This document shows positions 1 through 42,957 of a stretch of 42,957 bases of DNA, in pieces; positions within the stretch are counted from its first letter, which is position 1; the number at the start of each line of letters is the position of its first letter. The stretch comes from an uncultured Lachnospiraceae bacterium. Its GTDB lineage: Bacteria; Bacillota; Clostridia; Lachnospirales; Lachnospiraceae. The stretch lies in NCBI GenBank assembly GCA_945609985.1, contig CALYZQ010000010.1, positions 1-42,957 on the forward strand. The letters are read 5' to 3'. A program made the translations under genes and the position numbers. The notes under the pieces were generated by a model, which saw nothing but the letters and a program-made list of their open reading frames with translations, did no database searches and was not told where the DNA came from.

Positions 1-14
1 GCGGCAACTCTGAT

Positions 15-43
15 AGAATATCACATGTCGCTTCCCTTGTCAA
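15..43 (-). promoter_or_regulatory. Sigma-70-type promoter reading leftward out of the window
   Basis: Minus strand: TTGACA (38-43), 17-nt spacer, TATTCT (15-20). Confidence 0.6.
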
Positions 44-75
44 CAACTTTTTTAAATTATTTATAAATCTTTTCC

Positions 76-97
76 CACCTCCATTTGGCGGTGGAAT
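76..97. terminator. Possible stem-loop terminator downstream of cvpA
   Basis: Minus strand CCACCGCC-AAAT-GGAGGTGG with one mismatch; A/T-rich flanks but no clean U tract. Confidence 0.35.
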
Positions 98-211
98 TTT
101 ATTATAGCACCGGATAAATTTATTTGTCAATCATGTTTCGCTATTTTTTATTCAATTAAAGTAATTTAAAACGCCCGGCTCAAAATTCTCCAAGAGCACA
201 GGCGCTTTGTA

Positions 212-715
212 CTACATTATTGTATTAAAATCAATTTTGGAACTGACACTTTCCAGCAGATATGCCAAATAATTATTCTCATAAAACCAAAGCAAAACAT
301 TACTTTCCTTTGTATATGATACGATTTGGGTTCCTATTGCTCCCAGATCCATTAGCATAACAAATGTATAAAGTGTCCAAAGAATCAGAATTGTTTCTAA
401 AATTCCGACTACGATTCCCAAAAGCTTGTCCGCCCAGCTTACTAGCGGAAGCTTAACAACCAGCTTTGCCGAAAAGAACAAAATACCTAAGAGGTGATGT
501 ACAACAGCAATAATTATCAAAAGAATAATTACCAATGCTACATTAACATATTTTTTATCAAAGTAATTACTTACGCCATTTGCCAGCAATGCCAGTACGA
601 TGCACAATATGATTAAAGAAACAAAAGAGATAATCTCTTTTACCATGCCGCGCTTATAGCCATCTCTTATTTTGCATATGAGCAAAACCAAAACAATTAT
701 TAACAATATATTCAT
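212..715 (-). CDS. CvpA family membrane protein
   Basis: 167 aa, several TM segments, N-terminal pattern (KIRDGYKRGMVKEIISF) typical of CvpA. Confidence 0.75.
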   Translation of the reverse strand: MNILLIIVLVLLICKIRDGYKRGMVKEIISFVSLIILCIVLALLANGVSNYFDKKYVNVALVIILLIIIAVVHHLLGILFFSAKLVVKLPLVSWADKLLGIVVGILETILILWTLYTFVMLMDLGAIGTQIVSYTKESNVLLWFYENNYLAYLLESVSSKIDFNTIM

Positions 716-742
716 TTGTTTCCTCCTGTACTATCCGACAGA

Positions 743-1939
743 TTATTTTAACTGTATCGTATCTATGGAAGCATCCGTAACCAGCAGGAATTTATATGCC
801 CTGTTGGTCGGCAACATCAGATTAACTGTTTTCGTAAAACTACCGCTGTACTTTTCTGTTCCCTCTAATGTCATAATCATACATTCCGTCTCATTGTAAA
901 CTGCGAAACAATCTTTTCCAAAAAAGAGTTGTCTGTAATCTAAATCAAAATAATAAGTCCCTACTCTCTTTCCATCCGTTCCGTACACTTCTAATTTATA
1001 TGTACTTTCCGGTTTGTCCGAAAGGAAAACAATTCCTATGTAATTCTCATCGTAAAAAACAGACCGCACTTCATTTTCATAGAAATAGATCGCCTCTTGA
1101 GTAGGTTTCTGGCTTCCCTTGTATATCATAAGGCTGCTGTCACTCACTGCAAAAGCTGTACTGTCATTCATAAAATGCAGTTCCGGAACAAGTTGGTCCG
1201 TATAAATATGCGTACTCACCAGATAATCGCTCTGATTAGCTCCAACCGGTCCAAAATTATAGAACACCACGTTGCTCTTCAGTTCACCGGCATCCACATA
1301 AATATAACTGACTGCCAATAAATCTCCACTAGGAGATAAACTGATTGCCGCAGGATATCCGCTGTCATGCATATGAGTCTGGCCCGTGTATAGCATTTCT
1401 CCGTTTGCATTATAGGTATTAATCCACGTTGTATCTTTGTCTTCCAATATTGCCGTAACAGTTCCGTTTGCGGAAACTGCAATATTCTGTACCGGCATTG
1501 TAGTCGCAATCTGCCCCAGCAATTTATCCGCACTCTGCACATAGATACTTCTGCCGTTATAATCTGCAATAGCCGTCACATCCATACATTTGGCAATCTT
1601 TACATCCTGTATTTCATACGTCTGATTCCATGTCACTGTTCCCTTAGCATTTGTACAATGTGCACCATCCTTGCTATAGGTTAGCACCGAATCACGCAGG
1701 CGTATGTCTATCGCATCCGCAGCCTTCTCTCTCGGAATGGAGGAAAGCGTTTCATATCCCGTAAAAATCCGCCTGTTATATTGTACGATGACCAACGCTA
1801 TCACCGCTGCAATAATCACAAGCACCAAAAGAATTCTATATACAGTAGCCAGCTTATGACGGGTAATCTTATTTCGATAATCACCCTTTGCTTTTTCCCG
1901 CTTCTCTTTTTCCTTTAAATAATCCTTGATATCTGCCAT
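743..1939 (-). CDS. DUF5711-like, single-TM beta-propeller-type protein
   Basis: 398 aa, N-terminal TM anchor followed by a repetitive beta-rich ectodomain; family assignment from recall. Confidence 0.6.
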   Translation of the reverse strand: MADIKDYLKEKEKREKAKGDYRNKITRHKLATVYRILLVLVIIAAVIALVIVQYNRRIFTGYETLSSIPREKAADAIDIRLRDSVLTYSKDGAHCTNAKGTVTWNQTYEIQDVKIAKCMDVTAIADYNGRSIYVQSADKLLGQIATTMPVQNIAVSANGTVTAILEDKDTTWINTYNANGEMLYTGQTHMHDSGYPAAISLSPSGDLLAVSYIYVDAGELKSNVVFYNFGPVGANQSDYLVSTHIYTDQLVPELHFMNDSTAFAVSDSSLMIYKGSQKPTQEAIYFYENEVRSVFYDENYIGIVFLSDKPESTYKLEVYGTDGKRVGTYYFDLDYRQLFFGKDCFAVYNETECMIMTLEGTEKYSGSFTKTVNLMLPTNRAYKFLLVTDASIDTIQLK

Positions 1940-2007
1940 GTATTTTACCTTCGCTTTGGCTCTTGGCCGGTATGATGTCTATTGCCATTATATCATAGAT
2001 ACATCAC

Positions 2008-3180
2008 TCATGGTAATAAAATTTTCTCACCCACCTTAATATCATCCGGATTAGAAATCCGATTCAGCTCACATATTTTCTTCACCATCGACTCGTTACC
2101 ATAATTTTTCATACTGATTCCTATCAAAGTATCTCCGCTCTGAATTGTATATGCAATCGGTTGTGCTACTGTTGGTGTTGCCTCCGGTGTAGGAGTCGGG
2201 GTTGGGGTCGGGGTTGGTGTTGGCGTAGGTGTCGGCGTAGGTGTCGGGGGCGGAGTTGGCGTAGGTGTTGGCGTAGGTGTCGGGGTTAGTTCCGTACTCA
2301 CAGGTGACATCCGGTTCTCCTGCTCCAATGCCCGGGTAAGCTCTTCATCCGCCACCAAGGTATCAATCTGCACATTATCGTTATTGGCTTCCACTGCATC
2401 CGGCAGTTTCTGTTCACCCAACCGCTGAAACATCTGCCCTGCAGCTTTCTGCAACTTCAAAACTCCTTCTTCACCACTCAAAAGCGCATAACCAAATACG
2501 CACAGAAGTGCGAAGACTGCTGCAACTGACACCTTCATATGTCTGACTTTTTCTGCAGCACTTTCTTGTCTCTCGGGTTTGAATTGCCTCATGTTTCTAT
2601 AATGACTTTGCCTCTCTTCCCGCTCACCGCCGCGTCGTTCTCCTTGTCTTCTCTCCTCTTGTCGCTTTTCTTCCTGCCTTCTTTCCTCCTGGCGCCTTTT
2701 TACAATATCATATTTTTCACGTTCTACAACCTCCGGCTGAATTTCCTCCTTGCGGACATCCAGCATATACGCAAGCATGCTGTCATTTTTTTCATAAAAT
2801 TGTGCATATCCCGATATGTACCTGCAAATTCCCTGTTCACAGACGTGGAAACCTTCTATCATCTCTCCGTCGAGGATACGGTAACCTAAGAATTCTAATT
2901 CTTCAAAATAATTTCTTCGCAGGCGTTCAATTTCCTGATGTTGCGCCTGTGATAAGTGTCGCGTTTCCCTCTGTAAAAAATCCAATTTGGCTGCTCCGTA
3001 AAAAAACAGATATGAAACGCCCTCCTCTTCTTTACGCACACCATATAATGCCACTGCCAGTTCCTTGTTCTGCGCCATATGGTTCAGCTGCTTCATATAG
3101 GATACAACATAATCCTCTACATAAATTTTTACATTGTTATCTGCTTGTCCGATTTGTGTAATATTTTTTGGTAATTCCAT
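2008..3180 (-). CDS. LysM-domain protein with charged and Pro-Thr linkers (likely start at MELPKN, 3180)
   Basis: C-terminal LysM (YTIQSGDTLIGISMKNYGNESMVKKICELNRISNPDDIKVGEKILLP); central TM; (PT)n tract; SD GGGAGGTG upstream of 3180. Confidence 0.85.
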   Translation of the reverse strand: MELPKNITQIGQADNNVKIYVEDYVVSYMKQLNHMAQNKELAVALYGVRKEEEGVSYLFFYGAAKLDFLQRETRHLSQAQHQEIERLRRNYFEELEFLGYRILDGEMIEGFHVCEQGICRYISGYAQFYEKNDSMLAYMLDVRKEEIQPEVVEREKYDIVKRRQEERRQEEKRQEERRQGERRGGEREERQSHYRNMRQFKPERQESAAEKVRHMKVSVAAVFALLCVFGYALLSGEEGVLKLQKAAGQMFQRLGEQKLPDAVEANNDNVQIDTLVADEELTRALEQENRMSPVSTELTPTPTPTPTPTPPPTPTPTPTPTPTPTPTPTPTPEATPTVAQPIAYTIQSGDTLIGISMKNYGNESMVKKICELNRISNPDDIKVGEKILLP

Positions 3181-3188
3181 ATAAAAAC

Positions 3189-3233
3189 ACCTCCCATGCC
3201 GTTTTCCTCCATAATAACATTGGCATGGGAGGT
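3189..3233 (-). promoter_or_regulatory. Perfect 12-bp inverted repeat that includes the Shine-Dalgarno of the LysM gene
   Basis: ACCTCCCATGCC (3189-3200) and GGCATGGGAGGT (3222-3233); on the minus strand the second arm contains GGGAGGT just before ATG at 3180. Confidence 0.75.
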
Positions 3234-3281
3234 ATTTTATCATTCTTTGTCGTCGTAATTTAAAAAGTGCTCGACAAAATT

Positions 3282-4322
3282 TTATTCAAAACGATATACA
3301 GTCACGGAATCATATTCCTTACCTTCTCCGAAAATGCAGGAAGGGAAGGAAGGCTGATGTGCCGTGTCAGGGTAATACTGGGTCTCAAGGCATAAGCCGC
3401 CGCGTCTTGCATAGGCTGCACCATTCTTACCGGTCTGTGGCGAAATAGCGTTACCTGCATAGAACTGTACGCCGGGCAGATTGGTGTAGGCCTTCATCAC
3501 TCTGCCACTCTTGGGGCCTTTTACTACAGCAAACTCTCTAAGCTCACCATCCCATCCGTCAATTACCCAGTTGTGGTCATAGCCGCCTGTCATCTTAATC
3601 TGCATGAAGTCTTCTCTGATATCTCTGCCGATTTCCTTAGCAGTTGTGAAGTCCATAATGGTTCCCGCAACAGGAGCAATCTCACCTGTGGGAATCGCGC
3701 CCATTACAATCGGAGTATAATTAGACGCATTCAACTGAAGTTCATGTCCCTCGATGCTTCCACTGTCATGTCCATCCAAATTGAAATATGTATGATTGGT
3801 AAGATTCAAAATAGTCTTCTTATCACTGCTTCCATGATAATGAAGGGTCAGTGCATTCTCTTCATCCAATGTATAGGTCACCTGTACCTTTTTGTTACCG
3901 GGGAAGCCCATATTGCCGTCAGCATCCTCAAGAGAGAATGTGACACCATTGTCGCAAATCTTTGCATCCCACAAAGCCTTGTGATAACCCTTAAAGAAAT
4001 CGCTATGTAAGTTATTGGGTCCGTCATTTACTGCAAGCTGATAGGTCGTGCCATCCACCTCAAAGCTTGCCCCACCGATACGGTTTGCGCTGGGTCCGAT
4101 AACTGCGCCAAAGAAACAGCCATTTCTAAAATAGTCTTCTGCCTTGTCGTAACCCAATACCACATCTGCCACCTGTCCGTTCTTGTCCGGTACAAGTAAG
4201 TTAACAATGATTGCACCAAGATTGGTCAAATCCACCTGCATACCTTTGCTGTTTTTAATGCTGTACAACATAATCTCCTGACCGTCAGGAGTTTTTCCAA
4301 ATACTTTTGTCTCTACTGACAT
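3282..4322 (-). CDS. galM: Galactose mutarotase (aldose 1-epimerase)
   Basis: 346 aa; NRIGGASFEVDG, NLTNHTYFNLDGH, GAYARRGGLCLETQYYPD motifs. Confidence 0.93.
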   Translation of the reverse strand: MSVETKVFGKTPDGQEIMLYSIKNSKGMQVDLTNLGAIIVNLLVPDKNGQVADVVLGYDKAEDYFRNGCFFGAVIGPSANRIGGASFEVDGTTYQLAVNDGPNNLHSDFFKGYHKALWDAKICDNGVTFSLEDADGNMGFPGNKKVQVTYTLDEENALTLHYHGSSDKKTILNLTNHTYFNLDGHDSGSIEGHELQLNASNYTPIVMGAIPTGEIAPVAGTIMDFTTAKEIGRDIREDFMQIKMTGGYDHNWVIDGWDGELREFAVVKGPKSGRVMKAYTNLPGVQFYAGNAISPQTGKNGAAYARRGGLCLETQYYPDTAHQPSFPSCIFGEGKEYDSVTVYRFE

Positions 4323-4339
4323 TTTGCTACCTCCATGAT

Positions 4340-4936
4340 TTATAATTCTACTCTGCCCTCAAGTGCACGGAGCAGGGTAACTTCATCAATATATTCCAAA
4401 TCACCACCCACCGGCACACCGCTTGCAATTCTGGTGACTTTTATCCCTGTGGGCTTTATCAGCTTGCTGATATACATTGCGGTAGTCTCGCCCTCTAAAC
4501 TGGAGTTGGTGGCAATAATCACTTCCTCCACATCCTCCTGCAACCGCTCCATCAGCTCCTTTAATTTAATATCGCCGGGACCAATACCAATCATGGGAGA
4601 AATCGCACCATGCAGGACATGATATACGCCCTCATATTTACCGGTCTTCTCATAGGCCGCCAAATCTCTGGTATTCTCCACCACCATAATCAATCTGTGA
4701 TTGCGTCTGTCATTAGCGCACACCGGACAAACATCTCTGTCCGTTAAGGTGTAACACTCCTTGCAGTAACGCACGTTTGCCTTGGCCTCCATCATTACAT
4801 TCGCCAACCGGTTCACCTTGTCCTGTGGCATGTTGATTAAATGGAACGCCAGGCGTTGGGCTGATTTAGAGCCGATACCGGGCAATGCCGCAAGCTCTTC
4901 TATTAATTTATTGATATGTCCGCTATACATATCCAT
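4340..4936 (-). CDS. recR: Recombination mediator RecR
   Basis: 198 aa; LPGIGSKSAQRLAFHL, CX2C-X9-CX2C zinc finger, TOPRIM region. Confidence 0.97.
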   Translation of the reverse strand: MDMYSGHINKLIEELAALPGIGSKSAQRLAFHLINMPQDKVNRLANVMMEAKANVRYCKECYTLTDRDVCPVCANDRRNHRLIMVVENTRDLAAYEKTGKYEGVYHVLHGAISPMIGIGPGDIKLKELMERLQEDVEEVIIATNSSLEGETTAMYISKLIKPTGIKVTRIASGVPVGGDLEYIDEVTLLRALEGRVEL

Positions 4937-5295
4937 TAGAAAGGAAATCCTCCGCCGAATCCGCCTGTCATCCTGCCCATAAGCTCTGCACTTGCATCCT
5001 CTGCCTGACGAAGAGCCTCATTGGTAGCAGCCACAATTAAATCCTGAAGCATCTCGATATCATCGGGGTCTACAACCTCCTCTGAAAGCTTCACGCTTAC
5101 AATCTCCTTCTTGCCGTTTACGGTAACAGACACCGCACCGCCGCCTGCTGCCGCAGTGAACTCCTTGGTCTCTAATTCCTTCTGTCCTTCCTCCATCTGA
5201 CGCTGCATTCTCTGTGCCTGCTTCATCAGATTATTCATATTACCGGGCATACCGCCGGGAAATCCTCCACGTTTTGCCATAATACTATCCTCCAA
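4936..5295 (-). CDS. YbaB/EbfC family nucleoid-associated protein (likely start at MAKRGGFPGG)
   Basis: 119 aa; GFPGGMPGNMNNLMKQAQRMQRQMEE; located between recR and dnaX. Confidence 0.95.
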   Translation of the reverse strand: MEDSIMAKRGGFPGGMPGNMNNLMKQAQRMQRQMEEGQKELETKEFTAAAGGGAVSVTVNGKKEIVSVKLSEEVVDPDDIEMLQDLIVAATNEALRQAEDASAELMGRMTGGFGGGFPF

Positions 5296-5380
5296 AATAT
5301 ATTATCGTCAGCACCAAATGCGCTCCACAACTTTGATTGTAACATCTTGCAGCATTATCCTGCAAGGAAAAAATATCTTT

Positions 5381-6955
5381 CTATTCCTCTTCCTCAATAT
5401 CCATATTAATTAACCTTGAAAGGTCAGGATAATTGTCCTCAAATTCCCTCTCGCTGTTGACTGTCTGAATAGAAACCTCCACTTCTTTGCCGGAAAAATC
5501 TGCAAGAAGAAGCTGTAGCTGTTCCTTGTTGGATGGATTCTGTGTAAAGTAATCGGAACTCACACCATCCTCCATCACCAGTAACAGACGGTTATCTCCT
5601 CCCAAACTCAGCTTTGCAGTCTTCATATGCATTTTCATGGGATTTTCCGCACTTCCCACAATTGCAGGCCACTTGGAAACAATCGCTTTGATATCTTCGG
5701 GTATTGCTTTGGGGAGCTCCGGTCTTGGCTTTTTAGGTGCTGTAGCACCCTGCACAGGCGCCGCGCCTTCTGCTACTGCTACAACCACACCGTTTTCCAC
5801 CTTATCCTCCACCTGACGGATTCTGTCAATCAGTGCCTCCCGACTGACCTCCATATCCGGTTTACACAGCTTAATCAACGCAATCTCTACCAGAATACGC
5901 TTTTGAGAAGCATATTTAATCTGTCCGGACAATTCAGAAAAAATGTGAATATAACGGACTATCCTGTCCGCATCCACCATCTGCGCCTCTTCCTTCAACC
6001 GGGCAAGGTTGTCCGTGGACATATCTATAACATCCTCCAGATTATCAGAAGCCTGTACCAGTAAAAGGTTTCGTAAATACCATGTAAAATCCGTAACAAA
6101 CTGACTAAGCTCTCTTCCTTGCATTACTATATCTTCCAAAAGTTCAACGCATCCCAACACATTCCGGTCAAGCACATGGCGGAGCAGTGTACTGAATACT
6201 CCCGTATCTACCGCTCCCAACACATCAAGCACCTTATCATAGGTAAGCTCTTTGCCAAGGTGGAATGCAATACACTGATCCAAAAGGCTGAGCGCATCAC
6301 GCATGGAACCATCGGCCACTTTTGCAATATATCGCAGTGCACGCTCCTCCACCGACACACTCTCCGCATCAATCAATGTCTGCATGCGATTTGTAATGGT
6401 ATCTATGGAAATACGTTTGAAATCATATCTCTGGCATCTGGATAAAATCGTAATAGGAAGCTTGTGCACCTCCGTAGTTGCCAGTATAAAGATCACATAT
6501 GAGGGTGGCTCCTCCAAGGTCTTTAAAAGTGCATTAAAAGCACCTATAGAAAGCATATGTACCTCATCGATAATATAAACCTTGTATTTGCCTTCCGCAG
6601 GAGAATAGGAAACCTCCTCCACAATCTCACGAATATTATCTACACCATTGTTGGACGCAGCATCAATCTCAATAACATTCATGCTTGCCCCCGCCGCTAT
6701 GGCACGACAGATACGACAGTCCCCACAGGGACCGTCCTCTGTGGGGTTCTCGCAATTCACTGTTTTCGCAAGTATTTTTGCTACCGTTGTTTTGCCGGTC
6801 CCTCTGGTTCCGGTAAAAAGATACGCATGCCCGATTCGATTCGCCTTTATCTGATTTTTCAGTGTAGTAACGATATGATCCTGCCCCTTCACATCCGCGA
6901 AGGTATCCGGGCGGAACTTTCGGTATAGCGCTGTATAAGACATAACAACCTCCAT
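5381..6955 (-). CDS. dnaX: DNA polymerase III subunit gamma/tau
   Basis: 524 aa; YRKFRPDTFADVKGQDHI, GTRGTGKTTVAKILAK, zinc module, DEVHMLS, SRCQRYDFKRI. Confidence 0.97.
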   Translation of the reverse strand: MEVVMSYTALYRKFRPDTFADVKGQDHIVTTLKNQIKANRIGHAYLFTGTRGTGKTTVAKILAKTVNCENPTEDGPCGDCRICRAIAAGASMNVIEIDAASNNGVDNIREIVEEVSYSPAEGKYKVYIIDEVHMLSIGAFNALLKTLEEPPSYVIFILATTEVHKLPITILSRCQRYDFKRISIDTITNRMQTLIDAESVSVEERALRYIAKVADGSMRDALSLLDQCIAFHLGKELTYDKVLDVLGAVDTGVFSTLLRHVLDRNVLGCVELLEDIVMQGRELSQFVTDFTWYLRNLLLVQASDNLEDVIDMSTDNLARLKEEAQMVDADRIVRYIHIFSELSGQIKYASQKRILVEIALIKLCKPDMEVSREALIDRIRQVEDKVENGVVVAVAEGAAPVQGATAPKKPRPELPKAIPEDIKAIVSKWPAIVGSAENPMKMHMKTAKLSLGGDNRLLLVMEDGVSSDYFTQNPSNKEQLQLLLADFSGKEVEVSIQTVNSEREFEDNYPDLSRLINMDIEEEE

Positions 6956-6990
6956 ATGCAGTGCCTGTCATCGGCACCGCAGTGTATTCT

Positions 6991-8064
6991 TTAATCTCCG
7001 AAGCTGATTCCCAAAAGCTTGGCTTCTTTTACGATGGACGCATCCGGAGATACCATCTTAAGCTTTCCTGCCACATCCTCAAGGGGAACTCTTACAATCT
7101 CTCTGTTTTTGTAACCTACCATAAATCCATACTTGCCTTCTAAAATCAACTTACCTGCCTCAGAACCGAGTCGGCTTGCAAACACACGGTCATAAGGGCA
7201 GGGGCTTCCACCTCTTTGCATATGTCCGGGAACCGTAACTCGCACCTCTCTGCCTGTCTTTTCCTGAATCAGGGCAGCCACTTCATAGGAAACGGAAGGA
7301 TAAGGATATTTCTTCATCTTCTCCTTAAATTCCTTCTTGGAAAGCTTGGCATCCTTCTTGGAAATTGCACCCTCTGCCACTGCAATAATAGTGAAACGGC
7401 AGCCCTTCTTATCACGCTCTTCTATCTTATCAATCACCTTATCAATATCATAAGGAATCTCAGGAATCAAAATGATGTCCGCACCGCTGGCCATACCCGC
7501 ATTCAACGTAAGCCAACCCACCTTATGGCCCATAACCTCCACAATAAATACTCTGCCGTGGGATGCTGCTGTGGTATGGATGCAGTCAATGGCATTAGTC
7601 GCAATGTCAACCGCGCTCTGGAAACCGAAGGTCATGTCAGTGCCCCATAAATCGTTGTCTATAGTCTTGGGCAGCGTTACCACATTCAATCCCTCCTGAC
7701 GAAGCAGGTTGGCTGTCTTATGAGTACCGTTTCCACCTAAAATTACCAGACAGTCCAGCTGAAGCTTGTAATAATTCTGCTTCATGGCCTCCACCTTATT
7801 CAAGCCATTCTCATCAGGGTCCTGGATGGTCTTAAAAGGTGTACGGGACGTTCCCAGAATTGTACCTCCCTTCGTCAGTATTCCGGAAAAATCATTTCCG
7901 GTCAGCATACAAAATTTACCGTAAATCAAGCCCTTATATCCGTCTAAAAAACCATAAATCTCAACCTCTTCACCACTGTGGTCAAGGGTCTTTACAACGC
8001 CTCTCATTGCTGCATTTAATGCCTGACAATCTCCACCACTGGTTAACATACCGATTCTCTTCAT
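6991..8064 (-). CDS. 6-phosphofructokinase (likely start MKRIGMLTSGGD, 8064)
   Basis: GGDCQALNAAMRG, GGNGTHKTA, PKTIDNDLWGTD, RGGSPCPYDR; SD GGAGG upstream of 8064. Confidence 0.93.
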   Translation of the reverse strand: MKRIGMLTSGGDCQALNAAMRGVVKTLDHSGEEVEIYGFLDGYKGLIYGKFCMLTGNDFSGILTKGGTILGTSRTPFKTIQDPDENGLNKVEAMKQNYYKLQLDCLVILGGNGTHKTANLLRQEGLNVVTLPKTIDNDLWGTDMTFGFQSAVDIATNAIDCIHTTAASHGRVFIVEVMGHKVGWLTLNAGMASGADIILIPEIPYDIDKVIDKIEERDKKGCRFTIIAVAEGAISKKDAKLSKKEFKEKMKKYPYPSVSYEVAALIQEKTGREVRVTVPGHMQRGGSPCPYDRVFASRLGSEAGKLILEGKYGFMVGYKNREIVRVPLEDVAGKLKMVSPDASIVKEAKLLGISFGD

Positions 8065-8202
8065 GCGTTCCTCCATTCCGCCGCCCCGAGGGCAGCCTTT
8101 TCGATGCAATTTATATCTAACATTATAACCCATAATCGCTACGGTTACAACTTATACAAGGGCATTTTCAGATTAATTTTTGAAATAATTACCTTGTAAC
8201 AC

Positions 8203-8231
8203 TTGTCAAAAAAACACTTTTCCATTACAAT
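8203..8231 (+). promoter_or_regulatory. Promoter for tRNA-Ser
   Basis: TTGTCA (8203-8208), 17-nt spacer, TACAAT (8226-8231), immediately upstream of the tRNA. Confidence 0.65.
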
Positions 8232-8253
8232 GAACTAGGCTGTAATATGCCAC

Positions 8254-8341
8254 GGAGATGTACCCAAGTGGTTGAAGGGTCCGGATTCGAAATCCGGTAG
8301 GTCGGTTCGCCGGCGCATGGGTTCAAATCCCATCATCTCCG
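8254..8341 (+). tRNA. tRNA-Ser (CGA)
   Basis: 88 nt, 7-bp acceptor GGAGATG/CATCTCC, anticodon loop TTCGAAA, long variable arm, GGTTCAAATCC T arm. Confidence 0.95.
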
Positions 8342-8359
8342 CTCATATCCAAAACGAAA

Positions 8360-8389
8360 GAAGTAGGACTTATGCCCGGCTTCTTTTTT
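8360..8389 (+). terminator. Terminator after tRNA-Ser
   Basis: GAAGTAGG...CCCGGCTTC imperfect stem followed by TTTTTT. Confidence 0.65.
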
Positions 8390-8466
8390 ATCAACATTTT
8401 CAAAACATGTATTTTGTGCCCGCAAATCGCTAAACTATATATAAATGACTATTTAGGAGGCACTCT

Positions 8467-9465
8467 ATGAAAATTTTATTTTACGATACCAAGAGCTATG
8501 ACCGGGACTCCTTCGAATCCGCACGTATCAATTACCCGGAAATAGAAATCGAATACCTGAAATCCGATTTGGAACCCCGCACCGCTGCATTGGCAGAAGG
8601 CTTTGATGCGGTATGTGGTTTTGTAAGTTCCAACATCGGCAAACAAACCCTGGAAATCTTACACGCAAAAGGCATCAGGCTGATTCTTCTTCGAAGCGCA
8701 GGCTTTAATAATGTGGACGTGGATACAGCAAAGCAATATGGCATGCGCATCATGCGCGTGCCGGGGTATTCTCCCGAAGCAGTAGCAGAGCACGCCATGG
8801 CTCTGGCTCTTGCATGCAACAGACGCATCTACAAAGCCTACAACAAAGTACGCGAAAATGATTTCAGTTTAAGTGGTCTTATGGGATTTAATCTGTATCA
8901 AAAGACAGCCGGCATCATCGGTACCGGGAAAATCGGTGCTGCCATGTGCCGCATCTGTCATGGATTCGGCATGAAGGTGATTGCCTATGATGTGTACGAA
9001 AACGAATCCCTTAAGGATTTTGTGGAATATGTATCCTTAGAAAAGCTGTTAAAAGAAAGCGATTTGATATCCCTGCACTGCCCCCTGATGGATTCCACCT
9101 ATCATATGATTCAACTGGATACCATCAAACAAATGAAGGATGGTGTGATATTAGTAAATACTTCCCGCGGAGCTTTGGTTAAAACAGACGACTTAATCGA
9201 AGGAATCCGCATGCACAAATTTGCAGGTGTGGGTCTTGATGTGTATGAGGAAGAAACTGATAATGTGTTTGAAGACCGCTCTGATGAAATCCTTAAACAT
9301 TCCACAACTGCAAGACTGCTTTCCTTCCCCAATGTGATGATTACCTCCCACCAGGGCTTCTTTACCAGAGAAGCCTTGCAGTCCATTGCACAAACCACAT
9401 TGCAAAATGCAATGGACTTTCTGGCAGGAATATACGGTCCTAATGATATCATTCAGACTCATTAA
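8467..9465 (+). CDS. D-isomer 2-hydroxyacid dehydrogenase, D-lactate dehydrogenase-like
   Basis: 332 aa; GIIGTGKIGAAMCRI NAD site, LHCPLMDSTYHMI, NTSRGALVKTDDL, YEEETDNVFEDRSDE; SD AGGAGG. Confidence 0.9.
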   Translation: MKILFYDTKSYDRDSFESARINYPEIEIEYLKSDLEPRTAALAEGFDAVCGFVSSNIGKQTLEILHAKGIRLILLRSAGFNNVDVDTAKQYGMRIMRVPGYSPEAVAEHAMALALACNRRIYKAYNKVRENDFSLSGLMGFNLYQKTAGIIGTGKIGAAMCRICHGFGMKVIAYDVYENESLKDFVEYVSLEKLLKESDLISLHCPLMDSTYHMIQLDTIKQMKDGVILVNTSRGALVKTDDLIEGIRMHKFAGVGLDVYEEETDNVFEDRSDEILKHSTTARLLSFPNVMITSHQGFFTREALQSIAQTTLQNAMDFLAGIYGPNDIIQTH

Positions 9466-9777
9466 TTAAACCAACACACACTCTACTAAAAATACCATTG
9501 CGCATGCTGCAACCGCCACTACGGTCAGGCTCTTCCCTTTTAGGGCCAATCCCACCGCTACCACAAGGCCTGCTGCCGCGGAAATCTTGGAATCCGTAGC
9601 ATAAAAAATAGCAGGAATGGTCATGGCGGTCAGCACCGCATAGGGTATATAATACAAAAATGATTTCACAAACCGGTTTTCTATCTTCTTGCGAAGCAGA
9701 GCAAAGGGAATGGAACGAATCAAATAAGTGGACCCTGACAAAATCAACAGATAAATCAAAAATTCTTTGGTATCCAT
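9466..9777 (-). CDS. azlD: AzlD family branched-chain amino-acid exporter subunit
   Basis: 103 aa, AzlD pattern (YLIRSIPFALL...FLYYIPYAVLTAMTIPAIF), adjacent to AzlC. Confidence 0.9.
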   Translation of the reverse strand: MDTKEFLIYLLILSGSTYLIRSIPFALLRKKIENRFVKSFLYYIPYAVLTAMTIPAIFYATDSKISAAAGLVVAVGLALKGKSLTVVAVAACAMVFLVECVLV

Positions 9778-10472
9778 TATGCTTCATCCTCCTTTACCGG
9801 GAATAATATCGCGCCCAAAATAGCCGCTGCAATAGCGCAGATACTAATAGACAACCCACTTGATACCTGACTCAGTATAGGCACATAGGTAAACAGGCAG
9901 CTGAATACAATGGCGAATGCAACCACAATACAAACTGTCTTTTTGTGCTTCATCTCCGGCACCACAATCGCCACAAACATTCCGTAAATAGCCAGACCAA
10001 GTGCACTCATCAGTCTCTGGGGTAAAATATTACCGAGAAGAGCACCCACTAACGTTCCAAGCGCCCATCCGAAATAAGGCAGTGTAGCCAGTCCCGCAAA
10101 AAAAGAGCGCTTTACACTTTTTTCCGTACTTGCCACGGCAAAAATTTCGTCCGTCATAAAAAATCCAAGCAGCCATCTATACAGCCCCTTGAATTTACTG
10201 TCCGTTTTCTGTGACAGGGATATGGACATAAAAGAATACCTTACATTAATCGTAAGCTGACTCACAAGCATTTCAATATATTGGCCCGGATGCATCATAA
10301 TCCCGATACCTGCAAACTGTCCTGCAGAGGTGACGGTCAGCATGGAAATCGCTACCGCCTGCCACCAATACAATCCATAGGACACTGCCATAATTCCAAA
10401 GGTAAAGGATACCGACAAGTAGCCTAAGCCAATGGGTATCCCATACCGTAATCCTCTAAAATAATCATTCAT
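9777..10472 (-). CDS. azlC: AzlC family ABC/branched-chain amino-acid exporter subunit
   Basis: 231 aa; GIPIGLGYLSVSFTFGIMA, NVRYSFMSISL, DEIFAVA. Confidence 0.9.
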   Translation of the reverse strand: MNDYFRGLRYGIPIGLGYLSVSFTFGIMAVSYGLYWWQAVAISMLTVTSAGQFAGIGIMMHPGQYIEMLVSQLTINVRYSFMSISLSQKTDSKFKGLYRWLLGFFMTDEIFAVASTEKSVKRSFFAGLATLPYFGWALGTLVGALLGNILPQRLMSALGLAIYGMFVAIVVPEMKHKKTVCIVVAFAIVFSCLFTYVPILSQVSSGLSISICAIAAAILGAILFPVKEDEA

Positions 10473-11724
10473 TCCTCAGTACTTCCTTTGCCTTTTCCAG
10501 CTGATTATCCGGGTGTTCTTCACTGCCATAATAAGCCTCTCCGTCAAACTCACAGAGAATATCAGGCTCAATACCTGTGCCGTGAATATTGCGGCCGATA
10601 GGTGTAAAATAGCTGCTTACGGTAAGCTTTACGGCAGAACCATCAGAAAATGGTATGATCTGCTGGACAATTCCTTTTCCGAAGGTCGTAGTCCCTACAA
10701 GGGTTCCCTTACCATAATCCTGAATGGCTCCCGCAAGAATCTCAGACGCACTGGCAGAATTCATATCAATCAGTACTACCAACGGAATATCTATCTCCTC
10801 CGCCCCGTCACTGAAATATTCTTCACGGTTACCTGCTTTGTCTTCGGTGTATACCACCAAGCCTTCCGGCAAAAGCATACCGGCTATATCCACTACATCT
10901 GTAAGACTTCCGCCCGGATTGCCGCGCAAGTCTATAATCAGCTTCTCCATACCGGAATTTCCCAAAGATTCCATAGCCTCCGAAAATTGTCCGGGGGTCA
11001 CTTCATCGAATTCCACTATCTGTAAATACCCGATACCGTCCTCCAACATCTCATACTCCACGGTCGGACTCTCTACCTTGCGTCTGGTAACAGGTATTTT
11101 AAGATAATCATTCTCCCCCTCACGGATGATGGTTAGTACCACCTCCGTGCCTTCTTCGCCACGAATATAGGAAACCGCTTCATCCAGCGATAATCCGTAA
11201 GTAAGTACATCATCCACCTGATAAATCAAATCGTTTTCCCTAAGGCCCGCTTCCTCCGCAGGAGTATTGGAAATAATACCACTCACTTTAGGAAGCGAGG
11301 TCTGCGTATCCAGACTCACATAGGAACCGATGCCATAATAGACGCCTGACATCTGTGTCATTAATTCTTCCAATTCCTCCGGAGTGTAATACTCAGAGTA
11401 GGGATCTTCAAGCGCTGTTAACAATCCGTTGTAAATACCGTTTTGCAACTCCTCTGTTGTCTTTTCGTCCAGATAGAAATAATGATCGATTGTGGCTTCC
11501 AATGTCTGGAGCTTACGAATCATTTCCGGACTAACTGCAGCATCCTTTACAATCCCGATACTGTTAGATTTTTTCTCTTCTTCTGCTTTTTGCTTCGGAA
11601 TCACCAGTGAAATGACGCCTACTATCAAAAGCGAAACCGCAAGTCCCGCTATGATACCCAGCAGAAAACTTCCGGCTCCAAATTTCTTCTTTTCCGTAAC
11701 ACTTTGCAGATTAACTGTTTCCAT
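10465..11724 (-). CDS. S41 family carboxyl-terminal processing protease
   Basis: 419 aa; TM anchor, PDZ, LIIDLRGNPGGSL, NSASASEILAGAIQDYGKGTLVGTTTFGKG (Ser/Lys dyad). Confidence 0.95.
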   Translation of the reverse strand: METVNLQSVTEKKKFGAGSFLLGIIAGLAVSLLIVGVISLVIPKQKAEEEKKSNSIGIVKDAAVSPEMIRKLQTLEATIDHYFYLDEKTTEELQNGIYNGLLTALEDPYSEYYTPEELEELMTQMSGVYYGIGSYVSLDTQTSLPKVSGIISNTPAEEAGLRENDLIYQVDDVLTYGLSLDEAVSYIRGEEGTEVVLTIIREGENDYLKIPVTRRKVESPTVEYEMLEDGIGYLQIVEFDEVTPGQFSEAMESLGNSGMEKLIIDLRGNPGGSLTDVVDIAGMLLPEGLVVYTEDKAGNREEYFSDGAEEIDIPLVVLIDMNSASASEILAGAIQDYGKGTLVGTTTFGKGIVQQIIPFSDGSAVKLTVSSYFTPIGRNIHGTGIEPDILCEFDGEAYYGSEEHPDNQLEKAKEVLRNE

Positions 11725-11736
11725 TTTATTGCCTCA

Positions 11737-12954
11737 CTATTTGGATATATAATTCCACGGCGATACATATTCACCGTTCAAACGCACACTGAAATGCAAA
11801 TGATTGGCTGTAGAACGCCCTGTTGAGCCCACTGCAGCAATGGTCTCACCCCTGACCACAATCGCGTCCTTCTTTACGTACAATTTAGATGCATGCATAT
11901 AGATGGTATACAAACCATCACCATGGTCTATCATCACATAGTTGCCCATGGTGGAACTGTACGTAGCTGCTACTACCTTTCCATCATACGCCGCATAAAT
12001 AGCCGTTCCCTTAGGCGACGCAAAATCTACGCCATTATGAAACTGTGGAACATTCAGAATGGGATGTATGCGGTCACCATACTCACTGGATACCCGTGTA
12101 AAGGATGCAAGCGGAAACTTAAACTTACCACCGTCATACTTCAGCATGCTTTCAGCCAACAGCTTCTTTTTCTCTTCAGCTATAGCCTGCTCCAGTGCCT
12201 TAATTTCTTCTTCCTGCGCCTTGATTTCTTCCTCGTATTCCTTTATGATATTTGCCTTATTGGAAATATCATTCTCATATGCCAACAGATCCTCATGCTT
12301 CTGTTCTATCAGCTTCTCCAGATTCTCCTGCTCGATTTCCACGTTAATTTTCGCCTGGTCCAAGAGCTGCTTCTCAAGCTCCAGCTGCTCCTTACACAGT
12401 TCGACCAGATGACGGTTCTCCTGAAAATCATTCCACTGCTGCTTGTCATAGGTTACAATGCGCTCCATATAGTCCGCTTTATTAAGAAAATCCCCAAAAC
12501 TTTCGGACTTCAAAAGCATATCCGTCATATAAGAATCCTTCTGTTCATACATCAATCTTATGCGGTTAATCATGGATTCTTTCTGATTTTCTTCTCTGTT
12601 AAGCGCAGCTTCAAGCTCAGCCTCTGACTGAGCTATCTCCTGTTCCTTATTCTGTATTTTTACCTTAAGTTCTGCTACATTCTGCTCTATCTGTTCCAGA
12701 TTCTGGTCCAACTGCGCCACATAATTCTTCAGATTCTTTTTCTGGGTCTCCAGCTCTTTCTTAATCTTTTGAAGGTCGGAAAGACTGTTCTTCATACTCT
12801 CCTTTTCCTTCTGGGCCTGGGAAATCTGTTGTTCCTTTTCCTTGATACTGTCAGAGGTAAGGGAGGACATATTGGTGGCGGATGAATCCATATCGTTTGC
12901 TGCAATAGCTAACACCGCAACTATCAGACAGATAAGTATCCCTGTTTTCTTCAT
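11737..12954 (-). CDS. EnvC-like murein hydrolase activator / M23 peptidase with long coiled coil
   Basis: 405 aa; signal peptide, coiled coil, HNGVDFASPKGTAIYAAYDGKVV...GDGLYTIYMHAS...NHLHFSVRLNG. Confidence 0.93.
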   Translation of the reverse strand: MKKTGILICLIVAVLAIAANDMDSSATNMSSLTSDSIKEKEQQISQAQKEKESMKNSLSDLQKIKKELETQKKNLKNYVAQLDQNLEQIEQNVAELKVKIQNKEQEIAQSEAELEAALNREENQKESMINRIRLMYEQKDSYMTDMLLKSESFGDFLNKADYMERIVTYDKQQWNDFQENRHLVELCKEQLELEKQLLDQAKINVEIEQENLEKLIEQKHEDLLAYENDISNKANIIKEYEEEIKAQEEEIKALEQAIAEEKKKLLAESMLKYDGGKFKFPLASFTRVSSEYGDRIHPILNVPQFHNGVDFASPKGTAIYAAYDGKVVAATYSSTMGNYVMIDHGDGLYTIYMHASKLYVKKDAIVVRGETIAAVGSTGRSTANHLHFSVRLNGEYVSPWNYISK

Positions 12955-12982
12955 AAATTATCCTTTTACAAAACAACATTGT

Positions 12983-13882
12983 TTATACATGAAGGTGCTT
13001 ACGGACTGTTGAAATACTTCCCAAAAATCCAATACCGACGCCCACAAGAAGTGACACCGGTGTCAGGAATTTAAATATCTGATCCACGCTCAAAAAGCTT
13101 AAAAAACCACTGAGCACAGAAAATCTTTCCACAATATAATTCAAAGCATAATTATACAGGCTGTAAATCAAAATCAATGGGAGACCCGCACCTAAAACAC
13201 CGATAATCATTCCTTCCAGCACAAACGGAGCGCGTACAAAAAAGTCAGTGGCACCGATATATTTCATAATGTTAATCTCTTCCTTGCGCACGGAAATACC
13301 GATAGCTACCGTATTGCTGATTAAGAAAATACTTACTGCCAGCAGTATGACAATAATACCTATGGACACATATGCAATCAACAGATTCGCACCGCTTAAG
13401 GTATTGGCTGTAAGCTCTGAATAATTTACTTTACGCACTTCAGGGATGGAGTTTAACCAGGTAACCAATGCATCCTGCATGGACACATCACTCAGATACA
13501 CCTCATAGCTGTTATCGCCCTCAAGAGGATTCTCCGGAAACCCTTCCGCATAATTTTCACCAAAGTACTCAGGGCCAAAAGTCGCCCATGCCTCATCATC
13601 AGAGATAAATTTTACCTCCGAAACCTCCAGGCGGGCTGCAATATCCTGACCGATTTCCTCCAGACGGGCATCGGTTGTATCCACATCAAAAAATACAGTA
13701 ACAGAAACTCCTTCCTCCGCTGTCTTGATAATATTCTGAAAATTTGCCACAACAGCATAAAATAAACCAAACAGGAATAAGCATGCTGAAATGGTAGCTA
13801 TAGATGCCAGTGAATACCACTTATTGCGGAATATATTGGCAAAACCCTGTTTGATAGTATAAAAAAGCGTACTAATCTTCAT
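12983..13882 (-). CDS. ftsX: Cell division protein FtsX (likely start MKISTLFYTIKQG, 13882)
   Basis: FtsX topology and sequence; overlaps the 3' end of ftsE. Confidence 0.95.
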   Translation of the reverse strand: MKISTLFYTIKQGFANIFRNKWYSLASIATISACLFLFGLFYAVVANFQNIIKTAEEGVSVTVFFDVDTTDARLEEIGQDIAARLEVSEVKFISDDEAWATFGPEYFGENYAEGFPENPLEGDNSYEVYLSDVSMQDALVTWLNSIPEVRKVNYSELTANTLSGANLLIAYVSIGIIVILLAVSIFLISNTVAIGISVRKEEINIMKYIGATDFFVRAPFVLEGMIIGVLGAGLPLILIYSLYNYALNYIVERFSVLSGFLSFLSVDQIFKFLTPVSLLVGVGIGFLGSISTVRKHLHV

Positions 13883-14636
13883 CAATATAACCACCCTTCT
13901 CTTCATCACTCACAATAACGCCCTTTTTCATGGTGATTACTCTCTTCTCCATGGCGTTGACAATCTCTCTGTTGTGAGTTACAACCACTACGGTAGTTCC
14001 CTTAGCATTGATTTCTTCCAATAACTTCATGATATCCCATGAATTCTTAGGGTCCAGATTACCGGTAGGCTCATCGGCAAGCAGGATGGACGGTTTATTC
14101 ACCAGCGCTCTTGCCAAAGCAACCCTCTGCTGCTCTCCTCCGGAAAGCTGCTTTGTCTTCGCTTTATATTTGCCTGCAAGACCTACCGTTGCCAGAATGG
14201 ACGGCACGTTCCTGCGAATTTCGCTGGCTGACTTTTCTACGATCCTTTGTGCGAATGCTACATTTTCATATACATTTCTGTCGTTTAACAATCTGAAGTC
14301 CTGGAAAACCACTCCCAGGTTACGACGATATTTGGGTATCTGTCTGTGCTTTAATTTCGCCATATCCAGTCCCATGACATGAACATTACCGCTTGTTGCA
14401 GTAAGCTCTCTGAGAAGCAGCTTAATCAGGGTAGATTTACCGGAGCCGCTGTCACCCACAATAAACACAAACTCGCCTTTGCCTATACTTAAAGTCACAC
14501 CATTAAGTGCAGGGGAGCCCGTGGAATAGGATTTACTCACATTGTCAAGGTAAATAACACCTTTTTCCTCTATCATCTTCTCGCGTTTCTTTCTTAAAGC
14601 TTCTTTTCTTTTAGCCATGTAAAAACCACCTATCAT
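13872..14636 (-). CDS. ftsE: Cell division ATP-binding protein FtsE
   Basis: Walker A GDSGSGKSTLIKLL, LSGGEQQRVALARAL, LLADEPTGNLDP; followed by ftsX. Confidence 0.95.
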   Translation of the reverse strand: MIGGFYMAKRKEALRKKREKMIEEKGVIYLDNVSKSYSTGSPALNGVTLSIGKGEFVFIVGDSGSGKSTLIKLLLRELTATSGNVHVMGLDMAKLKHRQIPKYRRNLGVVFQDFRLLNDRNVYENVAFAQRIVEKSASEIRRNVPSILATVGLAGKYKAKTKQLSGGEQQRVALARALVNKPSILLADEPTGNLDPKNSWDIMKLLEEINAKGTTVVVVTHNREIVNAMEKRVITMKKGVIVSDEEKGGYIDED

Positions 14637-15721
14637 TAGTACTCAAAATTTTCCATGTACCTCATATATTTTACTACCATCAATGCGATCTTAAAGGTAA
14701 TTGCGTCCTCAAAGACGCGCAAATCAAGTCCTGTACTCTTTTGCAGTTTATCCAAACGATATACCAGTGTATTTCGGTGAATAAACAGCTGTCTTGATGT
14801 CTCCGATACGTTCAGACTGTTCTCGAAAAACTTATAAATGGTAGTCAGGGTCTCCTCATCAAACTCATCAGGACTCTTTCCGCCGAAAATCTCTTTGATA
14901 AACATTTTACAAAGAGGAATAGGCAACTGATAAATCAAACGTCCGATACCAAGTTCACTGTAAGCCACAATATTTCTGTCATCAAAGAAAATCCTTCCTA
15001 CATCCAGCGCCATTTTGGCTTCTTTGTAAGAACGGCTAACCTCCTTAATCTCTTTGATAACAGTACCATAAGCTATGCGTACACCCTTGATGCCCTCTTT
15101 CTGAAAAAAGCTTTCCAGGTTCTTTGCTGCTTTTTCAATTTCCTTGGCGCTGTCAGACTCCGTCAAATCCTTAACCACTATAACATTGTTCTCATCAACG
15201 GCAGTAATGAAGTCCTTACTGCTGTTAGAAAAGTGAACACGCATCATCTCCAGCATATTATTTTCTTTGGAATGTCCATGCTCCACAATCATTACCACTC
15301 TGGATACATCCGTCTGAATGTGAAGCTTTTTAGCCCTGCTGTATATGTCTACCAAGAGCAGGTTGTCAAGCAAGAGGTTCTTAATGAAGTTATCTTTGTC
15401 AAAGCGCTCTTTATATGCTACCAAAAGACTTTGAATCTGAAAGGCTGCCATTTTACCGATAACATAAATATCTTCTCCGGCACCGCCCACAACCAGAATA
15501 TACTCCAGCTGCTGCTCGTCAAAAATCTTAAAGTACTGATATCCCTGAATCTCCTGGGAATCTGCAAATGAAGCTACAAATTCCACTGCTGCCTTGGAAG
15601 AGCTGCCCATGTCTGCGGTAGATGCCACTACCTTGCCATCCACATCCATCACGCAAAGCTCCGCCCTTGCTATACTCTTTAATCCCTCGATTGTATTCTG
15701 TAGTATTTGATTTGATATCAT
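14636..15721 (-). CDS. CdaR/PucR-type HTH transcriptional regulator (likely start MISNQILQ, 15721)
   Basis: C-terminal PucR-type HTH (SLNVSETSRQLFIHRNTLVYRLDKLQKSTGLDLR); AAAGGAG SD before 15721; a terminator lies within the longer ORF. Confidence 0.88.
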   Translation of the reverse strand: MISNQILQNTIEGLKSIARAELCVMDVDGKVVASTADMGSSSKAAVEFVASFADSQEIQGYQYFKIFDEQQLEYILVVGGAGEDIYVIGKMAAFQIQSLLVAYKERFDKDNFIKNLLLDNLLLVDIYSRAKKLHIQTDVSRVVMIVEHGHSKENNMLEMMRVHFSNSSKDFITAVDENNVIVVKDLTESDSAKEIEKAAKNLESFFQKEGIKGVRIAYGTVIKEIKEVSRSYKEAKMALDVGRIFFDDRNIVAYSELGIGRLIYQLPIPLCKMFIKEIFGGKSPDEFDEETLTTIYKFFENSLNVSETSRQLFIHRNTLVYRLDKLQKSTGLDLRVFEDAITFKIALMVVKYMRYMENFEY

Positions 15722-15821
15722 ATGTTTACGCTCCTTTGGATTCTGTCTCCATAATACTCCATATAATACAAATGTACAAAAAATCCGGTAAAAAAGCAAT
15801 ACTTTTTTATGCACTTTTTGC

Positions 15822-15856
15822 AAAAAAGAGCTGTCTGACATCATCGCCAGACAGCC
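15822..15856 (-). terminator. Terminator downstream of the YjfB-like gene
   Basis: Minus strand GCTGTCTG...CAGACAGC 8-bp stem then TCTTTTTT. Confidence 0.85.
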
Positions 15857-15873
15857 CCAAATCATATCAATTA

Positions 15874-16065
15874 CTAAATTCTGATGTCCAGATTACCGCC
15901 CACATGGGGATTTACACTCTGCTCCATAGCTGCAGCGTCAATCATCTGTACCATTCTTGCACCCAACTCTTCATTGGTATTCATCGCTTTGCTAAGCACT
16001 GCCGTTCCTACATCAGTCTGAACAGCATGAGTAGCCAGTGCCATTGATAATCCTGCAATATCCAT
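15874..16065 (-). CDS. YjfB family (putative motility) small protein
   Basis: 63 aa MDIAGLSMALATHAVQTDVGTAVLSKAMNTNEE pattern; good SD (GGAGGAGC). Confidence 0.75.
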   Translation of the reverse strand: MDIAGLSMALATHAVQTDVGTAVLSKAMNTNEELGARMVQMIDAAAMEQSVNPHVGGNLDIRI

Positions 16066-16174
16066 AACTGCTCCTCCTTCCGTATTCTCATATGTATCAA
16101 TCAGGTACTAAAATACCTTGTGTCTTTATTATAACAATAATCAGACAAAAAATCCAGTGTTTTTTATATTTATA

Positions 16175-17182
16175 CTAAATCCGAATACCTTCATCTACCG
16201 TATCATCCCTCACAACGCCAAAGTAGGATAATACCCAGTCATAAACACCGGTCAAAATCACGCTGTCGCAATAAGCACACACACCGAAGGATGTACCCTT
16301 TAAAGGCGCTCCACAGTTAGGGCACATAATGCCCTCTGCTTTTTCCTCCGCGCTGCGGGTAGCTGCGCCACGATTTCGCATAAAGGTCATTTTGTAATAC
16401 ATATCCCAGCGGGTATCCTTGTTACCGTATAGTATCTCTCCTGTCGCTTCCCGCACCTGATAATCAATCATGCTCGCAGCCAGATAAACAGTCAGATACT
16501 CATATTGATTGTCTCTGACAAAGGATGTGAGATACGCCGTATTTACGCTGATTCTCTCCAAATGATTTACAATGCCGTTTGCTATTTTTTCTTCAATCTG
16601 CTTCTGTGTCTGCTGATACAGATTCTGATGCAGAACTGCTCTCACCGGCTCTAAATCTCTGTTCTCCCATGCCGTTTGAATATCCATATACACCTGACGG
16701 GCAAAGCTTAGAAAGTCGGTGGCTGTAAAATTAGGATCCGCCTTCTTAATCAGTGCATTAATCTCATCGGTACGGTCCGGAAGAGTTTTGCGCCGCTTTA
16801 CCATCGGCTGTACAACGCGCCTCTGCGTGTATTCCCTCTGCTTAGCCCTCTTTTTGGTCTTTAATATAACTACCACTCCGACAAGCACTACATATACAAT
16901 GACAGTGGCAGAACCGCCGCCCACCAGCCTAAATGCTCTTCCGATATTAATAATATCAAAATCAAAGTCACCGTCCGAGCTCCAATCAGAATCCCAGTCA
17001 GAGCCCCAATCTGTATCAAAATCGCCGATATCAAAGTCAAAATCTCCCATATCGAAGTCATCGACATAATCGTTAAAGTCACCGAAGCCCGCCTGCACAG
17101 ACAACTCAGTGCCAAATATACCTGCCACCGCAAGTGCCAGCACCAATATACAAAGAACCAGCTTCTTCACTCTGCTTTTCAT
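16175..17182 (-). CDS. TIM44-like domain protein with acidic DF/DW repeat region and C-terminal zinc ribbon
   Basis: 335 aa; signal peptide, Asp/Phe/Trp-rich segment, TM, TIM44-like region, CPNCGAPL...CAYC. Confidence 0.7.
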   Translation of the reverse strand: MKSRVKKLVLCILVLALAVAGIFGTELSVQAGFGDFNDYVDDFDMGDFDFDIGDFDTDWGSDWDSDWSSDGDFDFDIINIGRAFRLVGGGSATVIVYVVLVGVVVILKTKKRAKQREYTQRRVVQPMVKRRKTLPDRTDEINALIKKADPNFTATDFLSFARQVYMDIQTAWENRDLEPVRAVLHQNLYQQTQKQIEEKIANGIVNHLERISVNTAYLTSFVRDNQYEYLTVYLAASMIDYQVREATGEILYGNKDTRWDMYYKMTFMRNRGAATRSAEEKAEGIMCPNCGAPLKGTSFGVCAYCDSVILTGVYDWVLSYFGVVRDDTVDEGIRI

Positions 17183-17184
17183 CT

Positions 17185-18027
17185 TTATCGTCCCTTCCTG
17201 CGAATTACCTTGTCAGTAATTTCAATCAGACCATTCTTCAGCAAATTCCCTACGCCGCGCTTAAACTCATTTTTGCTCATGCCGGTCTCTCGCTTGATAA
17301 TCTCAGGAGACACCTTATCGTTAAATGGAAGTACTCCGTCATAGCTGTCTATAATTTTTAATATTTCCTCCGCATCCTTTTCAATTTGCAGATATGCCTT
17401 TTCGCGGATACTCAAATCCAGTCTGCCATCTTCTTTTACCTGAGTAACCCTGGCAGTTACATCTTCTCCGGGCATAACCTTTCCGTACAACTCCTTTTTG
17501 GGAATCAGCGCCGAATAGATATTATCCACTGCTACAAATGCTCCGAAGTTGTCACTGATTTCGTAGACACGTCCCGTTACCTGATCATTCTTTTTGTAAG
17601 GGCTGTCACATCTTAAATTCTCATACACATTCATGGTCGCACATAGTCTGCCGCTCTTGTCAATATATAGGGACACCAGTACCTTATCTCCGGGTTGTAC
17701 ACGCTTTTTCTGCTGCTTAAAAGGAAGCAGTAAATCCTTCTCAAGCCCCCAGTCCAAGAATGCTCCGAATTTACCTACCTGTGCCACGGCAAGCTCTGCC
17801 ACCTCACCCATCTTTAATTTCGGTGTGTTGGTGGTTGCAATCATTCTGTCTTTGGAATCTCTGTACACAAATACTTCCACCACATCCCCCGGCATAGCGC
17901 CCTCCGGAACCTGTTTGACGGGAAGTAATACTTTCTCTTCCGCATTATCCTTGGACTCTGCCAGATACACACCAAATTCTACTTTCTTTACAATGGTAAG
18001 CGTCTGTCTCTCACCCAGCTTAATCAT
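17185..18027 (-). CDS. CvfB-like S1 RNA-binding protein
   Basis: 280 aa; repeated S1-like modules and C-terminal winged helix (GMSKNEFKRGVGNLLKNGLIEI). Confidence 0.88.
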   Translation of the reverse strand: MIKLGERQTLTIVKKVEFGVYLAESKDNAEEKVLLPVKQVPEGAMPGDVVEVFVYRDSKDRMIATTNTPKLKMGEVAELAVAQVGKFGAFLDWGLEKDLLLPFKQQKKRVQPGDKVLVSLYIDKSGRLCATMNVYENLRCDSPYKKNDQVTGRVYEISDNFGAFVAVDNIYSALIPKKELYGKVMPGEDVTARVTQVKEDGRLDLSIREKAYLQIEKDAEEILKIIDSYDGVLPFNDKVSPEIIKRETGMSKNEFKRGVGNLLKNGLIEITDKVIRRKGR

Positions 18028-18038
18028 ATATTTTTCCT

Positions 18039-18749
18039 CTACTCTTTCTCCAAAAATTCAACAACTGCATAGGGCAAACCCTTTGCATCCCGGAGCGCCG
18101 CCACAAGTTTACCGTTCTCATATGATACGCCCGGATATATCACATCACCCAAAAACGCCTGCTTTTTGTATTCCACACGAAGCTGCTTCACACAAAAAAC
18201 CTCCGGCAGAAAGTCCATCGCCATGTTTACATACTGACCATTGTTTACATGATTATTGGTATCCAGATGATGTTTTTTCACCGTAATCGGCTCCGCATCT
18301 TCCATTTTCGTAGGTAACACAATTTTTCTGGGAGCATACTCCATGTCAAGCTTAGGACTCAACGCATACGCAGTTAACATTTCTTCGGAAGGCACTGTCG
18401 GTCTGCCGTTTTGTAAATCAAGCAATGTCCAAAGTGAATTGCCCTTCGCCAGATAGCTTCCATCCTCCGCCTTCATAAAGAAATTACGGGAACCGAAAAA
18501 GCCCTTAAAATCATAAGGCATTGTTCCGACAGTCACCCTGTCGCAATATTCCGGCATTTCCTCCACCACAATCTGCCAGGAATTCAAAACCCATGCCTGC
18601 TGCTTCTCTTTCATGGCCTTTACTCCAAGCCCCAAACTCTCGGAATGAAAAGTAGTCACATCCTGGAAATAATTGAGTAATGCTGCCATGGTGAGCTTGC
18701 CGTTATTGTCCGCCTCACTGTAGCGTATTCTGCTTTCAAACGTGTACAT
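18039..18749 (-). CDS. Acyl-ACP thioesterase
   Basis: 236 aa; two hotdog halves, HHLDTNNHVNNGQYVNMA motif. Confidence 0.9.
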   Translation of the reverse strand: MYTFESRIRYSEADNNGKLTMAALLNYFQDVTTFHSESLGLGVKAMKEKQQAWVLNSWQIVVEEMPEYCDRVTVGTMPYDFKGFFGSRNFFMKAEDGSYLAKGNSLWTLLDLQNGRPTVPSEEMLTAYALSPKLDMEYAPRKIVLPTKMEDAEPITVKKHHLDTNNHVNNGQYVNMAMDFLPEVFCVKQLRVEYKKQAFLGDVIYPGVSYENGKLVAALRDAKGLPYAVVEFLEKE

Positions 18750-18764
18750 TATGTTAACCTCTGT

Positions 18765-19772
18765 CTAACTAAATAATTGTATAACTATCACAACAATCCA
18801 AAACAAACAAAACAGCCCCATACCTGGATTCAGGAACACTGTCGTAAATTTCTTGCCCTTCGGTATCTCCACTTCACCGGGGGATAACCTGAATTTCTTA
18901 TGAAACACAATGAGCAATACAAATCCTGCAATTACAGTACCAAAAATCAAGACGATATAGCCCACATAGAGAATCCAACCCAGCAGATGTTCCACGATAA
19001 ATGCCATAAGGATGTCCTCATGCACTCCTCCATACATCAGCGCAGTATATTCCTCCAAACCTATTGCATCCGTCAGAAGCGTCACCACAATGCTGCCCAG
19101 GAAATTGATAATCATATGTATACCAATGGTAATCTTTAATTTACCCGTTTTTACATAAAGAAATGCCATAAACATACCCATGGGGAAAGCATATACAAAC
19201 TGATTCAAATTGCCGTGGAAAAGTCCGAACACGAGACCCGATACCAGCACTGCCACACCCTGGCCATAACGCACCGTCCTGTCTACTATCAGCTTTCTGA
19301 ACAGATATTCCTCCATAATAGGTGCCCAGATAACCATACATACAAACATGACTCCCAAGCTTGCATCCGCAGTAAGATTTGCAATGTTATTCTGTACCAC
19401 GCCCCCTTTAAAAAGTCCAATCAAAAATGTGATTATCAGTCCTATCACGTTACATATTATAGAGATGGAATAACACATCATAAAAGACAAGACAAAATTT
19501 CCTGCTTTCATATGACGCTTCTCGGGCACTGTCACCGGCAGGCGTTTTACCATAATCATCAATATGGGCATGCCCACCAGATAAATAGGTATCATACCCA
19601 GTATAATTGCCAAATCAGGATTTTTAAGCCATTCCGGTTTAAAGGTAACGATAAGCCAACTCATTGCATACTTTGCAAGATAAATCCCTATGGTACCAAA
19701 TAAATAGCACAATCCAAGTGCCGTAATGTCTTTTCTCGCCTGTTTCATTTGTGTCTGTTCCATTTTATGCAT
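18765..19772 (-). CDS. CPBP family intramembrane glutamic endopeptidase
   Basis: 335 aa polytopic; APIMEEYLFRKLIVDR, GLFHGNLNQFVYAFPMGMF, HMIINFLGS. Confidence 0.9.
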   Translation of the reverse strand: MHKMEQTQMKQARKDITALGLCYLFGTIGIYLAKYAMSWLIVTFKPEWLKNPDLAIILGMIPIYLVGMPILMIMVKRLPVTVPEKRHMKAGNFVLSFMMCYSISIICNVIGLIITFLIGLFKGGVVQNNIANLTADASLGVMFVCMVIWAPIMEEYLFRKLIVDRTVRYGQGVAVLVSGLVFGLFHGNLNQFVYAFPMGMFMAFLYVKTGKLKITIGIHMIINFLGSIVVTLLTDAIGLEEYTALMYGGVHEDILMAFIVEHLLGWILYVGYIVLIFGTVIAGFVLLIVFHKKFRLSPGEVEIPKGKKFTTVFLNPGMGLFCLFWIVVIVIQLFS

Positions 19773-19874
19773 TCCTTTCTGCTTCCCATCTCATTCATTA
19801 TACGAAAAAATAGTGTTTTTCACAAGACTGACTTTGTTTAGAAGTAAATACGTACGCCTGTCGTCATCCACTTC

Positions 19875-20297
19875 TTACGCCCGTTTCTGAAGCTGTGCCA
19901 AAATATACTGTACCCTGCGTATGGCGTCATCTACCTGCTTCTTAGCTTCCTTAATTCGCGATTGTACCATTAAGTCAGCAATGATACCATCAAAGAAGTA
20001 ATCTGCAAAGGACAGAAAGTCTCCCATTTGTATTTGAAACTCCGGGATGTTATCCACATCCATAAGTTCCTTTTGAAACTTTCTAAGCGCAAGTCGGGCC
20101 TCCTGAATTTCTTCATTTGCCTTATTCATCTTGGAATGCTTTACAAAGGTCGCAATAAAATCACCACCCAGAATGTCAAACAATCCCCAATTTCCGGCAC
20201 TTGACAGGCTCTCCTTTGCCCGGTCAAGGCAAAGCAATGCTTTTTTTCCCGCATTAAGCGCTTCCTGTATCTCTTCTCTGTAATATGTGTTCTGCAT
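19875..20297 (-). CDS. Conserved hypothetical protein, alpha-helical
   Basis: 140-aa ORF on the coding strand of its neighbours; helical sequence, no family recognised. Confidence 0.6.
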   Translation of the reverse strand: MQNTYYREEIQEALNAGKKALLCLDRAKESLSSAGNWGLFDILGGDFIATFVKHSKMNKANEEIQEARLALRKFQKELMDVDNIPEFQIQMGDFLSFADYFFDGIIADLMVQSRIKEAKKQVDDAIRRVQYILAQLQKRA

Positions 20298-20396
20298 ATG
20301 AATCCTCTCTATTCTGCTATGATAGTTATATTATATATAAACTCACTATGAAAAATACAGTTGGAAAATACGCACATAAAACATGCATAACGTGCA

Positions 20397-20605
20397 TTTT
20401 TACGTCTGGTGGCAGGAGATGCGGGGGGGGAGGGGACCATGGTAGCCGCAGGCACGCTTTCGCTATGCTTCGCATCGCAACGGTACTAAGCTCGCTTAAT
20501 TGCATCTTCCGACGCAATTACCTCGCTAAGGACCGGCGTGCTCAGAATGCGCTGCTTGTACCATGGTCCCCTCCACCCCACTCCTCCTGCCCCCGAACGT
20601 AAAAA
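20397..20605 (+). repeat. Element A: conserved core inside long imperfect inverted-repeat arms
   Basis: Left arm TTTTTACGT...GGCAGGAG...AGGGGACCATGGTA matches the reverse complement of the right arm; internal core 20447-20557 shared with element B. Confidence 0.85.
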
Positions 20606-20730
20606 TACCCGCAGAATTTCTCAAGACATTACTTTTCCTCGAAAAAACAACCTTTGGTTGCGAAATCCGCCTATAAACAAACCTTGCGGTTCTTGAAACA
20701 GCTATTATTTTTTTGATACTATATAATCAG

Positions 20731-20744
20731 GATAAGCGCTTATC
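20731..20744. promoter_or_regulatory. Perfect 14-bp palindrome, candidate operator of the downstream XRE regulator
   Basis: GATAAGCGCTTATC immediately after TATAAT (20722-20727), 27 nt upstream of ATG 20771. Confidence 0.55.
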
Positions 20745-20770
20745 ACTCTAAACACAGGTGGTTTAAATTT

Positions 20771-21844
20771 ATGGAAATTAACTTAAAGGAAAAATTGCGC
20801 ACATTGCGACAACAACGAAACATAACCCAGGAAGCTCTTGCAAAGCATCTTGGAATTACTCCGCAATCCGTAGGGAAATGGGAACGGGGAGAAGGCTACC
20901 CGGATATTACGTTGTTGCCTAAAATAGCTTTTTATTTTAATGTAACTGTTGATGAATTACTCAGTGTAGATCAGATAAGAGTTGAAGAAACAATATGCGA
21001 ATATCTAAGACAAAGTGAGATTTTTCAACAAAATGGAGAAAATCAAAAAAATCTGGAAATGTGGGAAAAGGCATATGCTGAATTTCCAAATGATTGCCGT
21101 GTAATCGAAGGACTTATGTTTGCAATCAACAGAGAGGCCGTATATCCATGTCCCCAAGATAAAGCAACACTTATCATTACGCTCGGCGAAGAACTTTTGC
21201 AAAAATCAACTGAGCCCCGACAAAGAGAACGAGTCATACAACGCTTGAGTTACACTTATGCTAATATCGATAAAGAAAAAGCATTATACTATGCTGACAT
21301 GAGTGGTACGTTTTTCATAACAAGAGAAAATCTTCGGAGTGCCATTCTTGATGGAGAAGAAGGTGTAGGCGCATGTCAAAGTTACATAATGAATTTAATC
21401 CATGAGGCCGCATTAACTGCGTGCAATATGACTTCAAAAGTTCCATTTACGCATGAGGAAATCATTGAAGCATATACTTTTGCAATTGATATCCTCCGGC
21501 GGCTGTTTTCAGATGACAATGTGGGCTTTTACGCTTTTGATCTTTCATTTTATTATAGTCGTATTGCACTCGAGTATGCCGATATGAAAGATACAGCGCA
21601 TACACTAAAAGCACTGGAAGAAAGCTGCAGATATGCAATCATTGAAGCCAACTTAAAGGATATGGATTATACAGCCCCGATGGTTAATCTCATAAAGCAT
21701 ATAAATGAAGGAACCTCGAAAAACTATAAAGGTAATGCTTGTAATCTCAGATTGCAAGCATCGGAAGACAAACGATTTGATTTTGTACGGAATGAGGAAG
21801 TATTTAAAAGACTTGTTGCCGAGCTCAAAGAGCATGTAGAATAG
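20771..21844 (+). CDS. XRE-family HTH transcriptional regulator with C-terminal helical (TPR-like) region
   Basis: 357 aa; LRTLRQQRNITQEALAKHLGITPQSVGKWERGEGYPDITLLPKIAFYFNVTVDELL. Confidence 0.92.
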   Translation: MEINLKEKLRTLRQQRNITQEALAKHLGITPQSVGKWERGEGYPDITLLPKIAFYFNVTVDELLSVDQIRVEETICEYLRQSEIFQQNGENQKNLEMWEKAYAEFPNDCRVIEGLMFAINREAVYPCPQDKATLIITLGEELLQKSTEPRQRERVIQRLSYTYANIDKEKALYYADMSGTFFITRENLRSAILDGEEGVGACQSYIMNLIHEAALTACNMTSKVPFTHEEIIEAYTFAIDILRRLFSDDNVGFYAFDLSFYYSRIALEYADMKDTAHTLKALEESCRYAIIEANLKDMDYTAPMVNLIKHINEGTSKNYKGNACNLRLQASEDKRFDFVRNEEVFKRLVAELKEHVE

Positions 21845-21868
21845 CGCAAGCACTATCCTCTCAAGACA

Positions 21869-21900
21869 AAGAACCACAAGCATGCGCTTGTGGTTCTTTT
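21869..21900. terminator. Bidirectional terminator between XRE gene and tRNA-Gln
   Basis: Perfect 11-bp stem GAACCACAAGC-ATGC-GCTTGTGGTTC, TTTT on the plus side, TTTGTCTT on the minus side. Confidence 0.85.
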
Positions 21901-21903
21901 GGA

Positions 21904-21975
21904 CAGCGCTACAAGGATTCGAACCTTGAGATGACGGAGTCAGAGTCCGTTGCCTTACCGTTTGGCGATAGCGCT
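21904..21975 (-). tRNA. tRNA-Gln (CTG)
   Basis: 72 nt; acceptor AGCGCTA/TAGCGCT, anticodon loop CTCTGAC, GGTTCGAATCC T arm. Confidence 0.93.
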
Positions 21976-22097
21976 ATTTCGTATTACTTGATGTATTATA
22001 CATGAAGTATGTCCACTTTGCAATACCTAAATTCAAATTTTTTAAAAAATTTTTAAATTGATGATACTATATGCGCAATACCCCAAATAGTGCAGTG

Positions 22098-22123
22098 TAA
22101 GGCTGCGGAACTCCGCAGCCTTA
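22098..22123 (-). terminator. Stem-loop downstream of glutamine synthetase
   Basis: Perfect 11-bp stem TAAGGCTGCGG/CCGCAGCCTTA; lacks a strong U tract. Confidence 0.5.
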
Positions 22124-22134
22124 CTCTTTCATCT

Positions 22135-24246
22135 CTATACTTCAAACAACAAATCCGCATATGTAGGGAATGGCCAGTACTCCTTATCCACCAGCTTCTC
22201 CAGTTCGTCTGCGGGCTTTCTCAAATTATTCATGGCCGTCATCACCACATCATGATAGAAGAATGCCTGCTCTTTACCGCGCACCATTTCAGATGCCTGC
22301 TTTTCTGCCTCAAGAAGTGCCTCCACAGCTTTCTTGGTCTCCGTAAGCTTTGCGGTCACGGTCTTTAACAGCTCAGTGGATGTGAAATCGTCACCGCCTG
22401 CCTGCTTCACTGCCAGCGTAGTGTCTGCCAGGGATTTTGCAAAACGCATTACCGCAGGTATAATCTGTTGGTTTGCCATATCAATCATGGTCAATGCTTC
22501 TATATTGATGGTCTTTGCATAGGTCTCGTATAAAATCTCTGCACGGGAGCGAAGCTCTGCCTCCGTGAAAATACCGAACTTTTCAAACAGACGGATGGAT
22601 TTATCAGTGGTAAGGGTATCCACAGCTTCCACCATGGATGGAATATTGGGCAGTCCTCTTCTGGCCGCTTCCTCTTCCCACTCTTTTGCATAGCCGTTGC
22701 CGTTGAAGATGATTCTCTGATGTGCGGTCATGTACTCCTTAATCAGATCATGCACCGCCATCTCAAAGTCTTCAGCGCCCTCAAGCCTGTCAGCCGCTTC
22801 GCAGAAAGCCTCTGCAACGATAGCATTTAATGTAGTGTTGGGGCTTCCGATGGAATCCTCGCTGCCCACCATACGGAACTCAAATTTATTACCGGTAAAA
22901 GCAAAGGGTGAGGTACGGTTTCTGTCCGTTGCATCCTTTACAAAATCAGGCAGGGTAGACACACCTGTACGAAGCATTCCGCCCTCCTTTAAGGAATCCG
23001 CCTTACCTGTTTCCACAAGCTGGGCTACTACATCCTCAAGCTGCTCACCTAAGAAGATGGAGATGATTGCAGGAGGTGCCTCATAACCGCCCAGACGGTG
23101 ATCGTTTCCAACATTGGATGCACTCTGACGGAGTAAATCCGCATGAGTATCCACAGCCTTCATAATACATGCCAGCACCAATAAAAACTGAATATTTTCA
23201 TTGGGTGTCTGACCGGGCTCCAAAAGGTTCACACCGGTATCCGTGGTAATGGACCAGTTGTTGTGCTTGCCGGAACCGTTCACACCTGCAAAAGGCTTCT
23301 CATGAAGCATACAACGCAGTCCGTGCTTACCTGCCACACGCTTTAAGGTCTCCATTACCAGCTGATTGTGGTCAACCGCTACATTGGCAGACTCATATAT
23401 GGGTGCAACCTCATGCTGTGCGGGGGCAGCCTCGTTGTGCTGGGTCTTGGAAGTAACTCCCAGCTTCCATAACTCTATGTTTACATCGTGCATAAATGCA
23501 CCGATACGCTCTCTGATAACACCAAAATAGTGGTCATCCATCTCCTGACCCTTGGGTGCCGGTGCACCAAACAGGGTTCTTCCTGAGAAAATAATATCCT
23601 CTCTCTTCAACGCCTTCTTGGCATCTACCAAAAAGTATTCCTGCTCCGCACCTACGGAAGGAATCACCTTTGTAGCCTCTACGTTTCCAAACATTCTCAC
23701 AATACGCATTGCCTGCTTGCCCAGCGCTTCCATGGAACGTAAAAGCGGAGTTTTTTTATCCAAGGCCTCACCTGTGTAAGAGCAAAAAGCTGTAGGAATA
23801 CACAGGGTGGGACCGGTAGCAGTCTCCTTGATAAAGGCCGGGGACGTAATATCCCATGTGGTATAGCCTCTCGCCTCAAAGGTTGCGCGCAGTCCGCCGG
23901 AGGGGAAAGAAGAAGCATCGGGTTCACCCTTTATCAGCTCCTTACCGGAAAACTCTAAAATCATCCGTCCGTCTGCATCCGGATGTGTCACGAAGGAATC
24001 ATGCTTTTCCGCAGTGATACCGGTAAGCGGCTGGAACCAGTGAGTATAATGGGTCGCACCATTCTCCACCGCCCAATCCTTCATCGCTTTTGCAACCACG
24101 TCCGCTGTGGCAGGTGACAGTTCTCCACCATTATCAATGATGGTAACCACTTCCTTATATACACTTTTAGGTAATCTCTCCTTCATCTTGCCCAGGGTAA
24201 ATACCTTGCTGGCAAAAAGCTCTTCTACCTTTAACTCTTCACTCAT
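22135..24246 (-). CDS. glnN: Type III glutamine synthetase (likely start [11 protein letters not shown], 24246)
   Basis: About 703 aa; [19 protein letters not shown]-type motif, [40 protein letters not shown]. Confidence 0.95.
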
Positions 24247-24312
24247 CCTAACGTTCCTCTCTATTTGCAATAAACGTTTGCAATCAATTTACGCTTCATT
24301 TTACAATACGCG

Positions 24313-25584
24313 CTATGATTGGTCAACCAAAATCTCTGCCTTTTTGCGCAAAATATCGTAACATTCGGGTGTTTTGGACAATTCCACCCAAATCACCTGC
24401 TTGGAATGGGGGCAGCTCTCCATGGGAGTAAACTCCGCATCATACATAGCAAGCACCTCTACCTCGATATTTCTTCCGTCCGGCTTCATGATTTCAATCT
24501 GCTCTCCAACGGAGAATTTATTGCGCTGTTCAAACCGGGTAAGACAGCCTCCATCCTTCTCACCCACGGTATCCACAATCCCCAAATATATATACTCATT
24601 CACATACGTATTATTGTCATATATCTGAGTATTTTCATCCGGCTTACCAAAATAGAAGCCCGTGGTAAATTGTCTGTAGGTACACTTGGAAATCTCAGCG
24701 CGGTACCAATCCATATTTGCACGATACATTTCCTCAGACTCAAAATAATCGTCAATTGCCTTTCTATAGGTACGGGCAACCGTCGCCACATAAAGCGCCG
24801 TCTTCATGCGCCCCTCTATCTTTAAGCTGTCAATCCCTGCCGACACAATTTCAGGAATGTACTCTATCATGCACAAATCCTTGGAATTAAAGATATAGGT
24901 TCCTCGTTCATTCTCATACACGGGCAGATACTCTCCCGGGCGCTTCTCCTCCACAACCGCATACTTCCAGCGACACGGGTGGGTACACGCACCCTGATTG
25001 GCATCCCTGCCGGTAAAATACGCGCTGAGCAGACATCTTCCCGAATAAGAAATGCACATAGCTCCGTGAATAAAACTCTCAATCTCCATCTCCTCCGGGA
25101 TATGGTCGCGAATGGTACGGATTTCCGCAAGGGAAAGCTCTCTGGCAGATACTACGCGCTTTGCTCCCATTTTCCACCAGAACAGATAGGTCTGATAGTT
25201 GGTATTGTTTGCCTGGGTGGAAATGTGAATTTCAACTTCCGGCCAGACCTCCTTCGCCACGGTAAACATACCGGGATCTGAAATAATCAGAGCATCCGGA
25301 GACTCCGGCTGCATGTCTCGAAGCTCTGTAAAATATGCTGCGGCACCCTCTAAGTCTTCGTTATGTGCCAGAATATTGGCGGTCACATACACCTTCACTC
25401 CGTGGGCATGAGCAAAGGCTATTCCCTCTGCCATCTCTTCCATGGAAAAGTTCTTGGCTTTGGCACGAAGCCCGAACGCCTCTCCACCGATATATACTGC
25501 ATCTGCTCCGAAAACAACTGCAGTTTTTAACACTTCAAGACTGCTTGCCGGAATCAAAAGCTCCGGCTTTCTTCTCTGTGTCAT
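24313..25584 (-). CDS. U32 family peptidase / tRNA or rRNA hydroxylation-type protein (likely start MTQRRKPELL)
   Basis: ELLIPASSLEVLKTAVVFGADAVYIGG, FIHGAMCISYSGRCLLSAYFTGRDANQGACTHPCRW, LKIEGRMKTALYVA. Confidence 0.93.
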   Translation of the reverse strand: MTQRRKPELLIPASSLEVLKTAVVFGADAVYIGGEAFGLRAKAKNFSMEEMAEGIAFAHAHGVKVYVTANILAHNEDLEGAAAYFTELRDMQPESPDALIISDPGMFTVAKEVWPEVEIHISTQANNTNYQTYLFWWKMGAKRVVSARELSLAEIRTIRDHIPEEMEIESFIHGAMCISYSGRCLLSAYFTGRDANQGACTHPCRWKYAVVEEKRPGEYLPVYENERGTYIFNSKDLCMIEYIPEIVSAGIDSLKIEGRMKTALYVATVARTYRKAIDDYFESEEMYRANMDWYRAEISKCTYRQFTTGFYFGKPDENTQIYDNNTYVNEYIYLGIVDTVGEKDGGCLTRFEQRNKFSVGEQIEIMKPDGRNIEVEVLAMYDAEFTPMESCPHSKQVIWVELSKTPECYDILRKKAEILVDQS

Positions 25585-25629
25585 GTTTGTATTCCTCCGT
25601 TTCAAAACGTAAGTATCCCATCACATCAA

Positions 25630-26277
25630 TCAAAGCTTGGTACTTAAGGTAACTCCGTCACCCACCGGCAAAATAACCGTCTCCAATCCCAGATTATGCT
25701 TTAACTCATACAGATATTCCCGCATTCTGGCATGTATGGTACGGTTTCGTCTGGTAACCGCAAACCGGGACTCAATAATATCTCCGTCCTGCAGCACATT
25801 ATCTGAGATAAGCAGACCACCATGAGGCAACAATCTCATAATATCCGGCAGGAAATTGATATACTGTCCTTTTGCGGCATCCATAAAAATAATGTCATAG
25901 GTACCCTCCAAGGACTTTAATACCTCCGTCGCATCTCCCTCTATCAGCGTAATATCCGCTTCCTTCCCGGCACGTCTGAAATTCTCCCTTGCAACCGGTA
26001 TGCGCTTTTCATACTTTTCTATGGTGGTGATATGGCAACCCTTAGGCGCATACTCACTCATGAGCAAAGCAGAAAAGCCGATAGCAGTCCCGACCTCCAG
26101 GATTTTCTTCGGCTTTGCATATGCCAGGATAAATTTTAGCAGGCTCTGCATGGATTTGCGGATTATGGGCACCTGTGTCTCCAAGGCAAACTTTTCAATT
26201 TCATCCAAAAAAGGGGTGTTGCCCTTATCGAGAGAATCGATAAAGGCAGCCATTCTTTCATCTACTATCATTTGCAC
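25630..26277 (-). CDS. O-methyltransferase, YrrM-like
   Basis: 215 aa; ILEVGTAIGFSALLMSEY, DIIFMDAAKGQYINFLP, LLISDNVL. Confidence 0.93.
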   Translation of the reverse strand: MQMIVDERMAAFIDSLDKGNTPFLDEIEKFALETQVPIIRKSMQSLLKFILAYAKPKKILEVGTAIGFSALLMSEYAPKGCHITTIEKYEKRIPVARENFRRAGKEADITLIEGDATEVLKSLEGTYDIIFMDAAKGQYINFLPDIMRLLPHGGLLISDNVLQDGDIIESRFAVTRRNRTIHARMREYLYELKHNLGLETVILPVGDGVTLSTKL

Positions 26278-26288
26278 TCCGTCTTCTG

Positions 26289-26681
26289 TTATTCTTCCTC
26301 ATCCTCCGCGGAATCGGAAGCCATAACCTCCATCATCTCTTCTACCGTCATCGCCGTGGTCAGTTCAAATGTTCCGGGTTTTACATCCTTTTTAAACTCG
26401 GACAGATGATACTGCAATACAAATAATTTGTCATCGCGGATTAATCCCTTAGACAAAAGCAATGTTCCGATTTCCTTGGGCGACATCTTTTCTGTCACAG
26501 TCACGGTTACTGTTCTTCCCTCGCCCGTAGACATGGGCGCCTCTTCAAAGATACGGTAGCCGTATTCATAGCAGGTCATGGCACCTCGGTAAATCACCAA
26601 AACAACTGCCACCGCTACAACCACTTTTAATATGGTACTGACTACCGCCAGTATCAACTTACTTGTCTTCATTGGCTTCAC
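26289..26681 (-). CDS. Short YceG/MltG-like membrane protein (N-terminal module only)
   Basis: 130 aa; TM then KMSPKEIGTLLLSKGLIRDDKLFVLQYHL...VKPGTFELTTAMTVEEMMEVM; catalytic YceG region absent. Confidence 0.7.
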   Translation of the reverse strand: MKPMKTSKLILAVVSTILKVVVAVAVVLVIYRGAMTCYEYGYRIFEEAPMSTGEGRTVTVTVTEKMSPKEIGTLLLSKGLIRDDKLFVLQYHLSEFKKDVKPGTFELTTAMTVEEMMEVMASDSAEDEEE

Positions 26682-26690
26682 TTCCCTTAT

Positions 26691-27029
26691 TTACTCAAAA
26701 TGTAATGCTCCTGTAATTCTGGTTTCCACATCCTGCATCATTCTGCAAAACGAAAGCTCTGCTGCAAGAAATGCTTCCACCTGCGGATTCTCCCTAAACT
26801 CCTGAAATTCTCTCTCAAACTCCTCCAACTTGTCAAAGGCATAGCCTTCACTGTGCTGCAAAATGAAATTCCGCTTTCTGTACTCATCGAGCTGCGCCTT
26901 AAGTTCCGGCATCTGCTTCACCTTCGAAAGCTCATCTTTATAAGTCAGGTATTCTTCTGAGTTTAGAATCGCATCTATCAAATGCTCTACTGCATGATCC
27001 ATATTGCTCATATTGTATCTTTTCTCCAC
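26691..27029 (-). CDS. YlbF family regulator
   Basis: 112 aa; helical YlbF/YmcA-type sequence. Confidence 0.8.
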   Translation of the reverse strand: MEKRYNMSNMDHAVEHLIDAILNSEEYLTYKDELSKVKQMPELKAQLDEYRKRNFILQHSEGYAFDKLEEFEREFQEFRENPQVEAFLAAELSFCRMMQDVETRITGALHFE

Positions 27030-27048
27030 AAATAATTCAAGAGGTTGT

Positions 27049-28722
27049 TTATACTTCCATAATGATCGGAAGTATCATGGGACGTCGCTTAGTCTTTTTC
27101 CACACATAGTCACTGAGTACATCTTTGGTAATGGATTTCAACTTGCCCCAATCACTTACGCCCCTATCGAGGCAGTTCTGAATAGCTTCATCCACAATAC
27201 AACGCGCCTCTTCTATCAGTTCATCAGATTCCTTCACATACACAAAGCCCCTGGACACAATATCAGGTCCTGCCACCAGCTGGTTACTGTAGCGCTCAAG
27301 GCTCATTACCACAATCATAATACCGTCCTCAGCCAGATGCTGTCTGTCACGAAGAACCACATTGCCAACATCTCCCACACCGAGACCGTCCACCAGAATG
27401 GCACCGGTAGGCACCTTTCCTGTTACTGCTGCCTGCTCCATATCAAGCTCCAGCACATCTCCTGAGGAAAGGATAAAGATATCTTCTTTTTCAATACCGA
27501 GACTTTCCGCAATCTTAGCCTGCGCTTTTAAGTGCTTATACTCGCCGTGCACTGGAATTGCGTATTTGGGCTGAACCAGAGTATAAATCAGCTTAATCTC
27601 TTCCTGGCAGGCGTGTCCGGACACATGGGCATCCTGAAAAATAACGTCTGCGCCCTTGCGCAAAAGTTCGTTGATAATCTTCGTTACAGATTTCTCATTG
27701 CCCGGTATGGGGCTTGAAGAGAAAATAACCGTATCCTTGGGTCCGATAGTAATCTTGCGGTGCATGTTGTTTGCCATACGGCTAAGCGCCGCCATACTTT
27801 CGCCCTGGCTACCGGTAGTGATGATTACCTGCTGCTCATCGGGGTAATTCTTCATCTGTTCCAAATCTATCAACGTATTCTCAGGAATACTGATACACTC
27901 TAAGTTGCTTGCGGTCTCAATGATATTGACCATACTGCGGCCTTCCACAGCTACCTTTCTGCCAAACTTATAAGCGGTATTGATAATCTGCTGTACACGG
28001 TCCACGTTGGAGGCAAAGGTTGCCACAAAAATTCTGGTATTCTTGTGCTCCTCAAACAAGGTGTCAAAGGTCTTGCCCACAGTTCTCTCGGAAGGGGTAA
28101 ACCCGGGGCGCTCTGCGTTGGTAGAATCGCACATCAGTGCCAATACTCCCTTTTTACCGAGCTCTGCAAATCTCTGCAAATCAATGGCATCACCAAATAC
28201 GGGGGTGTAATCCACCTTAAAATCTCCGGTATGCACTACCACGCCTGCAGGAGAATAAATGGCAAGGGCTGCCGCATCAACGATACTGTGATTGGTCTTG
28301 ATATACTCAACACGGAAATCACCCAGATTGATGGACTGACCAAACTTAACAACCTTACGCTTTGTGCCCTTCATCAGATTATGCTCTTTTAGCTTATTTT
28401 CAATGATACCCATAGTAAGTCTTGTAGCATACACAGGCACATTAATATCCTTCAGTACATAAGGCAGGGCACCGATATGATCCTCGTGTCCGTGAGTAAT
28501 CATAAAACCCTTCACCCTGTCAATATTATCCTTCAGATAAGTAACATCAGGGATTACCAAATCAATTCCCAGCATATCATCTGCCGGAAACGACAATCCG
28601 CAATCCACCACAATAATACTGTCTTCATACTCGAAGGCAGTAATGTTCATACCGATTTGCTCCAAGCCTCCCAAGGGGATTATCTTTAACTTGGATGCAT
28701 TCATATTCTCTTTTTTCTTCAA
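27049..28722 (-). CDS. rnj: Ribonuclease J (probable TTG start at 28722)
   Basis: KIIPLGGLEQIGMNIT, THGHEDHIGALPYVL, HTGDFKVDYTP, TGSQGE, VHGEYKHLKAQAKIAE; SD GGAGG at 28731-28735. Confidence 0.95.
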   Translation of the reverse strand: MKKKENMNASKLKIIPLGGLEQIGMNITAFEYEDSIIVVDCGLSFPADDMLGIDLVIPDVTYLKDNIDRVKGFMITHGHEDHIGALPYVLKDINVPVYATRLTMGIIENKLKEHNLMKGTKRKVVKFGQSINLGDFRVEYIKTNHSIVDAAALAIYSPAGVVVHTGDFKVDYTPVFGDAIDLQRFAELGKKGVLALMCDSTNAERPGFTPSERTVGKTFDTLFEEHKNTRIFVATFASNVDRVQQIINTAYKFGRKVAVEGRSMVNIIETASNLECISIPENTLIDLEQMKNYPDEQQVIITTGSQGESMAALSRMANNMHRKITIGPKDTVIFSSSPIPGNEKSVTKIINELLRKGADVIFQDAHVSGHACQEEIKLIYTLVQPKYAIPVHGEYKHLKAQAKIAESLGIEKEDIFILSSGDVLELDMEQAAVTGKVPTGAILVDGLGVGDVGNVVLRDRQHLAEDGIMIVVMSLERYSNQLVAGPDIVSRGFVYVKESDELIEEARCIVDEAIQNCLDRGVSDWGKLKSITKDVLSDYVWKKTKRRPMILPIIMEV

Positions 28723-28956
28723 ATATATTTCCTCCATTATTCCACATGGCTGACAGCCTTTTCTCATCAACAAATGTAATGGCACAATCCAGACAGGCCT
28801 ATTTGTTCTGTCGTAACCTGTACGCCTGTCTCTGTGTATCACACGGACTTCCTGCACCCACGGCTTTTATATGTAATAAAAGTATACCCTGCCTTTTCTC
28901 ACATAAACCGTTTTGCAGACAAATCCGGTTAATAAGTAACGCTTACCGTCACCATA

Positions 28957-29220
28957 TTATTCAAAAGTGATATCCTCCAGCATATCGGCAAACACGCCTG
29001 ATACTGCCGCAAGCTCATCATCGTCAGATACGATGGTAAAGATGCTCTCCTCCTCACCATCCTTGGATAAATCTTTTAAGATAAGGGCTTCACCGTCGCC
29101 CTCCTCAAAATCTGTTACCAAAATATAATTGTAGCCGCCGATTCTGGTCTGCTCCAACACAAAAAATTCTACCGGTTCTTCTCCCTCCGGATTAAACGTA
29201 ATTTTCTCTAATTTACTCAT
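28957..29220 (-). CDS. DUF1292 domain protein, YrzB-like
   Basis: 87 aa; FVLEQTRIGGYNYILVTD...LKD pattern; adjacent to ruvX. Confidence 0.88.
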   Translation of the reverse strand: MSKLEKITFNPEGEEPVEFFVLEQTRIGGYNYILVTDFEEGDGEALILKDLSKDGEEESIFTIVSDDDELAAVSGVFADMLEDITFE

Positions 29221-29235
29221 AGCTTCTCCAATAAT

Positions 29236-29667
29236 CTACTTTGCCTGCATGCTCCTATAATCCAAATAGCCCTGCAAAATCAAGGCAGCAGCAATCTTGT
29301 CCACGTAATCCTTGCGGTTCTCCCTGCGTATTCCGGCCTCCATCATGGCTTTATCTGCAGCCACGGTGGTAAGGCGCTCATCCCACATCGTTACGGTAAG
29401 TCCCGTCCGTCTCTCAAGCTTCTCTTTAAACTCATTGGTCAGCTCAACACGGACACCCTCTGATGCATTCATATTCTTGGGCAGTCCCAAAACAATTTCT
29501 TCCACTTCGTACTCTGTTATCAGTTCTTCAATTCTGGCCAGCGTCTGGCGGAGTTTATTCTCCTCCTTGCGTCTGATAATCTCCAAACCCTGTGCCGTAA
29601 TCAGTAACGGGTCGCTCACTGCCACACCCACTGTCTTTGAACCAAAATCCAAGCCCATTATACGCAT
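29236..29667 (-). CDS. ruvX: Holliday junction resolvase RuvX/YqgF
   Basis: [41 protein letters not shown]. Confidence 0.96.
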
Positions 29668-29677
29668 GGAATTCCTC

Positions 29678-29941
29678 CTATTTCCACTTATTGTTGCGGA
29701 TATACTCCGTCAACAACTCCTCTACCAGTTCATCTCTCTCAACCTTCATAATCAGACTTCTGGCATTCTTATGGCTGGTGATATACGTCGGGTCACCACT
29801 CATAATATATCCCACAATCTGATTTACCGGATTGTACCCCTTCTCCGTCAGTGCTTCATACACAGTTGACAGTACAACCTTTACCCCTGTCTCGGGCTCT
29901 GACTGTACCTTGAAATATTGTGTATTTTCTAAGTTTTGCAT
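29678..29941 (-). CDS. IreB family regulatory phosphoprotein (likely start [10 protein letters not shown])
   Basis: [35 protein letters not shown] signature; adjacent to ruvX. Confidence 0.95.
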
Positions 29942-30018
29942 ATAAATCCTCCATACCGCCAATACATTATCTGCTTCTTACTATCTTACCTCATTTACCC
30001 ATAAAATTCAATGCCTAA

Positions 30019-30798
30019 TTACAAAACACCAAGCCATGTAAGGGCATTGTAAATACCGTCCTTATCCACATCCGTGGTGACATAATCCGCAAGCTTAAGT
30101 ACAGCTTTCGAGGAATTGCCCATGGCGATTGCCGTGTTTGCTGCCCGAAGCATGGCAATATCATTGTTACTGTCACCGATAGCTACAGTATCCTCCATGG
30201 ATGCCCCCAGATATTCCGCCAGATACCGCATGCCGCTTGCCTTGGAAAAGCCCTTGGGAACAATCTCATAAAAGCCTCTCTCCCTGTCAATGTAGTCCAA
30301 GATATCCGCAAATTCCGCAAAGAATCCTCTTCTGTATTCATCCTCTCCCACATAGCAGTAGAACTTGTCAAACTTACCCGGCGCCTCCTCAAAGCTTCCG
30401 TAACCAAGAGAGCCAAACTGTGCCATATACTTCCTGAATTTCTCCGTATGCATGTCGGAAAGTGGTTTCTGAAAATTATTTTGTCCGCCTTCCAGTACCG
30501 CATCTATTCCATACTTCTCCAATCCTGCAATGATACGCTTAGCCTCCTGCACCGAAAAGGTCCGGTGCAGCAGTTCCTTTCCCCTGTAAATCACCGTGGT
30601 TCCGCACCCGCAAAGGCATCCGTCAAATTCCGCCCAATCAGAAAGATAATCCCCCACCATCTTGTAGGTTCTTCCCGTATTTATCATACAGATGTGACCG
30701 TTCTGCCTTGCTCTTGTAATGGCTTCTCTTGTACTTTCACTCATCTGAAAGCTTTTGTCAATCAAAGTTCCGTCTATATCAAAAAATATGATTTTCAT
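30019..30798 (-). CDS. Cof-type HAD-IIB family phosphatase
   Basis: 259 aa; FFDIDGTLIDK, GDSNNDIAMLRAANTAIAMGNS. Confidence 0.93.
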   Translation of the reverse strand: MKIIFFDIDGTLIDKSFQMSESTREAITRARQNGHICMINTGRTYKMVGDYLSDWAEFDGCLCGCGTTVIYRGKELLHRTFSVQEAKRIIAGLEKYGIDAVLEGGQNNFQKPLSDMHTEKFRKYMAQFGSLGYGSFEEAPGKFDKFYCYVGEDEYRRGFFAEFADILDYIDRERGFYEIVPKGFSKASGMRYLAEYLGASMEDTVAIGDSNNDIAMLRAANTAIAMGNSSKAVLKLADYVTTDVDKDGIYNALTWLGVL

Positions 30799-32191
30799 CC
30801 GTCATAATTTCCTCCGTCAAAAAGGCACCTATCTTAACCTTCACCAAAAGATTGGAGCATAGTCCCTCTCTCTCTTTTACTGCCACTCTCACATACGCAG
30901 GGGTGTGTCCCAGCCAATAGCGCTCTCCCGCAATCTCCTTTTGCTCCTCCAAAAGCACTTCTACAGTCTTTCCCAAATAGAAACTGCGAAAAGCCTTAGA
31001 TTGCTCTTTTTCAAGCGCAAGAAGCTCGTTGCTTCTCACACCCTTTACCGCCTCAGTCAGCTGCCCCGGCATCACAGCAGCCCGGGTTCCCGTGCGCTTA
31101 GAGTATTTGAAGATATGCATCTCATAAAAGTCCGTCTTTTCCAAAAAGGCTTTTGTCAGCGCAAACTCTTCCTCTGTTTCTCCCGGAAATCCCACAATCA
31201 CATCCGTGGTGATTGCCGGATGGTCAAAAGCTTCCCTTAGATAGGTTACGCTTTCATAGTACTCCTTGGTAGTATAATGGCGGTTCATCCGCTTTAGCAC
31301 CTCATCGCAGCCGCTCTGCAAGGACAGATGGAAGTGCGGGCAAATTTTGGGCAATGCAGCCAGTCTCTGCGCAGCTTCCCTTGTTACAATTCTGGGCTCC
31401 AAAGACCCCAGGCGGATACGCTCAAGTCCCGCAATATCATGGATTCTTTCCACCAAATCAATGAGCTTGCTCTCCCCGGAATAATCACGCCTTTCCGCGT
31501 TTCTGTGCACCTCCACACTTTTTCCCTGCTTCCATGCTTCCGTCTCAAAATCAATGCCATAGGAGCTGATATGGATACCTGTAAGTACAATCTCACGATA
31601 GCCTGCCGCAACCATACCCTCAATCTCACGGATAATATCCTCCGCCCTGCGGCTTCTCACCCTGCCTCTGGCAAGGGGAATGGCACAATAACTGCAAAAC
31701 TGGTTGCAGCCGTCCTGAATTTTTATATAGGCCCGTGTGTGCTCCGCTGTCTTTTGGAGAGTCATCTCCTCATACTCGTAGGTATTATCAATATCAAGAA
31801 TGGTGGTATCTCCCAGCGTCTTGTCCTGTGTCACTGCCGACTCGCGCTCATCCAGGAACGCCTCCAAAATCTCTACCAAATCCTTTTTGCGATTATTGCC
31901 AATAGCAAGGTCAATGCTCTCATCCTGCTTTACATTCTCCTTACCGGTCTGTACATAACAGCCCACTGCCACCACAACGGCGTCCGGATTCTTAAGCTTT
32001 GCACGGTGTAGCATCTGCCTGCTCTTTCTGTCAGCTATATTGGTTACGGTACAGGTGTTTACGATATAAATATCCGCAACCTCATCAAAGGGTACAATTT
32101 TGTACCCCTTTTCCACAAGCATTTGTTGCATAATATCCAATTCATAAGAATTCACTTTGCACCCCAAATTGTGCAATGCTGCATTTTTCAT
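30779..32191 (-). CDS. mtaB: tRNA t6A37 methylthiotransferase MtaB
   Basis: 470 aa radical SAM; LGCKVNSYE, QDGCNQFCSYCAIPLARGRVRSR, GFPGETEEEF. Confidence 0.95.
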   Translation of the reverse strand: MKNAALHNLGCKVNSYELDIMQQMLVEKGYKIVPFDEVADIYIVNTCTVTNIADRKSRQMLHRAKLKNPDAVVVAVGCYVQTGKENVKQDESIDLAIGNNRKKDLVEILEAFLDERESAVTQDKTLGDTTILDIDNTYEYEEMTLQKTAEHTRAYIKIQDGCNQFCSYCAIPLARGRVRSRRAEDIIREIEGMVAAGYREIVLTGIHISSYGIDFETEAWKQGKSVEVHRNAERRDYSGESKLIDLVERIHDIAGLERIRLGSLEPRIVTREAAQRLAALPKICPHFHLSLQSGCDEVLKRMNRHYTTKEYYESVTYLREAFDHPAITTDVIVGFPGETEEEFALTKAFLEKTDFYEMHIFKYSKRTGTRAAVMPGQLTEAVKGVRSNELLALEKEQSKAFRSFYLGKTVEVLLEEQKEIAGERYWLGHTPAYVRVAVKEREGLCSNLLVKVKIGAFLTEEIMTDENHIF

Positions 32192-32302
32192 AGAAAACTT
32201 TCCTTTTTACGATATTTTTTGACTGTTTTTTCCCTTGACTTTTATCTGTTCACACATTAATATGAATTCAGAAGGTATGACACACATTAAGGAGGTAGTT
32301 AT

Positions 32303-32533
32303 ATGAAAACAGTACAGATTTCTTTAAACTCTATTGACAAAGTAAAAAACTTTGTTAACGACATCACCAAGTTTGATTATGATTTCGATCTCGTATCCGG
32401 AAGATACGTAATCGACGCAAAATCTATCATGGGTATCTTCAGTTTGGATTTATCCAAGCCTATCGACTTGAACATCCACGCAGAAGATGGCGCTGATGAT
32501 GTACTGAATGTTTTAAAGCCTTACACTGTATAA
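32303..32533 (+). CDS. HPr family protein lacking the active-site His
   Basis: 76 aa; C-terminal half AKSIMGIFSLDLSKPIDLNI matches the HPr Ser-46 region; no His in the N-terminal half. Confidence 0.8.
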   Translation: MKTVQISLNSIDKVKNFVNDITKFDYDFDLVSGRYVIDAKSIMGIFSLDLSKPIDLNIHAEDGADDVLNVLKPYTV

Positions 32534-32565
32534 TCAGCAGGCTTTGGACAACCAAGTGACAAATA

Positions 32566-32600
32566 GGATGCCTCAGGCAATAACCTGAGACATCCTTTTT
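32566..32600 (+). terminator. Terminator after the HPr-like gene
   Basis: GGATGCCTCAGG-CAATAA-CCTGAGACATCC stem with one mismatch, then TTTTT. Confidence 0.88.
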
Positions 32601-32602
32601 AT

Positions 32603-33781
32603 TTATTCCACTATAATCACTTCATCCGTTTCTAACGCTGTTGCCACAAGCTCTTCAATCTTTTCATCCAGATTGTGCTCATGTCTGCGGATAACGTTAA
32701 CATTGGGCTTTGTAACAGGATGCTTTGCCACAAAAATGGTACAGCAGTCCTCGAAGGGCTGGATGGAGGTCTCATAGGTACCGATTTTTTCAGACACTTC
32801 AACAATCTCCTGCTTATCAAAGCCAATCAAAGGACGGTACACGGGAAGCTCGCACACCTCATTGGTTGCAACAAGGGAGGCCATGGTCTGGGATGCCACC
32901 TGACCGATACTTTCACCGGTAATTAATCCAAGACATTCGGTTTCCTTTGCAATATGCTCCGCAATACGCATCATATAACGGCGCATAATGATAGTCAGCT
33001 CCTCATGAGGACATTTTTCGTGAATATAAAGCTGGATATCCGTAAAATTAATAATATGCAGATAAATGGGGCCTGTGTATCTGGAAACAATACGTGCCAA
33101 ATCCACTACCTTCTGCTTTGCCCGCTCACTGGTGTACGGAGGCGCATGGAAATATACCGCATCAATCTTAACACCGCGCTTGGCTATCATGTAACCGGCA
33201 ACCGGAGAGTCAATACCGCCGGATAGAAGCAGCATTGCCTTTCCGCCTGTTCCCACAGGCATTCCTCCGGGTCCCGGAATAATTTCGGAATAAATATAAA
33301 TCTTTTCTCTTACCTCAATATTGAGGACAATATCCGGATTGTGCACATCCACCTTCATCTCCGGAAATGCCTTTAAAATCGCCTCGCCCATATCCATGTT
33401 GATGGTCATGGAATCCTTGGGATAATTCTTGCGGGCGCGTCTTGCCTGTACCTTGAAGGTCTTGTTGCGGTCAGGGTACACATCTGCAATATAGCCTGTG
33501 ATGGTCTCTACCAGCTTATCAAAGCCTTCATCCTCCACATAAACCACGGGACAGATGCCGGAGATACCAAACACTGTCTGCAGGCGCTCCACAACCTCGT
33601 CAAAATCAAATTCAGACTGGGCATCCACATAGATACGTCCCTGAGTTTTATGGATCAAAAACTGTCCGTCACATTTCTCTAAAGCATACTTAATTTGATG
33701 CACCAGTGCATCCTCGAACAAATATCTGTTACGTCCCTTTATACCGATTTCGGCATACTTAATCAAAAAAGCTGTAAACAT
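32603..33781 (-). CDS. thiI: tRNA uracil 4-sulfurtransferase ThiI
   Basis: 392 aa; THUMP, LLLSGGIDSPVAGYMIAKRG PP-loop, LITGESIGQVASQTM. Confidence 0.96.
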   Translation of the reverse strand: MFTAFLIKYAEIGIKGRNRYLFEDALVHQIKYALEKCDGQFLIHKTQGRIYVDAQSEFDFDEVVERLQTVFGISGICPVVYVEDEGFDKLVETITGYIADVYPDRNKTFKVQARRARKNYPKDSMTINMDMGEAILKAFPEMKVDVHNPDIVLNIEVREKIYIYSEIIPGPGGMPVGTGGKAMLLLSGGIDSPVAGYMIAKRGVKIDAVYFHAPPYTSERAKQKVVDLARIVSRYTGPIYLHIINFTDIQLYIHEKCPHEELTIIMRRYMMRIAEHIAKETECLGLITGESIGQVASQTMASLVATNEVCELPVYRPLIGFDKQEIVEVSEKIGTYETSIQPFEDCCTIFVAKHPVTKPNVNVIRRHEHNLDEKIEELVATALETDEVIIVE

Positions 33782-33804
33782 GGTGTACCTCTTTCTCTAA
33801 ATAC

Positions 33805-34977
33805 TTACTTCCTGCGGGTATACATCCGCAACATTGGAATTTTATCATACATTACCTTTAATGCATAGTCAATCTCTTCTATGGTGGTAAATACGGAAAA
33901 GCTGAAGCGAATAGTGGATTCCAACAGATTTTTGTCCACGCCGATTGCCCTTAAGGTCGCTGAAGGCTGGGGTTTTCTTGCGGAGCAGGCACTTCCTGCG
34001 GAAACATAAATGCCGCTGTCCTCCAATGCATGCAAAAGCACTTCACTTCTGACTCCCCCAAAGGAAACACTCACCACATGAGGCGCTGTCCTCTGTCCGT
34101 ATGGGTCCTCAGGTAAAAGTCCGTTTACCTGCACCTGTTCCAGCCTGCTAACACCCTCGATAAAATGCTTCTTACAGTGATACAAATGCCGGATATCCTC
34201 ATCATAATTTTGATACAAAAGCTCTGCCGCCTTTGCCATACCTACGATACCGGGCACATTCTCCGTGCCGGGACGAAGTCCCATCTGCTGACCTCCACCA
34301 TGGGAGAGCGGCGCAATTTTTACCTTATCAGCCACATACAAAAGTCCCACACCTTTCGGTCCGTGTATCTTGTGACCGCTGGCGGAAAGCATGTCGATAT
34401 TCATACGCTTGGGGAAAATCTTTGCCTTTCCGAAGCCCTGCACCGCATCCACATGAAACAGCGTGCCGGGATTCATACGCTCTATCAATGCTCCCGCTTC
34501 CTCGATGGGCTGTAGGGAACCGATTTCATTGTTGGTATGCATAATGGACACCAATATGGTCTGTGGTGTCATGGCGCGCTGCAAATCCGCAAGGCTGATA
34601 CAACCGCTATAATCCACAGGCAAATAGGTTACCCGGAAGCCCTGCTCCTCCAGATAATGCATGGTCTGTATAATGGCCGGATGCTCTATCTGCGTGGTAA
34701 TCAAATGGTTTCCCCGTCTTCTGTTCGCCATGGCTGCACCAATCAGGGCAAGGTTGTCGGATTCCGTTCCGCCGGAGGTAAAATAGAGCTCCTTTTCCGC
34801 AACCTTCAAAAGCTTTGCCAGCGTTTCCTTGGCGTATCGCAGATACTGCTCTGCCCGCACGCCTTTCATGTGAAGGCTGGAAGGATTACCATAATCCTCA
34901 CACATGATTTTTGTCATCAACTCAGCCACCTCGGGAAATACCCGGGTAGTAGCGGAATTGTCCAAATATACTTCCAT
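33805..34977 (-). CDS. Cysteine desulfurase (NifS/IscS-like)
   Basis: 390 aa; YLDNSATT, FTSGGTESDNLAL, HVDAVQGFGK, SASGHKIHGPKGVG, SAGSACSARK. Confidence 0.94.
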   Translation of the reverse strand: MEVYLDNSATTRVFPEVAELMTKIMCEDYGNPSSLHMKGVRAEQYLRYAKETLAKLLKVAEKELYFTSGGTESDNLALIGAAMANRRRGNHLITTQIEHPAIIQTMHYLEEQGFRVTYLPVDYSGCISLADLQRAMTPQTILVSIMHTNNEIGSLQPIEEAGALIERMNPGTLFHVDAVQGFGKAKIFPKRMNIDMLSASGHKIHGPKGVGLLYVADKVKIAPLSHGGGQQMGLRPGTENVPGIVGMAKAAELLYQNYDEDIRHLYHCKKHFIEGVSRLEQVQVNGLLPEDPYGQRTAPHVVSVSFGGVRSEVLLHALEDSGIYVSAGSACSARKPQPSATLRAIGVDKNLLESTIRFSFSVFTTIEEIDYALKVMYDKIPMLRMYTRRK

Positions 34978-35043
34978 CTATTTAGATCTCCTTTTTACTC
35001 ATCTTGCTTTACTATATGCAAAATCCTCTTGTCCTGCCATTTC

Positions 35044-35796
35044 CTATGACAGTCCCTCTAACTGATACATCATCCAAGAAAGTACCGTAAAACCTGCCGT
35101 TTCCGTGCGCAGGATACGCTTTCCCAGCGTAATGGGTTCTACACCCATCTCTAATGCTTTTGCAATTTCTGCCTCCTCGAAGCCGCCCTCGGGTCCGATA
35201 AACACAGCGATGCTCTGTCCGGGCTTTATATTTTCCATGATGGAGCGGGTTTTTGTCATATCCTCCGCAAGCTCATAAGGAATCAGCTTCACATCCATAT
35301 CGGCAGTCCTTTTCAGCGCTTCCCCAAAGATTACCGGCTCTGTCACCTGCGGAATGATGGCGCGCTTACTCTGCTTTGCAGCCGCCTCCGCGATACCCTG
35401 CCAACGCTGCACCTTACTCTTCGACTTCTTATCATCCAGCTTTACCACACAACGCTTTGTAGCAACCGGAACCACCTGATACACACCAAGCTCCACCGCC
35501 TTCTGAATAATAAGCTCCATCTTATCTGCCTTGGGAAGTCCCTGAAACAGATAGATTTTGCTTGGAAGCTCCACGCCATCCTCCTTGATAAAGCGAAGCT
35601 CACACTCCACAGTATCCTGTGTAAAACCGGTGATAGCACAGCGGTACTCCTTACCATCCTGCCCATTGCTGACGGATAACTCCTCGCCGGGCTTCATGCG
35701 TAATACATTTTTGATGTGATTTACATCGCCGCCCACTATTATGACACACTTGTCATTTATATTAATCTGATGGGGTTCCACAAAAAACTGATACAT
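35044..35796 (-). CDS. rsmE: 16S rRNA m3U1498 methyltransferase RsmE (likely start MYQFFVEP)
   Basis: QGLPKADKMELIIQKAVELGV, FIGPEGGFEEAEI, LGKRILRTETA. Confidence 0.95.
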   Translation of the reverse strand: MYQFFVEPHQININDKCVIIVGGDVNHIKNVLRMKPGEELSVSNGQDGKEYRCAITGFTQDTVECELRFIKEDGVELPSKIYLFQGLPKADKMELIIQKAVELGVYQVVPVATKRCVVKLDDKKSKSKVQRWQGIAEAAAKQSKRAIIPQVTEPVIFGEALKRTADMDVKLIPYELAEDMTKTRSIMENIKPGQSIAVFIGPEGGFEEAEIAKALEMGVEPITLGKRILRTETAGFTVLSWMMYQLEGLS

Positions 35797-35798
35797 TC

Positions 35799-36785
35799 TT
35801 ACTCCTTCTTGGCTGTAACACTGACCCATTCGCCCTGATAAGTAACCTCAAGCACCGTAAGACCTGCTGCCTTCACAGCGTCTACCACAGTCTGCTCCTT
35901 ATCGTCGATAATGCCGGAGGTAATATAAATACCGCCCTTTTTCAGCTGATTTACAATAACGGGAGTCAGGGGCACCAGCACATCAGCCAAAATGTTTGCC
36001 ACCACGATATCATAGCACTCATAACCCACCTTATCCTGTACTTCCTTGTCCGTAATAATGTTACCAATCATCATCTCAAACTGCTCGGGGGCAATACCGT
36101 TTGCCTCGCAGTTTTGTGCCACTGCCTCGATGGCGCAGATATCCAAATCCGTTCCTACCGCATGCTTTGCGCCGAACATCAGAGACAAAATTGCAAGGAT
36201 ACCGCTACCGGTTCCCACATCCAAAAGCTCCGTCTCAGGTGTGATATACTTGCGCAGCTGACGGATACAAAGCTGAGTGGTCTCATGCATACCTGTACCG
36301 AAGGCAGTGCCCGGGTCGATATGCAGTACCATTCTGTCCGTATCCTCAGACTTAATATCCTCCCATGAGGGAATTACCAAAATATCATCTATATAAAACT
36401 GATGGAAATACTGTTTCCAGTTGTTAATCCAGTCAATATCCTCCGTCTCATCAACTGTAACACTGCCCTCACCAATGTCCATAAAATCGCGCAAATCCTC
36501 TAATTCTGCCTCAACCCTTGCAAGAATGGTTTCTGCGTCCACGGATTCGCCCTGCACCTCCAAGCTTCCATCCTCCTTCTTCTCTACAAAGAAGCTAAGG
36601 TATGCGATGCCGTCATCCTCAGGTCCCTCGGGCAGAATATCCACAAACATCTGCTCCTTCTCCAGTGCTGTCAAAGGCACCTTGTCTTCAATCTGTGCGC
36701 CCTCCAAACCAATATCATAAAGAGTGCTGATAATAATATCTTCAGCTTCTGTAATTGTCTTTACCCGAAATTTCACCCATTTCAT
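35799..36785 (-). CDS. prmA: Ribosomal protein L11 methyltransferase PrmA
   Basis: 328 aa; LHIDPGTAFGTGMHETTQLCI, LLDVGTGSGILAI, VVANILADVL. Confidence 0.96.
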   Translation of the reverse strand: MKWVKFRVKTITEAEDIIISTLYDIGLEGAQIEDKVPLTALEKEQMFVDILPEGPEDDGIAYLSFFVEKKEDGSLEVQGESVDAETILARVEAELEDLRDFMDIGEGSVTVDETEDIDWINNWKQYFHQFYIDDILVIPSWEDIKSEDTDRMVLHIDPGTAFGTGMHETTQLCIRQLRKYITPETELLDVGTGSGILAILSLMFGAKHAVGTDLDICAIEAVAQNCEANGIAPEQFEMMIGNIITDKEVQDKVGYECYDIVVANILADVLVPLTPVIVNQLKKGGIYITSGIIDDKEQTVVDAVKAAGLTVLEVTYQGEWVSVTAKKE

Positions 36786-36816
36786 GAACTTTTCCGCCTT
36801 TCTGACTTACCATTAA

Positions 36817-36848
36817 AAAGCCCTCCACCTCTCTGGTGAAGGGCTTTT
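36817..36848 (-). terminator. Terminator-like hairpin in the predicted 5' leader of prmA
   Basis: AGCCCTCCACC-TCTCT-GGTGAAGGGCT with one mismatch; minus strand stem followed by TTTTT. Confidence 0.75.
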
Positions 36849-36856
36849 CTGCAATA

Positions 36857-36885
36857 ATTTTAACAACTAGCGAGTAAGAAGTCAA
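36857..36885 (-). promoter_or_regulatory. Predicted prmA promoter
   Basis: Minus strand TTGACT (36880-36885), 17-nt spacer, TAAAAT (36857-36862). Confidence 0.65.
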
Positions 36886-36943
36886 CGCTTATTTCCAATA
36901 CTTCTCCAGATATCCTTTTCCCCCACTCTCTCTCATAATTTAC

Positions 36944-36972
36944 TTGCGGTTTTCCTATGAAAAAGCTATAGT
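36944..36972 (+). promoter_or_regulatory. Predicted promoter of the lipoprotein gene
   Basis: TTGCGG (36944-36949), 17-nt spacer, TATAGT (36967-36972). Confidence 0.55.
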
Positions 36973-37006
36973 ATAGGTAGAGCTTATTACACACGGAGGA
37001 TTGCCT

Positions 37007-37915
37007 ATGAAAAGACTGACACTTTTTGCAGCCTGCCTGTTACTTCTCTCCTTAACTGCCTGCGGCAGGGAAGGAAAGCTTCATGAGGGCGACTGCATCT
37101 TAAATGTAAGTTTTATCGATATTCCCAAGGAATATAATATGCAGGAGGAAAACCTACAGGAGCGTTCCGAGCTTCAGGTTACCCTGCAAAATACCGTTAC
37201 CGAAAAGATTTACAGCTTTGCCTTAAACAGCGACAACGATTATTATCAAAAGCTCACCTTAAAACCCGGCACTTATGAAGTGTTGGAGGTGCTTAACACC
37301 ATGAAAGAGTTTAACGGCATTGAGATTGATACCAATACAAAGAAGCTGGAGCTTTCCGCAAAAGCCCCCTCTGAGCTTCTTCTTTCCATCGAGGATGCAA
37401 AGGAGTTTACCTCCCGCTGGATGGACACCCAGCCCATGCCTGAGATTTTGCTGGCGGACAAGTTCTCCCGCATGATTCAGATTAACCGTCAGGTGATTTC
37501 CATCAAGGAGATTGCAGCACAGTTATCTCTGAATCACCATGAAAAACTGAAGCCCTCCGAAAAACTCACCTTAAGTGATGAGGATTTTGGCATCACCATT
37601 ACCGTTGAAAACACAAGTGATGAGCTTCGCTCTTACAGAGATTGCAGAGTACTCAGCCTTGAATTTACCAAAAACACAGTGGTTTTCCCCGAGGGCGTAA
37701 CCCTTGGGATGTCTCCGACAACCGTATTCCACAGCAAGGACGGACTGTACGGTGAGCCCACATCTCTTGGCGGAACTATCTTTTACGGTGCCGGGATGCA
37801 GGACACCAAGACTGTCTATAAAGACCCTGCAAGCGGTGATACCATCACGATAAAGGCAGACCCGGAAGGCAAATACATCATCGGCATTTCTTATGAATTT
37901 GCCTATACAGAGTAA
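37007..37915 (+). CDS. Hypothetical lipoprotein
   Basis: Signal peptide with lipobox LTAC (MKRLTLFAACLLLLSLTACG); GGAGG SD; ATG at 37007. Confidence 0.82.
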   Translation: MKRLTLFAACLLLLSLTACGREGKLHEGDCILNVSFIDIPKEYNMQEENLQERSELQVTLQNTVTEKIYSFALNSDNDYYQKLTLKPGTYEVLEVLNTMKEFNGIEIDTNTKKLELSAKAPSELLLSIEDAKEFTSRWMDTQPMPEILLADKFSRMIQINRQVISIKEIAAQLSLNHHEKLKPSEKLTLSDEDFGITITVENTSDELRSYRDCRVLSLEFTKNTVVFPEGVTLGMSPTTVFHSKDGLYGEPTSLGGTIFYGAGMQDTKTVYKDPASGDTITIKADPEGKYIIGISYEFAYTE

Positions 37916-37926
37916 GGAGGTACATC

Positions 37927-39189
37927 ATGGGTAAAGTAATTAAAATCATTAAAATTAATCTCCTGTCCCTGTTGGCATTGCCCCTATTGCTGATTGCAAC
38001 AGCCTGCAAATTTATTTCAAAGGCATTCGAGAAGCTTCTGCCCATCGGCGGCATGAGCCTTTTGACCTTCGGACTGTATCTGGTGCTTAAGTTTGTCAAG
38101 ACACCCGATGCCACCTGGCTGATTGTTCTTCTTGCCATCGGCATTCTGGCTGTGATGGCACTGCTTATTTTCCTGGCAATCATGCTGGTGCGCGTAGCAT
38201 CAGAACCCGTAAAGATTGTAGTCGATGGTTTGGTATCCTTCTTTAATCTGCTTTACAGCTTTACTTACATCAGATACTTAAAACTCTATGAAATATGCGA
38301 AGCGGATTATCGATTCATAAGCCTTGGTGGCAATAAATATGTAAACGGACTGTGCTGTCTGTTCTTCTCCATTGTAAGGGGACTGACCTATGCCATCGTA
38401 TTTATCGCGGACATTTCCCTGTATCTGTCCATCGGTGGCAGTGCATTTTTGGTGATTTTCACTTTATGGAGAGCAAACAGCCGCATACAGACCGTATTCG
38501 GCCTTGGCATATTTGCTTATTTACAAAAGTTTGACATGCTGACACTTGTTTGCGGTATTTTGTACTTCCTCTCCCTGATGACCACACTGGTAATTATACT
38601 TTTGTCTCTGGGTATCGAATGGCACGAGTGGGCAAACGAACTGAAAATGTCAAAGGACCGCTACACCAAGTTTGTGGACCGCCTGCAAAAGAAAACCTTA
38701 AGCATCGAGTCAAAGGACGGAGGTGATGCTTCCGGCGGATATATTCAGGTATTAAACTCCCACATCCAAAATCTGGACCCCTTGGAAGCAGAAATCAACA
38801 CCCTGCTTTCCACCAGAGAAAACCAGATACTGCGTGCACTCTGGGGCGAATACCTGCGTGAGCTAAAGTCCCTTACCGATTACTGCTCCTCCCGCAAGAA
38901 GGACATGTCTCAAGCGGAGTTACAGAGACTCATTCCCCGCATCCAAGATTTGGACAAGCAACGTAACCGCATCAATGAAATGATTGGTGAATTAAAAGAG
39001 GTTTACAGCAACCCCGTAAAGAATTCCTTCTACTTCGCCGGCTGCAACACCTTGGAAAAGCTGGACAAGAGATATAAATCTCTCTGCAAGACCTACCATC
39101 CCGATGCAGACAGCGGCGATGAGGAAAGCTTTAAGCAGATGCAGGCTGAGTATGAGAAGCTGAAGCAGACGCTTTCTGCTACTAAATAA
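37927..39189 (+). CDS. Polytopic membrane protein with C-terminal J-domain
   Basis: 420 aa; several TM segments, coiled coil, then LDKRYKSLCKTYHPDADSGDEESFKQMQAEYEKLKQ with HPD tripeptide; SD AAGGAGG. Confidence 0.82.
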   Translation: MGKVIKIIKINLLSLLALPLLLIATACKFISKAFEKLLPIGGMSLLTFGLYLVLKFVKTPDATWLIVLLAIGILAVMALLIFLAIMLVRVASEPVKIVVDGLVSFFNLLYSFTYIRYLKLYEICEADYRFISLGGNKYVNGLCCLFFSIVRGLTYAIVFIADISLYLSIGGSAFLVIFTLWRANSRIQTVFGLGIFAYLQKFDMLTLVCGILYFLSLMTTLVIILLSLGIEWHEWANELKMSKDRYTKFVDRLQKKTLSIESKDGGDASGGYIQVLNSHIQNLDPLEAEINTLLSTRENQILRALWGEYLRELKSLTDYCSSRKKDMSQAELQRLIPRIQDLDKQRNRINEMIGELKEVYSNPVKNSFYFAGCNTLEKLDKRYKSLCKTYHPDADSGDEESFKQMQAEYEKLKQTLSATK

Positions 39190-39248
39190 TTCATTTATCC
39201 GTAAGCACTGAAATAAACACCACCTATATTTAAACTATGCTCAAAATG

Positions 39249-39328
39249 AACGTAAGAAATGTATATGATTTACGTTTGAATTATTACAATAGTGATTTAT
39301 AAACGTAATTGCGTGGCGCAAACGTAAA
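39249..39328. promoter_or_regulatory. Cluster of four AACGTAA-type motifs
   Basis: AACGTAA at 39249, TTTACGTTT at 39269, AACGTAA at 39302, AACGTAAA at 39321. Confidence 0.4.
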
Positions 39329-39429
39329 ATATCCGTGAGCCCCATGCAACACATCGCAAATAAAGTTTGTATAGTATCTAAGCAAATCCTCATTTATAGA
39401 GGTCATGCATTTGAAGTGGAGGAACAGAG

Positions 39430-39615
39430 ATGAATAATGTCAAAAAAGTTGCGGATATGGGAATATGTGTTGGGTGTGCAGATTGTGGTGGATGTGAGCA
39501 TATTACATTCAAGAATAATGAGCTGGGATTTCCTGCCCCCATAGTTGATGAAAATTGCAAAAATTGTGGCGAATGCTTGAAGAAATGCATATATTGGAAT
39601 TCTAACGATAATTAG
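39430..39615 (+). CDS. Small 4Fe-4S cluster protein (61 aa)
   Basis: CVGCADCGGC and CKNCGECLKKC motifs; SD GGAGG upstream; followed by its own terminator. Confidence 0.75.
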   Translation: MNNVKKVADMGICVGCADCGGCEHITFKNNELGFPAPIVDENCKNCGECLKKCIYWNSNDN

Positions 39616-39644
39616 TTTTTTATTATAAAATAATACTTTGATGA

Positions 39645-39673
39645 AGTGCCTGCAGATTCCCGCAGGCACTTTT
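39645..39673 (+). terminator. Terminator of the 4Fe-4S protein gene
   Basis: Perfect 9-bp stem AGTGCCTGC/GCAGGCACT followed by TTT. Confidence 0.85.
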
Positions 39674-39886
39674 AGTTTGGGCGGGCAGCATGGGCAGGCA
39701 AGGGTAGGTGTTTGTTATAAGCAGTGCACTGTGAGCACGCCGGCCCTTAGCGAGGTAAAGGCGATAAATCGCCTTGCGGTTTTCGTCTTCGAGCTTAGTG
39801 CCGCTGCGCTGCGAACCGTAGCGAAAGCGTGCCTGCGATAACAAATACCTGCCCTAAGCCGCCCATGCTGCCCGCCCAAACTAAAA
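39670..39886 (-). repeat. Element B: second copy of the conserved-core hairpin element
   Basis: Arms TTTTAGTTTGGGCGGGCAGCATGGGC at both ends in inverted orientation; core is the reverse complement of the core in element A. Confidence 0.85.
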
Positions 39887-39916
39887 CTGCCGCACTAACC
39901 TTCGCTAGCACGGCAG
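39883..39916 (-). terminator. Terminator of dnaJ
   Basis: Minus strand CTGCCGTGCTAGC-GAAG-GTTAGTGCGGCAG, 13-bp stem with G-T pairs, then TTTTAG. Confidence 0.88.
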
Positions 39917-39922
39917 CTTTCT

Positions 39923-41101
39923 TTATTTCCAAAACTTCTTTTTCTTCCCATCCTTGGAATCCTTCGGTTCCTTGGGTTCTTCGTCGTTCTCGTCCATTTT
40001 CTTGGTAGCATTTAAGGAATCGCCTGTGAGGGCATCAAACTGCTTAAGCAGCTCCTTGGCCTCATGGCTCAGCTTGTCGGGCACCTGTACCACTAAGGTT
40101 ACATAGTGGTCACCGCGCACATCCTTATTTCTCCAGGAAGGCACACCCTTGCCCTTCAGACGCACCTTGGTATCGGTCTGAGTACCGGGCTTCACGTCAT
40201 AAATGACCTTACCATCTACGGTATCGATAAAGATTTCTCCGCCCAATGCCGCTACCGCATAGGATACGGGCACAGTAGAAAATATGTTAAACTCCTGACG
40301 CTGGAAAATGGGATGACGGCCCACAATCACCTCTACCAGTACATCGCCTCTGGGGCCACCGTTGGTGCCGGGCTCTCCGAGACCGGGCATTCTGGTAGAC
40401 TGTCCGTTGTCAATACCTGCGGGAATATCCACAGAATAACGCTTTCTCATGGAGATATAGCCTGTTCCGTGACAGTCCGCACACTTTTCCTTAATCACCT
40501 TACCGCTTCCCTGACAATCCGGACAGGTCTGCACATTGCGGACTGTTCCGAAGAAGGACTGCTGAGTATATACCACCTGACCCTTGCCACCACATTTGGT
40601 ACAGGTCTCGGGTGTTGTGCCGGGCTTTGCACCTGAACCGTTACAGGTCTTACAGTTTTCCTTTACAGTAAGCTCAATTTCCTTCTTGCAGCCAAACACT
40701 GCCTCCTCAAAGGTAATGCGGACACTGGTACGAAGGTTGGCACCCTTCATGGGGCCATTGTTTCTGGCACTGCTTCTGCGACCACCGCCGAAGAAATCTC
40801 CGAAAATGTCTCCAAATATATCTCCAAAATCAGCACCGCTGAAATCAAAGCCTCCTGCACCGCCTGCTCCGCCTTCAAAAGCAGCATGACCGAATTGATC
40901 ATACTGACGCTTCTTCTCAGGGTCACTTAACACTGCATAAGCCTCTGAAGCTTCCTTAAACTTTTTCTCTGCCTCAGCATTACCGGGATTTGCATCCGGA
41001 TGATACTTCTTAGCCAAAACACGATATGCTTTTTTGATTGCAGCTTCGTCTGCATTTTTGTCTACGCCAAGGACCTCGTAGTAGTCTCGCTTTTCAGCCA
41101 T
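39923..41101 (-). CDS. dnaJ: Chaperone protein DnaJ
   Basis: 392 aa; J-domain with HPD, G-rich linker, four CXXCXGXG zinc motifs. Confidence 0.98.
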
Positions 41102-41184
41102 ATTTGCCTCCTACATAACACAGTACTTCCGGGAGGCATTTTACACCACCCAGAAGTACATAATTTCAGATAAACTCTTCTTGA

Positions 41185-42957
<1,773 letters not shown>

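Follow-up and report, generated by a model that had tools for sequence, protein, structure and literature searches.

BOX elements of Streptococcus pneumoniae (PMC3049150) resemble the element described here in many respects. They are dispersed intergenic repeats of less than about 200 bp with an alignment-predicted fold and a variable middle module; as in our case, they are over-represented between convergent genes and have spread in the past, insertion now being slow or absent. BOX elements consist of boxA-boxB-boxC modules and are co-transcribed with operons; our element shares with them the conserved predicted fold. Going by the BOX description, it is set apart by its presence in another bacterial family, by palindromic arms which keep pairing but not sequence, by terminal repeats and target duplications in relatives and by frequent inversion.

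MITEs (PMC10969869) are also short, non-coding, intergenic and highly base-paired, and their terminal repeats and target duplications have counterparts in relatives of our genome. However, in the element studied here the centre is conserved across genera while the ends change, the core has strand-specific covariation, the copies of the window carry no detectable ends or duplications and no matching transposase is known. REP, BIME and REPIN elements are likewise intergenic palindromes with structured single strands which form convergent close pairs. An associated RAYT gene is characteristic of REP/REPIN repeats. REPs are 20-40 bp long and have GTAG or CGTC tags (PMC3733652), whereas our core covers 110 bp, has no GTAG/CGTC tag at its ends and is accompanied by 8-bp duplications in relatives. 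ERIC and Correia (NEMIS) repeats are similar in being imperfect palindromic MITE-like intergenic repeats (background in part from PMC3049150). As described, they differ from our element in having unrelated hosts. We know of no covariation-supported core with drifting arms in ERIC or Correia repeats.

The window, a 42,957-nucleotide stretch of DNA from an uncultured Lachnospiraceae bacterium, includes two copies of the element in opposite orientations. Re-reading of the sequence found both copies exactly where the first-pass annotation had placed them, and the core matches which it gave for the pair, 43 of 48 and 26 of 27 nt, are exact as written. The copies, their parts and the neighbouring genes are as follows.

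20397-20605, plus strand: copy A, whole (from the sequence)
20397-20446, plus strand: copy A, 5' arm, G-rich, with its outer end in a T-run (from the sequence and from fold pairing with 20557-20605)
20447-20556, plus strand: copy A, conserved core, the sense strand being the plus strand (from BLAST matches, covariance model R1 and pair counts)
20455-20465, plus strand: copy A, conserved bulge on the 5' side, CGCTTTCGCTA (consensus CGCTYYCGCT), which the model leaves unpaired (invariant columns in alignment A1)
20472-20486, plus strand: copy A, 5' strand of helix P2, pairing with 20530-20541 (helix 4, 96% of cells paired)
20486-20494, plus strand: copy A, 5' side of the conserved terminal motif, CTAAGCTCG (invariant in A1; R.Y and Y.R covariation with the 3' side)
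20495-20519, plus strand: copy A, variable apical hairpin, subfamily-specific and absent from most relatives
20520-20530, plus strand: copy A, 3' side of the conserved terminal motif, ACCTCGCTAAG (A1)
20530-20541, plus strand: copy A, 3' strand of helix P2 (A3 pair counts)
20557-20605, plus strand: copy A, 3' arm, C-rich (from the sequence, arm comparison and fold)
20771-21844, plus strand: HTH regulator gene to the right of copy A (Pfam HTH_3, open reading frames)
39670-39886, minus strand: copy B, whole (from the sequence)
39838-39886, minus strand: copy B, 5' arm (from the sequence and fold)
39720-39837, minus strand: copy B, core, the sense strand being the minus strand, with a longer apical hairpin (from the sequence, BLAST and fold)
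39670-39719, minus strand: copy B, 3' arm (from the sequence and fold)
39923-41101, minus strand: dnaJ, just upstream of copy B (Pfam DnaJ/DnaJ_C)

Copy A is flanked by divergent reading frames, the right-hand one coding for the HTH regulator, and copy B is located downstream of dnaJ. Both are predicted to fold as long imperfect hairpins when treated as RNA (-110.8 kcal/mol, z = -9.2 for copy A and -121.1 kcal/mol, z = -11.3 for copy B).

Copy number and host range

BLAST with the 110-base core of copy A has found 40 matches in the window's own 2.48-Mb genome (G000), including copy B, with E-values from 3e-52 to 9e-10, a likeness far above what chance would give. The element is 110-200 bases long, and its host, a gut or rumen bacterium, carries about 40 copies. 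It is non-coding, as its ~200 bp include no conserved open reading frame.

Covariance model R1, built from 28 copies, gave matches in 100 out of 138 congeneric genomes and in 121 of 299 genomes sampled across Lachnospiraceae. In wider samples the element was found in 28 of 296 genomes of the order and 4 of 300 genomes of the phylum; every positive genome belonged to Lachnospiraceae, and neither sample gave an R1 match outside this family. The number of matches per genome varied from 0 to 118. An exact motif scan returned Clostridium symbiosum, Hungatella hathewayi, Butyrivibrio, Faecalicatena, Dorea and Acetatifactor, host names which also point to Lachnospiraceae. Viral contigs gave no exact motif matches, and no BLAST match was obtained in plasmids or phages.

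No Rfam family was assigned at the gathering score to the element of the window or to 19 loci of relatives. Low, permissive thresholds gave no credible match either; the mir-like Rfam matches were rejected as artefacts of long hairpins. Subscription papers and unnamed candidate lists (e.g., PMC8040213) aside, no description of the element was found in the literature searched. The repeats thus form, as proposed earlier, an unannotated family in which the core is conserved and the arms are specific to each copy: many further copies exist and no Rfam family includes them. The element is a previously unannotated repeat family restricted to Lachnospiraceae, present in more than 100 genomes of this family with up to ~118 matches in each and showing very clear covariation, yet lacking an Rfam family. 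Recurrent gene families beside the copies were confined to common superfamilies. In genomes with few copies the neighbours of the element were ordinary and no partner gene recurred.

Fold of the core and the strand that is kept

Inside the arms lies a basal helix GCAGGCA/TGCNCTGC. Further in, an 11-nt conserved bulge CGCTYYCGCTA is present on the 5' side only and is followed by a short helix, by helix P2 ending with CGGYAC/GTRCCG and by the terminal stem CTAAGCTCG...ACCTCGCTAAG. In most species a short loop closes this stem, while in G000 it is closed by the extra apical hairpin.

The fold was evaluated in two alignments. In A1, made with MAFFT only, 79% of cells are paired compared to 27-40% in slid versions, and two-sided changes occur in 22 of 32 pairs. 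In A3, compiled from named genomes, 91% of cells are paired, 32 of 37 pairs have two-sided changes, and there are 514 doubly changed cells against 73-110 in slid controls. As A3 was aligned by R1 it leans to the R1 structure, but A1 gives the same answer. The terminal stem covaries as well: TAGGCTCG goes with CTCGCCAAG.

G-U pairs outnumber A-C pairs in helix P2 (35 vs 9; 32 T.G vs 1 C.A in one pair), and therefore the sense strand is the one being kept. From this excess and from covariation it is evident that folding is maintained in the sense strand of the core and not in the complementary one. By contrast, no strand bias exists in the arms of G000 and of its close relative G056 (81 G-U vs 93 A-C). 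The first-pass annotation had listed a structured ncRNA with an outer helix selected only for pairing among its explanations. Taken as a structured nucleic acid of this type, the element is largely upheld by covariation; since the arms are devoid of strand bias, however, template switching on DNA, and not selection on RNA, may be what maintains their pairing. Conservation of unpaired loops and tolerance of G-U pairs make RNA somewhat more likely than single-stranded DNA as the state in which the putative folded strand acts.

Two kinds of core variants were noted. A ~33-nt insert CCGTTTTAATCCGAAGGATTTAAACATGTTCTA interrupts the core at one shared point, in the 3' strand of P2, in several genomes (L130, L223, L234, L239). 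The usual apical motif can also be replaced by a variant apex such as ACATAAGGYGCT...AGCRCCTAAGT or ACTAACGCACC...GGTGCGTAAGT (second copies of L031, L080, L108 and L149; L276-L278, L289).

Arm drift, inversion and core exchange

Among 32 copies in the window's genome, a left arm has 83% identity to the reverse complement of its own right arm but only 54% to the left arms of other copies (shuffled baseline 44%), whereas the cores of different copies are 87% identical. The arms drift while staying complementary and the cores stay alike, so the MITE pattern of conserved ends and free interior fails in this genome. The description of the element as the reverse of a MITE, given in the first-pass annotation, is appropriate for the window's genome but not for relatives, which carry MITE-like versions. 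The arms are indeed inverted repeats within each copy, although imperfect (67-98%) and not near-perfect as was initially claimed. They do differ between copies but are not wholly unrelated, as the inner ~14 nt belong to a few types (GGATACCATGACA, GGTATCTGTTAT).

Orthologous copies were compared between G000 and G056, with about 1 Mb of the latter covered. Orthologous cores are on average 95% identical and orthologous arms 84%. Changes matched in the opposite arm number 14, compared to 105 confined to one arm, so that over this evolutionary distance the arms have co-evolved in part only; in the long term co-evolution is seen as the 83% pairing within copies compared to 54% between them. In one orthologous element (L042 vs L366), one of the species has extended arms on both sides with new complementarity between them, similar to a paired insertion.

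The core has the same orientation at six of 12 orthologous filled sites and is inverted relative to the flanks at the other six, i.e., at about half of them. In the L036/L362 pair, the asymmetries of the inner arms next to the core have been exchanged between the arms along with the core flip while the outer bases have not, which places the crossover inside the arms.

Cores are also exchanged at orthologous sites. At L043/L093 the 5' arm is identical and only a few bases distinguish the 3' arms, yet the core with its apical hairpin is of another subfamily. At L051, L025 and L030 the core of the ortholog is less similar than many paralogs (ranks 20, 27 and 10 of 32). Overall, cores are swapped at four of 11 loci with the flanks still orthologous. 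At the other seven of ten loci the ortholog is the best core match. As most cores (7/10) track orthology, gene conversion explains just a part of core likeness, and constraint may be its main cause. A different replacement was seen at L337 (G056 C47) compared to L038: the arms and the basal core are kept, and an unrelated two-hairpin sequence takes the place of the apical part.

Pairing of the arms and core inversion would arise from polymerase template switching or from recombination between the two arms, and core exchange from ectopic gene conversion. Template switching was reported to homogenise the arms of inverted repeats and to invert spacers (PMC8604942) and was argued in another report to create and maintain RNA hairpins (PMC8794818). 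Dozens of loci of this family constitute a natural experiment on arm co-evolution, spacer inversion and exchange of the centre, processes usually seen one case at a time.

Mobile unit and possible origin of the family

Outer ends of the element were spotted by eye in relatives and then tested by pattern search. The 14-mer GTAACAGTTCAGCC occurs 101, 23 and 10 times in three of them (G012, G420, G451), with no matches to the reversed control pattern. Inverted pairs of GTAACAGTTCAGCC about 180-235 bp apart enclose the arms and the core, and exact 8-bp duplications are found at six sites: CGAAGATG, CCCATTCT, CCTATGGC, AACAAGCC, GATAAGAT and CTATCATT. These are complete ~200-bp MITE-like elements with terminal inverted repeats and target duplications; therefore the mobile unit includes the arms, and in relatives it moves as a whole, with ends, arms and core. 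Butyrivibrio-type copies carry a second type of outer repeat, TAGGTAATTGCGAAACT. As the outer repeats differ among members, the same core resides inside elements with different ends.

Ends starting with GTAA and an 8-bp duplication are hallmarks of IS66. The ends in relatives also start with GTAA and the duplications have the same length, but IS66 transposase is absent from all five genomes examined (G000, G056, G012, G420, G451). No transposase with matching ends was found, the IS66 type being the one tested. A 1.84-kb terminal-repeat pair in G420 was considered as an autonomous element and rejected, since it represents two MITEs around ordinary host genes.

The copies in the window's genome are old. 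No single common terminal repeat or motif was found for them, and direct repeats of at least 6 bp, searched for as target duplications, flank 2% of copies in the window's lineage vs 4% in the control. At L023/L104 a clean site lacks the whole element, arms included, directly after the T-run of a terminator and without a duplication; insertion and precise loss are indistinguishable here. Three sites in G056 (L098, L316, L304) are reduced by deletions whose ends lie asymmetrically inside an arm or the core, and none of the sites compared has two intact arms but no core. Where the element is missing, the adjacent terminator belonging to the opposite gene appears to be missing too (L098 8985 vs L044; L052 vs L307). 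In G000 and G056, most copies are flanked by convergent genes or adjoin co-directional ones; other genomes show every gene arrangement, and in codirectional contexts the two core orientations are almost equally common (21 vs 20).

Taken as a whole, with its conjectural steps, the most probable explanation is that the element is a non-autonomous MITE-type repeat restricted to Lachnospiraceae, with a conserved folded core, of a kind comparable to BOX; by analogy, it may function like a BOX element or another MITE. The sense strand would act as a folded single strand serving the upkeep of the element itself and not the host. Random orientation relative to genes points in this direction and counts against a cis-regulator selected by the host, while independence of the core from the terminal repeats counts against a transposase end. 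A multi-copy structured non-coding RNA gene, with transcribed copies, the core as a functional domain and the arms as an outer helix selected only for pairing, would account for the very strong covariation, the strand-specific wobble pairs with conserved unpaired loops and the conservation of the core across many genera. We nevertheless consider it unlikely, as the arms show no G-U strand bias, the core is inverted in half of the orthologs, its orientation has no preference relative to genes, genomes carry anything from 0 to 118 copies, and terminal repeats with target duplications are present in relatives. It is improbable that the element is of the single-stranded DNA type (REP/REPIN or IS200/IS605-like), with a HUH-type transposase acting on its folded strand: the strand-specific fold with bulges and the convergent arrangement of nearly all close pairs, as in REP pairs, are in agreement with this possibility, but the terminal repeats and 8-bp duplications of relatives fit a DDE-type transposase, and no partner gene recurs beside the copies. 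The evidence speaks neither for nor against the hairpin-replicating ssDNA element which the first-pass annotation had listed as well.

According to another suggestion of the first-pass annotation, the core is mobile and inserts at the apex of palindromes or terminators, in which case the arms would be host sequence. Such an origin could explain why cores are alike and arms differ between copies and why a hairpin with a T-run adjoins 17% of element ends in the window's lineage vs 2% of random positions. However, the clean empty site lacks the arms, reduced sites never retain two whole arms, and in relatives the arms and the core move together, so this suggestion is not supported and we regard it as very improbable. 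Least probable of all is an invertible regulatory DNA switch with a site-specific recombinase acting at the arms. It would agree with the inversion of six out of 12 orthologous copies, but arms of different copies have no recombination site in common, most copies have convergent or co-directional genes as neighbours, and no promoter-like site overlaps copy A or was found around copy B.

The reading of the element as a MITE-type repeat raises the question of why a non-autonomous element keeps a strand-specific fold which its terminal repeats do not need. We speculate, and rather doubtfully, that the folded strand could be recognised by a dedicated factor copying the core to other sites by homing-like conversion or via an RNA or single-stranded DNA intermediate, so that the core would be passed family-wide between elements with different terminal repeats. 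If so, the conserved part of a selfish element would be an internal strand-specific fold and not its ends.

Close pairs of the element (less than ~600 bp apart) are nearly always convergent, with the sense 3' ends facing each other: about 23 are convergent, two are tandem and none is divergent. Examples are L034, L142, L164, L182, L195, L202 and the G199 pair C18:59557/59900 with 12 similar ones. Two different elements together make up a ~590-bp composite which is itself repeated 13 times in G199.
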